Positions 1 to 64,000 of a stretch of DNA of 64,000 nt are shown in pieces (the stretch's first letter is position 1; every line of letters begins with the position of its first letter). The DNA is taken from the NCBI GenBank assembly GCA_900316665.1, contig ONDV01000003.1:1-64000 (forward strand), written 5' to 3'. The notes below the pieces were generated by a model that was not told the origin of the DNA, searched no databases, and saw only the letters and a list, made by a program, of their open reading frames with translations. The DNA is from an uncultured Lachnospiraceae bacterium. Lineage in GTDB: Bacteria; Bacillota; Clostridia; Lachnospirales; Lachnospiraceae. Made by a program: the position numbers and the translations under genes.

Positions 1-170
1 ACACCACTTCGTGCTGTTACAGTTTCCGAGCCGCAGCTAGCGTGCTCGCTCACAACGAAAAACACAATGCTCGCCACCATCTGTGCATCTCATGGCTTCA
101 TTGAATCCTTGCAACTAAGATGATTTATGTAACATCACTTTGTGATGTTACATTAAATGTGGGAAGTTTT
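1..170 (+). repeat. Structured dispersed repeat, copy A
   Basis: The first 99 bases are identical to the reverse complement of 57013-56915. After a diverged stretch both copies end in the same ATGTGGGAAGTTTT block, here at 157-170. Internal inverted repeats are visible: a CGAGC/GCTCG pair around a GCTAGC core, and a near-palindrome at the very left edge (ACACCAC/GTGCTGT around TTC). The element may continue left of the window. It resembles a REP- or MITE-like non-coding repeat, with no ORF that looks real. It lies just upstream of the lexA promoter. Confidence 0.85.
127..153. repeat. Perfect palindrome nested in repeat copy A
   Basis: A 12-bp perfect stem (ATGTAACATCAC and its complement) with a TTT loop. 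Copy B of the surrounding repeat (56867-57013) lacks it: B reads TTTATGTGGGAAG where A reads TTTATGT, then about 30 extra bases, then GGGAAG, with ATGT present on both sides. This looks like an insertion with a 4-base duplication. A closely related hairpin with a GAA loop lies at 1450-1474. Confidence 0.75.
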
Positions 171-195
171 AATATATTATATTAAGATAAAATCA

Positions 196-209
196 CGAAT
201 ATTTGTTTG
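196..209. promoter_or_regulatory. Candidate LexA (SOS) operator
   Basis: The 14 bases CGAATATTTGTTTG match the Gram-positive SOS box CGAACATATGTTCG at 11 of 14 positions. The site overlaps the -35 region of the predicted lexA promoter, where an autoregulatory operator is expected. It is an imperfect match to the GAAC-N4-GTTC core (T replaces C on each side), so it is a candidate only. Confidence 0.4.
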
Positions 210-235
210 CTTTCTCTAATAAACTATGCTAAAAT
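207..235 (+). promoter_or_regulatory. Predicted sigma-A promoter of lexA
   Basis: TTGCTT at 207-212, a 17-base spacer, and TAAAAT at 230-235. An alternative reading is TTGTTT at 203-208 with TATGCT at 225-230. Either gives a leader of about 55-65 bases before lexA. Confidence 0.45.
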
Positions 236-298
236 ATCAGATAAAGTTAATACTACATTTGTCACTCATATCATACTAAATTTTCAGGAGCAATATAT

Positions 299-916
299 AT
301 GGCATACGGCAAGATTACACCTAAACAGAAGGAAATTCTTGACTTTATCAAATCGCAGATCATTAACAGGGGTTATCCTCCCACAGTCAGGGAAATATGC
401 CAGGCTGTACATCTTAAATCCACATCGTCTGTCTTTGTTCATCTGGAGAAACTTGAGCAGAACGGATATATAAGGCGTGATCAGTCACAGTCCAGAGCCA
501 TAGAGATAGTTGATGATAATTTCAATCTTTCAAGACGCGAGGTCATAAATGTTCCGCTTATAGGTCATGTAGCTGCCGGTTTGCCGCTTCTTGCTGTAGA
601 GAATATAGAAAATTATTTCCCTGTTCCTGCAGAATACATGCCATCTAATCAATGCTATCTTCTTAAGGTTCAGGGAAATTCGATGATTAACGCCGGAATA
701 TTTGACGGCGATCTTATTATGGTTGAAGAAACCGATACTGCTGATAATGGTGAAATTGTAGTCGCTCTTGTGGATGACGGAGCTACAGTCAAGAGGTTTT
801 TCAAAGAGAAGGATCACATCAGACTCCAACCTGAGAATGATCATATGAAACCCATTATTGTTGATGACTGCCATATCCTGGGTAAAGTCATCGGCGTTTT
901 CCGCTTCTTTAGGTAA
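299..916 (+). CDS. lexA: SOS repressor LexA
   Basis: LexA binds SOS boxes upstream of DNA-damage genes and self-cleaves when stimulated by RecA-ssDNA filaments. The 205-aa protein has the usual length and layout: an N-terminal winged helix (about residues 1-70), a linker, and an S24 peptidase domain. The cleavage bond is Ala93-Gly94 (VAAGLP) and the catalytic pair is Ser128 (GNSMI) and Lys165 (ATVKR). ATG 299 follows an AGGAG at 286-290. A TTG-started ORF beginning at 207 runs in another frame and is not real. The gene converges with rsfS. It stands alone next to repeated DNA, and a candidate self-operator overlaps its promoter. Confidence 0.97.
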   Translation: MAYGKITPKQKEILDFIKSQIINRGYPPTVREICQAVHLKSTSSVFVHLEKLEQNGYIRRDQSQSRAIEIVDDNFNLSRREVINVPLIGHVAAGLPLLAVENIENYFPVPAEYMPSNQCYLLKVQGNSMINAGIFDGDLIMVEETDTADNGEIVVALVDDGATVKRFFKEKDHIRLQPENDHMKPIIVDDCHILGKVIGVFRFFR

Positions 917-960
917 ACCCATTAAATAAAAAAAACGATTGGAACCGGATTCATCAGAAA

Positions 961-1308
961 TCATATTTCTAATGGATTTATTATTTTTCCATCATTCCAG
1001 ATACGCTCAAGTCCGTAGAATTGTCTCTCCTCCTTAGACATGATATGTACTACTATATCTCCGTAATCCATTAAAATCCATGCAGATTTCTGTGTACCTT
1101 CAATGCTTTTCTCATGGATACCTGCTTTAAACATAACCTCTTCTACAGTATCGCGCATAGCTTTCAGATGATTCGGACTTAAACCTGTAGCTATTACAAA
1201 ATAATCGGCAACCGGCGAGATTTCTCTGATGTCGATTACTTCAGTATCTTCAGCTTTCCTGTCTTCCAGGCTATTTACTAAAGCTTTTAAAATATTGTTT
1301 TCTTCCAT
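961..1308 (-). CDS. rsfS: Ribosome silencing factor RsfS
   Basis: RsfS (YbeB/Iojap family) binds ribosomal protein L14 and blocks joining of the subunits, which spares energy in stationary phase or starvation. The 115-aa protein carries the family core: the DYFVIATG segment, the SWILMDYGDIVVH-type strand (here SAWILMDYGDIVVH) and the ERQFYGLERIW end. In many Firmicutes it directly follows nadD-yqeK in one operon. Here about 1.8 kb of IscB element and palindromic repeats separates it from yqeK, so it may depend on its own promoter or on read-through. A run of eight T lies downstream, but no convincing hairpin precedes it. Confidence 0.95.
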   Translation of the reverse strand: MEENNILKALVNSLEDRKAEDTEVIDIREISPVADYFVIATGLSPNHLKAMRDTVEEVMFKAGIHEKSIEGTQKSAWILMDYGDIVVHIMSKEERQFYGLERIWNDGKIINPLEI

Positions 1309-1449
1309 CCTCTTTTCTCCATATATTTGAAACTTTATTTATCAGATGTCTGAACCGGATCTTTTATACATCATCTGCTGTTTTTATAGTCTCAAAGCTA
1401 AATATCGTTTTTTCGCTGGCAATAATATTGTTTGACTATCAACCTGTAA

Positions 1450-1474
1450 TGTAACATCACGAAGTGATGTTACA
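1450..1474. repeat. Perfect palindrome, GAA-loop form
   Basis: An 11-bp stem (TGTAACATCAC and its complement) around a GAA loop. It is a sister of the TTT-loop palindrome at 127-153, and the near-palindrome at the edge of the large repeat (ACAGCAC-GAA-GTGGTGT) is similar. It lies between the IscB element and rsfS. Confidence 0.8.
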
Positions 1475-1476
1475 AG

Positions 1477-1520
1477 TGCAAGCGCAAGCAAACGAAGTTT
1501 GCACTTTAAATGCGCTTGCA
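1477..1520. repeat. Nested double hairpin
   Basis: The outer arms TGCAAGCGCA (1477-1486) and TGCGCTTGCA (1511-1520) are perfectly complementary. Inside them GCAAAC-GAA-GTTTGC (1488-1502) forms a second hairpin. A competing pairing, AAGTGCAA with TTTGCACTT, overlaps both. It directly abuts the palindrome at 1450-1474. Together they make a structured spacer next to the right end of the IscB element. Confidence 0.7.
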
Positions 1521-1558
1521 TCAATTTAATATCATTTTAACAAGCCGTGAGCAAGAAA

Positions 1559-1592
1559 TCCCCCACCTCTAAGTGAAACGTAGGTGGCGGGA
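1559..1592 (-). repeat. Element right-end hairpin
   Basis: An imperfect 10-bp stem (TCCCCCACCT with AGGTGGCGGGA, single-base bulge) with a 13-base loop, 12 bases past the iscB stop codon. Its position and G/C-rich stem resemble the subterminal hairpin that Y1 transposases recognise in IS200/IS605 ends. It could also act as a transcript end, although no T-run follows. Confidence 0.55.
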
Positions 1593-1603
1593 TGAATTGC
1601 GAT

Positions 1604-2887
1604 TTACACGGCGTTTCTAATGTATTGCCAATTATTATTGTGTGACAACAATCTCAAGTTGGATATACCTACTTGCTTATACGATTTACCCGGCAAAGTG
1701 ATATATTCATCATTTTTATTTTTGATGTATGCACCGCCAGAAGTAAAACCTGTAATGTAACCAACCTGATCTAATACAGAAACCTTATCGTTAAGCCAAA
1801 ATCCTTTGTAGTATGGCGTATTTTTTCTATTACGCTTTTGCGTACGATTAGGCTCTTTACGTCCTTTGCGAGCAGTTGATTCATGTAATGAACGCTTTTT
1901 CTTACGAAACTGTCTTATTAGTAACCACTCATTAGGGTTTTCTTTTATAGCCGTTATACTGCTTATAGCAATCGCGTCATTGTAATGAGTTTTCTCTAAG
2001 CCAATCTCTTTTCGCTTTGGTGTTGTCTCTGAACCATAAGTGATGATTGCATTAGGATATTTGTCGAAAATCCTTCTACGAAGCGTATTCATAAATGGTG
2101 GCTCTTTATACTGCTTTACTTTTTTATGTTTTGCCTGCCACTCGTATAGGATTCCGCCCTTTTTATGGTTTGCAGATGTATGACAGTCCGTACATACCGT
2201 AATGAGGTTATCCACTCTGTCTGTACCGCCATTGCTGCTATAGATAATGTGGTGTGTCTGCAAAATTTTGCCTTTCGATTTACCGCATACTTGGCAAGTA
2301 TAATTATCTCTTGCAAAAACAAAATATCTTTCATCAAAGAAACCGTATGTCTGACCATGCTGATAATCTACACCGTGAATATCAGGATTTATCATCTTTG
2401 CTGTATCAAATTTACCAACCTCTATATGTAATATAGGTTTTGGTACTAATGCAGAAAATCTGTCTATCCACGCAAATGTATGATCTATCCTGTTTTGTAA
2501 ACTAGGTGATAGCCATTTATCTGTACGTTTGCGATTAAGAAAACGTGGCTTACGATACCTGCATTTACGTTTTCTACGACCTCTACGATAAATACGCTTA
2601 GTATCAAGATTAGAGCTGACGTCCTGCCTTAATTCTACTTCTGCCTTGTAGAACACCTTGTCCTCTGACGTAACAGCGATACCAATATGTTTGGCTCCCG
2701 TATCTACGCCAATATGACAATCCTGTTTTGTTTCTCCAGTTGCGTAAATCAACTGAATAGTAAAAGGATTGTATTTGTTAATTACCGCCTTACCTTCTTT
2801 TAGAAGGATTCTCGCTTTTCTTTGACTGCAAGGCATAAGCGGTTCGCCTCGCATATTGAGTACAAAAACTCTGTTTCCTTGTTTCAT
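1604..2887 (-). CDS. iscB: RNA-guided DNA endonuclease IscB
   Basis: IscB is the transposon-encoded ancestor of Cas9. It uses an omega-RNA to find DNA beside a short TAM and cuts both strands with RuvC and HNH domains. All modules are visible (numbering from ATG 2887, 427 aa): the PLMP domain (GEPLMPC, about 14-20), RuvC-I Asp62 (IGVDTG), an Arg-rich bridge helix (about 97-116), RuvC-II Glu156 (HIEVGKFD), an HNH with zinc cysteines 198/201/232/235 and His212-His213, RuvC-III His301 and Asp304 (THYNDAIAI), and a basic C-terminal TAM/RNA-contact region. It has no REC lobe, which excludes Cas9. ATG 2887 follows AAAGG. The frame is open further upstream to a TTG at 2914, but the family usually starts just before the VFVL-PLMP segment. 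No active-site residue is missing, so the nuclease is probably functional. Confidence 0.93.
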   Translation of the reverse strand: MKQGNRVFVLNMRGEPLMPCSQRKARILLKEGKAVINKYNPFTIQLIYATGETKQDCHIGVDTGAKHIGIAVTSEDKVFYKAEVELRQDVSSNLDTKRIYRRGRRKRKCRYRKPRFLNRKRTDKWLSPSLQNRIDHTFAWIDRFSALVPKPILHIEVGKFDTAKMINPDIHGVDYQHGQTYGFFDERYFVFARDNYTCQVCGKSKGKILQTHHIIYSSNGGTDRVDNLITVCTDCHTSANHKKGGILYEWQAKHKKVKQYKEPPFMNTLRRRIFDKYPNAIITYGSETTPKRKEIGLEKTHYNDAIAISSITAIKENPNEWLLIRQFRKKKRSLHESTARKGRKEPNRTQKRNRKNTPYYKGFWLNDKVSVLDQVGYITGFTSGGAYIKNKNDEYITLPGKSYKQVGISNLRLLSHNNNWQYIRNAV

Positions 2888-3165
2888 TAATTTACCTTTG
2901 ATACCTACTCGCAAGAGGTATCCCTTTCGTGTGAAAGTTTGTTTCCCTTCGCCAATGTTATTAATGCTTGTCGTAATCGACCACTTGAGGTTGACTGTTC
3001 CTACCCATCAGAACTGTTTACAGAGCCTCCACAGTTGCTACAGACTTGGGAATCATCCATAGGTGTGCTAACATAAATAACGTAGTTTTCTAAAAACTTA
3101 GGCTAGTCAATTAGAGCTTTTACAAACTCCGACCTCTAAGGCGTTAGCCGTAGGTCAGGGTAGTT
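2888..3165 (-). ncRNA. Probable omega-RNA of the IscB element
   Basis: IscB guide RNAs are known to come from the region directly 5' of the ORF, with the guide at their 5' end. This roughly 280-base region has no convincing gene and several clear hairpins. These include GACCT/AGGTC around GGC-TAAC-GCC (3131-3156), an AGTTTT/AAAACT hairpin, AACTGT/ACAGTT, CTTTC-ACAC-GAAAG, and GATACCT/AGGTATC just before the start codon. The first hairpin contains the stop codon of nadD-yqeK. If the scaffold starts near 3165, the guide would be transcribed from the last yqeK codons (about 3166-3185). The exact 5' and 3' ends are unknown. Confidence 0.6.
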
Positions 3166-4385
3166 GACAGTTTTCTCATCGCAGAGTCATTAATATTTTT
3201 GTAAAATTCATATGTTTTTTCTGTAGTATCATCAATCTCAGCACCTTTATTCTGGAGATAAAGCAACGTATCTCTTAATATCATGCAGATAGCCAGATCA
3301 ATGTTCATGAAACTCTGCTTTCTGATCTCCGGAAGATTAACGGCTTTTGTCCTTCCGGGTTCAATATAATCTGCTGTAAATATGATTTTATCCAATAGAT
3401 TCATATTCGGGCAGCCTGTAGTATGCACTGAAATAGCATGACAGATCTCAGGGTCATCTATTTTATAAAGAGATCCCGCAAGATAAGCTCCTACTTTTGC
3501 ATGAAGGAGATGAGGACTTTCTCGTTCCTGCTCTTTGATCTCAATTCCATTTGCGTGCGAAAAAGATAAAAGCTGTTCTGCTGACATATATTTGGCACAG
3601 TCATGGAGAAGTCCCGCATACATTGCCTTATCGACAGGACAGCTGTATCTCATCGCGAGAGCTGATGCCGTATACATTACTCCAAGTGTATGCTCATATC
3701 TCTGCGGCTTTAATTTTTTCTTCAGGTCTTCTTCTATCTCTTCTATCGTCATGATATAATCTGCTCTTTTCTCATAGAGATGGTGTTCTTTAATATATCT
3801 GTATGCATATTCAGCTATGTATTCCGAAGCTTTGGGATTGTCTTCTGCCAGATAATCTCGTAAAACTGTAGAAGAAATATCAACAGGCTTCATTCCAAGC
3901 GGCTGAAAACGTGTATTATATTTCTGAGATTGGAAAAGACATTTCTTTCGAAAAGATTCTCTGTCAGAATCAGATCTTATGCAAACCGCAAATGAACATA
4001 ATTCAGCTATCACATCAGGATTTTTCCATCGATCAAAACTGTCAAGAGAATCCTCGCCGATCAGAAAGACAAAATGGTATGAAGGATACTTTTCTGACAG
4101 AAATCTCAACGTTTCATAAGTATAGCTCTTCTCAGGTCTTCTACATTCCAAATCAAGGATCCTTACATAAGGAAGGTCAAAAACAGAACGTCTTATTATC
4201 TGTATTCTGTCATCTGATGGAATTTCATCGTACATCTTCTTATGAGGCGGAATACCTGCCGGAATTATCCATATTTCATCAGGATTCAGCTCGTTGAAAC
4301 ATGATAGGATCATCTGCCTGTGACCGGTATGGAAAGGATGAAAGGTACCGCCATAAAGAACTATTGTCTTTTCTACGTGTCGCAT
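3144..4385 (-). CDS. nadD: Fused NadD / YqeK (nicotinate-nucleotide adenylyltransferase + HD hydrolase)
   Basis: Residues 1-205 are NadD, which makes deamido-NAD+ from NaMN and ATP; GGTFHPFHTGH (12-22) and ISSTVLRDYL (about 170-179) are the nucleotidyltransferase motifs. Residues 210-400 are YqeK, an HD-domain symmetrical Ap4A hydrolase, with His232 and the His261-Asp262 pair. The two are separate genes in Bacillus; fusions occur in Clostridia. ATG 4385 has a GGAG 7 bases upstream. The last residues (about LTYG) and the stop codon lie in DNA that looks like part of the IscB omega-RNA hairpin, so the native C-terminus has probably been replaced by an insertion. The HD core is intact. Confidence 0.93.
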   Translation of the reverse strand: MRHVEKTIVLYGGTFHPFHTGHRQMILSCFNELNPDEIWIIPAGIPPHKKMYDEIPSDDRIQIIRRSVFDLPYVRILDLECRRPEKSYTYETLRFLSEKYPSYHFVFLIGEDSLDSFDRWKNPDVIAELCSFAVCIRSDSDRESFRKKCLFQSQKYNTRFQPLGMKPVDISSTVLRDYLAEDNPKASEYIAEYAYRYIKEHHLYEKRADYIMTIEEIEEDLKKKLKPQRYEHTLGVMYTASALAMRYSCPVDKAMYAGLLHDCAKYMSAEQLLSFSHANGIEIKEQERESPHLLHAKVGAYLAGSLYKIDDPEICHAISVHTTGCPNMNLLDKIIFTADYIEPGRTKAVNLPEIRKQSFMNIDLAICMILRDTLLYLQNKGAEIDDTTEKTYEFYKNINDSAMRKLSTTLTYG

Positions 4386-4403
4386 TTCATTTCTCCATTC
4401 AGT

Positions 4404-4688
4404 TTACATTAATTTTATTTTTGGCTCTTTAGCCGGGCGATAAAGAATAATCTTTCTGCCTATTACACGAACCACCTTAGACCTTGTGCGGCCTGCTACA
4501 GTGTCAGCAATTTCATGAGGATCTTCCATGCAATTTTTCAGAACCGAGAATTTTACCAGTTCTCTGGCTGCAAGCGCTTCATCGATAGCTGCAGTAAATT
4601 CAGGCGTAAGCCCATTCTTTCCAAGCTGAAAAATAGTAGGTTCATTCGCGGCAAGTCCTGTAAGATATGCTCTCTCTTTATTGTTCAT
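4404..4688 (-). CDS. yhbY: CRM-domain RNA-binding protein YhbY
   Basis: A 94-aa protein made of a single CRM (YhbY) domain. The family associates with pre-50S ribosomes and is thought to help assembly. Recognisable parts are the start KERAYLTGLAAN, the LGKNGLTPEF segment (GxxG-type RNA-binding turn), LVKFSVLKNC and the VRVIGRKIILYRP end. It sits between obgE and nadD-yqeK, the common Firmicutes order, which fits a ribosome-assembly operon. The gap to obgE is 23 bases. Confidence 0.93.
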   Translation of the reverse strand: MNNKERAYLTGLAANEPTIFQLGKNGLTPEFTAAIDEALAARELVKFSVLKNCMEDPHEIADTVAGRTRSKVVRVIGRKIILYRPAKEPKIKLM

Positions 4689-4711
4689 CTGCTTTCCTTT
4701 CAGAAAATTTT

Positions 4712-5995
4712 TTATGACGAGTAGTATTCGAAACTCTCTCCGCCAAGTATGACAGTATCACCATCACGAATGCCAAGATCCTCAAGTCTTTTGTTAATGC
4801 CCTGCTCTTTCAGAAAACGCTGGAAGAAGGCAAATCCCTTTTCAGATTCAAGATGAGTATATCCAAGCATCTTATCGATCTTAGGACCTTCAACTGTATA
4901 TGAACCGTCAGAATTCTTATAGACAGAGATACTCTCTGTTTTTTCATCTTCATTTACGGGCTCGGTCTCGGATTCAAAATATTCGGTTTCTTTCGGCAGA
5001 GACTTTAATAATTCGTAAGAAGCAAATAATACTTCTTTTATTCCCTTATTTTCTGCAGCTGAAAGAGTCATAACCTTAAAATTTCTGCCGGCAAATTCTG
5101 TTTCTACCCTCTTTACGACGGCATCCTTATCCTCGCAGGCATCCATTTTATTCAGAGCAATGATCTGAGGCTTTTCAGTCAATTTCTTATCGTAACGTAA
5201 AAGCTCAGAATTTATGACATTTATATCAGAAACGGGATCACGTCCCTCCAGAGACGCACCATCGACCATATGAATAAGAACCCTGGTTCTTTCGATATGA
5301 CGTAAAAACTCATGACCAAGACCTATGCCTGTAGAAGCCCCCTCAATAAGGCCCGGAATATCAGCAATGACAAATTCAGGCACTCCAGGATAAGTCACTA
5401 CACCAAGCACCGGTTCCAATGTAGTGAAATGATAATTAGCTATTTTAGGTTCAGCATTAGAAACCATAGAGAGAAATGTTGATTTCCCGACGTTGGGGAA
5501 ACCAACGAGACCAACATCAGCAATAAGCTTAAGTTCCAGAATGATTTCTATCTCCTTCGCTTCACCGCCGGGCTTTGCGTATTTCGGAGCCTGCATGGTC
5601 GATGTGGCGAAATGCATATTGCCAAGACCACCGGCGCCACCGCGAAGAATTGTATACTTCCTGCAGGAGCCTGACATATCTTTAATAACCATTCCGGACT
5701 TTGCATCACGAATTACAGTGCCTTCCGGAACCTTCAAGATAAGATCGGCACCGTTTTTTCCATGCATTCTTTTTTTGCTGCCTTCTTCTCCGTCACCTGC
5801 CGAGAATTTACGTCTGTGACGGAAATCAATAAGAGTGTTGACACCTGAGTCCACCAAAAAAATAACGTCTCCGCCCTTGCCGCCATCACCACCGTCAGGA
5901 CCGCCATCGGGGACATACTTTTCCCTTCGGAAAGATACGTGACCATTTCCGCCCTTTCCGGATCTTATGATTATTCTGGCTATATCATTACTCAT
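4712..5995 (-). CDS. obgE: GTPase Obg (50S assembly / stress GTPase)
   Basis: Obg binds late 50S precursors and couples GTP and ppGpp levels to ribosome maturation. The three-domain layout of the 427-aa protein is clear: a Gly-rich Obg fold (1-158, with GGPDGGDGGKGG), a G domain (G1 GFPNVGKST at 165-173, G3 DIPGL, G4 NKMD), and a C-terminal OCT domain (about 350-427, ending near the GDTV-I-G motif). It is preceded by a terminator after rpmA (6023-6052), so its level may depend on partial read-through. A GAGG lies upstream of ATG 5995. Confidence 0.97.
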   Translation of the reverse strand: MSNDIARIIIRSGKGGNGHVSFRREKYVPDGGPDGGDGGKGGDVIFLVDSGVNTLIDFRHRRKFSAGDGEEGSKKRMHGKNGADLILKVPEGTVIRDAKSGMVIKDMSGSCRKYTILRGGAGGLGNMHFATSTMQAPKYAKPGGEAKEIEIILELKLIADVGLVGFPNVGKSTFLSMVSNAEPKIANYHFTTLEPVLGVVTYPGVPEFVIADIPGLIEGASTGIGLGHEFLRHIERTRVLIHMVDGASLEGRDPVSDINVINSELLRYDKKLTEKPQIIALNKMDACEDKDAVVKRVETEFAGRNFKVMTLSAAENKGIKEVLFASYELLKSLPKETEYFESETEPVNEDEKTESISVYKNSDGSYTVEGPKIDKMLGYTHLESEKGFAFFQRFLKEQGINKRLEDLGIRDGDTVILGGESFEYYSS

Positions 5996-6022
5996 GCAAA
6001 ACCTCTTTTATTAAGGATCTTC

Positions 6023-6052
6023 AAAAAAAGCCCGACTGGAATCCAGCCGGGC
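6023..6052 (-). terminator. Rho-independent terminator after rpmA
   Basis: On the minus strand GCCCGGCTGG-ATT-CCAGTCGGGC (one G-T pair) is followed by seven T. It lies between the L21-Prp-L27 genes and obgE, where it would lower obgE transcription relative to the ribosomal proteins. Confidence 0.88.
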
Positions 6053-6074
6053 CTAGTCTTATATTACAAGATTA

Positions 6075-6359
6075 TTACTCTGCCTTGGGATAGACAGAAG
6101 CTACTTTTCTGTCTCTGCCTTCGCGCTCAAAACGAAGAATACCGTCAGCTGTGGCAAAAAGAGTATCATCTCCGCCCTTCATGACATTGAGACCCGGGTG
6201 AATCCTGGTACCTCTCTGACGATAGATGATATTGCCAGCCTTGACGAACTGACCGTCAGCTCTCTTAGCGCCAAGACGCTTCGACTCGGAATCACGGCCG
6301 TTCTTTGTGGAGCCCATTCCTTTTTTATGAGCGAAAAACTGAAGATTTAAATTTAACAT
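6075..6359 (-). CDS. rpmA: 50S ribosomal protein L27
   Basis: L27 lies near the peptidyl-transferase centre. The 94-aa protein has the Firmicutes-type N-terminal extension [10 protein letters not shown], which Prp cuts off after Ala10 to expose HKKG; the remainder is the mature family sequence. The gene for that protease lies immediately upstream and its stop codon overlaps the L27 start. The order rplU-prp-rpmA is the standard one. Confidence 0.98.
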
Positions 6360-6688
6360 TATGATTCCTCCAAAATCTTGAATTTGAAATAACTGTCACC
6401 GTAGTTGTTCATAATCTGTGAGAGACCAAGACAAAGCGAATCAATAAGAAGCTCCCCGCCTTTGGGCAGAGGTTTTGGAAAACTGCAGTCAATCAATCCG
6501 CTCTCTTCTTTGCTATTCATTTTCACCTTGTAATGACAGAACTTCTCGATGGAATTTATGGTATTGATTACAAGTACCGATACTGCCGCGCATACTATAT
6601 CCCGTCCGGGATCATCATAATATGCATGTCCTTCACATCTTAAATTTACTGTCCTGCCGTCTCTCTTTACAATAACCGCTTTAATCAC
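6359..6688 (-). CDS. prp: Ribosomal-processing cysteine protease Prp
   Basis: Prp removes the N-terminal extension of L27, a step required for ribosome assembly in Firmicutes that have the extension. The 109-aa protein shows the family signature GHA at 20-22 (catalytic His21) and [10 protein letters not shown] at 28-37 (catalytic Cys33). The start codon is GTG 6688, directly behind the TAA of rplU with almost no Shine-Dalgarno sequence, so translation is probably coupled to L21. Confidence 0.96.
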
Positions 6689-6997
6689 TTATGCGTTGAT
6701 CTTGTCGATCCTGATCTGAGTGAAACTCTGTCTGTGACCGTTTTTCTTGTGATATCCGGTCTTCGGCTTATATTTATAAACCGTGACCTTCTTGGCGCGA
6801 CCGTTTTTCATAACGGATGCTGTAACACTTGCGCCCTCAACAGTAGGATTTCCGATCTTTAACTCATCGCCACCTACAGCCAGAACTTCGTCAAAAGTAA
6901 CACTGTCTCCGGCTTCCTTGTCAAGCTTCTCTACTGCAAGGATATCTCCTTCAGATACCTTATACTGCTTACCGCCGGTTTTGATTATTGCGTACAT
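6689..6997 (-). CDS. rplU: 50S ribosomal protein L21
   Basis: L21 is a 23S-rRNA-binding protein. At 102 aa it has the usual length, with [14 protein letters not shown] at the start and the KRRQGHRQ-like end ([16 protein letters not shown]). It is first in the rplU-prp-rpmA unit. Its own promoter (7080-7108) and a structured 5' leader place the Shine-Dalgarno sequence next to a hairpin, which suggests translational or transcriptional control. Confidence 0.97.
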
Positions 6998-7073
6998 TAT
7001 GTACCTCCATATAAAACGCCGGATATGGCGCTGTCAGTTATTGACAGACTTCTAACCTCTCCGTGCGAACACT
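6998..7073 (-). promoter_or_regulatory. Candidate L21 leader (ribosomal-protein leader RNA)
   Basis: The rplU 5' leader contains hairpin CTGTCA-ATAAC-TGACAG and then two mutually exclusive pairings: CGCC-ATATC-CGGCG, or CCATAT with ATATGG. The second arm of the latter runs into the GGAGG of rplU. An L21 leader family is established in low-GC Gram-positives at this position. Whether this sequence fits that family model is not tested here. Confidence 0.5.
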
Positions 7074-7079
7074 TTTGAT

Positions 7080-7108
7080 ATATTATCATAATAAGCTTAA
7101 TGAGTCAA
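7080..7108 (-). promoter_or_regulatory. Predicted promoter of rplU-prp-rpmA
   Basis: On the minus strand TTGACT (7103-7108), a 17-base spacer and TAATAT (7080-7085). The -35 lies over the last codons of the RNase gene. The start of transcription would fall near 7073. Confidence 0.65.
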
Positions 7109-8269
7109 CAACTGACTCAATGGCATAAGTCTCTTTTTTCTGGTCATCTCCAGAAGGCCGAGTTTTGTAAATCCAATCACATCCACATGAAACCAGTCTT
7201 CTCTTGTAAGATCTTTCATCAAATCAATTATCTTCTCTTCATCAGAAGAATCTCTCATCTTCAGAAAATCCACAATGATTATTCCCGACAGATTTCTTAT
7301 TTTCATCTGTCTCGCTATCTCTTCTGCTGCTTCTTTGTTTACAGCAAGAAAATCCTCATAACGGCTGCCCTTTGAAACATGACAGGCTGTATTCACGTCA
7401 ATGACATTCATGGCCTCTGTCTCGTCAATTACAATATCAGCCCCGCTCTTTAGATGCACTATCCTGTCTCCGGCATGATCCAGAACGCTTTGCAGGCAAT
7501 AGAGTTTTTTCAGAGGATAGTCATCTTTGTATTCGCGAAGAGGAAGAGAGGCCTTATGCCGTTTGTATTCTTCTATAAATTCTTTGTCATCTGAAATTAT
7601 CTCCGAAGCATCATTTGATGTCAGATGGAGAGCAAGATCCGATACGATTCCCAAAGGACGATATATAACAGATGAATCAGCTGATGTGGCAGCTTTTTTC
7701 AAAAGGTCTCTGTATTGAAATAAAAGATCCGAGCATTCATTTTTTAAATAATCAGTAGAAACATCAGCTGCATCAGTCCTTGTAATTACTGTCATGTCGT
7801 GAGGAACCAGATTCTCCAGCCCGTACTTTAGTTTTATATGATCTTCTTTACCTGTCTTTTTTGAGATATGAAGACCTCCAGGCTTATTTATTAAGATAAG
7901 ATGTCTGCTGTGAAGTGAAATCTCCGAAGACAGTGTCACATATTTACCTTTGACCTTTTCCCTTTTCTTTGATGCAAGAATTGTACTTCCCGTAATTTTT
8001 TTCCGGTCTCCGTGAAGAATTATTGCTTTATTAAGCTCGCTTCCGGAGATAAAAGCATTCTCGTTATCCTTAATAGATGCAAATGCAGCAGACGGAGAAG
8101 CAATCAGATCCGTTATTCTTGCAGCATAAACAGTACCTACAGGATCTGAATCCACAGGCTCTGCAGTAATAGAATCAGCGTGTCTTATATCAGACATAAT
8201 AAAAAGAAATCTGATATCAAGACCATTTACCGCAAGCCTTGTAACTACTGCTTTTTTTTCATTATTCAT
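7097..8269 (-). CDS. RNase E/G family ribonuclease
   Basis: A single-strand-specific endoribonuclease involved in rRNA maturation and mRNA decay. The 390-aa protein has an S1-like N-terminal part (about 35-120) and the catalytic core with the metal ligands Asp291 (NVIDVNTA) and Asp334 (IIIVDFLKM). It ends soon after the LGLLEMTRKKR motif and lacks the CPxCxG zinc-link that normally follows in RNase E/G. This makes it a short form, which may affect tetramer assembly. It overlaps hisI by 4 bases (ATGA) and so is translated with the histidine operon. Confidence 0.88.
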   Translation of the reverse strand: MNNEKKAVVTRLAVNGLDIRFLFIMSDIRHADSITAEPVDSDPVGTVYAARITDLIASPSAAFASIKDNENAFISGSELNKAIILHGDRKKITGSTILASKKREKVKGKYVTLSSEISLHSRHLILINKPGGLHISKKTGKEDHIKLKYGLENLVPHDMTVITRTDAADVSTDYLKNECSDLLFQYRDLLKKAATSADSSVIYRPLGIVSDLALHLTSNDASEIISDDKEFIEEYKRHKASLPLREYKDDYPLKKLYCLQSVLDHAGDRIVHLKSGADIVIDETEAMNVIDVNTACHVSKGSRYEDFLAVNKEAAEEIARQMKIRNLSGIIIVDFLKMRDSSDEEKIIDLMKDLTREDWFHVDVIGFTKLGLLEMTRKKRLMPLSQLLTH

Positions 8270-8682
8270 TTCTCACTCCAGGGAGATTGGACTGCTTTAT
8301 TTTGAGCGGATTCATCTTCGGGAAGAGATGTGATCTTATTGAAAAAACAAGTCCTGCTTCCTGTATGGCATGATACATCGCCTTCCTGATAGACAGCTGC
8401 AAGGATCGTATCTTTATCGCAGTCTGCGACCAGACTTTTTACATACTGGATGTTTCCGCTTGTGAGTCCTTTTACCCAAAGCTCCTTCCTTGATCTGGAA
8501 AAATAAGTCATTCTCCCGGTTTTAATAGTCATATTAAATGACTCTTCATTCATGTAGGCAAGCATCCTTACTTCCATGGTTTTTTCATCCTGCACAATAA
8601 CAGGGACAAGACCAAACGTATCAGTTTTCAGGTCATCCCATGAAAAGGCAGGATCAGGAAGCTTATATGTATGGACTTTCAT
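8266..8682 (-). CDS. hisI: Phosphoribosyl-AMP cyclohydrolase HisI
   Basis: This enzyme carries out the third step of histidine synthesis, hydrolysing PR-AMP. The 138-aa protein shows the zinc/magnesium motif DCDKD (about 87-91) and the family cysteines in GDVSCHTGSRTCFF. No HisE (PR-ATP pyrophosphohydrolase) domain is attached, unlike many HisIE fusions, so HisE must be elsewhere. It overlaps hisB by one base and the RNase gene by four. The C-terminal tail (about 20 residues) is poorly conserved. Confidence 0.95.
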   Translation of the reverse strand: MKVHTYKLPDPAFSWDDLKTDTFGLVPVIVQDEKTMEVRMLAYMNEESFNMTIKTGRMTYFSRSRKELWVKGLTSGNIQYVKSLVADCDKDTILAAVYQEGDVSCHTGSRTCFFNKITSLPEDESAQNKAVQSPWSEK

Positions 8683-9269
8683 CAGAGCGCCCCCTTTGTC
8701 GAAAGCACTCCGGATATCCTTTCATCTATAGATACGGCTTCCATAAGAGCCTTTGAGAAAGCCTTGAAGCTTGCTTCTATGATATGGTGAGCATTCTCTC
8801 CGGATATCTCGCGCAGATGGAGGTTCATCATAGCGCTGTATGAAAGGGCATAGAAAAATTCTTTTGTCATTTCCGTATCAAAACCACCCACTGACGGCAC
8901 GTTAAAGGTCTCGTCAAAGACAAGATAAGGCCTGTCGCAAAGATCTACGGCACACATAATAAGCGTCTCATCCATAGGAAGGACAGATGAACCGTATCTT
9001 CTGATACCGGCCTTTGATCCGAGAGCTTCCCTTATGGCCTGACCTATGACAATGCCTGTATCCTCAATAGTATGGTGGCAGTCTACGTTCAGATCCCCTG
9101 TACATTTTACATCGAGGTCAAAGAGTCCGTGTCTTGAGAAGGCTGACAGCATATGATCAAAGAAACCTATACCGGTATCAATGGAGGATTTACCCTTTCC
9201 ATCCAGATTTAATGTCACATCGATATTTGTCTCGTTTGTTTTTCTTTTAATAGTGGCAATTCGATCCAT
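8682..9269 (-). CDS. hisB: Imidazoleglycerol-phosphate dehydratase
   Basis: Dehydrates imidazole-glycerol phosphate to imidazole-acetol phosphate in the histidine pathway. The 195-aa monofunctional form has the two manganese-binding repeats, DCHHTIED (about 63-70) and AHHIIEASFKA (about 160-170). It lacks the histidinol-phosphatase domain found in enterobacterial HisB, as is usual in Firmicutes. Confidence 0.97.
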   Translation of the reverse strand: MDRIATIKRKTNETNIDVTLNLDGKGKSSIDTGIGFFDHMLSAFSRHGLFDLDVKCTGDLNVDCHHTIEDTGIVIGQAIREALGSKAGIRRYGSSVLPMDETLIMCAVDLCDRPYLVFDETFNVPSVGGFDTEMTKEFFYALSYSAMMNLHLREISGENAHHIIEASFKAFSKALMEAVSIDERISGVLSTKGAL

Positions 9270-9292
9270 AATAAAACCTCATGTGAAAAAAA

Positions 9293-10591
9293 TCACTTAT
9301 TTTCATCTTCGAATCTTACTCTTATGGAATTTGCATGCGCCGTCAGCTTCTCGCATTCAGCAAATTCAATCACGTCTTTATAGATATCATGAAGCGCGTC
9401 TTTTGAATAAGATATTACTGATGACTTCTTTATAAACTGATCTACCGAAAGAGCGGAGAAGAATTTTGCGGTTCCGTTGGTAGGAAGAACATGGTTTGGA
9501 CCGGCGAAATAATCTCCGAGCGGTTCGCTTGAATATTCACCAAGGAACATGGCTCCGGCATTTTTAATATGTGTCATTGTCTCCCACGGATCCCTGGTTA
9601 CTATCTCAAGGTGTTCTGATGCTATCTCGTTTACGGTATCAATAGCGTCGTCAATATTGTCGCATATCAGAAGATATCCGTAATTATCAAGTGATTTTTG
9701 AATTATATCGCGTCTTGAGAGTTTCGGAAGATAACCTTTGATCTCTTCATATACCTTGTCTGCAAAAGTCTCCGATGTCGTCACGAGTATAGCTGACGCC
9801 ATCTCATCATGCTCAGCCTGTGACAAAAGGTCCGCAGCTACAAAATGAGGATTAGCCGTTTCGTCGCAGAGTACCATGACCTCACTCGGTCCTGCGATGG
9901 AATCAATCGATACGACGCCGAATACTGCTTTTTTTGCAAGCGCTACGTAGATGTTTCCGGGACCTACGATCTTATCCACCTTGGGAATGGATTCTGTTCC
10001 ATAGGCAAGAGCTGCTATGGCCTGAGCACCGCCCGACTTGTAAATTCTGTCTACACCGGCTTCATGAGCAGCCACAAGAGTAGAAGGATATACCGTTCCG
10101 TCACTTTGAGCCGGAGTGATCATCACAATATCAGGGACACCTGCTGTCTTTGCAGGAACCACATTCATAAGGACGGATGAGGGATATACGGCTTTTCCGC
10201 CAGGCACATATACGCCTGCGTGCTCGACAGGAGTCACTCTCTGACCGAGAATAATGCCCTTATCTGTAGTAAACCAGCTGTTCTGAAGCTCCTTCTCATG
10301 AAATGTCCTTATATGTGAAAGAGCTTTCCTTATCACACGAATAAGCGACGGATCCACGAGCTTATATGCGTTTTCTATCTCCTCATCACTTACTCTTATA
10401 TTCTCTTTTGTAAGTTCCACATGATCAAATTTTTTTGCGTAATCAAAAAGAGCCTGGTCGCCGTTTTCTTTTACGTTATTGATTATTTCCTGTACGGCAG
10501 CTTCGTATTCTGAATAACTTGAAGGACTCCTCTTTAAAAGATTTTTAAGAATATCCTTTCTTGTGCTGTCATCAATATGTACCTTTTTCAT
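9293..10591 (-). CDS. hisD: Histidinol dehydrogenase
   Basis: Catalyses the last two oxidations, from L-histidinol to L-histidine, with NAD+ and a bound zinc. The full 432-aa length is present with the family blocks SGGAQAIAALAYGT, GPGNIYVALAKK, SIAGPSEVMVL, LLSQAEHDE (zinc and catalytic residues) and GPNHVLPT. It lies between hisG and hisB with gaps of about 22 bases. Confidence 0.98.
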   Translation of the reverse strand: MKKVHIDDSTRKDILKNLLKRSPSSYSEYEAAVQEIINNVKENGDQALFDYAKKFDHVELTKENIRVSDEEIENAYKLVDPSLIRVIRKALSHIRTFHEKELQNSWFTTDKGIILGQRVTPVEHAGVYVPGGKAVYPSSVLMNVVPAKTAGVPDIVMITPAQSDGTVYPSTLVAAHEAGVDRIYKSGGAQAIAALAYGTESIPKVDKIVGPGNIYVALAKKAVFGVVSIDSIAGPSEVMVLCDETANPHFVAADLLSQAEHDEMASAILVTTSETFADKVYEEIKGYLPKLSRRDIIQKSLDNYGYLLICDNIDDAIDTVNEIASEHLEIVTRDPWETMTHIKNAGAMFLGEYSSEPLGDYFAGPNHVLPTNGTAKFFSALSVDQFIKKSSVISYSKDALHDIYKDVIEFAECEKLTAHANSIRVRFEDENK

Positions 10592-10613
10592 TTTTTCTCC
10601 TTCATTAAAATAT

Positions 10614-11264
10614 TCAGGCCAGAGATTTTACAGCCTGCTCCATATCACGTATTATTTTTGTAATACGCTCATCTTCCATCCTCATCGATACCTGATTTAC
10701 AACCATTCGCGCACTTAAGGGACATACGGTCTCAAGGACTTCAAGACCGTTCTCTCTGAGTGTGGTACCGGTCTCAACTATATCACATATTACTTCGGAA
10801 AGTCCTACGATCGGAGCAAGTTCTATTGAACCGTTCAGTTTTATTATCTCAACTGTCTGGTGCTTCTTGTTGTAAAAATAGTCACGGGCTATCCTGGGAT
10901 ATTTCGTGGCGACCCTTATCATCTCCCTGTGTTTCAGAAGCTCAGCGGAACTTTTTGGACCGGCTATGCACATATTGCATTTTCCGAATCCGAGATCAAG
11001 AACCTCGTAAATATTTCTGTTCTCTTCAAGTATGGTATCTTCTCCGACTATGCCGATATCGGCAGCTCCGTATTCCACATAAGTCGGAACATCAGGTCCT
11101 TTTGCAAGAAAGAACCTGACTTTTTTCTCATCATTTGTAAAAATCAGCTTCCTGGTATCATTTTTCATCTCATCACAGGGAAGACCTATAAGATCAAAAG
11201 CCTTCATTGCGGATTTTGCCAGTCTTCCCTTGCCAAGAGCAATCGTCAGATATCTGTCTTTCAT
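10614..11264 (-). CDS. hisG: ATP phosphoribosyltransferase, short form (HisG-S)
   Basis: Catalyses the committed step of histidine synthesis, condensing ATP with PRPP. The 216-aa short form lacks the C-terminal regulatory ACT-like domain and needs HisZ, whose gene lies directly upstream and overlaps by 4 bases. GKGRL at the start, the [10 protein letters not shown] motif and the PRPP-loop segment ([14 protein letters not shown]) identify it. Confidence 0.97.
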
Positions 11265-12442
11265 TTCATTCCTCTCATTACTATAAAATCAGAATCCGTG
11301 TATTCTGATTTTATCTCATTAAATAAGCTGTCCGATTCAGCCAGAACAATTTCTGCCGGAATACCTTTGTCTCTCAGCTCATCGGCTTTTTTAATGGCAT
11401 CTTCTTTTCTTTCTTCGGTATATATTATTACGGTCTTGCCGTCATTTATTTTTACCGGGATTTGTTGTCTTTCGATCGCACTGATAAGAAGATCAAGTGA
11501 AAAAGCAAAACCAATGGCGGGTGAATTTCTGCCGAATTCATGGAGAAGGCTGTCATATCTGCCGCCTCTTAATATAGCTTCTCCGCTGCCGTAGGTATAT
11601 GCTGAAAAAATAATGCCTGTATAGTAGCTGAAGCTCTTTATTTGTCCGAAATCAAATGACACATGTCTCGAGCAGCCGTATATTTTTAGTAGTTCCTTTA
11701 ATTCTAAAAGATGTGATAAATAAGAACTGAGATCCGGATAATCTGCTGCCAGAGAAAGGTAAGAATCAATCTCATCTTCCGAGCCTGAAGGCTTGAATAT
11801 ATTAAAGAGTTCCATAATCTTATCGCTAATGTTTTTGGATTTCAAAAATTCTCTCAGACCGAAGAAATTTCTGTTCCTTATAAGATTCTCACACTCAAAG
11901 GCATCATCATCATTCAGACCGGCCTCTCTTATAAGAACTCCGAATATACCTGAATGTGACAGACTTATCCTGAAATCATTAATTCCGGCAGAATGGATCA
12001 TACGAGATACAAGGCTTATAATCTCAGCGTCTTCATCTATGGAACCATTTCCTATAAGCTCTGCCCCGATCTGAGTGTATTCTCTGAGACGGCCCTGGTT
12101 CTGGTCATTATTATGAAAGACAGAGCCCTGATATGAGAAACGTCCCGGTCTTTTCTCATCATTAAAGTATGTGGATGCCGCCCTCGCTACGCTAGGCGTG
12201 AAATCCGGACGAAGCACTATGGTATTTCCTTCTCTGTCAAAGAATTTATACAGTTCTCTTGAAGGAGTAGTACCGATCTCTTTTCCGAATATATCGAAAT
12301 ATTCGACTGTGGGCGTTACGATCTCATCATAACCGTACAATGACAGAGTGTTCATCAGCCTGTCCCTGATGACCTGCCGTCTTTTACATTCCTCTCTGTA
12401 AATATCTCTGTAACCTTCAGGGATATGTAATAACTTATTCAT
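11261..12442 (-). CDS. hisZ: ATP phosphoribosyltransferase regulatory subunit HisZ
   Basis: HisZ is a catalytically inert relative of histidyl-tRNA synthetase. It forms a complex with short HisG and gives histidine feedback control. The 393-aa protein has class II synthetase motif 2-like ([14 protein letters not shown]) and motif 3-like ([14 protein letters not shown]) regions. It ends without a true anticodon-binding domain. It is first in the operon, behind a strong promoter (12508-12537). HisS is the main alternative, but pairing with HisG-S and the divergent motifs favour HisZ. Confidence 0.93.
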
Positions 12443-12507
12443 ATCATCTCCATAGTTTTACTTTAGCGTGCTAATGCGTTATCATGCTACTATATTAAAC
12501 AATCTGA

Positions 12508-12537
12508 ATTATACCATATATAGGATATGAGTGTCAA
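12508..12537 (-). promoter_or_regulatory. Predicted his operon promoter
   Basis: On the minus strand a perfect TTGACA (12532-12537), an 18-base spacer and a perfect TATAAT (12508-12513). The leader to hisZ is only about 60 bases and contains no T-box-like or attenuator-like structure that I can recognise. Confidence 0.8.
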
Positions 12538-12559
12538 AAAAATCCGGTCTGCATCAGAC
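12536..12559 (-). terminator. Weak terminator at the end of recU
   Basis: GTCTG-ATG-CAGAC overlaps the recU stop codon and is followed, after four bases, by seven T. The T-run overlaps the -35 box of the his promoter. Confidence 0.4.
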
Positions 12560-13096
12560 ATCCCCGCATCTCCGGTCAAGATCTTTCTGTATCATGTCTA
12601 GATATGGAACCATGGCATCGCTCTCTGACTCAAAAAAATAATCCGAATCCAGTTCATTGATTCGAAAGCTCTTCCTGCCATTAAAATTCGCTCCCCTCTC
12701 CCAGAACGATTCAGCCAGATCGAGAGTCAGATAATAATATTCATTCCTTGTGGAAAAATAGATAAGGAAGAAAGAAATCCCATCCTGTTCTTCAAAATCT
12801 CTCATGAAATCCAGCTGATGTCTGTGAATATTTTGAAGCGGAAAAGTATCCGACTTGCATTCTTTTGCGTCAAAGCAGACAGGGATTCCCTGTACGGCTC
12901 CTATATAGTCTACCGTACTTTTCTGGTCAAAATAAGCAAGTGTAATATGCCTGCTCTCTTTATCTATATTGACCGGGGTGATAGGAGTAGGAATTTTCTG
13001 TATAAGAGCCAGGTGCTCTTTTCTGTAATATTCGTTTGTGCGGTTAATATATTCTTCAAGGGAGGAACCCCTGAGACCTCTGGACTTATATGACAT
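12554..13096 (-). CDS. recU: Holliday junction resolvase RecU
   Basis: RecU replaces RuvC in Firmicutes. It cuts the junctions moved by RuvAB and works in recombination repair and chromosome segregation. The 180-aa protein contains the nuclease-fold core TVDYIGAVQG-CFDAKECK (about 62-82) with the metal-binding Asp, Asp and Glu-Lys residues. In Bacillus it neighbours ponA; here it follows a pseudouridine synthase by two bases. The partner genes ruvA and ruvB are at 33997-35615. Confidence 0.93.
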   Translation of the reverse strand: MSYKSRGLRGSSLEEYINRTNEYYRKEHLALIQKIPTPITPVNIDKESRHITLAYFDQKSTVDYIGAVQGIPVCFDAKECKSDTFPLQNIHRHQLDFMRDFEEQDGISFFLIYFSTRNEYYYLTLDLAESFWERGANFNGRKSFRINELDSDYFFESESDAMVPYLDMIQKDLDRRCGDV

Positions 13097-13098
13097 AA

Positions 13099-14082
13099 TC
13101 AGCTCATTAATTTATCAAATACAGCTGGTGGTTCTGCAGTTACATCTATGTTAAGGCTGTCTATCTTCAGTTTGTAGGAGTGAAGCAGCTGATGACGGAT
13201 GTCAGTCATGCTGTAGTATTTCATATCCAGAGACCTGTTTCCATACTTGGGATCAAAAAGCACAGGAAACCCAAAGGAAGAAAGCGAGCATCTGATCTGA
13301 TGAGATCTGCCTGTATGGATCTCTACCAGCAAAAGATCCAGACCATGATTTCTTTTAAGCAGAGTCACATCTTCAGACATATCCAGTCCTCCCTTTATAT
13401 GATCAGGATACCATACTGACAGATTAGTCCTCGTGTCCTTAATAAGAGAACCTCCAATATGCAGCTTCTGATTGTCCGGAAGAGTCCGATCCTCATCATG
13501 AACAATACAAAGATATTTCTTTTCGACTTCACGGGAGGAAATAAGTTTTGAAGTTTCTGCAATACCGTCCCTGGTCTTGCCAAAAAGCATTATTCCGGAA
13601 GTGTTTCGGTCAAGCCTGTTTATAATTGAGGGATGAAACCGTCTGAGCTGAGCGGCAGTGATCTGACCTTTTGAAAGCATATATGCGATAAGCTTTTCAT
13701 TTACTGAAGACAGATCCCGGCTGTCCTTCTGCGACAGCTCGCCGGGAAGCTTATTTATTATTATTAAGTCGCGGTTTTCAAATAATATCCTCTTCTCTAA
13801 TCCCATGAGTTCTTTTTCAGAGATATGATATTTGTTCAAAGACTTATCATCAGGGACATATTCCCCGGCAAATTTGTTGTAGGTATCATCGGAGAACCAT
13901 ATCTTTATCACATCTCCGCTCTTTAATATCTCTTTCCCGTCAGCTCTGGAACCGTTCAGATCAATATTCTTTTTTCTAAGCATCTTATAAATAAATGAAT
14001 CGGCCGCATTTGGAAGAAGTTTGCGAAGAAAATTTATAAGTCTGCCTCCGCTTTCTATATCTTCTACTTTAATTTCTTTCAT
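13099..14082 (-). CDS. RluA-family pseudouridine synthase
   Basis: Converts uridine to pseudouridine in rRNA or tRNA. The 327-aa protein has an S4-like RNA-binding domain at residues 12-70 and the RluA catalytic motif NRLDRNTSG with Asp158 as nucleophile. The later GRSHQIR motif fits the RluC/RluD group. The target site cannot be told from sequence alone. It overlaps the HAD gene by 4 bases, so the two are probably translationally coupled. Confidence 0.92.
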   Translation of the reverse strand: MKEIKVEDIESGGRLINFLRKLLPNAADSFIYKMLRKKNIDLNGSRADGKEILKSGDVIKIWFSDDTYNKFAGEYVPDDKSLNKYHISEKELMGLEKRILFENRDLIIINKLPGELSQKDSRDLSSVNEKLIAYMLSKGQITAAQLRRFHPSIINRLDRNTSGIMLFGKTRDGIAETSKLISSREVEKKYLCIVHDEDRTLPDNQKLHIGGSLIKDTRTNLSVWYPDHIKGGLDMSEDVTLLKRNHGLDLLLVEIHTGRSHQIRCSLSSFGFPVLFDPKYGNRSLDMKYYSMTDIRHQLLHSYKLKIDSLNIDVTAEPPAVFDKLMS

Positions 14083-14756
14083 GATATTACCTTTATTTCT
14101 CTGAAATCATCTATCATATAAAGAGATAATTTTTGCTTATCCAAAAAATGATCTTTTGTGTACCTGTCATCGATCCCGATTACATCACAGCCGGCAGCTT
14201 TTGAAGCCATAATGCCCTGCAGAGTGTCTTCGAAAACCAGACACTTCTTTGGATCAACATTAAGTCTCTCAGCTGCCATTATATATATATCAGGAGCCGG
14301 TTTGCCTGATTTGATATCATCCGACGTTATTATGACATCAAACTGCTGCAAAAGCTTATGAGCCGAAAGACAGGCGCTGACAAGAAATCGGGAATTACTT
14401 GTACAGAGAGCTGACGGTATTCGCCTTGAAAAAATTTCCTTCAGAAATTCCAATGCACCGGGCTTCATGCCAATCTTATAACGGTATTCATCTCTTGCCA
14501 TATCGTTCCATTCATTCATAAGTTCTTCCGGCGAATCTGAAAGAGCGAAAGTCTTCTTGAAATAAAGAGCAGTCTCATACATACTCATTCCGGATATTTT
14601 AAGCTGGAGTCCGTCAGGAACGCTTAGGTTTCTCTTATGCAAAAAATGATAGTCTATACCCTTCCACATTCCCATGGAATCCACAAGAGTACCATCCAGG
14701 TCAAAAAGGAATGCGCTGTAGTCGCTCAGTTTTATCATATGCAGAGAAGAATCCAT
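14079..14756 (-). CDS. HAD-superfamily phosphatase / phosphoglucomutase-like
   Basis: Soluble phosphotransferase or phosphatase of HAD subfamily IA. The 225-aa protein shows motif I FDLDGTLVDS (nucleophile Asp19, acid/base Asp21), a helical cap domain (about 25-90), motif II TSN (about 122), the motif III lysine in SGKPAPD and the acidic motif IV FEDTLQGI. This set fits beta-phosphoglucomutase-like enzymes and sugar-phosphate phosphatases. The substrate is not predictable. ATG 14756 follows AGGAG by 10 bases. Confidence 0.88.
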   Translation of the reverse strand: MDSSLHMIKLSDYSAFLFDLDGTLVDSMGMWKGIDYHFLHKRNLSVPDGLQLKISGMSMYETALYFKKTFALSDSPEELMNEWNDMARDEYRYKIGMKPGALEFLKEIFSRRIPSALCTSNSRFLVSACLSAHKLLQQFDVIITSDDIKSGKPAPDIYIMAAERLNVDPKKCLVFEDTLQGIMASKAAGCDVIGIDDRYTKDHFLDKQKLSLYMIDDFREIKVIS

Positions 14757-14784
14757 ATTAAGAATACTCCTATATAATTACAGA

Positions 14785-14811
14785 ATAAAAAAGAGGGCAT
14801 GTCCTGCCCTC
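14785..14811 (-). terminator. Rho-independent terminator ending the yicC-coaD operon
   Basis: On the minus strand an AGAGGGCA/TGCCCTCT stem with a five-base loop is followed by six T, 7 bases after the stop codon of the coiled-coil gene. Confidence 0.88.
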
Positions 14812-14817
14812 TACCTG

Positions 14818-15579
14818 TTATCTTTTTTCAAAAAAACCTGCAGGAACTTCTACTGAATCCGAATCTTTCTTTTCATCAGAACCGTCAGCTTTATCATTGT
14901 CCGGCTTTTCTTCAGTGTCTTTTCGCATATCATACGGTTCTGCATTTTCATCCTCGGAAGAATCCGCAGCAGTATTTGATTCAGACACATCATGCACAGT
15001 AGGTGAAGCGCCGTCAGAACTGTCAGCAGCCGATGCGCTTATTGCCTCAAGTTCTCCCCTGTTTGAATCAACAGTGTTAAGTATAGACTGCATCTTTTTT
15101 ATAAAAGCTTCATTTCTGGACTTGGCGACATCAATTGAATCTGTAAGAACTGACTGTATATTTTCAAGAAGATGATCAGTATATTCAATCGCGGAAGACC
15201 TGATATCATCAGCTTCGGCAGCGGCCTCATTTACAGTAGTCTGGGCATTTCTCTCGGCGATCATAATTACTTCATTTGCCTTTGCATATGCTTCCTGCAT
15301 GATCTGATGTTCCGACAGGAGCTGTTTCGTCTGCTCCTCAGCCTGCTTGATCATATTCTTGGCCTTATTCTCGGCATCGCTTATAATTGCATCTCTATTT
15401 GCTATAAGGCGCTTATATCTCTTGATTTCCTCAGGTGTGGCAGTTTTAAGGTCTTCAAGATATTCTTCCAGCTTGTCGCGGTTCAGAACTATCTTCTGAC
15501 TGGAGAAAGCCGCCGGTCTGCCTTCTTCTTCGATGAAAGTCTCAATCTCTTCGATAATTTCTTCAATTGTAGATGTCAT
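14818..15579 (-). CDS. DivIVA-like coiled-coil protein, acidic tail
   Basis: A 253-aa soluble protein of uncertain function. After a short N-terminal region (about 1-35), residues 40-170 form a long coiled coil rich in Ala, Glu and Lys (ENKAKNMIKQAEEQTKQL is typical). Residues 180-250 are a low-complexity acidic, Asp/Ser/Glu-rich tail. The heptad-rich part resembles DivIVA or ATP-synthase b-type helices, and such proteins are often annotated that way. There is no membrane segment. Position after coaD recurs in Clostridia as far as I know. ATG 15579 has a GAGG 8 bases upstream; a TTG two codons earlier overlaps the coaD stop and is less likely. Confidence 0.7.
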   Translation of the reverse strand: MTSTIEEIIEEIETFIEEEGRPAAFSSQKIVLNRDKLEEYLEDLKTATPEEIKRYKRLIANRDAIISDAENKAKNMIKQAEEQTKQLLSEHQIMQEAYAKANEVIMIAERNAQTTVNEAAAEADDIRSSAIEYTDHLLENIQSVLTDSIDVAKSRNEAFIKKMQSILNTVDSNRGELEAISASAADSSDGASPTVHDVSESNTAADSSEDENAEPYDMRKDTEEKPDNDKADGSDEKKDSDSVEVPAGFFEKR

Positions 15580-15581
15580 TG

Positions 15582-16070
15582 TCAAATCCTCTTTTTATTA
15601 TATTTTTCCTGCACCAGAGGTACGACAGACGGGGGAACAAAAGCTGAGATGTCTCCTCCATATGATGCAAACTCCCGAACCACTGTTGAGCTCAAGTATG
15701 AATAATGAAGATCAGTAGTAAGAAATACCGTCTCGATATTGGAATTCTCAACCTTATTCGTCTGGGCCATTTGCAATTCATACTCAAAGTCAGTAACAGC
15801 TCTGAGTCCTCTTATAATTGCGCTTGCCCCGACCTCATCAGCAAAATTCACAAGAAGTCCGTCATATGATCTGACACTCACGTTTGGTATTTCCTTTACA
15901 AGGTCTCTTATCATACTAACACGTTCATCAGGTGAAAACAATGAAATTTTAGCGCTGTTTGACAGAACTCCGATCACAAGGCTGTCAAACAGGGCGGCTG
16001 ATCTTTTTATTATATCAAGATGACCGTATGTAACCGGATCAAAGCTGCCGGGATAAATTGCGATCTTCAT
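15582..16070 (-). CDS. coaD: Phosphopantetheine adenylyltransferase
   Basis: Transfers AMP to 4'-phosphopantetheine, the penultimate step of coenzyme A synthesis. The 162-aa protein has the full family set: [14 protein letters not shown] (T/HxGH), the IRGLR loop, and the C-terminal [11 protein letters not shown]. It is in the common rsmD-coaD pair, 3 bases downstream of rsmD. Confidence 0.98.
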
Positions 16071-16073
16071 AAA

Positions 16074-16625
16074 TTATACCTCTTTTCTTATGAAGAGATG
16101 CTTGTTGGTCTTGTAATCTTTAACTCTGAAACATGAAAAGCCATGAGCTTTCAAAAAACCTGTATCCAGCATTACATCAGCTTCCAGAATAATAAGAGTG
16201 CTATTATCACATGCAGCCGAATTCCGGAGAGAAAAAAATATCGAATCCTCTAATTTTTCATGATAAGGAGGATCAATAAAGATAATGTCGAACTTCTGCC
16301 CTGAATAGGTATTCAGAAATTCGCTCACTTTCTCTTTTCTGACCTCGCTTTTATCAATAAGACCTGTGCTTTTAAGATTCGCATTTATAGTGCTTACAGC
16401 ATCATTATCATTATCAACAAATACCGCTCTCCTGCTGCCTCTGCTCAGGGCCTCAATTCCCATCTGCCCGCTTCCGGCAAAAAGATCGAGGAAATAAGAG
16501 TCGTTAAGATAAGGCATAAGGATATTAAATAATGTCTCTTTTATTCTGTCTGTGGTCGGCCTCGTCTTCATTCCGGACGGTGCCTTCAGAGGAAGACTTT
16601 TCTTATCGCCGGATATTACCCGCAT
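16074..16625 (-). CDS. rsmD: 16S rRNA (guanine-966-N2)-methyltransferase RsmD
   Basis: Methylates G966 of 16S rRNA using SAM. The 183-aa protein contains the TRPTTDRIKETLFN start block, the SAM motif FLDLFAGSGQMGIEALSRG and the catalytic DPPY (IIFIDPPYHE). Overlaps pgsA by one base. Confidence 0.95.
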   Translation of the reverse strand: MRVISGDKKSLPLKAPSGMKTRPTTDRIKETLFNILMPYLNDSYFLDLFAGSGQMGIEALSRGSRRAVFVDNDNDAVSTINANLKSTGLIDKSEVRKEKVSEFLNTYSGQKFDIIFIDPPYHEKLEDSIFFSLRNSAACDNSTLIILEADVMLDTGFLKAHGFSCFRVKDYKTNKHLFIRKEV

Positions 16626-17176
16626 TATTTCTGCTCCTTAAGCACGCCCCTGTTCTTCCAGAGATAGTCGATAAGAGAGACAACTGTAAGAACCACTGAG
16701 ACATAAATCATCACCTGACCGAATATATAGGCACCGGAATTATCTTTGATCGTTCCGGTGAAAATCAGATAAATGATCATAAGCATCTGGGATACGGTCT
16801 TGGCTTTGCCCCAGTATGATGCCGCGATCACGATTCCATTGTCACTTGCAATGAGTCTGAAACCTGAGATTATAAATTCTCTTGAGATGATGACTATCAC
16901 AACCCAGGCGCTGAGCTGACCGACGCTCAAAAGACAGATAAGGGCGGAACAAACTAAAAGCTTATCGGCAAGAGGATCCATAAATTTACCGAAATCCGTT
17001 ATTAGATTGTATTTTCGCGCGATCTTTCCATCCAGCATATCTGTAAATGATGCCGCTATAAAGATAATGTCGGCAGCGATCCTCATGGAGAAACTGTCAG
17101 GATTCAAAAGCATGCATACAACAAAAAAAGGTATCATGATTATTCGAAGAAGTGTAAGTTTATTTGGAAGATTCAT
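16625..17176 (-). CDS. pgsA: Phosphatidylglycerophosphate synthase
   Basis: Makes phosphatidylglycerol phosphate from CDP-diacylglycerol and glycerol-3-phosphate in the membrane. The 183-aa protein shows the CDP-alcohol transferase motif: DMLDGKIAR, then GKFMDPLADK, with Asp residues in D-x2-D-G-x2-A-R-x8-G-x3-D-x3-D spacing (about 46-68). Several hydrophobic segments follow. Overlaps rimO by 4 bases. Confidence 0.96.
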   Translation of the reverse strand: MNLPNKLTLLRIIMIPFFVVCMLLNPDSFSMRIAADIIFIAASFTDMLDGKIARKYNLITDFGKFMDPLADKLLVCSALICLLSVGQLSAWVVIVIISREFIISGFRLIASDNGIVIAASYWGKAKTVSQMLMIIYLIFTGTIKDNSGAYIFGQVMIYVSVVLTVVSLIDYLWKNRGVLKEQK

Positions 17177-18480
17177 TTTAGTTCACCTTTCAGATCATAA
17201 TCAGCAGTAGAAGTAATTACTACATCTGCAAAATCTCCGCTCAAAAGCTCATGATTGCTCTTGAAAAATACCAGACTGTCAACATCAGGAGCATCTCTCA
17301 TGGTCCTTCCGACATAGCAGTTTTCTGCAGGAAGGAATCCAAGTGTCATGGTAGAAAAAGTCTTTCCTATGAGGGATCTGTTCTTCCTGAAGACGATTCC
17401 CTGCTGCAGTCTCATGATATCGCTTCGTCTCTTATCGGCAATCTCTTTCGGAACCTGATTTGGCATAGTGGAAGCGGCTGTGCCTTCTTCTCTTGAATAT
17501 GTAAAAACACCTACATGATCCAGTTTTTCGAGTTTCAAGAAATTCATGAGATTTTCATGCATTTCATCTGTTTCTCCGGGAAATCCGGAAATAAGTGTAG
17601 TCCTGATTGCTATGTCCGGAATCTTTTTCCTTATCATATCGATCTTTTCGACCAGTTCCTGCTGCCTTGTGCGTCTGCCCATAAGGGAAAGTATCCGATC
17701 GTCAGCGTGCTGGATCGGCATATCTATATAGTGACATACCTTCTCACATTCAGCCATGGCATTGATGAGATTTTCTGTTATTTCCTCAGGATATGCGTAC
17801 ATGAGCCTTATCCATCTGATACCGGGAATCTCATTAAGTCTTCTTAATAATTCCGGAAGCATTTTTCTGCCATAAATATCCGTACCGTAAAGGGTAGTCT
17901 CCTGAGCGACAAGAATAAGTTCCTTTACCCCTGACTGAGCCAGAGATCTCGCTTCAGACAAAAGCTCTTCCATTGGATACGACCTGTAATGACCTCTGAG
18001 GGAAGGAATAATACAGTAGGAACAATTCTTATCACAGCCATCCGCTATCTTCAGAAAATCATAGAAACCTCCGGTCACATTTACACGACCGTTCTTCGCG
18101 GCAGACGCGCCCTTCTTTGGTTTCTCTATTCCCGATACGGTAAATACAGCATCGGCAATTTCGTCGTAATCATTTGCAGAAACGATCATATCGACTTCGG
18201 GAAGATCTTTTTTAATGTCTTCCTTATAGCGGCTGCTCATGCAGCCAGTTACAATTATTCCCTTAAGGTGACCGGCCTTTTTATACTGAGCCACGGAAAG
18301 AATGGTATCGATAGATTCCTGAAGAGCTGATTCTATGAAACAGCATGTATTTATTATTACGACATCGGCGTCGCTTTCATCATCTGTTATTTCGATTCCA
18401 GCCTTGCCGAGTGTATAAAGCATATGTTCGGAATCAGACAGATTCTTATCACAGCCCAGAGAAATAAATGCAGTCTTCAT
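17173..18480 (-). CDS. rimO: Ribosomal protein S12 methylthiotransferase RimO
   Basis: A radical-SAM enzyme that adds a methylthio group to an Asp of ribosomal protein S12. The 435-aa protein has an N-terminal UPF0004 domain with three Fe-S cysteines (Cys10, one in NTCCF, one in GCMSS), then the radical SAM CDKNCSYC motif (about 149-156), and a TRAM-like C-terminal part. The start TAFISLGCDKNLSDSE separates it from MiaB, which is also present at 36516-37952. Confidence 0.95.
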   Translation of the reverse strand: MKTAFISLGCDKNLSDSEHMLYTLGKAGIEITDDESDADVVIINTCCFIESALQESIDTILSVAQYKKAGHLKGIIVTGCMSSRYKEDIKKDLPEVDMIVSANDYDEIADAVFTVSGIEKPKKGASAAKNGRVNVTGGFYDFLKIADGCDKNCSYCIIPSLRGHYRSYPMEELLSEARSLAQSGVKELILVAQETTLYGTDIYGRKMLPELLRRLNEIPGIRWIRLMYAYPEEITENLINAMAECEKVCHYIDMPIQHADDRILSLMGRRTRQQELVEKIDMIRKKIPDIAIRTTLISGFPGETDEMHENLMNFLKLEKLDHVGVFTYSREEGTAASTMPNQVPKEIADKRRSDIMRLQQGIVFRKNRSLIGKTFSTMTLGFLPAENCYVGRTMRDAPDVDSLVFFKSNHELLSGDFADVVITSTADYDLKGELK

Positions 18481-18833
18481 TCAGGCTGGCTCTCGCTGTC
18501 TCCCTGGTCAGTATCTTCCAGAGTGAGATCATCATCGACAATGACATCCTCGTCAGAGAGGCTTTCCTCTTCCGCGATCTGTTCTTCAGCGCTCTTAGAA
18601 CCTTCCGGGAGAATTGTCAGTTTGCCTGTATAAAGCTCCTGCACTGCGATCGAAAGGGGCTTTGTAGCGTCATCAGACGGTTCTACAAGCGGCTCAGCAC
18701 CGTCTATAAGCTGACGGGCGCGCTTAGCTGTAGCACATACTATACTGTAACGTGAATTGACTACAGGTTCTTCTCCTACGTCAACCCCTTCATTAATTAC
18801 TTCCATGAGCTCCAGATAGGAAGGATGGATCAT
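18477..18833 (-). CDS. rpoZ: RNA polymerase omega subunit
   Basis: Omega supports assembly of RNA polymerase by holding beta'. The 118-aa protein has the core NSRYSIVCATAKRARQL (about 27-43) and the KPLSIAVQELYTGKL segment. The last 40 or so residues are an acidic, Ser/Asp/Glu-rich tail not found in the short E. coli type. The gmk-rpoZ neighbourhood is standard. Confidence 0.93.
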   Translation of the reverse strand: MIHPSYLELMEVINEGVDVGEEPVVNSRYSIVCATAKRARQLIDGAEPLVEPSDDATKPLSIAVQELYTGKLTILPEGSKSAEEQIAEEESLSDEDVIVDDDLTLEDTDQGDSESQPE

Positions 18834-19471
18834 TTTGTTTCTCCTTTCGAAAATTGCGCAAGTTCTTTTTGTATTTTTCTGATAAACGAGGTGTTTCTCA
18901 AAACGCGCTCGTGTTCGCTCTCTATGAGCGAATGAACACCGGAAACAGCCTGCTCGATATCGTCATTAATAATTATATAATCATATTGCTCCATGAGGAG
19001 AGATTCTCTTGAAGCGATGGAAAGTCTCTGCATAACAACGTCTATATCTTCTGTACCGCGGCCCAGAAGGCGCTCTTTAAGAATATCGCCAGAGGGAGGC
19101 GTCACGAATAAAAGCAAAGCCTGGGGAAATATCTTTCTTATCTGAAGAGCTCCCTGGACTTCGATTTCAAGGATAACATCCTTACCTTCGTCCAAAAGCT
19201 TTTCAACATAGTCTTTCGGAGTCCCGTAATAATTCTGATTAAAAGAAGCGTATTCCAGCAGCTCATGATTTCTGATCATATCCTCGAACTGTTCCCTGGT
19301 CTTGAAAAAATATTCTCTTCCATCGACTTCACCGGGTCTCGGAGACCTGGTCGTTGCTGATATGGACAGTGCATATTCCCCGGGATAGGCAGCCAGGAGA
19401 TGCTTCATAATAGTTCCCTTGCCTGCTCCGGAAAAACCCGAAAGAACTATTACCATTCCTTTATTATCCAA
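18830..19471 (-). CDS. gmk: Guanylate kinase
   Basis: Phosphorylates GMP to GDP. The 213-aa protein shows the P-loop SGFSGAGKGT (about 11-20), the GMP-binding TTRSPRPGEVDGREYFF and the lid region. The start is probably TTG 19471, which has GAGGAG 8 bases upstream; the next ATG (19456) has a poorly spaced AAAGG. It overlaps remA by 8 bases and rpoZ by 4. Confidence 0.96.
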   Translation of the reverse strand: MDNKGMVIVLSGFSGAGKGTIMKHLLAAYPGEYALSISATTRSPRPGEVDGREYFFKTREQFEDMIRNHELLEYASFNQNYYGTPKDYVEKLLDEGKDVILEIEVQGALQIRKIFPQALLLFVTPPSGDILKERLLGRGTEDIDVVMQRLSIASRESLLMEQYDYIIINDDIEQAVSGVHSLIESEHERVLRNTSFIRKIQKELAQFSKGETK

Positions 19472-19739
19472 TGTTATTCTCCTCTTCTGATGTAAGAATC
19501 CTGTTTTTACCCATGCATCTTGACGATATAGTCTCCGGGTTCAGCGCAGAAACGACAGCCATACCGTTCTCTAATATCAATATTGCTCTTATCTTGCGTC
19601 CCTGAGTAGCATTAATAAGCATATTATTATTACGCGCTTCCTGGACAAGTCTTTTGGAAGGAGCGGAATCAGGCGTCACAATGGCGCACAGTTTCTCGCT
19701 GTCTATCATGTTGCCGAAGCCTATGTTTACTAGTCTCAT
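19464..19739 (-). CDS. remA: RemA-type regulator (DUF370)
   Basis: RemA is a DNA-binding activator of biofilm-matrix genes in Bacillus; the family is widespread in Clostridia, where its targets are less known. The 91-aa protein shows LVNIGFGNMI, the APSKRLVQEAR helix and INATQGRKIRAILIL. The order yicC-remA-gmk-rpoZ is conserved in Firmicutes. Confidence 0.93.
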   Translation of the reverse strand: MRLVNIGFGNMIDSEKLCAIVTPDSAPSKRLVQEARNNNMLINATQGRKIRAILILENGMAVVSALNPETISSRCMGKNRILTSEEENNIG

Positions 19740-19740
19740 T

Positions 19741-20616
19741 TTATTCTATATTCTGTATCTGTTCTCGTATTTTCTCAATAGTCGTCTTGATTCTTATGCC
19801 AAGATCGGCTGTTCTTACGTCTGAAGACTTTGAAAGTATGGTGTTTGCCTCTCTGTTCAGCTCCTGAGAGAGAAAATCAAGCTTTCTTCCTACAGGTTCG
19901 TCGATTGAAAAGCATTGTCTCAATGCGCTGACATGACTTTTAAGCCTGGTAAGTTCCTCATCTATGCAGATCTTATCCGCATAGATCGTAACCTCTTCAG
20001 CAATTCTGTTTTCATCAGGAATTGTATCAATAACCTGTCTTACTTTTTCAGTAAGGTCAGCCTTATATTTTTCAATTATATCAGGCGCTATGGTCTCGAC
20101 ATATTCCACATCGGAAGAAAGTAGATCGACCTTAGTCAGAAGATCATCGCGAAGTCTCGCGCCTTCGTTCTCTCTCTGCCTTATAAGCTGATCAAGAGCC
20201 TCGTCAAGAGCCGGTTTCAGCATCTCCCAGAGAGAATCTGTCTCATCCGAATTTTCTGTTTCAGAAACAAAACCGGGAATTTTCAAAATTTCCAGAGCGT
20301 TTATTCCGGATTCGATATTGAATTTTTCTGAGATTTCTCGGGCAGCATTTACATAGAAACCGGCTTTTGACATATCAAATGAAAGATCGCAATCATGCTC
20401 TCCGATCCATTCATCCGAAATGACCACATCTACCTTGCCTCTTGAGATCCGGCTGGATAAAAGCTCTCTTATTTTCGAATCAAGCGGATAAAATTCACGC
20501 GGTATCTTTGTCTGCAGTTCTAAATATCTGTGATTTACTGAACGTATTTCTGCAGTGATTTTCCTTGTGCCATAGCTTTTTATCCCGCGACCGTATCCGG
20601 TCATACTTCTGACCAC
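19741..20616 (-). CDS. yicC: YicC-family endoribonuclease
   Basis: YicC proteins are endoribonucleases. The 291-aa protein begins VVRSMTGYGRG and ends in the conserved region (GRKLDFLSQELNREANTILSKS). I chose GTG 20616, which has AAAGGA 10 bases upstream, over an in-frame ATG at 20658 that would place its extra 14 residues in the leader. It is first in a nine-gene operon behind a strong promoter. Confidence 0.93.
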   Translation of the reverse strand: MVRSMTGYGRGIKSYGTRKITAEIRSVNHRYLELQTKIPREFYPLDSKIRELLSSRISRGKVDVVISDEWIGEHDCDLSFDMSKAGFYVNAAREISEKFNIESGINALEILKIPGFVSETENSDETDSLWEMLKPALDEALDQLIRQRENEGARLRDDLLTKVDLLSSDVEYVETIAPDIIEKYKADLTEKVRQVIDTIPDENRIAEEVTIYADKICIDEELTRLKSHVSALRQCFSIDEPVGRKLDFLSQELNREANTILSKSSDVRTADLGIRIKTTIEKIREQIQNIE

Positions 20617-20669
20617 TATGAAATGTCCTTTCAAAAAAGATGCGCCTTTATTTATCAATAATCCTAGAT

Positions 20670-20698
20670 ATTATAAGATTTATTGGCTCATACGTCAA
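20670..20698 (-). promoter_or_regulatory. Predicted promoter of the yicC-coaD operon
   Basis: TTGACG (20693-20698), a 17-base spacer and a perfect TATAAT (20670-20675) on the minus strand. It drives about 5.8 kb ending at the terminator near 14790. Confidence 0.8.
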
Positions 20699-20741
20699 AT
20701 GCACAGAATTTTTATGTAATAAGTGCGAGCAAACAAAAATA

Positions 20742-20750
20742 TGGTATCAT
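20742..20750 (+). promoter_or_regulatory. Extended -10 promoter of rqcH
   Basis: TGG-TATCAT is an extended -10 (TGn plus TATAAT-like). No convincing -35 lies 17 bases upstream. Transcription would start near 20757, just before a hairpin. Confidence 0.45.
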
Positions 20751-20758
20751 AAACGAGT

Positions 20759-20812
20759 GGCAAAAGTATCTTTTGCCGTTCATTTATGATTATTTTTGGT
20801 GGCAGTTGCCAC
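20759..20812 (+). promoter_or_regulatory. Two hairpins in the rqcH leader
   Basis: A perfect 8-bp stem GGCAAAAG-TAT-CTTTTGCC (20759-20777) lies at the predicted 5' end of the transcript. A second perfect 6-bp stem, GTGGCA-GT-TGCCAC, is at 20799-20812. Neither is followed by a T-run, so they are not terminators. They could protect the 5' end of the mRNA or bind a protein. Confidence 0.5.
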
Positions 20813-20846
20813 TGTAATTCATATATTTAGAAACGGATGGACAATA

Positions 20847-22586
20847 ATGGCATTTGATGGCATGACTGTACACTCGCTCTCTCTTGAACTTAATTCAAGT
20901 CTCAGCGGGATGCGTATTTCCCGAATAGCGCAGCCGGGTAAAGATCAGATCATATTTACAATAAAATTAATGAGGGGTCAGGCTCGGCTTCTTTTGTCAG
21001 CCTCCCCCTCTCTTCCTCTGATCTATATAACAGAAGATAATAAGAAATCCCCGGACAAGGCGCCGAATTTCTGTATGCTGCTCAGAAAATATATATCAAA
21101 CGGCAAGATCATCTCTATTACCCAGCCGGGTGCCGAGCGTGTTATAGACATACTGATCTCCCACATGGACGAGATGGGTGATATGAATGAATACCATCTC
21201 TATACCGAGATAATGGGCAAATATTCTAACATTATTCTTACCGACAGGGACAAGTGCATTATAGACGCCATAAGAAGAGTAACGCCAGACATGAGTTCCG
21301 TCAGGACCGTGCTGCCGGGAGGTAAATATTTTATACCGAAGCAGGAGGGACGGCTTGATCCTTTTTCTGTAAATAAAAACGATTTTCTTGAATTATTAAA
21401 TGACTCCGAACCTCTTGCAAGATGCCTTTCGGGAAAACTTACCGGTATCTCAACTATCCTGGCAAGGGAAATCTGCTGCCGGGCATCAGTTGATCCGGAT
21501 ATGCCTTGTGACGAAGTTTCCAGAGATAAGGTATTTTCATGTTTTGATCATATAAGGAAAAGTATTCTTAGTAATAACATTTCTCCGGTTATAATATGGA
21601 ATGATGCAAATCATGCACCGGTAGAGTACGCTCCGGTCAGATTATCCATGTATGGTAAGGGTTATTCTGTAGAAGAAAAGTCTTCTGTATCTTCCATGCT
21701 ATACTCTTTCTATGCCATGCGGGAAATACGTGATTCCGTCCGGCAGAGATCACAGGATCTGAAAAAAACGCTTAGTGTCCTCATTTCCAGAAATGAAAAA
21801 AAGCGCCTGATTCAGGAAAAGCAGCTTATGGGCACGGAGAAGATGGATATGATAAAAAAGTACGGTGAACTTCTTCTGGCCTATCAGGCTTCGATTCCAT
21901 CAGGAGATCATGCAGATGTATATGATTATTATGAGAACAAAAATATAAAGATCCCTATGGATAAAACCATGAGTGTCATAGAAAATTCCAACAGGTATTT
22001 CCGGAGATATGCAAAGCTGAAGCGGACGCGCGAAGAAACTACAATTTATCTGAAAGAGACTGAAGAAAATCTCCTTCATATGAAGTCTATAATGGCATCA
22101 CTTGATACAGCTGAAAATTCTAATGATCTTGATGAGATCCGTGAAGAGATGGCGGAATGCGGATATATAAAAAAGCATTCTTCATCAAAGAAAAAAAAGA
22201 TTTGTAAAAGCATGCCTCTCCACTATGTGACTGACGGGGGTTATGACATATATATAGGCAAGAATAATTTTCAGAATGATGAACTTACCTTTCATATGGC
22301 AAAGGGCGACGATATATGGTTCCACGCAAAGGAGATGCCGGGAAGTCATGTGATCCTTATCACAAAGGGAGAAGAAATTCCTGACAGTGAATATGAGACC
22401 GCAGCTTGTCTTGCGGCTTATTATTCTACCGGCAGGCAGTCAAAAAAGACTGAGGTTGATTATGTAAAAGACAGATTTGTAAAGAAACCCAACGGGGCGA
22501 AGCCCGGATATGTCATATATCACACCAACTATTCAATGACTGTGCCACCTATGATACCTGACAATGTCAGGATAAAAAAGGACTGA
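20847..22586 (+). CDS. rqcH: Rqc2 homologue RqcH (NFACT protein)
   Basis: RqcH binds stalled 50S subunits carrying nascent chains and adds C-terminal alanine tails that mark them for degradation. It was formerly called fibronectin-binding protein. The protein has 579 aa from ATG 20847. It starts MAFDGMTVHSL, has the NFACT-N domain (about 1-260), a helical coiled-coil middle (about 280-430) and the NFACT-R domain near the end (GKNNFQNDELTFH, DIWFHAKEMPGSHV). ATG 20847 is chosen over an earlier in-frame ATG at 20796, because the family starts at MAFDG and a GGATGG lies just before. It abuts recG tail to tail with no gap. Confidence 0.95.
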   Translation: MAFDGMTVHSLSLELNSSLSGMRISRIAQPGKDQIIFTIKLMRGQARLLLSASPSLPLIYITEDNKKSPDKAPNFCMLLRKYISNGKIISITQPGAERVIDILISHMDEMGDMNEYHLYTEIMGKYSNIILTDRDKCIIDAIRRVTPDMSSVRTVLPGGKYFIPKQEGRLDPFSVNKNDFLELLNDSEPLARCLSGKLTGISTILAREICCRASVDPDMPCDEVSRDKVFSCFDHIRKSILSNNISPVIIWNDANHAPVEYAPVRLSMYGKGYSVEEKSSVSSMLYSFYAMREIRDSVRQRSQDLKKTLSVLISRNEKKRLIQEKQLMGTEKMDMIKKYGELLLAYQASIPSGDHADVYDYYENKNIKIPMDKTMSVIENSNRYFRRYAKLKRTREETTIYLKETEENLLHMKSIMASLDTAENSNDLDEIREEMAECGYIKKHSSSKKKKICKSMPLHYVTDGGYDIYIGKNNFQNDELTFHMAKGDDIWFHAKEMPGSHVILITKGEEIPDSEYETAACLAAYYSTGRQSKKTEVDYVKDRFVKKPNGAKPGYVIYHTNYSMTVPPMIPDNVRIKKD

Positions 22587-24641
22587 TCAAAGATTGGTGT
22601 AGATGAGCCGGTCTTTTGACTCGCAAATTTTTCTTAAATATTTATTCTCATCTTTACAAAGCATAGGATCATCTTTAATAATATTTGCCGCGTCATCTGC
22701 TGCTTCTTTGAGAAGCTCTGGGTTTCTCATGGAATCCGCTATGAAAAATCCTGCTTCTCCGCTCTGTCTTGTTCCATTTATATCTCCGGGACCGCGAAGG
22801 ATAAGGTCTTTTTCCGCCACTTCAAATCCGTCCCGTGATTCCTGAAGAGCCGAGAGTCTCTTCGACGCATTTTGATTTTTTCCATTGGATGAATCCATAA
22901 GTATGCAAAAGCTCTGCTGATCTCCGCGGCCGACCCGGCCTCTCAGCTGATGGAGCTGGGTCAGACCAAATCTGTCAGCGTTTTCTATTAAAATCACGGT
23001 TGCGTTTGCCACATCAACACCTACCTCAACGACAGTTGTGGAGATAAGCACATCTATTTCATGTTCCTTAAACTTCTTCATAATGTCATTTTTCTTATCA
23101 AGAGACATCCTGCCGTGAAGCATGCCGGATTTTATCTCAGGAAAATTCTTCTGATATAGATCCATGTAATCCGTTACGTTTTCACCGTCCATCGTCTCAG
23201 ATTCTTCTATAAACGGGCATATAATGTAAGCCTGATGACCTTTGGCAACCTCATTGCTTATGAATTTCCAGGCCTTGTTCCTTTCAGACGATTTCAAGAT
23301 CGCAGTAAGTATTTTCTTTCTGGACTTAGGCACATCCCTTATTTCAGAAACATTCATTCCCTTATATAAGATAAGAGAAAGGGTTCTTGGAATAGGTGTT
23401 GCTGACATAATGACAGAAAAAGGAAATTCACCCTTCTCCATCAGCACTGCCCTCTGCCGTACTCCAAATCTGTGCTGCTCATCAGTTATCACAAGGCAAA
23501 GATTATGATATGTTACATTGTCAGAGATAAGAGCATGAGTCCCAATAATAAAATCTGCCTCACCGCTTTTTATTTTATTAAGAGCATCTTTCCTGTCAGA
23601 CTGCTTCATGCCGCCTTTCAGGCAAACTGCCCTGAAAGGAAGGTTATTTTCACTTATCAGTTTGATCATCTTCTCAAAATGCTGATCGCATAATACTTCA
23701 GTCGGCGCCATAAGAGCAGACTGATAATGATTCTCGGCAGCATAGATCATTGAAAGAAATGCCACGGCCGTCTTTCCGGATCCAACATCACCCTGGATAA
23801 GTCTCTCTGTAACAAAGAGTCCGTTCATATCCTCTATTATGTCCGAAAGTGCTTTTTTCTGTCCGCCGGTGAGTTCGAAAGGAAGAGAACCTGTCACGGA
23901 GCGTAAACAGGAATCATTCTTGAATAAAAATTTGTTTCTTACATCTTTATTTTCAGATCGCTGAAGCTCTTCTGTAAGGAAATATATCAAAAACTCCTGA
24001 TATGAAAAACGTCTTACGGAATTTTCTATATCAATATCACTGTCAGGCTTATGAATATTTATAAGCGAACGGTTTATATCCGGAAGCTGATTTTTATTGA
24101 GAAGATATCCGGGAATGGGATCTTTAAGCGGAAGGCAGATGGAAAGCGCACCATCTACAGCCTTTGATACAGTATTATTTGAAAGGCCTTTTGTAAGATG
24201 ATAGACAGGTGCCGGTCTTTTTGTCATTGTATAATATTTTTCCGTATCAAAAAGAGACGGCTGCTCAAACCTTAAATGTCCTGAATGATTTGAAACCATG
24301 CCATATACGACATATTTATTATATAATTTGATACTCTTTTCGATATAAGGCATCCTGTACCATATTACTTCGATCTCATCACCGCTTTCAGAATACAGTC
24401 TGTCTGTAGTAATAGTAAGACCCCTGAAACGCCTGGTAACAGGTCTCCTCTCAAAAGATCCTGTTACGGCACAGTATTCTCCCTCATCTTCCGGATGATC
24501 TTTTGGAAGAGGATATTTCTTATATGTTCTTGGAAAAAACAGGAGCATGTCCAGAAGAGAACATACTCCAAGAGATTTAAAATAAGCTTCTGTCTTCGGT
24601 CCAATACCTGAAATGACAGTAAGCGGATCGGATTCACGCAT
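22587..24641 (-). CDS. recG: ATP-dependent DNA helicase RecG
   Basis: RecG reverses stalled replication forks and moves branched DNA. The 684-aa protein has an OB-fold wedge domain (about 40-150), Walker A GDVGSGKTA (about 284-292), the DEQHR box (ITDEQHRFG), SATPIPRT, and the C-terminal helicase block (HQLRGRVGRG). Overlap with its neighbour is nil; fakA-like lies 1 base upstream. The stop codon directly touches that of rqcH. Confidence 0.97.
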   Translation of the reverse strand: MRESDPLTVISGIGPKTEAYFKSLGVCSLLDMLLFFPRTYKKYPLPKDHPEDEGEYCAVTGSFERRPVTRRFRGLTITTDRLYSESGDEIEVIWYRMPYIEKSIKLYNKYVVYGMVSNHSGHLRFEQPSLFDTEKYYTMTKRPAPVYHLTKGLSNNTVSKAVDGALSICLPLKDPIPGYLLNKNQLPDINRSLINIHKPDSDIDIENSVRRFSYQEFLIYFLTEELQRSENKDVRNKFLFKNDSCLRSVTGSLPFELTGGQKKALSDIIEDMNGLFVTERLIQGDVGSGKTAVAFLSMIYAAENHYQSALMAPTEVLCDQHFEKMIKLISENNLPFRAVCLKGGMKQSDRKDALNKIKSGEADFIIGTHALISDNVTYHNLCLVITDEQHRFGVRQRAVLMEKGEFPFSVIMSATPIPRTLSLILYKGMNVSEIRDVPKSRKKILTAILKSSERNKAWKFISNEVAKGHQAYIICPFIEESETMDGENVTDYMDLYQKNFPEIKSGMLHGRMSLDKKNDIMKKFKEHEIDVLISTTVVEVGVDVANATVILIENADRFGLTQLHQLRGRVGRGDQQSFCILMDSSNGKNQNASKRLSALQESRDGFEVAEKDLILRGPGDINGTRQSGEAGFFIADSMRNPELLKEAADDAANIIKDDPMLCKDENKYLRKICESKDRLIYTNL

Positions 24642-24642
24642 C

Positions 24643-26295
24643 TTATTCCACGCTGATTATATAATAATATACAGGCTGACCTCCGGACTCGGTCTCCACC
24701 TCTATCTCAGGGAAATCCGACCTTATAAGATTTGCAATATCCTCAGCATCAGCAGGATTTACATCCTGTCCATAATAGATGCTGACAAGACTTGATTCTT
24801 CAGATATCATCTGCTTCATCATATCATGGAAAAGAGTATTCATGTCGGAAGAATTTGATATGAGTCCCTCATCTCCAATACCTATATAATCATCTTTTTT
24901 GATCTGCTTGCCGTCGATAACAGTATCTCTTACGGCATATGTAACCTCTCCGGTCTTTACCGATGACATTTCGGATATCATATTTGAAAGATTCTCTTCC
25001 GGAGTCTCATCCTGTATAAAGTTGACAAGAGCCGTAATTCCCTGCGGAATGGTCTTTGACGGAACTACCAGGATTTTTTTGTCTTTTGACATCTCAGCCG
25101 CCTGGTTTGCAGCCAGAATAATATTCTTATTATTTGGGAGCACGAAGACCGTGTCTGCATTTACTTTATCCACAGCCGAAAGAATATCACCGGCGCTTGG
25201 ATTCATGGTCTGCCCGCCGGAAATCACCTGATCAGCACCTATTTCCTTAAAGATTTCAGCCATGCCGTCTCCGGCGCATACTGCTACAAATCCCGCTTTG
25301 GCTTTTTCGGCTGATATTTCCTTTTGAGAAGCATCAGAAGCATCCTCTGTCTCAAGATTTTCTTTATTTTCAGACTTAACTACAGGCTTTGTGTTTACGA
25401 TGGATATTTCATCAATAATTCCAAGTGAAACCGCCTTTGTAAGAACTTCACCAGGCACATTGGTATCTATGGAAGTCTCTATAAAAGAATCATTATTAAT
25501 ATTTGTGAAATTAACACCTACGGCAGCGAGGAATTTATTATATTCCTCTTTTCTCTTCTCTAAAGTCTGACCTTCCGGATAAAGCTTGAAAGACATATGA
25601 TATCTGTACTGAGCAGCATCTTCTGATGCCTTTTCTTTACCGTCATCAGTGTCTTTGATCGTAAGATCTATATCCCTGCCATTCAGAAAATCAAGGGCGC
25701 CTCTTAAGATTTCAAGAAGTCCGGCGCCGCCTGAATCCACGACTCCTGCTTCTTTCAAAACAGGAAGCATATCCGGCGTCTCCTTTAATGTTGCCTCAGC
25801 TTCATTGAATACATCAGAAAGAAATACAATTATATCATCAGTCTCTTTTGCTGACTCTATTCCCTTGTCGGCGGCTCTTCTTGCGACTGTAAGGATCGTA
25901 CCTTCCTTCGGCTTCATAACAGCCTTATAGGCAGTCTCTGCAGCCCGATCAAACGATTCGGCAAGTATTGGAACCGTGATCTCGTCAGAAGTCTTCACTA
26001 CTTTTGTAAATCCGCGGAGAAGCTGCGATAAGATAACACCTGAATTTCCGCGTGCGCCTCTTAATGAACCTCCGGATATAGCCTTGCAAAGCGCCTTCAT
26101 ATCAGGATCGCTGCCAAGAGCAATAACTTCCCTTGCGGCAGACATAACCGTCATAGTCATATTTGTACCGGTATCACCATCAGGTACGGGAAAAACATTC
26201 AGTTCATTGATCTCGGAACTTCTCTTCTCAAGATATTTCGCTCCGGCCAGATACATCTTTGCAAGTACGCCGGCTCTTATTGATTTTATCTCCAC
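24643..26295 (-). CDS. fakA: DAK2-domain protein (FakA / YloV family)
   Basis: The family includes FakA, the kinase subunit that phosphorylates fatty acids presented by FakB (DegV) proteins. The 550-aa protein has the DhaL/DAK2 ATP-binding domain (about 1-200; NVFPVPDGDTGTNM, GARGNSGVILSQ, DSGGAGL) and the C-terminal region (about 330-550; GDGMAEIF, NNKNIILAA). GTG 26295 has a GAGGAG upstream. The order gls24-fakA-recG is the usual one. No fakB gene lies in the window. Confidence 0.9.
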   Translation of the reverse strand: MEIKSIRAGVLAKMYLAGAKYLEKRSSEINELNVFPVPDGDTGTNMTMTVMSAAREVIALGSDPDMKALCKAISGGSLRGARGNSGVILSQLLRGFTKVVKTSDEITVPILAESFDRAAETAYKAVMKPKEGTILTVARRAADKGIESAKETDDIIVFLSDVFNEAEATLKETPDMLPVLKEAGVVDSGGAGLLEILRGALDFLNGRDIDLTIKDTDDGKEKASEDAAQYRYHMSFKLYPEGQTLEKRKEEYNKFLAAVGVNFTNINNDSFIETSIDTNVPGEVLTKAVSLGIIDEISIVNTKPVVKSENKENLETEDASDASQKEISAEKAKAGFVAVCAGDGMAEIFKEIGADQVISGGQTMNPSAGDILSAVDKVNADTVFVLPNNKNIILAANQAAEMSKDKKILVVPSKTIPQGITALVNFIQDETPEENLSNMISEMSSVKTGEVTYAVRDTVIDGKQIKKDDYIGIGDEGLISNSSDMNTLFHDMMKQMISEESSLVSIYYGQDVNPADAEDIANLIRSDFPEIEVETESGGQPVYYYIISVE

Positions 26296-26305
26296 AATAT
26301 TCTCC

Positions 26306-26665
26306 TCAGTCGATTACTCTTACACCTTCTACGAAGATATTAATTTTCTTCACAGTAAGTCCTGTATACTCTTCAACCTTATATTTAACAGTCTCTTTCA
26401 GATTGTCGCAAACAGTGCTGATGCTTACGCCGAAAGAAACTATCACATGAAAGTCCAGAGAAATACCGTTGTTATCGTCCATGGTCACGGAGATTCCATG
26501 TGAAAGGTAATCCTTTTTCAGAAGTTTCACAAGGCCGTCCTTAATATTAACAGCCGCCATGCCTACGATACCGAAGCATTCAACGGCCACTGAACCGGCA
26601 TATGTCGCTATGACATCATTATCGATTATCACGCGGCCAAGTCTGGTCTCAATCTGTCCCTGCAT
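26306..26665 (-). CDS. Asp23/Gls24 family envelope-stress protein
   Basis: A 119-aa protein of the Asp23 (alkaline shock protein) family, similar to Bacillus YloU. It starts GQIETRLGRVIIDNDVIATYAG and carries the VxVxFGVSI middle and a KINIFVEGVRV end. These proteins are linked to cell-envelope homeostasis. YloU-YloV-RecG order is conserved in Firmicutes. It is first in that three-gene unit. Confidence 0.93.
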   Translation of the reverse strand: MQGQIETRLGRVIIDNDVIATYAGSVAVECFGIVGMAAVNIKDGLVKLLKKDYLSHGISVTMDDNNGISLDFHVIVSFGVSISTVCDNLKETVKYKVEEYTGLTVKKINIFVEGVRVID

Positions 26666-26701
26666 AAAAGCCTCCAGTCAATATAATAATAAACTACTTC
26701 T

Positions 26702-26729
26702 ATTATAAAAGATTTCAGCTGAAAAACAA
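26702..26729 (-). promoter_or_regulatory. Predicted promoter of the gls24-fakA-recG unit
   Basis: TTGTTT (26724-26729), a 16-base spacer and TATAAT (26702-26707) on the minus strand, about 35 bases before the start codon. It faces away from the rpmB promoter. Confidence 0.65.
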
Positions 26730-26753
26730 TTGTTAATTCAATATGTTTTTTAC

Positions 26754-26782
26754 TTGCTTTTTTATATTCATTCTGATAAACT
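26754..26782 (+). promoter_or_regulatory. Possible promoter of rpmB
   Basis: TTGCTT (26754-26759), 17 bases, TAAACT (26777-26782). The match is modest; the divergent position and correct spacing support it. Confidence 0.35.
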
Positions 26783-26835
26783 GTCAAGAGTTGCGGATAT
26801 TACGCACTTAATCTGATCTCAAGGAGGTGTTACGG

Positions 26836-27021
26836 ATGGCAAAATGTGCAGTATGCGGTAAGGGTTCTCACTTCGGAATCAAAGTGAGCCATTCTCACAG
26901 AAGATCAAACCGTATGTGGAAGTCAAATGTAAAGTCTGTCAAGTGTGTTGTAAACGGCACCCCGAAGAGACTCTATGTATGTGCTTCATGTCTCAGATCC
27001 GGAGCGGTTGAACGCGCATAA
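26836..27021 (+). CDS. rpmB: 50S ribosomal protein L28
   Basis: A 61-aa 50S protein. It starts MAKCAVCGKGSHFG and has the Firmicutes-type zinc-binding CxxC pairs (CAVC near the start, CASC near the end). ATG 26836 follows a near-perfect AAGGAGGTG; an in-frame upstream start would include the Shine-Dalgarno sequence and is rejected. It is a single-gene transcript closed by a strong terminator. Confidence 0.97.
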   Translation: MAKCAVCGKGSHFGIKVSHSHRRSNRMWKSNVKSVKCVVNGTPKRLYVCASCLRSGAVERA

Positions 27022-27030
27022 AGATCTGTC

Positions 27031-27069
27031 AAAAATACAGAACCGGTTTTTCGCCGGTTCTGTTTTTTT
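27031..27069 (+). terminator. Terminator between rpmB and gerW
   Basis: ACAGAACCGG and CCGGTTCTGT form a 10-bp stem (27037-27063) followed by seven T on the plus strand. On the minus strand the stem is followed by TATTTTTG, so it probably stops transcription both ways. Confidence 0.88.
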
Positions 27070-27135
27070 GTCCAATGATATTATGAAAGCAGATAAAACC
27101 CCATCAAGCCTTTTCTGCCGGAATATATGTCTTTG

Positions 27136-27507
27136 TTACTCTTCTTCCTTGCTGTCTTTCTTGTCTTTCTTGTCTTTATGTCCGGTGAAACGGTCAAGGA
27201 TCCCCGGCACCATATCTACTATTTTTTCAAACCCCTTTTCAGAATCAATCTTCACGAGACGCGCATTGCCGTTTTGAATTATAATAACAGCGTCCGGTCT
27301 CATCTTTCCGCCAAGTCCGCCGCCGCCGTTTGCCTGATCATTTCCGAATACACCGGCTCCAACTCCAAATGACACATCCGCAAGAGGAATAATAACAGTA
27401 TCGCCAACGTTTATCGGTTCGCCCGCTACTGTTTTTGAAGTCAGAAAAGACTCCAGCCCTTCAAAGAGAGATTCTACAGTTGTCTTGAATTTTTCCTGTT
27501 CTGCCAT
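27136..27507 (-). CDS. GerW-family spore protein (YtfJ)
   Basis: YtfJ/GerW is a sporulation-linked protein needed for normal germination in Bacillus. The 123-aa protein shows the family core VGDTVIIPLADVSFGVGAG and a Gly-rich segment (GGGGLGGKM), then MRPDAVIIIQNG. The C-terminus is a short Lys/Asp/Glu tail. It pairs with the DUF2953 protein upstream (one-base overlap), which matches the ytfI-ytfJ arrangement. This suggests the organism, or its ancestor, forms spores. Confidence 0.88.
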   Translation of the reverse strand: MAEQEKFKTTVESLFEGLESFLTSKTVAGEPINVGDTVIIPLADVSFGVGAGVFGNDQANGGGGLGGKMRPDAVIIIQNGNARLVKIDSEKGFEKIVDMVPGILDRFTGHKDKKDKKDSKEEE

Positions 27508-28295
27508 TACTCTTTCCCTTTCACTGCATTTATTAACTGCCTTACATCATAATTTAATAATATCCTGATCAGATATATGATCACTACAATAATTATTATA
27601 TGTCCGTGTGCTTCAATATGTCCATTGAAATATATATCTTCTCCGGTAAAATCAGGCTCGATCCTTAAACCTTTCATATATGAAAACGGCATTACCGAAA
27701 AGAAACCTGTAACATATCCCGTAAGATCCGGATATCCTGTCGAATATGATATCCTGCTGTCCTTAAAATGAATACGAAAGGATTTTATTATTCCAACAAC
27801 ATTCTTTATTATATGACTGATGGCTGATGCGAATTTCACATCTTTAAAATTTTTTATCTTGGATAAAACAGCATCAATTGATGTTTTCTTTTTCTTCTTA
27901 CTTCCTGAGACGGATTTATTTTTTACCTTTTTACGAAAAGAAGGCTTCCTGCCATTTCTTGCAGCAGAATCAGTTTCTTTCTCCTTTGATTTCTTTTCTT
28001 CTTTATTAAGCGCTGACGGACTCTTGCCATCCTCATTGTCATCATCTACTGAGTCAGGTTCATTATCATTAAATAAAGGTATTTTTATAAACCCGAGTAT
28101 CCTTACAGCAAGACCGTCACATGATGTACTGCTGTATTTAACAGATATGACATGAAGCATGGTATGAGCTGAAAAATAAAATTTATTCTCATCACCAAAC
28201 GCAGCTTTAATTTTAAATGAGACCGGTTCAAGCAGTATTAATCCAATTATTATCAGAATGATAATAAGAATCATTACTATTATCCTGACAATCAA
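27507..28295 (-). CDS. DUF2953 membrane protein (YtfI-like)
   Basis: A 262-aa protein with an N-terminal hydrophobic segment (about 3-22), a long Lys/Ser/Glu-rich linker (about 75-140, including KSVSGSKKKKK), and a second hydrophobic stretch near residues 230-250. The C-terminal region (YPDLTGYVTGFFS) is typical of DUF2953. The family's role is unknown beyond its link to GerW and sporulation. The start is TTG 28295, supported by GAGGTGA eight bases upstream and by a 4-base overlap (TTGA) with the gene before. Confidence 0.75.
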   Translation of the reverse strand: MIVRIIVMILIIILIIIGLILLEPVSFKIKAAFGDENKFYFSAHTMLHVISVKYSSTSCDGLAVRILGFIKIPLFNDNEPDSVDDDNEDGKSPSALNKEEKKSKEKETDSAARNGRKPSFRKKVKNKSVSGSKKKKKTSIDAVLSKIKNFKDVKFASAISHIIKNVVGIIKSFRIHFKDSRISYSTGYPDLTGYVTGFFSVMPFSYMKGLRIEPDFTGEDIYFNGHIEAHGHIIIIVVIIYLIRILLNYDVRQLINAVKGKE

Positions 28296-28633
28296 ACAAT
28301 CACCTCATCTCCGGTTCTTTTTTTAATGTAATCGCGAACATTATTGTCAATAGCTGAATATGCTTCGGCAAAAAGAAAGAGGATCATCTCATAAGCTTCA
28401 TCTTTAGAGAAAGCGACACCGATAAGAACAGAATTATCATAAAGCTCTCTGTTTCTCACATATTCCGCCTGACTTATCACATAAAGAAGCTCTCCCTTAA
28501 GGGGTGATGTGAAGATGAAACGGATATTTTTATCGAGCCTGATATGAGACTTTTTTCTCATATTCTTTATTATACCCGGCAGGGAATTCCTGTCCATAGC
28601 AGAACCCATAAGCAGCGGTTGAAAAAATTTCAT
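28292..28633 (-). CDS. Unknown 113-aa protein in the PBP2-GerW cluster
   Basis: I do not recognise this protein. It is soluble, with a basic N-terminal half (NMRKKSHIRLDKNIRF) and a helix-rich, more acidic second half (FSKDEAYEMILFLFAEAYSAIDNNVRDYI). No cysteine pairs, signal peptide or membrane helix are seen. It overlaps the PBP2 gene by 4 bases upstream and the DUF2953 gene by 4 bases downstream, so it is almost certainly translated with them. Its position suggests a role in cell wall or spore formation, but that is inference only. Confidence 0.7.
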   Translation of the reverse strand: MKFFQPLLMGSAMDRNSLPGIIKNMRKKSHIRLDKNIRFIFTSPLKGELLYVISQAEYVRNRELYDNSVLIGVAFSKDEAYEMILFLFAEAYSAIDNNVRDYIKKRTGDEVIV

Positions 28634-30057
28634 TTCTTATACCATTCCTCCAGCAGTGATTTTACAAGAGATATAGCCGCGGGAGAATAATGCTCGCTTC
28701 CTTCAGCCACAGCCGCGAAAGCTATTGGTTTCTCTCCATTAGGATCTGTCGCAAAACCGGTAAAAAGAGAATTCGTAACATTCCCGTCTCCTATCTGAGC
28801 AGTTCCGGTCTTTCCGTAAGCCATATAGGCTCCTGTATTCAACCTTCTGCCGGTGCCGTGAGTCACTACATTTCTCATGAAATTCTGCAGTTCTGCAGCT
28901 TCATCCCTTGTCATAAGATCTGTGTATCTTTTGACTGAATGGGATGAAACGGTCTTTCCGTCAGCTGACACTACAGAACTTACCATATAAGGTTCCATAA
29001 GGGTACCCTCGTTATAAATCGATGCTGAAATAAGCATCATGTGATAAGGCGAAATATGTGTATTGCCCTGACCAAAAGCCGTTGCCATCACGAGAGAACT
29101 GCTGTCGCCATTCTTTAGAGAAAAACTGCTTTTAACCGTCCCATCAATGTCTCCCGGAAGTTTTTTATTAAAAAGTAAAGATGAAGCAGTCTTTCTGTAA
29201 CTGTCAATATCAAGCTTCAGTCCAATCTGTGAAAAAGCCACATTGCAAGAATTATAGAAGGCAGCCAATGTATTCTCGCTGCCATGCCTCTCGCCTCCGG
29301 CACAGTGAACAGTATATCCCTTGTATGTATAGGCTCCGTTACAGTTGAATCTGTCATTCTCACTGCCGCCTTCCCTCAGATATTCTAGCAGGGTGACGAT
29401 CTTAAAAGTAGATCCCGGAGTATATCTTCCCTGAACGGCACGGTTAAAAAGAGGCGAGCCGTTATCTGAGGAATTTACAAGACTGTTCCAGTCTTCTGAA
29501 ATGGTATTTGGATCATAATCAGGCTTTGATACGGAACACAATACAGCTCCTGTTTCAGGATCCATTGCTATGAGAGCGCCTTTTATGTTGCTGCCGAAAG
29601 CGTTATAGACCGCCTGCTGAAGAGAAGGAGAAAGTGTTGTATTAATATTGTCGCCCGGCAGCTTTTTATCATTAAGATTTTTTTTGCTCTTGGAGATTAT
29701 ATTGTCATGCGACTTCATAAGCGTCTCGTTCTCGGTCTTTTCAAGGCCTCCGGTTCCTGCTCCGGTATAACCGACAATTTGAGAAAAGACACTGCCGTAA
29801 GGATAGGATCTTATCTCTTTTCCATTCGCATCAATAGTATTCCTGGCCAGGACGCTTCCGTCTCCTGCGTAAATTACTCCTCTTTCCACATCTTCCGCTT
29901 TTTTTGCGTTTACGGGATTATAGGCGCTTTTAAGATACCTTTCACTTCCGATTGCGAGAAACCATGTAAAATAAGCTGTCAGGACCAGAAATACAAAGAA
30001 TATTGAGAAGGTAAGAATAAATATGGATGTGCGCTGCTTATTACTTTCCTGATTCAT
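28630..30057 (-). CDS. Class B penicillin-binding protein (transpeptidase)
   Basis: Cross-links peptidoglycan as partner of a SEDS glycosyltransferase. The 475-aa protein has an N-terminal membrane anchor (about 11-35), a dimerisation region, and the transpeptidase domain with Ser216-x-x-Lys219 (GSTFK), Ser270-Cys-Asn272 and the KTGTAQ triad near residue 420. Overlaps the FtsW/RodA gene by 4 bases, which fits a SEDS-bPBP pair. Whether it serves elongation, division or sporulation is not decided by sequence. Confidence 0.92.
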   Translation of the reverse strand: MNQESNKQRTSIFILTFSIFFVFLVLTAYFTWFLAIGSERYLKSAYNPVNAKKAEDVERGVIYAGDGSVLARNTIDANGKEIRSYPYGSVFSQIVGYTGAGTGGLEKTENETLMKSHDNIISKSKKNLNDKKLPGDNINTTLSPSLQQAVYNAFGSNIKGALIAMDPETGAVLCSVSKPDYDPNTISEDWNSLVNSSDNGSPLFNRAVQGRYTPGSTFKIVTLLEYLREGGSENDRFNCNGAYTYKGYTVHCAGGERHGSENTLAAFYNSCNVAFSQIGLKLDIDSYRKTASSLLFNKKLPGDIDGTVKSSFSLKNGDSSSLVMATAFGQGNTHISPYHMMLISASIYNEGTLMEPYMVSSVVSADGKTVSSHSVKRYTDLMTRDEAAELQNFMRNVVTHGTGRRLNTGAYMAYGKTGTAQIGDGNVTNSLFTGFATDPNGEKPIAFAAVAEGSEHYSPAAISLVKSLLEEWYKK

Positions 30058-31376
30058 TTTTTCCTCCTCTCCGGTCTGGCTGAATACATACCCTGAATAA
30101 TTGAAAATGTGATAAATGATGCCATAAGGGAGCTGCCTCCATAACTTATGAAGGGCAGAGTCACACCAGTAGACGGTATGAATTTTATTACTCCTCCGAT
30201 GGATAAAAACAGCTGAAATCCGTAGGATATTCCAAGTCCTGAAGCCAAAAGTCTGTCAAAACCGGATCTTGTGACGACTGAAATATTCATGATAAGGATA
30301 AAACATGATACGCAAAGGAAAATCAGTATTATGGCAAAGAGACCGCCCATCTCCTCTGAGATAGCTGAAAAGACAAAGTCTTTTGACACTACCGGTATCC
30401 TCTCCGGCACACCCTTTAAAAGGCCTGTTCCGAACCAGCTTCCTGAACTTATGGCAAAAAGCGACTGGCACATCTGATATCCTGAAGTTTCAAAGTGGGA
30501 CAGTGGATCTATCCAGGCAGTAATTCTTGTCGATATATGGGAAAATACAGTCGAAAGCAGAATCAGAGATGATGCCAGCGCAGCTCCGCTTCCAATGATA
30601 ATAAGAATATTTCCGGACCAGACATAATAAATTCCTGCCATTATTACAAAGATGATGCCGGCGCCTCCGAGATCTCTGTTTGCCATAAGAATAAGTATAT
30701 GAAGCAGAGAAATCATAAATATAGCGAAGGAAAACATTTTGCTCTTGTTTTTGTCGGCCTGGCAAAGCCCTGCTGCGAGGAAGAGAGAAAAGAGAATCTT
30801 CACAAATTCTATAGGCTGGAATGATATTGGGCCTATCCTTAAGGAAAGTTTTGCGCCGTATTCTATCCGTCCGAGAACAGCCACCAGAAGCAGCATCATG
30901 AGTCCTGTTATGGCGAACAAAAAGGCAAATCTGTCGATTCTTTCTCCTGATTTGAAAAGGAATGCAATAATAAAGAAAAGCGCCATGCCAAAAGATGCCA
31001 TTATAAGCTGCTTAATGAAATATCCGGATGAGAGTCTTGACTGAATCAAAAAACCTATGGACATAAGCATCAGCATATGATTGAAAAGAAGCCTGCTTGA
31101 ATCAGGAAGAATCTTTACAAAAAGGATTATGAAAACAGCGAAATACAAGAAGAGGATCAGGGCTTCCAGAAGATAAAAAAAGCTTCTGGAATTGGCGAAA
31201 AGCACAGTATATCCTACCGCTATAAAAAAGAACATCAATATATTTTGTCTCATATATAGAAGCGAGCGTGATCTTCTGCTGCTGCCGCTTCTTATGGATA
31301 AATATGCGTCAAACGTATATAGAGCCATTATAATAAGAAGTACATATCTTGACGCGTCAGTTACTATTCGTGGCAC
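30054..31376 (-). CDS. FtsW/RodA/SpoVE family SEDS protein
   Basis: A membrane glycosyltransferase that polymerises lipid II. The 440-aa protein has about ten hydrophobic segments and family motifs such as the GRIEYGAKLSLRIGPISFQPIEF segment in its middle and FIPSTGVTLPFISYGGSS near the end. GTG 31376 follows GGAG by 7 bases, just after the U32 gene. It is paired with the class B PBP downstream. The N-terminal half is more divergent than the end. Confidence 0.92.
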   Translation of the reverse strand: MPRIVTDASRYVLLIIMALYTFDAYLSIRSGSSRRSRSLLYMRQNILMFFFIAVGYTVLFANSRSFFYLLEALILFLYFAVFIILFVKILPDSSRLLFNHMLMLMSIGFLIQSRLSSGYFIKQLIMASFGMALFFIIAFLFKSGERIDRFAFLFAITGLMMLLLVAVLGRIEYGAKLSLRIGPISFQPIEFVKILFSLFLAAGLCQADKNKSKMFSFAIFMISLLHILILMANRDLGGAGIIFVIMAGIYYVWSGNILIIIGSGAALASSLILLSTVFSHISTRITAWIDPLSHFETSGYQMCQSLFAISSGSWFGTGLLKGVPERIPVVSKDFVFSAISEEMGGLFAIILIFLCVSCFILIMNISVVTRSGFDRLLASGLGISYGFQLFLSIGGVIKFIPSTGVTLPFISYGGSSLMASFITFSIIQGMYSARPERRKK

Positions 31377-33553
31377 TACATTACTCCTTTGAAAAAGTGT
31401 CCGTATGTATAGGAATGAACCGGTTCAGAAGGAATTCCTTTTAGAAAACAGTCTCTGTACATTCGAAGGACATTTGTCACATCATCTTCGGTCTCAGTAG
31501 TAAAATATAATGAATAAGCTCCAGGTTTTAAGGAAAGCGCACTTTCAGGCTTTGGAAACAGGGTATAAATATTTGCATTATAGACCGTATTCATACATAT
31601 CGAGCAGTCATTTATTACAGGCATTCTTGCCTTTGTTCTGTCTTCGAGAAATAAGATGCCCGGAGTCTTCTTACATGATAAAAGATCTTTCATGGTACAA
31701 TCAGCTTTTATCATCATGGGCATACGCCCGTAAATAATCAGAGAGCTTATTTTATTATCCCTTGCTTTTATCTCACTGTTCATAAGCTCGACCGGCACTG
31801 TATCAAATCTAAATCCCAGAGACTTAAATGAAGCCTGCGAATAGGCTGACCATCCGCTTAATCGCATCGACAGTCCAATTTTATCATGGCTTATCCGGCA
31901 TGACAAAAGAAATCCCAATGAGTCATATGACTGAGCTCTGTAATAATCGAAAAAGGAGCTCCATGTATTAAGAGATCTCAGCAATTTATCGGCAATATCA
32001 GCTCTTAAAACATCCGGCATCAAAAGTCCGTACCTTCTTATTTTTGAATTAGAAGTTTTTATCTCTCTAAAGGAGTCTTTATAAGAATCATCAAGGATGA
32101 ATCTGTGTGACAAGAGGATATCGTATCTCTTGTCACTTTCTTCTAAAAACCTGCATACAGCACTAAGCTGATGGGGAGTGGATACAAGGATCTCAGTTGA
32201 AGGATCTTTTATCTCTTTTTTATTTACATCGGAGAAATTGAAAGGCAGATTTCCGGATGGTATTTCTTTTGGTTCTCTTCCGCCTGACATCAAAATAAGA
32301 AGCCTGGATAAAGATTCCCGCCTCATATTATTCAATGATTTTATGGTAAGAAAAGGTGAACCAATAACGTCAGCTTTTATTTTTCTTATGGAAAAAGGCG
32401 TCTGACCTGTCTTAATAAAATGCTTTATAACATCATCTTCACTGATGGGACAGTTTTTGGCATGACTTGACACCTGACCCTTATAATTCATGATGAAGGT
32501 GCCGTCTGAATCATAGAATAAGACTTCCGATTCCATTCCTTCCCGCACAGTGACATGGACATCTATCTCCCGTTTCAAATGCTTTTTAATATCAGCGGTA
32601 TTTGAGCTTTTCATTGAGCTGTTTTCAGCTATGAGCCCCGGACCATTATGCCTGTCAAAATAAAGATCGGTAAAACCTGACCGGTTGCCCGTCATGAGAA
32701 GCTTATTATAATCAGATTTCGTGACCTTGTAATCAGCCGGATCTTCCATAGCCAGATCGAGATAGTGTCTGTAAAGTCTTACGACGGATGAAACATATGA
32801 CTCTGTCTTCATCCTGCCTTCTATCTTGAAGGAATATACTCCGGATTCTATCATCTCGGGGATCCGTTTGATACCGGCAAGGTCTCTTGTCGAAAGAAGA
32901 CAGGAAGGATTCTTTGAGATAGGATTATTATTAATATCAAAAGCTTTATAAGAAAGTCTGCATGGCTGGGCGCACCTGCCTCTGTTTCCGCTCCTGCCAC
33001 CAAGGAATGATGACATGAGACACTGACCTGAATATGATATGCATAGAGCACCGTGCAGAAAACATTCGAGCTCTGCGCCTGTCTTTTTATGAATCTGCTT
33101 TATTTCACTAAGAGACAGCTCTCTTGCAAGCACTATCCTTGATGCTCCCAATTCTTTAAGATAGGAAACGCCATATTCGGAAGTTACTGACATCTGAGTG
33201 CTTACATGAATGGGCAGATCAGGAAAACAGCTTTTTATCAAAAAAAATACACCTATGTCCTGAACAAGTACTGCATCAATGCCGGCATTATAATAAAATT
33301 CAAGATAATCGATAAGGTCGTCCTCGACTTCCCTGTCTTTCAGGAGAGTATTAAGAGTAAGATAGCATTTTCTTCCGAACAAGTGAGCATATCTTATACC
33401 GTTTTCAGCATCTTCTCTTGAAAAATTATCAGCATAAGCCCTTGCGCCGAACTTATCCCCGCCGAAATATACTGCATCAGCTCCTGCCGTCACAGCGGTC
33501 TTTAAGATATCAAGATTTCCGGCAGGTGCAAGCAGTTCAGTCTGCTTTTCCAT
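31376..33553 (-). CDS. U32-family protein, long form (tRNA/rRNA hydroxylation type)
   Basis: The U32 family was long annotated as peptidase. Characterised members (TrhP, RlhA) act in tRNA or 23S rRNA hydroxylation. The 725-aa protein carries the core at residues 1-300: LLAPAGNLDILKTAV, VQDIGV, ECFLHGALCISYSGQC and GRCAQPCR cysteines, likely for an Fe-S cluster. An extra C-terminal region of about 400 residues resembles the DUF3656 extension. It overlaps zapA by 17 bases. Confidence 0.88.
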   Translation of the reverse strand: MEKQTELLAPAGNLDILKTAVTAGADAVYFGGDKFGARAYADNFSREDAENGIRYAHLFGRKCYLTLNTLLKDREVEDDLIDYLEFYYNAGIDAVLVQDIGVFFLIKSCFPDLPIHVSTQMSVTSEYGVSYLKELGASRIVLARELSLSEIKQIHKKTGAELECFLHGALCISYSGQCLMSSFLGGRSGNRGRCAQPCRLSYKAFDINNNPISKNPSCLLSTRDLAGIKRIPEMIESGVYSFKIEGRMKTESYVSSVVRLYRHYLDLAMEDPADYKVTKSDYNKLLMTGNRSGFTDLYFDRHNGPGLIAENSSMKSSNTADIKKHLKREIDVHVTVREGMESEVLFYDSDGTFIMNYKGQVSSHAKNCPISEDDVIKHFIKTGQTPFSIRKIKADVIGSPFLTIKSLNNMRRESLSRLLILMSGGREPKEIPSGNLPFNFSDVNKKEIKDPSTEILVSTPHQLSAVCRFLEESDKRYDILLSHRFILDDSYKDSFREIKTSNSKIRRYGLLMPDVLRADIADKLLRSLNTWSSFFDYYRAQSYDSLGFLLSCRISHDKIGLSMRLSGWSAYSQASFKSLGFRFDTVPVELMNSEIKARDNKISSLIIYGRMPMMIKADCTMKDLLSCKKTPGILFLEDRTKARMPVINDCSICMNTVYNANIYTLFPKPESALSLKPGAYSLYFTTETEDDVTNVLRMYRDCFLKGIPSEPVHSYTYGHFFKGVM

Positions 33554-33896
33554 TTTTATTTAAAGCCTTTACCTTATCTTCAAGCTCGTTTATTTTTACA
33601 TTCATATTCACAAGATCCTGCTTCAGCTTGCAGATCTCCTGATCCTTCATGCTGATGTCATTCTCTGCATTTACTACACGTTCACGTGCCTTGAAAAGAT
33701 CGTCTGCTATGTTCAGCTCCAGAAGGACTGTCTTCATATCCCGGCTCAGTTCTTTATAATAATCAAGTCCCTTTACTTCATCTATTTTTCCGTTCAGATA
33801 CGCAGCTACCTTCTGCAGATATTCGGGCTCTTCATAGCCGCTTAAAGTGTACATATTACCATCGATTATCACATCAATGCTTTTCTTTGCTGACAT
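33537..33896 (-). CDS. zapA: Cell division protein ZapA
   Basis: ZapA bundles FtsZ filaments at the division site. The 119-aa protein has the N-terminal ZapA head (about 1-65; VIIDGNMYTLSGYEEPEYLQKVA-like) and a C-terminal coiled coil (about 70-115). Its end overlaps the U32 gene by 17 bases. It is the first gene of the zapA-U32-FtsW-PBP unit. Confidence 0.9.
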   Translation of the reverse strand: MSAKKSIDVIIDGNMYTLSGYEEPEYLQKVAAYLNGKIDEVKGLDYYKELSRDMKTVLLELNIADDLFKARERVVNAENDISMKDQEICKLKQDLVNMNVKINELEDKVKALNKNGKAD

Positions 33897-33996
33897 AAAA
33901 AACCTCCGCTTAAATTTTTTGATCAGTCGGAACTAAAAAGTACATTTACACACATTTAAAATTACGCGTGGCATACCATTTTTAATAAGTATAACC

Positions 33997-34998
33997 TCAG
34001 TCCGGCTTTTTTTGAACATCAAAATGCTCATAGGACAGATCCGTTGCTACTCTTCCCTTCGGAGTTCTATTTATAAAGCCGTTTTTTACAAGATATGGCT
34101 CGTAAACATCTTCGATCGTCTCCGGATCTTCGCCGAGAGCGGCAGCTAATGTATCCAGACCAACCGGACCGCCGCTGAATTTTTCTATTATTGTAAGAAT
34201 CATATTTCGGTCAGTCCTGTCAAGACCGCACTTATCTACTTCAAGAAGTTTTAATCCCTCTTCCGCTATTTTTTTTGTGATACGTCCATCATATCTTACT
34301 TCCGCATAATCCCTTATTCGTTTCAAGAGCCTGTTTGAAAGCCTAGGGGTTCCGCGGCTCCTGCGGGCAATCTCATAAGCTCCTTCATCGTCTATGGGCA
34401 CATTCAGCTTTTCAGCTGATTTTTTTACTATAATAGATAGTTCATCCGGCCTATAAAATTCCAAATGAGATATCACTCCGAATCTATCTCTTAACGGCTG
34501 TGACAGAAGACCCGCTCTTGTGGTTGCGCCAACCAGCGTAAATTTTGGAAGATTTATCCTGATAGATTTCGCGGTCGAGCCTTTTCCAATAACCACATCT
34601 ATGGCATAATCTTCCATTGCAGGATACAATACTTCCTCGACCTGTCTGTTAAGCCTGTGGATCTCATCGATGAAAATAAGATCCCCATCCTGCAGCGAAC
34701 CTAAGATAGCGGTTATTTCTCCGGGATTCTGAATGGCAGGACCGCTTGTCACTTTCATATGAACTCCCATTTCGTTTGCGATCACACCGGCCAGAGTGGT
34801 CTTGCCCAGACCGGGAGGTCCGTAAAAAAGACAGTGATCAAGCGGCTCATGTCTGACTTTTGCAGCCTTTATATATATCTGAAGATTATTTTTTACTTTT
34901 TCCTGACCTATATATTCATCAAAAGTCTTTGGTCGGAGTGATTTTTCAAATGTCTGCTCCTCGGGCCTGGCCTTTGTGGATATTACTCTTCTCTCCAT
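33997..34998 (-). CDS. ruvB: Holliday junction helicase RuvB
   Basis: The hexameric motor for branch migration. The 333-aa protein has Walker [10 protein letters not shown] (about 60-68), Walker B IFIDEIHR, sensor [10 protein letters not shown], the arginine finger region and the winged-helix C-terminus ([16 protein letters not shown]). Follows ruvA by 8 bases. RuvC is absent, as expected; RecU at 12554-13096 is the resolvase. Confidence 0.98.
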
Positions 34999-35006
34999 AA
35001 TACTCC

Positions 35007-35615
35007 CTAAAGTACATACAGTCTATTAAGTGTTTCCTTGATCCAGTCCTCAGTTGTTCTGTCGGGATCGTCTTCAATATCTCTCATTGCGCGAAGAATA
35101 TCAGAATTATTATAACCTAGCGCATTAAGAGCCAGAACCGCGTCATTTTTATTGCCATGATCAACAATAGCTGCAACATTCTGAGCAGAGCCGGATGACA
35201 GGCTTTCATTTATATCTATATCGACCTTATCTTTCAGTTCAAGAATAATTCTCCTCGCTGTCTTTGGTCCTATTCCGGGCGCCGAGCATAATTTTTTTTC
35301 ATCTTCTCCGGCAATGGCAAAAACAAGATCATCAACAGGCACTGCCGACAGAACGGCTACGGCGTTCCTCGGTCCTATTCCGCTTACACTGAGAAGAAGC
35401 CTGAACATATCAAGTGATGATTTTGAAAGAAACCCATACAGGCTCAGATTGTCCTCGGATACCTGCAGATGGGTATGGATCTTTATTTCTTCTCCTGAAT
35501 TCAGTGAAGATATATCGGATGAAGGCATAATAACATAATATCCGATGCCATTATTACTTATTATTATCCCGTTTTCCAGGATCTCGCTTACTTTTCCTTC
35601 TATAAAAGCTATCAT
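35007..35615 (-). CDS. ruvA: Holliday junction helicase subunit RuvA
   Basis: RuvA binds the four-way junction and loads RuvB. The 202-aa protein begins [11 protein letters not shown] and has the N-terminal OB fold (1-64), two helix-hairpin-helix motifs ([12 protein letters not shown] and [16 protein letters not shown]) and the C-terminal RuvB-binding domain (about 155-202). Confidence 0.97.
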
Positions 35616-35641
35616 ATTTATATCCTTGAATACTCACATCA

Positions 35642-36133
35642 TCATTTGATTTTATTTAAATATCGAACAAGTTCAGCTGATACAATACCGTTAAACAGTC
35701 CGGTCAGAAGTCCTCCCATCAAAAGAGGGGGAAGATAATAATATAGTGCCGGACTTTTTAGAATAATGATTGCCATGACAAGCTGACCTGTATTATGGCA
35801 GACCCCTCCGGCAGCAGATATTGAGAGTACGCTCAATATTTTGGTCTTCTTAAGAAGCCACATGACAAAAAAACTTAAAAGTCCGCCAGAAATACTGAAT
35901 AGGAAACTTAAAGGTGAACCAAATAATACAGACGACAATATTATCCTTATTATATCAGTAAGAAACGCGTCAACAGTACCGCCAGAATAAAGAAGAATCA
36001 CTATTATAAGATTCGACAGTCCAATCTTTATACCCGGAACAGGCACAAAAGAAGGTATCATAGATTCAAGATAAGATAATATCATAGCAAGTGATACAGA
36101 AATACCGATAACAGTTATCTTTTTTATCTTCAT
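35642..36133 (-). CDS. Gx transporter family membrane protein (HepT-like)
   Basis: A 163-aa integral membrane protein with about five hydrophobic segments and the family pattern VPGIKIGLSNLIIVILLYS and GGVCHNTGQL. It is annotated in databases as heptaprenyl diphosphate synthase component I or Gx transporter, and its transport substrate is unknown. ATG 36133 follows AGG by 8 bases; a GTG three codons earlier is less likely. It is downstream of the NusG-II protein, a recurrent pairing in Clostridia. Confidence 0.8.
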   Translation of the reverse strand: MKIKKITVIGISVSLAMILSYLESMIPSFVPVPGIKIGLSNLIIVILLYSGGTVDAFLTDIIRIILSSVLFGSPLSFLFSISGGLLSFFVMWLLKKTKILSVLSISAAGGVCHNTGQLVMAIIILKSPALYYYLPPLLMGGLLTGLFNGIVSAELVRYLNKIK

Positions 36134-36138
36134 ATATA

Positions 36139-36519
36139 TCACCTGGCAATAGAATCAAAATCCTGCTTTGTACCGGATCTTACAGTAATAACAATTTTAT
36201 GAGGAAGGCAGGCGATGGTCTCTCCGTTTTTTGACTTTTTCCCTTCCCTGACACAAGATTTATCCGGACAGGTAGCATAAATCATTCTTACAGAGTTTCC
36301 TTTTATTTCTATTATATTCTCAGGTTTTTTCTCGGGTATTCTGATTTCCCTGTCAATATTCAGAGGATAGCTTCCATACACTTTCCCATCCACCCGGATC
36401 TCGGCACTGCTCCCAGACGCCTGCTTCCTGAAATAAACGAAAAAGAAAGATGCTCCAATGATTACAGTCAACGCAATAAGGAAAACCACATCTGCTTTAT
36501 TAAAAAGCGGCTCTTTCAT
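36139..36519 (-). CDS. NusG domain II-containing membrane-anchored protein
   Basis: A 126-aa protein with one N-terminal membrane segment (about 9-32) and an external NusG-II domain (about 40-120) with two cysteines in YATCPDKSCV and a third in the ACLPHKIVI end. Its function is unknown; the family often accompanies Gx and FMN/Rnf-type genes, and Rnf lies 3 kb away. ATG 36519 overlaps the miaB stop by 3-4 bases. An upstream in-frame start inside miaB is rejected. Confidence 0.82.
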   Translation of the reverse strand: MKEPLFNKADVVFLIALTVIIGASFFFVYFRKQASGSSAEIRVDGKVYGSYPLNIDREIRIPEKKPENIIEIKGNSVRMIYATCPDKSCVREGKKSKNGETIACLPHKIVITVRSGTKQDFDSIAR

Positions 36520-37952
36520 ACCACGGCCGTTCCCATATAGTAAAAGCCTCTGCATTCATCGAGACGAACAGGAATGATCTTTCCTATAAGATCTTTCGAA
36601 CCTTTTAGATGAACCACAGAATTATTATCAAGTCTTCCGGTGACGGAGAATGGATCTTCCCTGTCGATTTCTTCTATAAGGACATCCTTTACAGAGCCCT
36701 CAAGCTCCATGGCTTTCTCTCGTCCTATCGTCTGAACTTCTTGTAATAACCTTTGAAATCTGTCTTTTACTACCTCAGCCGGTATCTGGTTCTCGCTTAA
36801 AGCCGCTCTTGTACCTGACCGTTTGGAATATTCAAAAGTAAAGGCGCTGTCAAAACGTGCTGTTCTGACTACATCCATTGTTTCCTCAAAATCCTCTTCC
36901 GTCTCTCCGGGATATCCGACAATAATATCTGTGGAAATTGATGCGTCAGGAATATTCTTTCTTATCTTTTCCACCAGGGACAGATATTTTTCCTTGTCAT
37001 AGTGTCTGTTCATATCAGAAAGGATACGAGATGATCCTGACTGAAGCGGCAGATGGATATGATGACAGACATGCTCCGATTCAGCGATCGCTTTAATAAG
37101 ATCATCAGAAAGATCCTTGGGATGCGAAGTCATGAATCTGATTCTCTTGATCCCGTCAACCTTATCAGCCATTCTGAGAAGATCTGAAAAAGAGACGGGC
37201 TCATCCAAAGTTTTCCCATACGAATTCACATTCTGTCCCAGAAGCATTACCTCGACTGCACCTGATTGAACATCACGCTCGATTTCTCTTATAACATCTA
37301 TCGGTTTTCTGCTTCTCTCCCGTCCTCTCACATACGGTACTATGCAATAACTGCAGAAATTATTGCAGCCGTACATGATGTTGACTCCGGCCTTGAAGCT
37401 GTATGTCTGTACCTCAGGCAGATCCTCCACGATCCTGTCATCGGATTCTTCGACAAAAATGGCAGTACTGTCGGATTGACGGCTCATATACATTAGTTCT
37501 GCAAGCCTGTAAACATTGAAAGTACCGAAAACCATATCTATAAAAGGATAACTCTTCCGTATTTTTTCTATTATCCTCTTCTCCTGCATCATACATCCGC
37601 ACAGATATATCTTCATCTCCGGATTTTTCTTCTTGTATCCGGACAAGACTCCAATACGGCCGAACACTCTGTTGTCAGCATTTTCCCTGACTGTGCATGT
37701 GTTATAGATTACAAGATCAGCATTTTCATCCTCTGAAGGTATATATCCTATCTCGTTTAATACTCCGCGGAGCTTCTCTGAATCTCTCGCATTCATCTGG
37801 CAGCCGAAAGTCGTCACATGGTATGTAAGCTGACGACCGAGCTCTTTTTCTTTTTCAAGAAGAATCTCCCGATCTTTATTTATAAAAAATAATTGTCTCT
37901 CCGGTTCTGTATCCGGAATAATTTCTCTATTTTCTGATCTGACCATTTCCAT
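36516..37952 (-). CDS. miaB: tRNA-2-methylthio-N6-dimethylallyladenosine synthase MiaB
   Basis: Radical-SAM methylthiotransferase acting on i6A37 of tRNAs. The 478-aa protein has the UPF0004 domain with cysteines in [21 protein letters not shown] and LCGCMMQEK, then [17 protein letters not shown] (radical SAM), and a C-terminal TRAM domain. Its first 26 bases overlap the end of proA. The N-terminus is about 40 residues longer than E. coli MiaB, common in Firmicutes. Confidence 0.96.
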
Positions 37953-39192
37953 AAATCTTATATTTCGTACTTGTAAGCGCCTTCAGTCCCATAGGTCCTC
38001 TGGCATGAATTTTCTGTGTGCTTATTCCAATCTCTGCGCCGAATCCGAATTCGTGTCCGTCTGTAAAACGTGTGCTTGCATTCACATATACGCAGGCGCT
38101 GTCCACCAGATTCAGGAATTTCTCGGCATGATTGTAATCAGTGGTTACTATTGTCTCAGAGTGTCCGGTATTGTATTTATTAATATGACTTATTGCCTCA
38201 TCAACATTGTCGACAGATTTCACCGAGAGAATATAGTCAAGATATTCCCTGCCGAAATCCTCATCAGTTGCTTTTGTGGCGTTATCAAGATATTTTCCTG
38301 CATCACTGTCACATCTTAATTCCACATGATAAGGAGAAAGCCTCTTTGAAAGTAACGGAAGAAATTCCTTTTCAATGCTTCTGTTTATGACAAGCGACTC
38401 GCAAGCATTGCATACTCCGATTCTCTGAGTCTTGGCATTCTCAATTATATCAAGTGCCATATCCATATCGCAAGGATCGTCTACATATACATGACAGTTG
38501 CCTGTTCCGGTCTCTATAACAGGTATCGTAGAATTCTCGACTACAGATTTTATCAGCCCTGCTCCTCCTCTGGGAATAAGAAGATCCACATAATCTCTCA
38601 TCTTCATAAACTGCCGTGTAATTTCATGACGGTTATCTGTAATAAGACCGGCAGCTCCCTCAGGCAGATCCTCTTTTTTCAGTGCTTTTTTCAGTGATTC
38701 TATAATAGCCTTATTTGAATTTGCTGCTGCGCTTCCGCCCTTTAATATCACTGCATTTCCTGTCTTCATACAAAGGCCGAATACATCAGCGGTTACATTG
38801 GGTCTGGCTTCATAGATCACACCGATCACACCGATGGGCACACGAACCTGCTCGATCTTGAGACCATTGGGACGAATAATAGTATCAATCACCTCTCCGA
38901 CAGGATCCGGAAGATCTGCGACTTCTCTAAGGCCGTCAGCCATTGATTTGATTCGTTTTTCATCCAGATACAGTCTGTCCTTAAGACCATCCGGCATATT
39001 GTTCGCTTCGGCTTTTTCCATATCAGATTGATTTTCACGTATTATCAAATCACGATCCCGCTCCAAAGCAGAGGCTGCAGTCAAAAGGAGACTCTTTTTC
39101 TTTATCGGATTTAGAAGAGAAATTGCAGATGCGGCAGCTTTAGCATCACGGCATATATCTGTTAATGTTTTATCAGTCTCTTTTTCTTCCAT
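37927..39192 (-). CDS. proA: Gamma-glutamyl phosphate reductase
   Basis: Reduces gamma-glutamyl phosphate with NADPH in proline synthesis. The 421-aa protein shows the aldehyde-dehydrogenase fold, the catalytic cysteine in [10 protein letters not shown], and the end block [24 protein letters not shown] 39192 has GAGG 7 bases upstream; the earlier in-frame ATG (39204) has none. No proB neighbour is present, which is unusual since proBA are commonly adjacent. Confidence 0.96.
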
Positions 39193-39336
39193 GTCTAACC
39201 TCATTTTTTTATAATAACATCAGCTTTTCAAGTTCAAGAAGAACCATGATAAGTCTTGTATATATTTTTTATGATTACGGCATGATCAAAATTGCTACGC
39301 AACTTATTGACAATAATCGTAACATAAAATCAGGAT

Positions 39337-39367
39337 ATAAAAAAGGGCTCCGCCTTTTGCAGAGCCC
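39337..39367 (-). terminator. Rho-independent terminator of the rnf operon
   Basis: GGGCTCTGC-AAAAG-GCGGAGCCC (one G-T pair) followed by six T on the minus strand, six bases after the rnfB stop codon. Confidence 0.92.
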
Positions 39368-39372
39368 AAAAA

Positions 39373-40188
39373 TCAATCGGCTTTTCTGACCGTTCCCGGC
39401 TGCAGCTTTATTATCTTCCTTGGACATTTGGAAGCGCATATACCGCAGCCCGTGCATTTATCCTGATCAATATAGGCAATATTATCATTTACATGAACAG
39501 CATCGGAAGGACAATTCTTCTCGCATATCTTACATGCTATACAGCCTACGCTGCAGGATTCCATCACTGTTTTGCCCTTGTCTTCATTACGACATGACAC
39601 TATGTAGGCGCTGTCATAAGGCACAAGCTCTATAAGATGCTGAGGGCATTCCTTCACGCATTTGCCGCAGGCCTTGCACTTTTCCTTGTCTACTACGGCT
39701 ATTCCGTCCACTATATGGATCGCATCAAAATCACATACTTTTACACATGAACCGTATCCCATACATCCGTAGACACATTTCTTTGGAGTACCGCCGGGAA
39801 TCATGCTGACGGCCCTGCAATCTTTAGTGCCTGTGTATTCATATCTCTTTCCGGCTTTTTTGCAGTCACCGCTGCAGCGAACATATGCTACTTTTCTAAC
39901 TTCTTCTCCGGCATCTACACCCATGATGCCGCTTATTATTTTTGCTACCGGAGCACCGCCCACCGGACATTGTCCGACAGGAGCTTTACCTGTAGCAATG
40001 GCGTGTGCCAGAGCAGAGCACCCGGCAAAACCGCATCCGCCACAGTTGTTTCCCGGCAGAGCATCAAGAACTGCCGCTTCTTTTTCATCGACTTTTACTT
40101 CAAATTTACCGGCTGCGAATGTAAGAAAGAAACCTATGATACATCCTGTAGCGCCTACTACAATGGTTGCAATTATTATTCCTGTCAT
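39373..40188 (-). CDS. rnfB: Rnf complex subunit B (Fe-S electron carrier)
   Basis: RnfB accepts electrons from reduced ferredoxin. The 271-aa protein has an N-terminal membrane helix (about 3-25), a 4Fe-4S domain (CGGCGFAGC-SALAHA, then CPVGG), and four-Cys ferredoxin-like clusters (about 140-260; CKACGKCVKECP, CIACKICEKNCP, CTGCGICASKCP). It ends the C-D-G-E-A-B order typical of Clostridia. GGAGG precedes ATG 40188. Confidence 0.96.
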   Translation of the reverse strand: MTGIIIATIVVGATGCIIGFFLTFAAGKFEVKVDEKEAAVLDALPGNNCGGCGFAGCSALAHAIATGKAPVGQCPVGGAPVAKIISGIMGVDAGEEVRKVAYVRCSGDCKKAGKRYEYTGTKDCRAVSMIPGGTPKKCVYGCMGYGSCVKVCDFDAIHIVDGIAVVDKEKCKACGKCVKECPQHLIELVPYDSAYIVSCRNEDKGKTVMESCSVGCIACKICEKNCPSDAVHVNDNIAYIDQDKCTGCGICASKCPRKIIKLQPGTVRKAD

Positions 40189-40197
40189 AGTTCCTCC

Positions 40198-40773
40198 TTA
40201 AATAATTCCGGAGAATCCGAAAAACGCTATTGCCATAAGTCCTGCAGTCAAAACCACGATTCCTGTTCCCTGAAAAGCATGAGGAATATCGTTATCTTCA
40301 ATCTTCTCACGAACACCTGCCATCATTATTATGGCAATCGCGAAACCTGCAGAAACTCCGAATCCATACAAAGTACCTGTGCCGACATTATATTTGTAAT
40401 CCACAATGTTTAATGCTGTACCAAGGACACAGCAGTTTGTAGTAATAAGCGGCAGATATATTCCAAGAGATTTGTAAAGATTTTTGACATATTTCTTCAG
40501 GAACATCTCTATGAATTGAACCAGAGCAGCTATTACCAGAATGAAAACTATAGTATTCAGATAATCAAGTCCCAGGGGCTTCAAAATAAAGTCATGAATA
40601 AGACCGATTACCAGTGAAGAAAGTGTTACGACGAAAATTACCGATCCGCCCATGCCGGCTGCAGTGTTTACCTTTTTTGAAACTCCGAGGAAAGGACAGA
40701 GTCCGAGGAACTGACTGAGCACGACATTATTAACAATAGCCGCGGAGATTAAAATAAGAATAAGTTGTTTCAT
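40198..40773 (-). CDS. rnfA: Rnf complex subunit A
   Basis: Integral membrane subunit of the ion pump. The 191-aa protein has about six membrane segments; LSQFLGLCPFLGVSK near the start and TNCCVLGT in the middle carry the cysteines that hold a Fe-S cluster with RnfE. It is 24% hydrophobic in character by eye throughout. It overlaps rnfE by 4 bases. Confidence 0.96.
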   Translation of the reverse strand: MKQLILILISAAIVNNVVLSQFLGLCPFLGVSKKVNTAAGMGGSVIFVVTLSSLVIGLIHDFILKPLGLDYLNTIVFILVIAALVQFIEMFLKKYVKNLYKSLGIYLPLITTNCCVLGTALNIVDYKYNVGTGTLYGFGVSAGFAIAIIMMAGVREKIEDNDIPHAFQGTGIVVLTAGLMAIAFFGFSGII

Positions 40774-41531
40774 GACTTACCTCCTTCAGCTTTTCCGGCC
40801 TCATCAGCTTCTCTGGTGTTAAGTTTTCCGGCGCATGACGATCTGAGCGCGCATGAAGAGCATTCACCTGTCATAATGCATCCGGCTGCCGGAGCAAGAG
40901 GCTTGCCTTTTTTTGCCATCTTCTCTCTTACTTCTTTCATTACTGCTACCAGTATGGATAGAACAAAGAAGGCTCCAGGTGCCAGGACAAATATTGTGAT
41001 TGGAGTAAAACCAGCCTTGCCGGAAGCCTGATCAGCAAGCGGAAGAACCTGAAATCCCAGGATCTTGCCGGAACCTAAAAGCTCACGGACAAGCCCTATT
41101 GTTGAAATCGACATGGTAAATCCGAGACCCATGCCAAGTCCGTCGAAGATGGACGGAATGACCGGATTCTTTGATGCATATGCTTCAGCACGACCGAGAA
41201 TAATGCAGTTTACAACTATAAGAGGTATATATATACCAAGAGCATCGTTAAGAGAAGGCATGAAGCCTTCGATCAGGAACTGCACTATGGTCACAAGCGA
41301 AGCCACAATTACTATATATGCAGGCATTCTGACCGTATCAGGAATAACTTTCCGAAGCGCTGATATAATGAGGTTTGACATTACAAGAACTACGGTAGTC
41401 GAAAGTCCCATGCCAAGTCCGTTCATTACGGATGTGGTAACGGCAAGCGTAGGACACATACCGAGCATCAGCACTACAGTAGGATTTTCTTTTATAAGTC
41501 CGTTATACAGACGTTCAACAGGCTTATTCAT
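40770..41531 (-). CDS. rnfE: Rnf complex subunit E
   Basis: Integral membrane subunit, homologous to RnfA and NqrD. The 253-aa protein shows LMLGMCPTLAVTT and the VNCIILGRAEAYAS block. The C-terminus carries a further Cys-rich stretch (CIMTGECSSCALRSSC) beyond the usual end. ATG 41531 has GGAGG 8 bases upstream, so an upstream GTG (41540) is rejected. It overlaps rnfG by 8 bases. Confidence 0.95.
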   Translation of the reverse strand: MNKPVERLYNGLIKENPTVVLMLGMCPTLAVTTSVMNGLGMGLSTTVVLVMSNLIISALRKVIPDTVRMPAYIVIVASLVTIVQFLIEGFMPSLNDALGIYIPLIVVNCIILGRAEAYASKNPVIPSIFDGLGMGLGFTMSISTIGLVRELLGSGKILGFQVLPLADQASGKAGFTPITIFVLAPGAFFVLSILVAVMKEVREKMAKKGKPLAPAAGCIMTGECSSCALRSSCAGKLNTREADEAGKAEGGKS

Positions 41532-42162
41532 TCTTATCACCTCCTGAGACTAATTTTGACTTGTAATATTCAAAACCGGCATTGACGCCGCCTGTCATGG
41601 CGCGGCTGGTTATGGTTGCTCCGCTCATGGCGTCTATATCAGTCTTCTTTTTTCCGGTTCCTTTTACTACCTCAAGTTTTCCGACTTTCAGTCCTTTGAA
41701 CTGATCACAGAAATCCTTGTCTGATTTCGGATCATCAGACGCAGCTCTCATTCCGAGTCCTGCTGTCTCATGTATCTCAGTGATGGAGTATCCGTTCATA
41801 ACGCCCTTATCTGTAACGCCCATGGAGAAGGTGATATCTCCGCCATATCCCTTGTGGCTGACTACAGTAATGACGTATCCGAGATGTTTCCCGGATTTAT
41901 CAACAGCATTCATAGCGTTTAATATTTCGTCATCCTTATAACCTTTTTTTCGGATAAGAGATGTAGCTTCTTTTTTGTCAAAGCCCTTTACCTTGCTGAA
42001 TGAATCCGCTTTTTCAAAAACATTCCTGTAAGCGTCCTGAGTAGCCTTCTCTCTTGCCTGCTTTATGGGATTCTTTGTAATCTCATGAACCGCTCCAAGA
42101 GAAACACCGGAGATAAGTGTAATAAGAGTAAGGATAAGAGCGTCTTTTACGTTTTTCTTCAT
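41524..42162 (-). CDS. rnfG: Rnf complex subunit G (FMN-binding)
   Basis: Membrane-anchored subunit with a covalently bound FMN. The 212-aa protein has an N-terminal membrane helix (about 8-28) and an FMN-binding domain with MSGATITSRAMTGGV (about 182-196), where the Thr of SGAT is the flavin attachment site. Confidence 0.96.
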   Translation of the reverse strand: MKKNVKDALILTLITLISGVSLGAVHEITKNPIKQAREKATQDAYRNVFEKADSFSKVKGFDKKEATSLIRKKGYKDDEILNAMNAVDKSGKHLGYVITVVSHKGYGGDITFSMGVTDKGVMNGYSITEIHETAGLGMRAASDDPKSDKDFCDQFKGLKVGKLEVVKGTGKKKTDIDAMSGATITSRAMTGGVNAGFEYYKSKLVSGGDKNE

Positions 42163-43109
42163 TTTTCCACTCCTTCCTCAGGTTTTCTTCTGGGAATACC
42201 GAATGCCTTCGGGACAGTAATTCTCTCAATAAGAGGTACAAGAATATTGGAGAAGATGATCGCATACGAGACACCTTCTGCTGAAGAGCCGAAGATTCTG
42301 AAAATACCGGTAAGCACTCCGAGAAGTATGCCATAAATTATCTGTCCGGATGTGGTAATAGGACTTGTGACATAATCCGTAGCCATGAAGAAGGCTCCAA
42401 GAATCAGACCTCCTCCGCAGATCTCTGCTGCTATGAAATTCGGATCAAAGCCATGTCCTCCGAAAAGTCCGGCAAAAATCGCAAATGTTATTATATAGGC
42501 AGCCGGGATCCTTAAGTTTATAACTCCGGTCATCAGAAGGATCGCTGCGCCGATAAGGAGAGCTACTACTGATGTTTCGCCTATTGTACCAGGTTCATTT
42601 CCAAGAAACATCTTCAGCACATTTACGGACTGACCGCTTTTTAAAACCGCAAGAGGCGTAGCGCCTGTTACACCATCATAAGTAAACGAGGTCATCGGCT
42701 GGGTAAAACTGATCAAGAGGAAACATCTGGCTGCAAGGGCAGGGTTCATAAAATTCTGCCCCAGTCCTCCGAACAACATCTTTACAACTATGATTGCAAA
42801 TACGCTTCCGAGTACCGGTATAAAAAAAGGTACCGTAGAAGACAGGTTCAAAGCCAGAAGAAGTCCGGTCACAACAGCAGAAAGATCTGAGATCGTACTC
42901 TCCATATGCAGTATTTTCTCATATACCCATTCAGACAATACCGCGCTGGCGACGGAAAGAATAATTATAATAAGAGCTCTGAGTCCAAAATTCATTATAC
43001 CGGTAAAGGTAGCCGGCAAAAGTGATATTATGACCAGAAGCATGATCTTTCCGGTATCGATTTTCTCCCTCACATGAGGAGAAGATGTGACATGTATTAA
43101 ATTACTCAA
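42159..43109 (-). CDS. rnfD: Rnf complex subunit D
   Basis: Large membrane subunit, with covalent FMN in the family; the flavin motif SGAT-like is represented by GVTGATPLAVL (about 164-174). The 316-aa protein has about nine membrane segments. The start is TTG 43109 with GGAGG upstream; HVTSSPHVRE follows it as in relatives. It overlaps rnfG by 4 bases. Confidence 0.95.
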   Translation of the reverse strand: MSNLIHVTSSPHVREKIDTGKIMLLVIISLLPATFTGIMNFGLRALIIIILSVASAVLSEWVYEKILHMESTISDLSAVVTGLLLALNLSSTVPFFIPVLGSVFAIIVVKMLFGGLGQNFMNPALAARCFLLISFTQPMTSFTYDGVTGATPLAVLKSGQSVNVLKMFLGNEPGTIGETSVVALLIGAAILLMTGVINLRIPAAYIITFAIFAGLFGGHGFDPNFIAAEICGGGLILGAFFMATDYVTSPITTSGQIIYGILLGVLTGIFRIFGSSAEGVSYAIIFSNILVPLIERITVPKAFGIPRRKPEEGVEK

Positions 43110-43127
43110 AATATTTCTCCTCCTTTC

Positions 43128-44447
43128 TCACTTTTTCTTTTTCTTATCTGCCAGGATCTGCTTTTTCATTGTCTTTATATCCTGAGCCAGAGGTCTTCTG
43201 GCAGGACATACAAAACTGCAGCTGCCGCACTCGATACATTCAAGTCCGTACCACTTTTCAAACTGTTCTGCCTTTTTATGTTCAGAAAATTTTGCAAGAC
43301 GTGAAGGAACCAGTCTCTCGGGACATGCCTCCACACATCTGCCGCAGTTTATGCAGGCAGTCGTCTCATACTTTGATGCTTCATCATCTGAGAAAACAAG
43401 CAGAGCTGATGTAGTTCTTGTTGTCGGAACATCAAGATTAAACATGGAAAATCCCATCATAGGACCGCCTGAAATGTATTTTTCAGGTTCTTTTATTGTC
43501 CCGCCGGCAGCTGAGAGAAGTTCGGAAAAAGATGTGCCTATCTTGATCCTGAAATTACGAGGCTCGCAGACGGCGTCGCCTGAAACAGTAAATATACGAT
43601 CCATTACAGGCTTGCCTTCGATGACGGCATCTCTGATTGCGCATAGAGTTGCTACGTTGTCAACTATACAGCCGGCATCAGCGGGCAGCATTTTAGAATT
43701 AATGTCACGTCCTGTCACTGCATGAATAATCTGACGCTCACCGCCCTGAGGATATTTTGTCTTCAGCGGGCAAACGCTTATGCGATCTTCTTTGTCAGTA
43801 AGCTTTCTTAATCGAGAGATACAGTCAGGCTTATTATCTTCTACTGCGAGATACCCCTGGGCCTTGGGAAAAATTTTCAGAACGATCTTCATCCCCGCGA
43901 CAAGCTTTTCAGGTTCCTCCATCATGATCCTGTAATCGCTGGTAAGATAGGGCTCGCATTCAGCACAGTTTGCAATTATAGTATCAATCTTATCAGGATC
44001 CTTAGGAGATAATTTGACATGAGTAGGAAATCCTGCGCCGCCCATGCCGGCTACGCCTGCATTTTTGATCTTGTCTATTATCTCCTCTTTGGAAATAAGA
44101 TCCGGATCTGATGGCTTGAAGTCCGCCTCCTTATATTCGCCATCATTTTCAATAACGATCGACTCACAGAGAGTACCTGTAGCTGTAGCGCGTTTTTCAA
44201 TAGTCTTCACTGTTCCGGATACAGAAGAAAATATCGGCGCCGATACAAAACCTCCGGCTTCCGCTATCATCTGCCCCCTCAGCACATGGTCACCTGCCTC
44301 TACTATAGGCTTGGCCGGTGCTCCGATATGCTGTGAAACAGGGAATACCATCTCACCCTCCGGGAGCAGATCCCTGACCGGCTTATCTTTGGAGAGATCC
44401 TTTCCCTCATAGGGATGAACCCCGCCTCTGAATGTGTGCAAAGCCAT
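43128..44447 (-). CDS. rnfC: Rnf complex subunit C (NADH-binding)
   Basis: RnfC is the peripheral subunit that exchanges electrons with NAD+. The 439-aa protein has the GMGGAGFPTHVKL NADH-site motif (about 133-145) and two 4Fe-4S sites (CINCGRCVEACP and CIECGSCSFVCP, about 367-412). It is first in the operon, with GGAGG before ATG 44447. The complex converts ferredoxin:NAD+ redox energy into an ion gradient. Confidence 0.97.
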   Translation of the reverse strand: MALHTFRGGVHPYEGKDLSKDKPVRDLLPEGEMVFPVSQHIGAPAKPIVEAGDHVLRGQMIAEAGGFVSAPIFSSVSGTVKTIEKRATATGTLCESIVIENDGEYKEADFKPSDPDLISKEEIIDKIKNAGVAGMGGAGFPTHVKLSPKDPDKIDTIIANCAECEPYLTSDYRIMMEEPEKLVAGMKIVLKIFPKAQGYLAVEDNKPDCISRLRKLTDKEDRISVCPLKTKYPQGGERQIIHAVTGRDINSKMLPADAGCIVDNVATLCAIRDAVIEGKPVMDRIFTVSGDAVCEPRNFRIKIGTSFSELLSAAGGTIKEPEKYISGGPMMGFSMFNLDVPTTRTTSALLVFSDDEASKYETTACINCGRCVEACPERLVPSRLAKFSEHKKAEQFEKWYGLECIECGSCSFVCPARRPLAQDIKTMKKQILADKKKKK

Positions 44448-44515
44448 GAATCACATCCTCCTTTTCATAATCATCTGACTTTTGCCGTTGACCTTGTCTC
44501 CGGCAATGTATACAT

Positions 44516-44524
44516 ATTATAACA
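44516..44524 (-). promoter_or_regulatory. Extended -10 promoter of the rnf operon
   Basis: On the minus strand TG-T-TATAAT (TATAAT at 44516-44521). The -35 is weak (TTATTC-like). The leader to rnfC holds a TTGCCG/CGGCAA stem (about 44482-44506). Confidence 0.55.
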
Positions 44525-44629
44525 CTATATACGATTGTGAATAAGTAAAAGTAAGCAAAACATCAGCAAAATTTATAAAATTCTTCTACATAAAAAATCA
44601 TGATCAGAAACATTTTATGATAATAATGA

Positions 44630-44657
44630 TTGTCAGTATATTTTTTTACGATATAAT
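44630..44657 (+). promoter_or_regulatory. Promoter of the YprB-like gene
   Basis: TTGTCA (44630-44635), 16 bases and TATAAT (44652-44657). The normal start site 7 bases downstream would coincide with the A of ATG 44665. Confidence 0.6.
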
Positions 44658-44664
44658 CAAATCT

Positions 44665-45789
44665 ATGAATAAAAGTATACTTTACGAAGAAACAGATATT
44701 AAAGATCAAAACATATTAAGATGTCTTAAAGACAATGATATTCTTCTCGACATCGAAACTACAGGACTATCCCGTTTCAAAAGCAAAATCTTTCTATTAG
44801 GCTTCGGACTTGTAAAAGAAAAGCCAGACGGTAATTTTTCCCTGTCAATAAAGCAGATATTCTCAGTAGACGGTGATGAAGAAGGTCTTCTTACAGATTT
44901 CATTTCATATCTTCCAAAAGAAGGAAGGATAATAACCTATAATGGTGACCGTTTTGATATACCTTTCATTGAAGAAAAATGCCGGAAATACAGCCTGCCA
45001 TCTGCTTTATCTGATCATGAATCTCTGGATCTGCTAAAATATTATTCAAAATTGAAGAATTTCCTGCGGCTTCCGTCAATGAGTGAAAAAACAGTTGAAT
45101 CTTTTCTGAAGATAAAAAGAGACGATAAATTGAGCGGAAAAGAAATTGCTGAGGGGATCAGAAAATATTATAAAGAGCCAGATAAAATAACAAGAGATTT
45201 AATTCTTCTCCATAATAAAGAGGATATTGAAGGGCTTGTTTCTGTTTTCAAACTGTCAGAATACCTTGACCTGGAAAAAGCCTTTATTAATATAGAAGAG
45301 TTAAAGATACTGTCCTCTTCTGACAAAGAGATGAATGTAAGCTTTTACGGCAAACTAAGAAGAACCCTGCCATCAGCAATAAGAATAATCGCCTATCCCT
45401 TTTATTTAATTTCGGAAGACAATAGCTTGAGGGGTACTTTAAGGCTCAGAAAAAAGAAACTGCGTTTTTATCATCCGGACATAGAAAACTATACATATCT
45501 TGTTAAAGAGAATATTGTCATTCCTAAGATTTTGGCTGATGATATTCCGAGAAGCCGGAAAAGAAAACCGAAAAAATCAGAATGTTTCACAGAGACTGAA
45601 GGCTTTAGTATGGAATTGCCGAATAAGGTAAAAGAGGATTTTATTCTAAATGCCAAGGAGTCCGGCATCCTTATTTTTAAAGATATCGAAGAAGAATATA
45701 ACGGAGAAAAAGATTATGTCAAAATAAATAAAAAAGATGATATCATAAAAAACCTTAATATCATCATTCCGCTTTTATTGAGAATGTAA
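44665..45789 (+). CDS. YprB-like ribonuclease H-fold exonuclease
   Basis: A 374-aa protein of the DEDD/RNase_H_2 superfamily seen in Bacillus YprB. The motifs are: LLDIETTG (Exo I, Asp/Glu about 28-30), NGDRFDIPF (Exo II, about 95-103) and HNKEDIEGL (Exo III, about 183-191). These probably bind two metals and degrade nucleic acid 3'-5', though the substrate is unknown. The C-terminal region (about 200-370) is unlike known domains and Lys/Glu-rich. ATG 44665 is favoured: the frame extends upstream to an ATG at 44617, but that start lies before the promoter and has no Shine-Dalgarno sequence. Nothing resembling one precedes 44665 either. Confidence 0.85.
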   Translation: MNKSILYEETDIKDQNILRCLKDNDILLDIETTGLSRFKSKIFLLGFGLVKEKPDGNFSLSIKQIFSVDGDEEGLLTDFISYLPKEGRIITYNGDRFDIPFIEEKCRKYSLPSALSDHESLDLLKYYSKLKNFLRLPSMSEKTVESFLKIKRDDKLSGKEIAEGIRKYYKEPDKITRDLILLHNKEDIEGLVSVFKLSEYLDLEKAFINIEELKILSSSDKEMNVSFYGKLRRTLPSAIRIIAYPFYLISEDNSLRGTLRLRKKKLRFYHPDIENYTYLVKENIVIPKILADDIPRSRKRKPKKSECFTETEGFSMELPNKVKEDFILNAKESGILIFKDIEEEYNGEKDYVKINKKDDIIKNLNIIIPLLLRM

Positions 45790-45833
45790 TATTTATTGAA
45801 TCAAAGACAAGAAATACCAAAACTTACACCATC

Positions 45834-45868
45834 AAAAAAATACCGGCATACGCCGGTATTTCTCATTT
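45834..45868. terminator. Bidirectional terminator between YprB-like gene and cheR
   Basis: AAATACCGGC-ATAC-GCCGGTATTT, a perfect 10-bp stem at 45838-45861. Seven T follow on the minus strand, and TCTCATTTTTT on the plus strand, serving both converging genes. Confidence 0.9.
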
Positions 45869-46636
45869 TTTGTCATAGAAAAAGGAATTCCTTCTTCCAA
45901 AGCCTATTTCTTTGTAATCAGCAACCTGTTCCGTACTTCCGATAAAAAGCACGCCGCCGGATTTCAGAGATCTATAGAATTTCCTATAGATGTTTTCTTT
46001 TGCTTCGTCTGTAAAATAGATAAGCACATTTCGGCATACGATCATATCAAGATCATCCGGAAATCTGTCGCTTAATAGATTTGATTCCCTGAAAGAAACA
46101 CAACGCCTGATCTCGTCAGATATCTGAAATGAAGGACCTATTTGCCTGAAATATCTTTTCTTCAAATCCTCAGGAACATTTTTTATGCTTTTTTCATTGT
46201 AAAGACCGGTCTTCGCCTGTTCCAAAATACGTTTATCGATATCGGTAGCAATTATCCTGATATCGCCTAGAGAAACATGTCGCGATAAAGCCATCACGAG
46301 AGAATATGGTTCATCTCCGGTCGAACAGGCAGCGCTCCAGATATTAAGTCTCTTCCCGAATTTTGAAATAAGCTCCGGTAAATACACTTTATCAAGAATT
46401 TCCCATTGATCCGGATTCCTGTAAAACTCCGATACATTTATAGTAAGGAAATTGATGAATTCACTGAAAACGCTGCTGTCTGTCCGAAGAAGACGAACAT
46501 ATTCGTCATACGAAGAGCATTTGTTTCTGCTGACAAGAGAATCGATCCTCCGGCGCATCTGTTTTTCTTTATAGCTGGAAAGATCTATGCCGGCAAGAGA
46601 TAAAGCACGTCTCTTGAATTCTTCGTAACCATCCAT
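45863..46636 (-). CDS. CheR-type protein-glutamate methyltransferase
   Basis: CheR methylates glutamates of chemoreceptors with SAM. The 257-aa protein has the all-alpha N-terminal domain (about 1-70; YEEFKRRALSLAGIDLSSYK) and the SAM domain (WSAACSTGDEPYSLVMAL; FDDLDMIVCRNVLIYF-like). No other chemotaxis gene is nearby, so this is an orphan copy. It follows S1 by 21 bases and probably rides on that operon. Confidence 0.9.
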   Translation of the reverse strand: MDGYEEFKRRALSLAGIDLSSYKEKQMRRRIDSLVSRNKCSSYDEYVRLLRTDSSVFSEFINFLTINVSEFYRNPDQWEILDKVYLPELISKFGKRLNIWSAACSTGDEPYSLVMALSRHVSLGDIRIIATDIDKRILEQAKTGLYNEKSIKNVPEDLKKRYFRQIGPSFQISDEIRRCVSFRESNLLSDRFPDDLDMIVCRNVLIYFTDEAKENIYRKFYRSLKSGGVLFIGSTEQVADYKEIGFGRRNSFFYDKK

Positions 46637-46657
46637 CTGAATAAACCAATAAACGAG

Positions 46658-47785
46658 TTATTCGTTATCTCCGTTCTTATAGGAATCAATATCTACATCA
46701 GCATAATTATCGTTTTCATCATTAGCCTTGTTCATAGCCTTGATAGAAAGAGAAATCTTATGCTCATTCTCTCTGAGTTCAACAACCATAGCTGTGATCT
46801 CCTGACCTGTAGTAAGAACGTCAGAAGGCTTATCTACATGATCCTTTGAAATCTGTGAAACATGGAGAAGAGCATCAATGCCGGGTTCAAGTTCGATGAA
46901 GGCGCCGAAATCTGTCATGCGGGCTACCTTGCCTGTGACAATAGTGCCGACTGCATATTTCTTATCAGCTCCGTTCCAGGGGTTCTCATCTTCGAACTTT
47001 CTGGAAAGAGCAATCTTCTTGCCATTGATATTCTTTATGAATACACGGACCTTGTCATCCACATGATAAAGCTTCTTAGGATTGTCAACATGACCCCATG
47101 ACATCTCTGAAATATGAAGCAGTCCGTCTACACCGCCGAGATCGATGAAAGCGCCGAAGTCAGTTACATTCTTAACTGTTCCTTCGATGACATCGCCAAC
47201 GTGGATCTTCTCGAAGAATTCTTTCTGAACTTCTTCCTTCTTTGCAACAAGGAGCTGCTTTCTGTCACCGATGATTCTTCTCTTTCTGGGATTGAATTCG
47301 GTAATTACAAACTGGATCTCCTTGCCGTCATACTGGTGCAGATCCTTTACAAAAGTATCAGCCACAAGGCTTGCCGGTACGAATACACGGGCATCGTCAA
47401 CCATAACGGAGAGACCGCCGTTAAGGACACGAACCACCTTGCCTGTGAGAACTTCCTGATTCTCGAAAGCTTCTCTTAATTTCTCGTTGCCCTTCTCCTG
47501 TGCAAGTCTCTTGTAAGAAAGGATAACCATGTTGTCAACATCTGATACCTTGACAACGATTGCTTCCATCTTGTCGCCGACCTTTGCTACTGTAGTAAGA
47601 TCGAGATTGTTATCATCAGAATATTCCTGACGGGTGATGACACCGTCTGACTTGAATCCGATATTCAGGTCGATCTCATCAGGCTTTACTGCGATGACTT
47701 CTCCTTCTACTACCTCCCCATTGTGAATTGTCTTGAATGATGCATTCAGCATCTCTTCAAAGCTCTGGTTGTCTTGTTCTGGCAT
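46658..47785 (-). CDS. rpsA: 30S ribosomal protein S1 (four S1 domains)
   Basis: Translation-initiation RNA-binding protein. The 375-aa protein has four S1 repeats at about 18-88, 105-165, 190-258 and 275-345, each with the G-DG-hxGh-S pattern (FGAFIDLGGVDGLLHISEMSWGHV is the clearest). It is shorter than the six-repeat E. coli S1, as is usual in Clostridia. ATG 47785 has GAGGAGG 10 bases upstream. The first 40 bases overlap ispH in another frame. Confidence 0.93.
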   Translation of the reverse strand: MPEQDNQSFEEMLNASFKTIHNGEVVEGEVIAVKPDEIDLNIGFKSDGVITRQEYSDDNNLDLTTVAKVGDKMEAIVVKVSDVDNMVILSYKRLAQEKGNEKLREAFENQEVLTGKVVRVLNGGLSVMVDDARVFVPASLVADTFVKDLHQYDGKEIQFVITEFNPRKRRIIGDRKQLLVAKKEEVQKEFFEKIHVGDVIEGTVKNVTDFGAFIDLGGVDGLLHISEMSWGHVDNPKKLYHVDDKVRVFIKNINGKKIALSRKFEDENPWNGADKKYAVGTIVTGKVARMTDFGAFIELEPGIDALLHVSQISKDHVDKPSDVLTTGQEITAMVVELRENEHKISLSIKAMNKANDENDNYADVDIDSYKNGDNE

Positions 47786-48621
47786 GTTTCTAGAACCTCC
47801 TCAATGATTTTTTGCGGGGTCGAAGCCCCTGCGGTTATGCCTACGCTGTCAATGGATTTCAGAACGGCCAGATCAAGATCTTCTGAGGACTGTATAAAGA
47901 AAGTATGGGGATTAATTTCTTTACAGATCCTGTAGAGCTTCTGTGAGTTCGAACTATGTTTCCCGCCTGTTACAATCATCACATCAACTTTTCCTGCAAT
48001 GTCGGCAGCTTCCTTCTGGCGCTCTTCCGTTGCACTGCATATCGTATTAACACAAGTAGTATCATATCCTTTTTCTCTTATGATTTCAACTAGTTTATCA
48101 AATTTAGCGTACTCAAAAGTAGTTTGCGAAACAATGAATATCTTTTTATTATGAGAAAGCGAGAAATTCATGGCATCATCCTCATTGGAAATGACAGAAA
48201 ATTCGTTTCCGTCGATCCAGCCCGTGATACCTCTGACCTCAGGATGATCAGGATTACCGGTTATAATAATGTAGTATCCCTTCTTTGAATATTCTCTTAC
48301 AAGATTATGAATCTTTAGAACAAAAGGACATGTAGCATCAACGATCTCAAATCCGCTCTTCTTGAGATAATTATATGTTTCTTCAGAAACGCCGTGAGAT
48401 CGTATCACTATTGTGCCCGGCTTCGAATTTTTTAAATCTTCAGGACTGTTAAGGGCGTATACGCCTCTTGATTCAAGATCATTTACCACGATTTCATTGT
48501 GAATAATAGGACCCCATGTATATACGGGATCTTTACTTTTCGATCTTTCATTTTCCACAGTTTCAAGAGCTCTTTTCACGCCGAAGCAGAATCCTGCGCT
48601 CTCAGCCAGCAATATCTTCAT
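47746..48621 (-). CDS. ispH: 4-hydroxy-3-methylbut-2-enyl diphosphate reductase
   Basis: Last step of the MEP isoprenoid pathway. The 291-aa protein has the three cluster cysteines (AGFCFGVKRAL, DATCPFV, NTICSATEERQ) and the conserved TGKH-like and THE-like segments. Its last 40 bases overlap the S1 gene in a different frame. In many Clostridia the two are fused into one protein; here they are separate. It overlaps cmk by 4 bases. Confidence 0.97.
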   Translation of the reverse strand: MKILLAESAGFCFGVKRALETVENERSKSKDPVYTWGPIIHNEIVVNDLESRGVYALNSPEDLKNSKPGTIVIRSHGVSEETYNYLKKSGFEIVDATCPFVLKIHNLVREYSKKGYYIIITGNPDHPEVRGITGWIDGNEFSVISNEDDAMNFSLSHNKKIFIVSQTTFEYAKFDKLVEIIREKGYDTTCVNTICSATEERQKEAADIAGKVDVMIVTGGKHSSNSQKLYRICKEINPHTFFIQSSEDLDLAVLKSIDSVGITAGASTPQKIIEEVLETCQNKTTRALKRC

Positions 48622-49289
48622 TTTTTGATCATCCCATTTACATAATTTACGATCTTATCTACCACCTGATCAATTGTCATATCAGAAGAATCAATAAGTA
48701 TCGCATCACTTGCCATGCGAAGAGGTGATACAGCCCTTGTCAGATCCGCTTCATCTCTCTTCTTCACGTCATTGATTACAGATTCAAGATCAACCTTGAT
48801 TCCCTTTTCAGTAAGTTCCTTATAACGTCTATTTCCACGCACATCAGCTGATGCGGTAAGATAAATCTTGATGTCTGCGTTTGGAAGAATGGTGGTTCCT
48901 ATATCTCTGCCATCCATTATCACATTCTCCTTTGCAGCAATGTCTCTCTGCATGGATAAAAGGCTTTCTCTTACCTTTTTATAGGCACTGACAGCTGATG
49001 CAGCGGCACTGACTTCGGGAGTCCTGATCTTACCGGTTACATCGATCTTATTCAAAAAAATTCTCTGCTCTCCATCAGCATAGCTGATATCAAGAGAAAC
49101 CGATGATACATTAGAACTCACAAGATTCTCATCAGATACATCTATGCCATGCTCTATCATATAAAGAGCAATGCTTCTGTACATGGCGCCGGTATCTACA
49201 TATACATAGCCGAGCTTTGCTGCGCAGGCCTTTGCTATTGTACTTTTTCCTGCACCTGCAGGACCGTCTATCGCTATATTTACACTCAT
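48618..49289 (-). CDS. cmk: Cytidylate kinase
   Basis: Phosphorylates CMP and dCMP. The 223-aa protein shows the P-loop DGPAGAGKST (about 8-17), YVDTGAMYR and IMDGRDIGT. The cmk-ispH-rpsA order is typical of Clostridia. Confidence 0.97.
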   Translation of the reverse strand: MSVNIAIDGPAGAGKSTIAKACAAKLGYVYVDTGAMYRSIALYMIEHGIDVSDENLVSSNVSSVSLDISYADGEQRIFLNKIDVTGKIRTPEVSAAASAVSAYKKVRESLLSMQRDIAAKENVIMDGRDIGTTILPNADIKIYLTASADVRGNRRYKELTEKGIKVDLESVINDVKKRDEADLTRAVSPLRMASDAILIDSSDMTIDQVVDKIVNYVNGMIKK

Positions 49290-49301
49290 CTCTTGTCCTC
49301 T

Positions 49302-50552
49302 TTAATCTTCCTCACCGGAGGCAGCGCATCCTGCCAGATATCCGGTTGAAATAGCTGCCTGAATATTATATCCGCCGGTAGTTCCGTCATAGTCTATTAC
49401 TTCTCCGGCAAAATAGAGACCTTTTACTTTCCTTGACTCCATTGTGTGAGGATCTATCTCCTTAGTATCTATTCCTCCCTGAGTAATTATAGCCTCATTA
49501 AAAGACTTTGTAGCTACGGCAGTGATCGGATAATGCTTTAAAAAGCTGATAATCTTCTTTCTGTCATCAACGGTCAGATCCGAATTTCCCTTTTCAGGAT
49601 CAAGCCCTGCTTTTTCAATGAAGGGATCCACAAACCTTTCCGGAAGAAGTGTGCGCATAAGACTCCTCAGATGTCTCTTGGGAGCAGTCTTTACTTCCCT
49701 TATTATTCTTCTGTCAAGTTCGTCATTTCTCAAAGCTATTTTAAGATCTATCCATCCCTGGATCGGACCGTTTTTAAGAGAACGTCCGATTGCAGAAGAA
49801 GCGGAAAGTGCGATGGGACCTGAAATTCCGTCATGTGTAAAGATCATCTCGCCCTTCATGCTGAAGAAATCCTTTTTGCCATAAGTGAAATTAAGCTCAA
49901 CATTTTTAAGAGACAGACCTTCAAGTCCGGGAACTTCATTATCTGATAAGACTATTGGAACAAGACCCGGGGAAGGCGGGATAACATTGATGCCAAGATC
50001 TTCCGCGAATTTATATCCGTCACCTGTAGATCCGGTGGAAGGATAAGACATTCCTCCGGTTGCTACTATTACTTTGTCATACAAAACGCTATGGCCGTTG
50101 AAAAGCTCTACGCCTTTTACTTTTACATCATCCCCGTCTTTTTCAGTAATGATTCTCTTTACTCTCTTATTACATCTATAATCAGGATCTACATTGCTGA
50201 GTGCAATTTGAAGAGCTTTGGTGACATCAGAAGCTTTATCAGATGCCGGAAATACCCGGCCTCCTCTCTCAACCTTTGTCTTTGTCCCATAGTCTTCCAG
50301 AAAATAGATAAGGTCAGTATTATTGAACTTACTTATAGCGCTGTAAAGAAATCTGGAATTATTAATGTAATGCGGCATGAATTCCTCCATAGGAGCAATA
50401 TTTGTCACATTGCATCTGCCTTTACCGGTGATATAAAGTTTCTTTCCGATTTTTTCATTTCTTTCATAAATGGTAACCCGGTCTCCATTTATACCTGCCC
50501 AATATGCAGCCATCAATCCGGCGGGACCAGAACCAATTACCGCAATATTCAT
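49302..50552 (-). CDS. HI0933/YhiN family FAD-dependent oxidoreductase
   Basis: A 416-aa flavoprotein of unknown substrate. It has the N-terminal dinucleotide motif GSGPAGLMAAYWAG (about 7-20), GRCNVTN, the GMSYPSTGSTGDGY block (about 166-179) and a C-terminal FAD motif (YFAGEVIDYDGTTGGYNIQ). The family is conserved next to cmk and ispH in Clostridia. It overlaps the RpiR-type regulator by 4 bases. Confidence 0.88.
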   Translation of the reverse strand: MNIAVIGSGPAGLMAAYWAGINGDRVTIYERNEKIGKKLYITGKGRCNVTNIAPMEEFMPHYINNSRFLYSAISKFNNTDLIYFLEDYGTKTKVERGGRVFPASDKASDVTKALQIALSNVDPDYRCNKRVKRIITEKDGDDVKVKGVELFNGHSVLYDKVIVATGGMSYPSTGSTGDGYKFAEDLGINVIPPSPGLVPIVLSDNEVPGLEGLSLKNVELNFTYGKKDFFSMKGEMIFTHDGISGPIALSASSAIGRSLKNGPIQGWIDLKIALRNDELDRRIIREVKTAPKRHLRSLMRTLLPERFVDPFIEKAGLDPEKGNSDLTVDDRKKIISFLKHYPITAVATKSFNEAIITQGGIDTKEIDPHTMESRKVKGLYFAGEVIDYDGTTGGYNIQAAISTGYLAGCAASGEED

Positions 50553-51469
50553 TCTTCTTTACCTCCTATTGGCAAAATGACTTTATCGCTGACAGGTTCT
50601 ATATCATCTTTCTCGAAAACATTATATTCATCCCAGATATTCTCAAGGAGCTTCATCGATTCCGCCACATCATCCTTCTTATTCATGCAAAGAGCCAGAA
50701 TAAGTGCATTGATAAGCGACAGGGGAGCGACAAGGGAATCGACTATTGAAGCCATGCCGCTGTTAGCGATCAAGTTACATGATGAATAAAGATTTACGGG
50801 AGAATATATAGAATCAGTAAGAGTAATGATTCCTGCTCTCCTTCTGTTTGCAAACTCAAGAGCCTTTACGGTCATCATAGAATATCTTGGAAAACTTATA
50901 CCGATTATCACATCATTTTCATCGATCCTGAGCATCTGTTCAAAGACTTCACTTGTATTATTGGTATGCACCAGAACAACGTCGCTGAAGATAAGATTCA
51001 GATAGAAATATAGAAACTGAGCCAGCGGCGCACAGGAATGAATGCCGATTACATAAATCTTTCTGGCATTCAATATCATATCAACAGCATGCTCAAATAT
51101 CTTATCGTCAACATTTTCTCTGGTCTTCTTTATTAATTCCTCATCAGACTTTAATACTGTTTCGAGAACCCCTGACTGATTGATCCTCTCACTGGTCACT
51201 TCCATTCTCTGAATTGAATTAAGCTTGTTCCTGACCATCTCTTCAAGAGCCTTCTGAAATTCCGGATAACCTTTGTATCCCAGAACCATGGAAAACCTGA
51301 CGACAGTAGATTCTGATACTCCGACTATGCTGCCAAGCTTCGAGGCTGTAAGAAATACAGCCTTGTCATAATTATCGCTTATATAGTTTGCAAGCATCTT
51401 CTGCCCTTTTGAAAGCTTTGAATATGAACGGTTAATCCTGTTCATCAGATCATTTGTATTAGCTGTCAT
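50549..51469 (-). CDS. MurR/RpiR family transcriptional regulator
   Basis: The 306-aa protein has an N-terminal helix-turn-helix (about 15-80; GVSESTVVRFSMVLGYKGYPEF) and a SIS sugar-phosphate binding domain (about 120-260; IGIHSCAPLAQF, ISFPRYS). Such regulators respond to phosphosugars. The effector is unknown and no sugar gene is adjacent. It is first in a unit running to cheR and is preceded by a promoter at 51493-51521 and GAGAGAGG. Confidence 0.9.
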   Translation of the reverse strand: MTANTNDLMNRINRSYSKLSKGQKMLANYISDNYDKAVFLTASKLGSIVGVSESTVVRFSMVLGYKGYPEFQKALEEMVRNKLNSIQRMEVTSERINQSGVLETVLKSDEELIKKTRENVDDKIFEHAVDMILNARKIYVIGIHSCAPLAQFLYFYLNLIFSDVVLVHTNNTSEVFEQMLRIDENDVIIGISFPRYSMMTVKALEFANRRRAGIITLTDSIYSPVNLYSSCNLIANSGMASIVDSLVAPLSLINALILALCMNKKDDVAESMKLLENIWDEYNVFEKDDIEPVSDKVILPIGGKEE

Positions 51470-51492
51470 ATATTTAAACCTCTCTCGTAAGT

Positions 51493-51521
51493 ATTATAAA
51501 ACAGAGAGCAGAAAAAACCAA
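51493..51521 (-). promoter_or_regulatory. Predicted promoter of the rpiR-cmk-ispH-rpsA unit
   Basis: TTGGTT (51516-51521), 17 bases, TATAAT (51493-51498) on the minus strand. Confidence 0.5.
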
Positions 51522-51528
51522 ACAAAAA

Positions 51529-51563
51529 ACAAACAAAAAAGTACCGGTCTATCTGACCGGTAC
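51529..51563 (-). terminator. Terminator of the decarboxylase operon
   Basis: GTACCGGTC-AGATA-GACCGGTAC, a 9-bp perfect stem at 51541-51563, followed by six T on the minus strand. Confidence 0.9.
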
Positions 51564-51579
51564 AAAAATCCTTTAAATA

Positions 51580-52998
51580 TCAGACGGGATAAGCCTTGTT
51601 CTTTGAATCAGCTTTTTTCGGATCAACACCTGTCTCCTGAGCTTCGCGGTATTTAAAGAATTCAGTCGCGACCTGAGGAAAGAGCGCATATGTAAGTACA
51701 TCTTCATCCTGTCTCTTATAAGGCTTGACCTTTTCTTCCATTTCAGCAAGCTGGGGCTTTACAAGATCAGCATATCTGCATGTAACGGCATCCTTTGCCT
51801 TATCTCCAAGCGCCTTCTCGACAACTTCTGGATTAAAAGGCTTCTCTGTCTTTCCATACTTTCCAAGAAGAAGATCCTTGGTCTGGTCTGTTACTACCTT
51901 ATATCTCTCGCCCATCAGCACATTGAACACAGCCTGCGTACCGACGATCTGAGAAGACGGGGTAACCAGAGGCGGCTCGCCGAGATCTTTTCTGACTCTG
52001 GGGACTTCCTCAAGCACTTCGTTAAGCTTGTCTTCCTTACCTTGCTCTTTTAACTGCTTGATAAGATTAGAAAGCATACCGCCGGGAACCTGATAGAGAA
52101 GAGTCTTGATATTTACACCGAGAACCTTTGTGGAAATAAGACCATTATCAATATACTTCTGACGAATAGGAGCAAAATAATCAGCTATTTCAGAAAGAAG
52201 ATTCTGATCAAGTCCGGTATCATATTCTGTACCCTTGAATGCCTCAACCATAACTTCAGTAGCCGGCTGGGAAGTACCCATGGCAAAAGGTGAAATTGCC
52301 GTGTCGATTATATCGCATCCTGCTTCTACTGCCTTCATGGCTGTCATTGAAGCCACACCTGAAGTGTAGTGATTATGAAGCTCGATAGGAATCTTTACAT
52401 TCTCTTTAAGGGCTGTAAAAAGTTCAGTAGCCTGAGTAGGAACCAGAAGACCTGACATATCCTTTATGCAAAGAGAGTCAGCGCCAAGGGACTCTGCCTC
52501 TTTTGCTTTTCTGACCCAGTATTCAGTGGTGTAGGCATCACCAAGTGTGAAGGAAAGCGCTATCTGGGCATGACCCTGCTCCTTCTTGGCAGCCTTGACT
52601 GCTGTCTCAAGATTTCTCATATCATTCAAGCAGTCAAATATTCTTATAATATCGATTCCATTTGCTATAGACTTCTGCACAAAATACTCAACGACATCAT
52701 CAGCATAAGGCTTGTAACCGAGTATATTCTGTCCTCTGAAAAGCATCTGCAGACGGGTGTTTTTGAAACCCGCCCTGAGCTTTCTAAGGCGCTCCCAGGG
52801 ATCCTCATGGAGGAAACGGAGGCAGGCATCAAATGTAGCGCCGCCCCAACACTCTACTGCATTGTATCCGACCTTGTCCATAACAGGAATGATCGGAAGC
52901 ATTTCTTCTGTCGTCATTCGTGTTGCCATCAAAGACTGATGGGCATCACGAAGAACAGTTTCTGTTATTTTAAGTGGTTTTTTAACTGTATCAGCCAT
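51580..52998 (-). CDS. oadA: Oxaloacetate decarboxylase alpha-type carboxyltransferase (OadA/PycB-like)
   Basis: Transfers the carboxyl group of oxaloacetate (or pyruvate, in reverse) to biotin. The 472-aa protein has the HMGL-like barrel with metal ligands (ETVLRDAHQS; IELHNHYTSG) and the PYC_OADA conserved C-terminal domain (about 310-450). It lacks the biotinyl domain, supplied separately at 54183-54536. The catalytic Lys and FRGQNILGYKPYADDVV block are conserved. It is last in an operon with oadB and oadG, which fits Na+-pumping decarboxylase. Confidence 0.92.
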   Translation of the reverse strand: MADTVKKPLKITETVLRDAHQSLMATRMTTEEMLPIIPVMDKVGYNAVECWGGATFDACLRFLHEDPWERLRKLRAGFKNTRLQMLFRGQNILGYKPYADDVVEYFVQKSIANGIDIIRIFDCLNDMRNLETAVKAAKKEQGHAQIALSFTLGDAYTTEYWVRKAKEAESLGADSLCIKDMSGLLVPTQATELFTALKENVKIPIELHNHYTSGVASMTAMKAVEAGCDIIDTAISPFAMGTSQPATEVMVEAFKGTEYDTGLDQNLLSEIADYFAPIRQKYIDNGLISTKVLGVNIKTLLYQVPGGMLSNLIKQLKEQGKEDKLNEVLEEVPRVRKDLGEPPLVTPSSQIVGTQAVFNVLMGERYKVVTDQTKDLLLGKYGKTEKPFNPEVVEKALGDKAKDAVTCRYADLVKPQLAEMEEKVKPYKRQDEDVLTYALFPQVATEFFKYREAQETGVDPKKADSKNKAYPV

Positions 52999-53013
52999 CT
53001 TGCACTCCTTCTA

Positions 53014-54162
53014 TCACACACCGAATATAGCCATAAAGACTCCGGCAGCTACAGCCGTACCGATAACTCCGGCGACATTCGGTCCCATTGCCTGCATAAG
53101 TATGAAGTTTGTCGGATCTTCTTCCGCCGCGACTCTCTGAGACACACGGGCACTCATGGGAACAGCGGATACACCGGCCGAACCGATCAGAGGATTGATT
53201 CTGCCGTGAGTAAGATGGCAGAGAAGTTTACCAAACAGAACTCCGGCTGCGGTAGCGACCATGAATGCAATCAGTCCCAGAAGGACAATCTTCAGGGTAG
53301 ACACATTGAGGAAGGCCTCAGCGCTTGTGGATGCGCCTACTGAGGTGCCCAGAAGGATAACAACTATATACATCATGGCATTCGATGCAGTCTCAGTCAG
53401 CTGATGTACTACTCCGCTTTCCTTAAAGAGGTTGCCAAGCATAAGCATTCCGACAAGCGGAGCCGTTGTAGGAAGAATAAGACAAACAACGATCGTAACA
53501 ACTATAGGGAAAAGAATCTTCTCAAGCTTCGATACAGGACGCAGCTGAGGCATATGAATCATACGTTCCTTCTTGGTCGTAAATGCCTTCATTATAGGGG
53601 GCTGAATGATAGGAACGAGAGACATATATGAATATGCAGCGACGGCAATAGGCCCCAGCAAATCATTCTGTCCGAGTTTTCCCGCAAGGAAAATAGATGT
53701 AGGCCCGTCAGCTCCTCCTATAATTGAAATGGCAGCAGCAGCCTGATCATTGAATCCCAGAAGAATAGCTATAAGATAAGCTGAAAAAATACCGAACTGG
53801 GCTGATGCTCCAAGAAGAAAGCTGATAGGATTTGCAATCAGAGGACTGAAATCCGTCATTGCACCGACGCCCATAAAGATAAGCGAAGGCAGAATCGACC
53901 ATTCATCCAGTTGGAAAAAGTAATATAATAATCCGCCTACTCCATTACTGGTCTCTTCCGGTGACGCGATAATACCGGGGTAAATATTTACAAGAAGCAT
54001 TCCGAAAGCAATAGGTACGAGAAGCAAAGGCTCGTATCCCTTTGCGATAGCAAGATAAAGAAATATACCCGCTATCAGTATCATTACGAAATTGCCCCAG
54101 GTAAGATTGAAAAAGGCCGTTTGATGGAGAAGGTTCGCGAGTGTTGAACCTATGTAACTCAT
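53014..54162 (-). CDS. oadB: Na+-translocating decarboxylase beta subunit
   Basis: Integral membrane subunit that decarboxylates carboxybiotin and pumps Na+. The 382-aa protein has many hydrophobic segments and the key SIIGGADGPTSIF motif (about 152-164), where the Asp binds Na+/H+, plus PLIGSAGVSAVPMSARV near the end. Confidence 0.96.
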   Translation of the reverse strand: MSYIGSTLANLLHQTAFFNLTWGNFVMILIAGIFLYLAIAKGYEPLLLVPIAFGMLLVNIYPGIIASPEETSNGVGGLLYYFFQLDEWSILPSLIFMGVGAMTDFSPLIANPISFLLGASAQFGIFSAYLIAILLGFNDQAAAAISIIGGADGPTSIFLAGKLGQNDLLGPIAVAAYSYMSLVPIIQPPIMKAFTTKKERMIHMPQLRPVSKLEKILFPIVVTIVVCLILPTTAPLVGMLMLGNLFKESGVVHQLTETASNAMMYIVVILLGTSVGASTSAEAFLNVSTLKIVLLGLIAFMVATAAGVLFGKLLCHLTHGRINPLIGSAGVSAVPMSARVSQRVAAEEDPTNFILMQAMGPNVAGVIGTAVAAGVFMAIFGV

Positions 54163-54182
54163 TATTTACCTCCGAATCATTT

Positions 54183-54536
54183 TCACGCATTCATTGTTGC
54201 GAGAACAGTGCCTGCTTCAACCTGCTGACCTTCCGTCACTTCGATGGAAGCTATTGTTCCATCCTGCTTTGCGACAACAGGTGTCTCCATCTTCATAATC
54301 TCAAGAGTAATGACTGTATCACCGCGTGATACCTTGTCTCCCGGCTTTGTGTCAAGCTTGAATACTTTGCCTGATGCTTCAGCTGTTACTTTAACAGAAC
54401 CCTGCTTTCCGTTGGATACAGGAGCCTTCGACGCTGCCTTCTTTACAGGAGCAGACTTTACTTCTCCGGTGCTGCCTGTTTCTTCAACGCTTACATCATA
54501 TGCTGTTCCGTTTACGGTGATGGTATAATTTTTCAT
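54183..54536 (-). CDS. Biotin carboxyl carrier subunit
   Basis: A 117-aa biotinyl protein. Lys82 in EIMKMET is the biotinylated residue. It starts MKNYTITVNGTAYDVSVEE, followed by an Ala/Pro/Lys-rich linker (about 28-48) and the lipoyl/biotinyl fold. Shared by the carboxyltransferases and the beta subunit of the pump. Confidence 0.95.
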   Translation of the reverse strand: MKNYTITVNGTAYDVSVEETGSTGEVKSAPVKKAASKAPVSNGKQGSVKVTAEASGKVFKLDTKPGDKVSRGDTVITLEIMKMETPVVAKQDGTIASIEVTEGQQVEAGTVLATMNA

Positions 54537-54552
54537 GATAATTCCTCCTGTA

Positions 54553-55311
54553 TCAATATCTTCTTCTGATCTTTCTGACTACAAAATCATCTGTGCTTTC
54601 ACCTGTGTATGCTGAAACTGCTGCGGCAATAACTGCTATAAGCTCATCATTATTGTTGTCCACCGGAATTACTTCCCTAGCTGTCTCAACAGCTGTCTCA
54701 ACAGGCTGCTTGTCTTCAGAGAATTTCTTCTGGAGATAAGGGATAATATTGAAAGCATAAATCACAAGGCAGATGATAATTAGAATCGCAAAGACTGTTC
54801 CCATTCCAAGCAGGACGTTCATTCCGGCACGCCCCATGGTCTCGCCCAAGGTATATTTGAGATTCAGATTGACTCCGGTAAGAACCATATGGGATCCTCT
54901 GGTGGTATATACAAATACCAGTTCAGCATCTCTCTTGGAATAATCTAGTCCCTGTTTGCAGGTGATCGTTTTTCCGGCCTTTGTAACGGTGAAATCTCCG
55001 AAGGATTCAAAATCTCCAACCTTATCAGCCGCGTCAGCCCAGTCGCCTAACATTCCCTCAAGTATGACATCCTGGTTTTTAGTATCTCCTTCAGCGAGCT
55101 CAGAATCATTTTTGTATTTTTCTTCCTGTTTTCTGGCATTCTTTGCCGAAATGGAATTCAGCTGTTCAGCTGTCTGCTGCATTTGCTGCTTTATATCGGA
55201 TTTCTCGTAGCCATAGACTTTAGTTGCAGTCATATTGGTATTAGTAGATCCGCAGGATACAAGAAGAAAAGCAAATGCCGCTAAAACAGCGGTAAGTCCA
55301 AATTTCTTCAT
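54553..55311 (-). CDS. OadG-like subunit with lipoprotein N-terminus
   Basis: OadG (gamma/delta) anchors the alpha subunit to the membrane beta subunit. The 252-aa protein has an unusual N-terminus: a lipobox signal (LLVSC-G, cleavage before Cys20), then about 130 extracytoplasmic residues, then a membrane helix (about 168-192). The cytoplasmic tail ends with ELIAVIAAAVSAYTG and VVRKIRR, which mark OadG. The extra lipoprotein domain is not in the short classical OadG. Confidence 0.8.
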   Translation of the reverse strand: MKKFGLTAVLAAFAFLLVSCGSTNTNMTATKVYGYEKSDIKQQMQQTAEQLNSISAKNARKQEEKYKNDSELAEGDTKNQDVILEGMLGDWADAADKVGDFESFGDFTVTKAGKTITCKQGLDYSKRDAELVFVYTTRGSHMVLTGVNLNLKYTLGETMGRAGMNVLLGMGTVFAILIIICLVIYAFNIIPYLQKKFSEDKQPVETAVETAREVIPVDNNNDELIAVIAAAVSAYTGESTDDFVVRKIRRRY

Positions 55312-55322
55312 ATCTTCCTCAC

Positions 55323-56720
55323 TTACTTTGCTGTATGTTTCCTGTAATATTCTGCTTTTGACTCAAGCATTTCAAAACCGGCAATCAGATATTTCCTGGT
55401 ATCAGAGAAATTGATGATACGGTCTATATATCCGCGGCGAAGAGCCTGAGCAGTACCGGATTGAATTTCTTCAAACTTTTCAGCTACTTCGGCCTGTTCC
55501 TCAGACGTGCCGTCTTCGCAAATAATCTTGGAAGCAAGTGACGCATCCATTATACCCATCTTGGAATCCGGATAAGCCATGACTATATCAGCACCAAGAG
55601 ATTTTGAATTCATAAAGATATAAGGAGTGCCGAAAGCAGAGTCCGTAATAAGATTTATCTTCGGAACATCGCTGGACGCAAGACCTACAGCAAATCTCGC
55701 AAGCTCACGTGGAAGAGTTATCTCGTTATGAACAGATTTCTCGTAACCGGATACATTTGTAAGCGTAAGTACAGGGTAATCAAAAGCATCGCAGAAACGA
55801 ATGAAATCTGCAGCTTTTCTGATACCTGCTGCTGTAAGATCAGTTGAAAAATCCTTGCCGCATTTTGAGCATCTGGATCTGTTGCCGACCAGACCGACTG
55901 TCATTCCGCCAAGACGTATAAAACCGGTGGTCATATTCTTCTCAAAGCCCTGCTTTGTCTCAAAGAATACATGAGAGTCGCTTATTTCTTTTGCAAATTC
56001 TCTTGTATCATACCTCTTGTCTTCCAGTCCTGTGGAAGCGCGGTTCAAATCGTCCTCATCATCCTCGTCATCCTCGGCAAGAATAGATACAAGCTCTCTG
56101 ATTTTCTCAGAAAGTTCTTCTTCTGTTCCTGTGATGTCACAAATACCGCTCTTTTTATACGCAAATTCCGGAGATGATGAATCGCAGGAATCAACAGAAT
56201 TGCCGGGTATCGCATCAGGAGAATTAAGAAAAACAGAACCCTTGTCAGAAACAAATGTAAAATCACTGATAGATGCAATAGCGCTCAGACCGCCGCCGCA
56301 TTTTCCAAATACAGCAGCTATCTCAGGAACCACTCCTGACGCATCTGCAGCTTCTGATGTAATAAGTCCCATTGACTCAAGTGCATCATAACTCTCATCA
56401 AGCCTTACTCCACCGCAATCTATGATTCCGATGACAGGCGCATTCATGTCCACTGCCATTTCATAGATACGCGCTATCTTCTTTGCGTGCATTTCGCCGA
56501 TCGTGCCGCCAAGCACGTCCGGATCCTGGCTATAGACGAATACCAGATTACCATTGATAGTTCCATGTCCGCATACAACACCGTCCGATGGAGCCTTCTC
56601 ACGATTCAGTGTGAAGTCTGTATTGCGCGCTGTGATATCAGCGCCGAGTTCAACAAAGCTGTTGTCATCGAGAAGACGTTCCACTCTCTGGACCGCAAGA
56701 CTGTTCTTACGTTCACTCAT
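55323..56720 (-). CDS. Acyl-CoA-type carboxyltransferase subunit (MmdA-like)
   Basis: The 465-aa protein belongs to the PF01039 carboxyl-transferase family of methylmalonyl-CoA and glutaconyl-CoA decarboxylase alpha subunits. It has the oxyanion-hole type segments (GGTIGEMHAKKIARI, FGKCGGGLSAIASI; FGTPYIFMNSKSLGAD in the C-terminal half). A short acidic run (EDDEDDEDD, about 226-234) and a CxxC (CSKCGKDF) are unusual insertions. ATG 56720 has GGAGG 9 bases upstream; an in-frame ATG at 56762 would precede it. The substrate acyl-CoA cannot be decided. Confidence 0.85.
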   Translation of the reverse strand: MSERKNSLAVQRVERLLDDNSFVELGADITARNTDFTLNREKAPSDGVVCGHGTINGNLVFVYSQDPDVLGGTIGEMHAKKIARIYEMAVDMNAPVIGIIDCGGVRLDESYDALESMGLITSEAADASGVVPEIAAVFGKCGGGLSAIASISDFTFVSDKGSVFLNSPDAIPGNSVDSCDSSSPEFAYKKSGICDITGTEEELSEKIRELVSILAEDDEDDEDDLNRASTGLEDKRYDTREFAKEISDSHVFFETKQGFEKNMTTGFIRLGGMTVGLVGNRSRCSKCGKDFSTDLTAAGIRKAADFIRFCDAFDYPVLTLTNVSGYEKSVHNEITLPRELARFAVGLASSDVPKINLITDSAFGTPYIFMNSKSLGADIVMAYPDSKMGIMDASLASKIICEDGTSEEQAEVAEKFEEIQSGTAQALRRGYIDRIINFSDTRKYLIAGFEMLESKAEYYRKHTAK

Positions 56721-56760
56721 GCTCAAATACCTCCAAGTAATAAAATTCCGTACGGATTTC

Positions 56761-56789
56761 ATAATATATCAAACAAAAAATCATTTCAA
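56761..56789 (-). promoter_or_regulatory. Predicted promoter of the decarboxylase operon
   Basis: TTGAAA (56784-56789), a 17-base spacer, TATTAT (56761-56766) on the minus strand, about 40 bases before the MmdA-like start. Confidence 0.65.
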
Positions 56790-56811
56790 TATGGATTGTG
56801 CCAAAAAACAT

Positions 56812-56840
56812 AATAAAAAGCCTGTCATTTAACAGGCTTT
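56812..56840 (-). terminator. Terminator downstream of scpB
   Basis: AAAGCCTGT and ACAGGCTTT form a 9-bp stem (56817-56840), followed on the minus strand by TTATTATGTTTTTT. The repeat at 56867-57013 separates it from scpB. Confidence 0.8.
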
Positions 56841-56866
56841 AAATACAGCTCTATTTTTTTATTATC

Positions 56867-57013
56867 AAAACTTCCCACATAAATAATGAAAATCTTCGTT
56901 GCAAAGGATTCATGGAAGCCATGAGATGCACAGATGGTGGCGAGCATTGTGTTTTTCGTTGTGAGCGAGCACGCTAGCTGCGGCTCGGAAACTGTAACAG
57001 CACGAAGTGGTGT
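56867..57013 (-). repeat. Structured dispersed repeat, copy B
   Basis: Reverse-complement copy of the repeat at 1-170: 99 identical bases (57013-56915), then divergence and a shared ATGTGGGAAGTTTT end. It lacks the palindrome nested in copy A. Its first 40 bases overlap the 3' end of scpB and give that gene its stop codon, which lies in the GCTAGC core of the repeat. Confidence 0.85.
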
Positions 57014-57576
57014 GATAGAGACACATCAGCTTCCTCTTCAGCCTCCTGCTTGAATTCCTCAACTTTGACGGGATCCAGAACAGGGAGATCGTCAAGAGAT
57101 GTCAGTCCAAATGCCTTGAGAAAAGAATCGGTGGTTCCGAAAAGCATAGGTCTTCCCGGAGCATCCAGTCGTCCCAGTTCACATACCAGATCATACTCCA
57201 CCAGCTTCGAAACAGCATGATCAGAAGAGACTCCTCTTATTTTTTCAATCTCTGCCTTTGTCACAGGCTGCCTGTAAGCTATAATTGAAAGAGTCTCCAT
57301 GAGGACTTCCGTCAGCTGTAATTTACGAGGCTGTCTGGCAAGATTAATAAGCGTATCGTAGATTTCCGGAGCAGTGCACATCTGATAAGAATCGTTTATT
57401 TTTATTATCCTTACTCCGCGTCCATTCCTAAGGAATTCCCTGGACAATTCCTCTGCTGCCTCTATTACATCTTCTCTCCTGCAGCCAATTGCATCAGCCA
57501 TTCTGTCACAGCTTACACTGTCTCCCATAGCGAAGAGTATCCCCTCGACTTTTGTCTTAATATTTATGTCATCCAT
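56974..57576 (-). CDS. scpB: Segregation and condensation protein ScpB
   Basis: ScpB is the winged-helix (kite) partner of ScpA in the SMC condensin. The 200-aa protein has two winged-helix domains (about 1-80 and 85-165) with ETLSIIAYRQPVTKAEIE-like RGV motifs and MLFGTTDSFLKAFGL. The last 12 residues (about HHFVLLQFPSRS) and stop lie in the repeat, so the natural C-terminus has been replaced. ATG 57576 has GGAG 10 bases upstream, placed inside the end of scpA; the TTG 57597 start is rejected. Confidence 0.93.
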   Translation of the reverse strand: MDDINIKTKVEGILFAMGDSVSCDRMADAIGCRREDVIEAAEELSREFLRNGRGVRIIKINDSYQMCTAPEIYDTLINLARQPRKLQLTEVLMETLSIIAYRQPVTKAEIEKIRGVSSDHAVSKLVEYDLVCELGRLDAPGRPMLFGTTDSFLKAFGLTSLDDLPVLDPVKVEEFKQEAEEEADVSLSHHFVLLQFPSRS

Positions 57577-57581
57577 AAAAG

Positions 57582-58367
57582 CTATACTCCGGCGCAAACT
57601 TCTGATTCTATTGAAATGTCAGAAAAAAGACCTTCCTGGCTGACTCTTATCATTCCAGTCTTCATCAGCTCCAGCACCGATAAAAAAGTAACAATAACCT
57701 CGGTCTTTGATGCCGCTTTTGAGAAAAGATCGGTAAATGAGAAGAAACGGTGAGTCTTCACAAAAGTCCGCATCTCCTCCATTTTCTCATCAAGTGATAT
57801 TTCCTCTTTCTCAATCTTTCCAAAGCCCGAACGGATTGGATCGACCCTGTCTTCCTGCCTTGCCATAACCGATTCAAACACCTTGTAAAGATCTGTAAGT
57901 GTTATGCCCGAAAGAAGATCTCCGGCAGATACAGGTTCTTCGTACTTCAATACTTCATCCGGAATGGTAGGCTTCTTATAAAGCATATCCGGCGTATTCT
58001 CATAAAGAGTATAGAGATCATCGGAGATACATCTGAAAAGCTTGTACTCCAGCAGCTGCCGGACAAGCTCTTCTCTGGGATCGATATCTTCTCCCTCATC
58101 ATTTTTTTGTCTTGGAAGAAGCATTCTTGACTTGATGTCGAGAAGCGTGGATGCCATGAGCAGAAATTCACTCATGACATCAAGATCTCGTCTCTGCATC
58201 TCGTTTATCCATTCGATATACTGATCCGTTATCTTTGCGATAGGGATATCGTAGATGCTTACCTTATTCTTATCTATCAGATGAAGAAGAAGATCCAGAG
58301 GTCCATCAAAGGATCCAATATGAAATTCCGGCTCTATAACCTCATTTTTCTGATCAGGCATATCCAT
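57582..58367 (-). CDS. scpA: Segregation and condensation protein ScpA
   Basis: ScpA is the kleisin that closes the SMC ring. The 261-aa protein shows the N-terminal block FDGPLDLLLHLIDKNKVSIYDIPIAKITDQY (residues cited in part: FDGPLDLLLHLI, IYDIPIAKIT) and the C-terminal winged helix (VTFLSVLELMK). Overlaps pnp by one base and precedes scpB by a few bases. Confidence 0.96.
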   Translation of the reverse strand: MDMPDQKNEVIEPEFHIGSFDGPLDLLLHLIDKNKVSIYDIPIAKITDQYIEWINEMQRRDLDVMSEFLLMASTLLDIKSRMLLPRQKNDEGEDIDPREELVRQLLEYKLFRCISDDLYTLYENTPDMLYKKPTIPDEVLKYEEPVSAGDLLSGITLTDLYKVFESVMARQEDRVDPIRSGFGKIEKEEISLDEKMEEMRTFVKTHRFFSFTDLFSKAASKTEVIVTFLSVLELMKTGMIRVSQEGLFSDISIESEVCAGV

Positions 58368-60460
58368 TATTTATCAGAAGGCACATCCTTTATTGAGAAA
58401 GATATTCTGCCCATTCTGTCCTTTCCAAGACAGATGACTTTGACCGTATCTCCCAGTGTCAGTACATCCTCTACTCTGTCAATTCGTTCATTGGCGATTT
58501 TACTGATGTGAACCATACCCTCTTTGCCGGGCGCAAATTCTATAAATGCGCCGAATTCCTTTATTGATACAACTTTTCCGGTAAGGATCTGACCTTTCTC
58601 AAACTCAGTCGTAATTATTTTAATCATCTGCTTGGCTTCTTCAATACGATCCATGTCAGTACCGCAAAGATCCACGCGACCGTCTTCGGAGATATCGATC
58701 TTAACTCCGGTGCGGTCGATTATCTCATTGATAGTCTTGCCCTGCTTGCCGACTACATCACCGATCTTCTGAGGATCTATAGTCATAGAAACAATCTTTG
58801 GCGCATATTTTGACAATTCTTTTCTCGGCTCAGCGATAGCTTTGGACATACATGTATCCATGATAAAGTTTCTGGCTTCATGTGCTCTTCTTATGGCTTC
58901 TTCCACTATCGGTCTTGTGAGACCGTGAATCTTGATATCCATCTGGATAGCGGTAATGCCCTCATGAGTTCCGGTTACCTTGAAGTCCATATCTCCAAAG
59001 AAATCTTCAAGTCCCTGAATATCGGTAAGAACAATATAATCGTCATCGGTATCACCTGTTACAAGACCACAGCTTATTCCCGCGACCATATCCTTAAGTG
59101 GAACACCTGCAGCCATAAGTGACATGCAGCTGGCGCATGTGGATGCCATGGATGTGGAGCCGTTTGACTCAAAAGTTTCCGAGACAGCTCTTATGGAATA
59201 AGGGAATTCCTCAGCTGACGGAAGTACAGGTACAAGCGCTCTCTCCGCAAGAGCTCCATGACCTATTTCACGTCTTCCCGGACCTCTCGAAGGCTTTGTC
59301 TCACCAACAGAGTATGAAGGAAAATTATACTGATGAATATATCTCTTCTCTGTTACATTCGGATCCAGACCGTCTATCTTCTGAGCCTCTGAAAGCGGAG
59401 CAAGCGTCACAATATCGCAGATCTGAGTCTGACCTCTGGTAAAGAGAGATGAACCATGAACTCTTGGAATCACATCCACTTCAGCTGATAGCGGACGGAT
59501 CTCATCGATGCGGCGGTTATCAGGTCTCTTATGATCCTTTAATATCATTTTACGAACAGTCTTCTTTTCGTACTGATATACGGCAGCATCGACCAGTGGA
59601 AGATAATCCTCGAAATCACTGAAAGCATCTATAAGCTTTTCGGTTATAAGCTTTACATTTTCCTCACGGCGCTGTTTGTCATCAGTAAAAACAGCCTCTT
59701 CCATCTCAGACGGAGGAACAATTTCTTTTATTTTATCCATCATCGCTTCAGGAATAGCGCAGGACTCATATGTAAATTTTGGCTTTCCGACTTCTGACAC
59801 GATCTCATCAATAAATTTGATTATAGACTGGTTCACATCATGAGCCCTGTAGATAGCGTCAATCATGGTCTCATCAGAAAGCTTGTTGGCACCTGCCTCG
59901 ATCATGATTACTTTATCTCTGGTAGATGCGACTGTAAGCTCAAGATCACCCTCATCCCATTCTTTTTGCGACGGATTGATTATGAACTGACCATCCTTCA
60001 TACCCACCTGAGTCATTGCGCATGGACCGTCAAAAGGAATGTCTGAGATACATGTGGCAATAGCTGTTCCTATCATAGCCACAAGTTCCGGTCTGCACTC
60101 AGGATCTACAGAAAGCACCAGGTTATTAAGTGTCACATCATTTCTGAAATCCTTGGGGAAAAGCGGACGCATGGGTCTGTCTATAACTCTGGCAGTAAGC
60201 ACGGAATTATCAGACGCTTTTCCTTCCCTCTTTTTGAAGCCGCCCGGCATTCTGCCGACGGAATAGAATTTTTCCTCAAATTCCACGGATAACGGGAAAA
60301 AATCAACTCCTTCACGAGGCTTGTCTGATGCTGTAGCCGTGCAAAGAAGCGTGGTATCTCCGTACTGGATAAATACAGCGCCATTAGCCTGCTTTGCGAC
60401 TTTACCGGTCTGAACCTTCAGAGGTCGACCCGCAAGAGTCATCTCAAATGTCTTTACCAT
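58367..60460 (-). CDS. pnp: Polynucleotide phosphorylase
   Basis: A 3'-5' phosphorolytic exoribonuclease. The 697-aa protein has two RNase PH-like domains (about 5-230 and 300-540), then KH (about 550-610; VGKQGKTINEIIDRTG) and S1 (about 617-690; FGAFIEFAPGKEGMVHIS). ATG 60460 has AAGGAG 7 bases upstream; an in-frame ATG at 60487 is rejected. It follows rpsO, as in most bacteria. Confidence 0.97.
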   Translation of the reverse strand: MVKTFEMTLAGRPLKVQTGKVAKQANGAVFIQYGDTTLLCTATASDKPREGVDFFPLSVEFEEKFYSVGRMPGGFKKREGKASDNSVLTARVIDRPMRPLFPKDFRNDVTLNNLVLSVDPECRPELVAMIGTAIATCISDIPFDGPCAMTQVGMKDGQFIINPSQKEWDEGDLELTVASTRDKVIMIEAGANKLSDETMIDAIYRAHDVNQSIIKFIDEIVSEVGKPKFTYESCAIPEAMMDKIKEIVPPSEMEEAVFTDDKQRREENVKLITEKLIDAFSDFEDYLPLVDAAVYQYEKKTVRKMILKDHKRPDNRRIDEIRPLSAEVDVIPRVHGSSLFTRGQTQICDIVTLAPLSEAQKIDGLDPNVTEKRYIHQYNFPSYSVGETKPSRGPGRREIGHGALAERALVPVLPSAEEFPYSIRAVSETFESNGSTSMASTCASCMSLMAAGVPLKDMVAGISCGLVTGDTDDDYIVLTDIQGLEDFFGDMDFKVTGTHEGITAIQMDIKIHGLTRPIVEEAIRRAHEARNFIMDTCMSKAIAEPRKELSKYAPKIVSMTIDPQKIGDVVGKQGKTINEIIDRTGVKIDISEDGRVDLCGTDMDRIEEAKQMIKIITTEFEKGQILTGKVVSIKEFGAFIEFAPGKEGMVHISKIANERIDRVEDVLTLGDTVKVICLGKDRMGRISFSIKDVPSDK

Positions 60461-60504
60461 ATTGAATCTCCTTATCAACCCTTCCATACACTTTATGCTT
60501 CTAT

Positions 60505-60538
60505 AAAAAACGGGCGAAATAGAATGACTATTCCGCCC
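60505..60538 (-). terminator. Terminator of rpsO
   Basis: GGGCGGAATAG-TCATT-CTATTTCGCCC (stem with one mismatch), followed by GTTTTTT on the minus strand. It separates rpsO from pnp, though no other pnp promoter is evident. Confidence 0.85.
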
Positions 60539-60545
60539 TTAAAGA

Positions 60546-60812
60546 TTACTTTCTGAGTCCGAGGCGTTCGATCAGCGAACGGTATCTCTCGATATCAACG
60601 CTCTTAAGATAAGCAAGCAGGTTTCTTCTCTTACCTACCATCTTAAGAAGGCCTCTTCTTGAATGATGGTCCTTGGGATTAGCCTTAAGGTGCTCTGTGA
60701 GCTCCTGGATCCTGGCTGTAAGAACCGCTACCTGTACCTCAGGTGAACCTGTGTCTCCGGGAGTACGAGCGTATTCATTGATAATCTGTGTCTTCTTTTC
60801 CTTTGTGATCAT
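60546..60812 (-). CDS. rpsO: 30S ribosomal protein S15
   Basis: Primary 16S rRNA-binding protein, 88 aa as usual, starting [16 protein letters not shown] and with the [11 protein letters not shown] and [21 protein letters not shown] blocks. ATG 60812 has GGAGG 9 bases upstream. A longer in-frame start at 60983 would add 57 unrelated residues and is rejected. Structured leader at about 60835-60895. Confidence 0.98.
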
Positions 60813-60837
60813 AATTAAGATCCTCCATGCTAAAAAT

Positions 60838-60892
60838 ACTGCCCGGATCATGCAGACGGTCAGGAAATCCGTGAACGGAACCCGGGTACACA
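60838..60892 (-). promoter_or_regulatory. Structured leader of rpsO
   Basis: An outer CCCGG/CCGGG pair (60881-60885 with 60842-60846) encloses TCCGT-TC-ACGGA. S15 is autoregulated through leader RNA in several bacteria; no tested Firmicutes motif could be matched here by eye. Confidence 0.35.
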
Positions 60893-60900
60893 ACATATGG

Positions 60901-60929
60901 ATATTATCATATTGATAATTGAATGTAAA
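60901..60929 (-). promoter_or_regulatory. Predicted promoter of rpsO
   Basis: TTTACA (60924-60929), 17 bases, TAATAT (60901-60906) on the minus strand, leaving a leader of about 80 bases. Confidence 0.6.
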
Positions 60930-60969
60930 TAAAAAAATATCGAAATTTCCCCGTCCTGATATCTTCCAT

Positions 60970-61893
60970 TTATTTACGATCATCGTTAAAATACGATAGC
61001 GCTGTCTTCATATCTTTTCGAATCTGCTTCGATAACTCATCAAGACCTGAAAATTTCTTTTCAGGTCTTATGAATTCAAGAAAGATCACTCTGGCCTCAC
61101 GGTCATAGACATCTTCCTTGAAATCAAGTATATAAGTCTCCACATTGACTTTTCCCTCGTTTGATACTGTCGGCTTTACTCCAACATTGGAGATTCCATG
61201 ATAGATGTGACTTCCTATCTCCACCTCTGTTATATATACGCCATTTTTTGGGATCAGCTTATTATCAGGCGGAATCTGGTTTATAGTAGGAATGCCCATT
61301 CCTGTGCCAATATGATTTCCATGCACGATCTTGCCCCATATAAAATATGGATATCCCAAAAGATTTTTGACCTCATTAACATTCCCTGAAACGAGTTCTT
61401 TTCTGATGCGGGTACTTGAGATATCAATAGAATCTTCCTTAAGCTTTGGCACTGCTTCAAGCTCAAATCCAAATTTTTTGGAAAGCTCCATGAGAAGAGA
61501 AACATCTCCCCTCCCCTTTTCTCCAAAAGTGAAATCATCCCCGCAGACCATATATTTCATATGAAAGCGGTTTACTAATTCCAAAACAAATTCATCCGGT
61601 TTAAGATGCATGAACTTTTCATCAAAAGGAGCTTCTACAAGATACGACAGGTCTCTTTTTTTCAAATATACACGACGCTCATCCGGAGTGATAAGATTTT
61701 TGTCATCAGCCTTTCCCAGTATCGATCTCGGAGATACCGGAAATGTGATCATACATGATCTGAGTGACGGCTCTTTTGATAATATGCGGTTCAAAAGAAG
61801 CTCATGTCCCCTGTGCAGTCCATCAAATTTACCGACTGTTACTGCGGTAGAGTGTTCAGTTTTAAATGAAAAAAAATCGCTGTATATTTCCAT
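60970..61893 (-). CDS. ribF: Bifunctional riboflavin kinase / FAD synthetase
   Basis: Makes FMN and FAD. The 307-aa protein has the FAD synthetase domain (about 1-185; [15 protein letters not shown] and the [10 protein letters not shown] motif) and the C-terminal riboflavin kinase domain (about 190-305; [29 protein letters not shown]). Gene order truB-ribF-rpsO-pnp is the classical one. Confidence 0.97.
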
Positions 61894-61896
61894 ATT

Positions 61897-62787
61897 TCAG
61901 ATAAACATCTTTAAGACTTTATATTCTCCTGTAGTATCAAGCGTGTAAAGAGCCGAAAGATCACTGTCTCCTTTCCGATATACTCTTACTACAGTACCGG
62001 CGGGGTAAATCTTATTTATACCAAGTTCCTCAGGATACATCCTGTTTCCATTCATGAGATATTTATATGCTTCCGGTGAAACTGTAACCTTTTCGTAATC
62101 AGGAAAAAGGTCTCCGACAGGATGGATATTTTCATCTATGACTGACACATCCTTCAGCTCATCAAGCTTTACTGCATCTTTTATATCAAACCTTCCGACA
62201 GATGTTCTCCTGAGATATGACATACATGCAGGAAGTCCGAGACGGACGCCTATATCACGGCAAAGAGATCTTATATAAGTGCCGGCTGAACAGGAGACGC
62301 TGAAAGAAATCCGGTTTCCGGAAACAATGATTTTATCAATCGAATTGATTTTGACCCGGCAGCTTTTTCTTTCAACAGTCTTTCCGCTTCTTGCAAGGTC
62401 ATAAAGCCTTTTCCCGTTTATTTTTTTTGCGGAATACATGGGAGGGATCTGGTCATAAACCCCGGTAAAAGACATAACAGCATTTATTATCTCATCTTCC
62501 CTTAAAGAATCCGGTATCTCTTTCTTATCGATAATCGTTCCTGATATATCTTCCGTATCAGTAGCCATGCCGAGAATCATCTCTGTATCATAAGATTTGC
62601 TGTCATAATTCAAAAGCGACTCAGCTCTCGTAGCCCGCCCGATAAGCACAATCATAAGACCTGTGGCATCAGGATCCAAAGTTCCTGTATGACCGGTCTT
62701 CTTCTCTCCTGACAAATATCTTATCTTCCTTACCAGATCAAAGGAAGTCATACCTCCCGGTTTATCTATAAGTAAAAAACCATTCAT
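61897..62787 (-). CDS. truB: tRNA pseudouridine-55 synthase
   Basis: Modifies U55 of tRNAs. The 296-aa protein has the catalytic GTLDPDATGLM (Asp about 38), the KKTGHTG segment before it and RIFDLARSG-like and C-terminal PUA-like parts. Follows nrnA by a 4-base overlap. Confidence 0.97.
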   Translation of the reverse strand: MNGFLLIDKPGGMTSFDLVRKIRYLSGEKKTGHTGTLDPDATGLMIVLIGRATRAESLLNYDSKSYDTEMILGMATDTEDISGTIIDKKEIPDSLREDEIINAVMSFTGVYDQIPPMYSAKKINGKRLYDLARSGKTVERKSCRVKINSIDKIIVSGNRISFSVSCSAGTYIRSLCRDIGVRLGLPACMSYLRRTSVGRFDIKDAVKLDELKDVSVIDENIHPVGDLFPDYEKVTVSPEAYKYLMNGNRMYPEELGINKIYPAGTVVRVYRKGDSDLSALYTLDTTGEYKVLKMFI

Positions 62788-63758
62788 GACAATGCAAGCT
62801 GTCTTCTTACGTCTTTAATAATTGCAGTTATTGCAGCATCGGGATCACCGGAATATGTAAATCCCGATGCCAGAGCGTGTCCGCCGCCGCCAAAAAGAGA
62901 CGCAGTATAGGAAAGATTTATTTTATGTCCCTTGCCGCGAAGGCTTCCTTTATATGTGCCTTCATCCGTTTCATACATTAGCAGAGCAACTGTTACCCCT
63001 TTTGTGACACGCAGCTGGGACACAATGCCTTCCATATGCTTTGGAAGGACATTATATTCTTTCATCTCCGAGGCAGAAATCACGGAATAAATAACTGTAC
63101 CGTCTTCAGAAAGAGCGGCCTTATCAAGAGCGTGTCCCATCATCCTGTTCTGCTCAAAAGTCTTCTCATTAAAGACTCTGTCAACAATAGCAGGATAATC
63201 TATGCCTTTTTCCATAAGTATTCCTGCACATTCCATCGTAGATCTTGAAGTGCATGAATACTGGAAGCAGCCAGTATCAGTAACCATTCCTGTATAGAGG
63301 CATTCGGCAATGGCCTTATCAATTTTATCCGGCTCAAGCTCATTCATAACAAGCTCACATGTAGAACTTGCATCAGGTTTTACAATATTTACATCAGCAA
63401 AGCTTGCATTGGAAAGATGATGATCAATGCAGATGGTTGAAGAAGCTTTTTTCATATATTCAGCGCTTTTCCCCAGCCTTTTTTCATCACCGCAGTCGAG
63501 AATAATAAAGAGGTCAAATTTATCAGCATCTGTTCCCGGCGCCTCAATCATATCAGAGTTGGATAAAAACTCAAATATATGAGGTATCTCTTCGAGATAA
63601 ACATGACATTGGATATCCGGAAACTCCTTCCTGATAAAATTATATACTGCAAGAGATGAGCCGATGCAGTCACCATCAGGATGAATATGACCGGCAATAC
63701 CGACTCTTTTCTTTCCTTCAAGAGCTCTTAGAAGAACTGATTCCACATGATCATTCAT
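62784..63758 (-). CDS. nrnA: Bifunctional oligoribonuclease / PAP phosphatase NrnA
   Basis: A DHH-DHHA1 phosphoesterase that degrades short RNA and dephosphorylates pAp. The 324-aa protein shows HIHPDGDCIGSS (about 25-36), ILDCGDEKRLG, IDHHLSN and the DHHA1 block GGGGHALASGFT near the end. ATG 63758 overlaps the rbfA stop by 8 bases, with AAGGA upstream; a longer in-frame start would sit inside rbfA. Confidence 0.94.
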   Translation of the reverse strand: MNDHVESVLLRALEGKKRVGIAGHIHPDGDCIGSSLAVYNFIRKEFPDIQCHVYLEEIPHIFEFLSNSDMIEAPGTDADKFDLFIILDCGDEKRLGKSAEYMKKASSTICIDHHLSNASFADVNIVKPDASSTCELVMNELEPDKIDKAIAECLYTGMVTDTGCFQYSCTSRSTMECAGILMEKGIDYPAIVDRVFNEKTFEQNRMMGHALDKAALSEDGTVIYSVISASEMKEYNVLPKHMEGIVSQLRVTKGVTVALLMYETDEGTYKGSLRGKGHKINLSYTASLFGGGGHALASGFTYSGDPDAAITAIIKDVRRQLALS

Positions 63759-64000
63759 CGTGTCCATCTTCCTTCTCGTTTGCACGGTCACGGGCTGTAA
63801 CCTCGTCAATAAGCTTCGACATTCTTACTCCGTATTCTATCGAATCATCCTCTATAAAGGTCAGCTCAGGCGTATTCCTGAGATTGACCTTTTCTGCCAG
63901 TTCATGGCGAATGAACCCGCCCGATGATTTCAGACCTGTCATAGTATTCTTCTTTTGTTCGTCATCTCCCAGAATGCTTATATAAATCTTGCAGGTCTTC
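63751..64000 (-). CDS. rbfA: Ribosome-binding factor RbfA, C-terminal part (runs off the window)
   Basis: The reading frame is open to the right edge and reads CKIYISILGDDEQKK, then the typical NTPELTFIEDDSIEYGV and MSKLID. RbfA helps 16S rRNA maturation. The rbfA-nrnA-truB-ribF order matches the infB neighbourhood. The N-terminal portion is beyond position 64000. Confidence 0.92.
   Translation of the reverse strand, partial: KTCKIYISILGDDEQKKNTMTGLKSSGGFIRHELAEKVNLRNTPELTFIEDDSIEYGVRMSKLIDEVTARDRANEKEDGHDE

What the first reader, a model, noticed from the sequence alone, without database searches (positions are those of the whole stretch)
1530..3165. Complete IscB element with intact RuvC and HNH catalytic residues in a housekeeping operon
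The ORF has every module of an IscB nuclease: PLMP, RuvC-I Asp62, bridge helix, RuvC-II Glu156, HNH His212/His213 with four zinc cysteines, and RuvC-III His301/Asp304. It has no stop or frameshift. No Y1 transposase is nearby, so it is either mobilised in trans or kept as a stand-alone RNA-guided nuclease. It sits between yqeK and rsfS, which are adjacent in many Firmicutes. Visible: motifs and hairpins. Known: IscB family biology. Inferred: function and mobility here.
Basis: partly seen in the sequence, partly recalled or inferred. Interest (0 to 1): 0.85.

Follow-up and report, generated by a model that had tools for sequence, protein, structure and literature searches.

The report
Ordinary mobile IscB element in yqeK
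This is a complete, intact copy of a known kind of small jumping DNA that carries an RNA-guided DNA cutter (IscB, a relative of the ancestor of Cas9); it landed exactly on the stop codon of a housekeeping gene in a Lachnospiraceae-like bacterium, and it is well preserved but of a familiar type.

Summary
Window 1541-3168 is a 1628-bp IscB element: an intact 427-aa IscB ORF (1604-2887, minus strand; NF040563, 361 bits) with all catalytic and zinc residues, preceded by a HEARO/omega-RNA (2937-3168 minus; RF02033, 125 bits). Copies at unrelated loci stop aligning at the same bases, and all keep TTTAA at one end (TTAAA on the IscB strand). In relatives yqeK and rsfS are adjacent, so this is an insertion; removing 1541-3168 restores a yqeK stop codon (...MRKL*) where relatives end. 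The own genome has no Y1 transposase, no TnpB, one IscB, and no second site matching guide plus TAM. Congeners hold the element at other loci with 95% DNA identity, although lexA is only about 69% identical, so it spreads horizontally; close copies lie on contigs classed as viral. A tnpA-tnpB IS605 element in a congener has a terminus 83% identical over 81 bp, with the same TTTAA target. Best reading: a non-autonomous IS200/IS605-type IscB element, mobilised in trans and kept by IscB cutting the empty site. New member of a known kind. Cutting, transcription and transposition were not testable here.

The parts
1541..3168 (-). whole IscB element, 1628 bp (IscB strand shown)
   Evidence: sharp loss of alignment at the same bases in independent copies L086, L087, L088, L095; L089 shares one end, L091 the other
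1536..1540 (+). TTTAA: inferred TnpA target site; TTAAA on the IscB strand, inferred TAM
   Evidence: present beside the element in every copy with that end; joins the flanks into a restored yqeK stop
1550..1600 (.). terminal hairpin, shared with the tnpA-proximal end of an IS605 element in congener G004
   Evidence: folding; 83% identity over 81 bp to G004:C28:891-962
1604..2887 (-). iscB, 427 aa (alternative TTG start at 2914)
   Evidence: NF040563 360.8 bits; PLMP, RuvC, bridge and HNH motifs; dN/dS 0.04-0.11
2937..3168 (-). HEARO / omega-RNA scaffold
   Evidence: Rfam RF02033, 125 bits, positions 1-211 of 211; compensatory changes among relatives
3169..3184 (-). inferred 16-nt guide: last bases of the original yqeK
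   Evidence: position directly 5' of the scaffold, as in described IscBs (PMC9640706); no other guide-plus-TAM site in the own genome
3144..4385 (-). nadD-yqeK fusion ORF; its last seven codons (STTLTYG) come from the element
   Evidence: TIGR00482 and TIGR00488; restored end ...MRKL*
961..1308 (-). rsfS, next gene of the operon
   Evidence: TIGR00090; adjacent to yqeK in relatives

Best explanation
An intact, non-autonomous IS200/IS605-type element whose only protein is the RNA-guided nuclease IscB. A Y1 TnpA supplied in trans by a related IS605 element is thought to have inserted it as a single strand 3' to TTTAA, at the stop codon of yqeK. Transcripts reading from yqeK into the element would give an omega-RNA whose 5' ~16 nt are the last bases of yqeK. 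IscB with this RNA would recognise the element-free allele (yqeK end + TTAAA) left by excision, or present on an unoccupied chromosome, and cut it, so that repair from an occupied copy restores or spreads the element. The occupied allele is spared because GTCAA follows the guide where TTAAA is needed. Shown: gene, RNA, exact ends, target, empty-site logic, horizontal spread, matching terminus on a tnpA element. Inferred: transcription, TAM use, cutting, trans mobilisation, retention.
For: IscB family match and residues; HEARO RNA; identical ends with unrelated flanks; yqeK-rsfS adjacency in relatives and restored stop codon; 95% DNA identity to elements of congeners at other loci against about 69% for lexA; viral-contig copies; TTTAA and terminus shared with a tnpA-tnpB element, a weaker match beside another tnpA, and the other end shared with TnpB elements; purifying selection; no further guide-plus-TAM site in the genome; TTAAA fits the NTAAA TAM of OrufIscB (PMC13180657).
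Against: The own genome lacks any detected TnpA, so the copy may be stranded now. No same-species empty allele was available. The G004 element is cut by a contig end, so its far terminus is not seen. Some related copies are broken (L088, L089), though sequencing or assembly errors are possible. Activity untested.
Confidence: 0.85

Rival explanations
1. A domesticated, immobile IscB kept by the host as a stand-alone RNA-guided nuclease, for defence or regulation.
For: No TnpA in the genome; intact ORF under purifying selection.
Against: Same element with intact ends at unrelated loci in congeners and on viral contigs; patchy, 4 of 98 relatives over the cut-off; not conserved at yqeK-rsfS; the guide comes from the host's own gene end.
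Confidence: 0.05
2. A once-mobile element now stranded and decaying: the transposase partner has been lost and IscB no longer matters.
For: No TnpA or TnpB found in the own genome; broken relatives exist (L088, L089).
Against: ORF, RNA and both ends are intact; dN/dS 0.04-0.11 against close copies, although this reflects past selection; a transposase could arrive with another element.
Confidence: 0.1
3. A false call: a chance or chimeric ORF, or an assembly artefact at the junction.
For: None found; the genome is a draft of 97 contigs.
Against: Intact 427-aa ORF, full HEARO RNA, and the same element with the same ends in independent assemblies.
Confidence: 0.01

Closest known systems
IscB / HEARO OMEGA systems (OgeuIscB, OrufIscB)
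   Same: PLMP, RuvC-I/II/III, Arg-rich bridge, HNH; HEARO RNA 5' of the gene; guide from flanking DNA; TTAAA fits the NTAAA TAM of OrufIscB (PMC13180657)
   Different: 427 aa against about 495 for OgeuIscB; guide and TAM inferred from sequence only; sits on a yqeK stop codon
IscB of Ligilactobacillus salivarius plasmids, annotated 'RNA-guided endonuclease IscB'
   Same: 57% protein identity over 97% of the length
   Different: plasmid-borne in another order of Firmicutes
IS200/IS605 elements with TnpA and TnpB (ISDra2, IS608; here the G004:C28 element)
   Same: terminal hairpins, insertion 3' to a short fixed target, nuclease motif equal to the transposase target; the G004 element shares terminus and TTTAA
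   Different: carries IscB instead of TnpB and has no tnpA; the guide is at the opposite end, so the TAM is the reverse complement of the target

Membership tests
IscB (OMEGA) nuclease | IscB family profile match over the curated cut-off | tested here: met
   NF040563 360.8 bits, cut-off 175
IscB (OMEGA) nuclease | PLMP motif, RuvC-I/II/III, Arg-rich bridge, HNH with intact catalytic residues | tested here: met
   invariant in close intact copies
IscB (OMEGA) nuclease | HEARO/omega-RNA directly 5' of the gene | tested here: met
   RF02033 at 2937-3168 minus, full length, 125 bits
IscB (OMEGA) nuclease | guide taken from DNA flanking the element, with a TAM on the other flank | tested here: inconclusive
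   position and TTAAA agree in all copies, but no RNA or cleavage data
IscB (OMEGA) nuclease | RNA-guided double-strand DNA cleavage | not testable with these tools
   needs biochemistry
IS200/IS605-type element | fixed short target at one end, precise ends, terminal hairpins, no target duplication | tested here: met
   TTTAA beside all copies, identical ends
IS200/IS605-type element | element absent at the orthologous locus of relatives | tested here: met
   yqeK and rsfS adjacent in congeners and other family members; no same-species genome available
IS200/IS605-type element | own Y1 TnpA transposase | tested here: not met
   none in the element or genome; autonomous membership not claimed, only a non-autonomous derivative
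IS200/IS605-type element | mobilised by a TnpA acting on its ends | not testable with these tools
   matching terminus on a tnpA-tnpB element in a congener is indirect support

The most novel reading that the evidence does not exclude
One TnpA family serves both kinds of RNA-guided nuclease element in this genus: it moves TnpB elements (TAM TTTAA) and IscB elements (TAM TTAAA, the same site read on the other strand), so two different nucleases share ends, target and mobiliser, with phages carrying the IscB form between hosts.
Probability: 0.45. Interest if true: 0.4.

Novelty: new member of a known kind. Interest (0 to 1): 0.25.

Why it matters
It is a clean natural example: exact ends, target, predicted guide and TAM can all be read from sequence, and the insertion sits on the stop codon of a conserved gene, so the empty-site-cutting model can be tested directly. 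The terminus shared with a tnpA-tnpB element gives a concrete candidate for trans mobilisation, which for IscB elements without a transposase is usually only assumed.

Tried and rejected
Exact searches of viral contigs for the empty sites of the two phage copies: none. AlphaFold2 on five close sequences: mean pLDDT 38, so no fold search was run. Pfam on the joined-flank proteins of L086 and L095: only sub-threshold matches (Bro-N E 0.042 for L086), so the open frame across the junction is the evidence and not the family. Most Y1 loci fetched from congeners do not share the IscB terminus; G004:C28 (L097) does, and G031 (L073, same family) has a weaker match. RNAalifold on a MAFFT alignment recovers only part of the HEARO fold; the Rfam model is the better test. 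Domestication was considered and set aside on the mobility evidence.

Full report
Observation. The ORF at 1604-2887 on the minus strand encodes 427 aa without a stop or frameshift. NCBIfam calls it guided_IscB, 360.8 bits against a cut-off of 175; Pfam finds RRXRR and HNH; the alignment to an IscB of solved structure puts D62, E156, H213, H301 and D304 on the matching acidic and histidine residues. For OgeuIscB the catalytic set is D61, E193, H340, D343 and H247 (PMC9640706). At the gathering threshold Rfam finds one RNA in the whole window: HEARO at 2937-3168, full length, 125 bits.

Boundaries. Close elements were found in genome and viral collections. Aligned to the window, L086, L087, L088 and L095 stop at window 3168 (L087 3169) on one side and 1535-1536 on the other, with unrelated flanks beyond; L089 shares the 3168 end and L091 the other. 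On the IscB strand the element begins GTCAAC and the far side always shows TTAAA. On the plus strand this is TTTAA followed by the element, the IS200/IS605 pattern of insertion 3' to a fixed target without duplication (described for ISDra2 in PMC8612924). The element proper is therefore 1541-3168, 1628 bp.

Empty site. In the congeners and in the other family members where both genes were found, yqeK is followed closely by rsfS, within about 150 bp in those inspected, often with lexA next. In the window more than 1.8 kb separates them. Joining the flanks across 1541-3168 gives ...GATGAGAAAACT-TTAAA..., so yqeK ends ...NINDSAMRKL followed by TAA; congener G005 ends ...KNITEERL followed by TGA at the same place. 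The insertion therefore sits on the stop codon and appends seven residues (STTLTYG) to YqeK. In two other copies (L086, L095) the joined flanks also give one open frame. These are species-level comparisons; no same-species empty allele was available.

Mobility. The element is 95% identical in DNA in congeners G006 and G005 at other loci, while lexA of the same genomes is about 69-70% identical, so it moves between species. Mis-binning of the short contigs of those draft genomes is a caveat. L087 (a bacterial assembly) and L095 (a contig classed as viral) carry elements 96% identical to each other; genes around the viral copies match phage families. Only 4 of 98 relatives hold an IscB over the cut-off, a patchy spread. 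IscB is under purifying selection, dN/dS 0.04-0.11.

Mobiliser. The own genome, 97% complete, has no detected Y1 transposase and no TnpB. In congener G004 a tnpA-tnpB element (tnpA at C28:427-786, tnpB running off the contig) has an upstream end 83% identical over 81 bp to the IscB element's TTTAA end, with the same TTTAA. A weaker match lies upstream of a tnpA in G031. The other end of the IscB element matches, at 82% over 56 bp, the end of TnpB-type elements in G001, G004 and G005; the tnpB was read in the G004 copy. That G004:C23 element has a different end on its other side, so no single element sharing both ends was seen. Mobilisation in trans by such a TnpA is the best-supported inference but is not shown.

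Guide. In IscB the 5' ~16 nt of the omega-RNA are the guide (PMC9640706). Here they are the last bases of yqeK. A search of the own genome for guide plus TTAAA with up to three mismatches finds only the occupied junction, where GTCAA replaces TTAAA. This fits cutting of the empty allele only. TTAAA agrees with the NTAAA TAM measured for OrufIscB (PMC13180657).

Verdict. Known kind, new member. [quoted passage not shown] IscB proteins 57% identical are annotated as such on public plasmids. The most useful part is the terminus and target shared between the IscB element and tnpA/tnpB elements. From memory, and not checked here, mobilisation of IscB and TnpB elements by one TnpA has been reported in Geobacillus.

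Noticed in passing
window 1447-1530: Palindromic repeat of 79-84 bp (fold z-score -7.4), about 35 near-full copies in the own genome, several in tandem with a 79-80 bp period and many at contig ends, none in eight congeners. REP/BIME-like, but no Y1/RAYT gene was found in the genome. It lies beside the IscB element's target.
   Followed up: partly
L110:1487-1690 (G003:C257): HEARO RNA without an IscB, just upstream of a phage portal gene: an orphan omega-RNA in a probable prophage.
   Followed up: partly
L111:1488-1710 (G028:C19): Another HEARO RNA with no IscB downstream.
   Followed up: no
L122, L125-L138 (G005 and G019): Many short copies of a TTTAAC-CAGTCGGAGAAATCCCCCACCTC palindromic unit, which look like coding-free elements using the same kind of target.
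   Followed up: no
L088:260-1390: A second, distant IscB (38% identity) lies next to the close one on the same contig.
   Followed up: no
L155:3365-3402 (own genome G000:C41:5364-5401): A lone hairpin like the GTCAAC end of the IscB element, a possible relic of an IS605-type element in the own genome.
   Followed up: no
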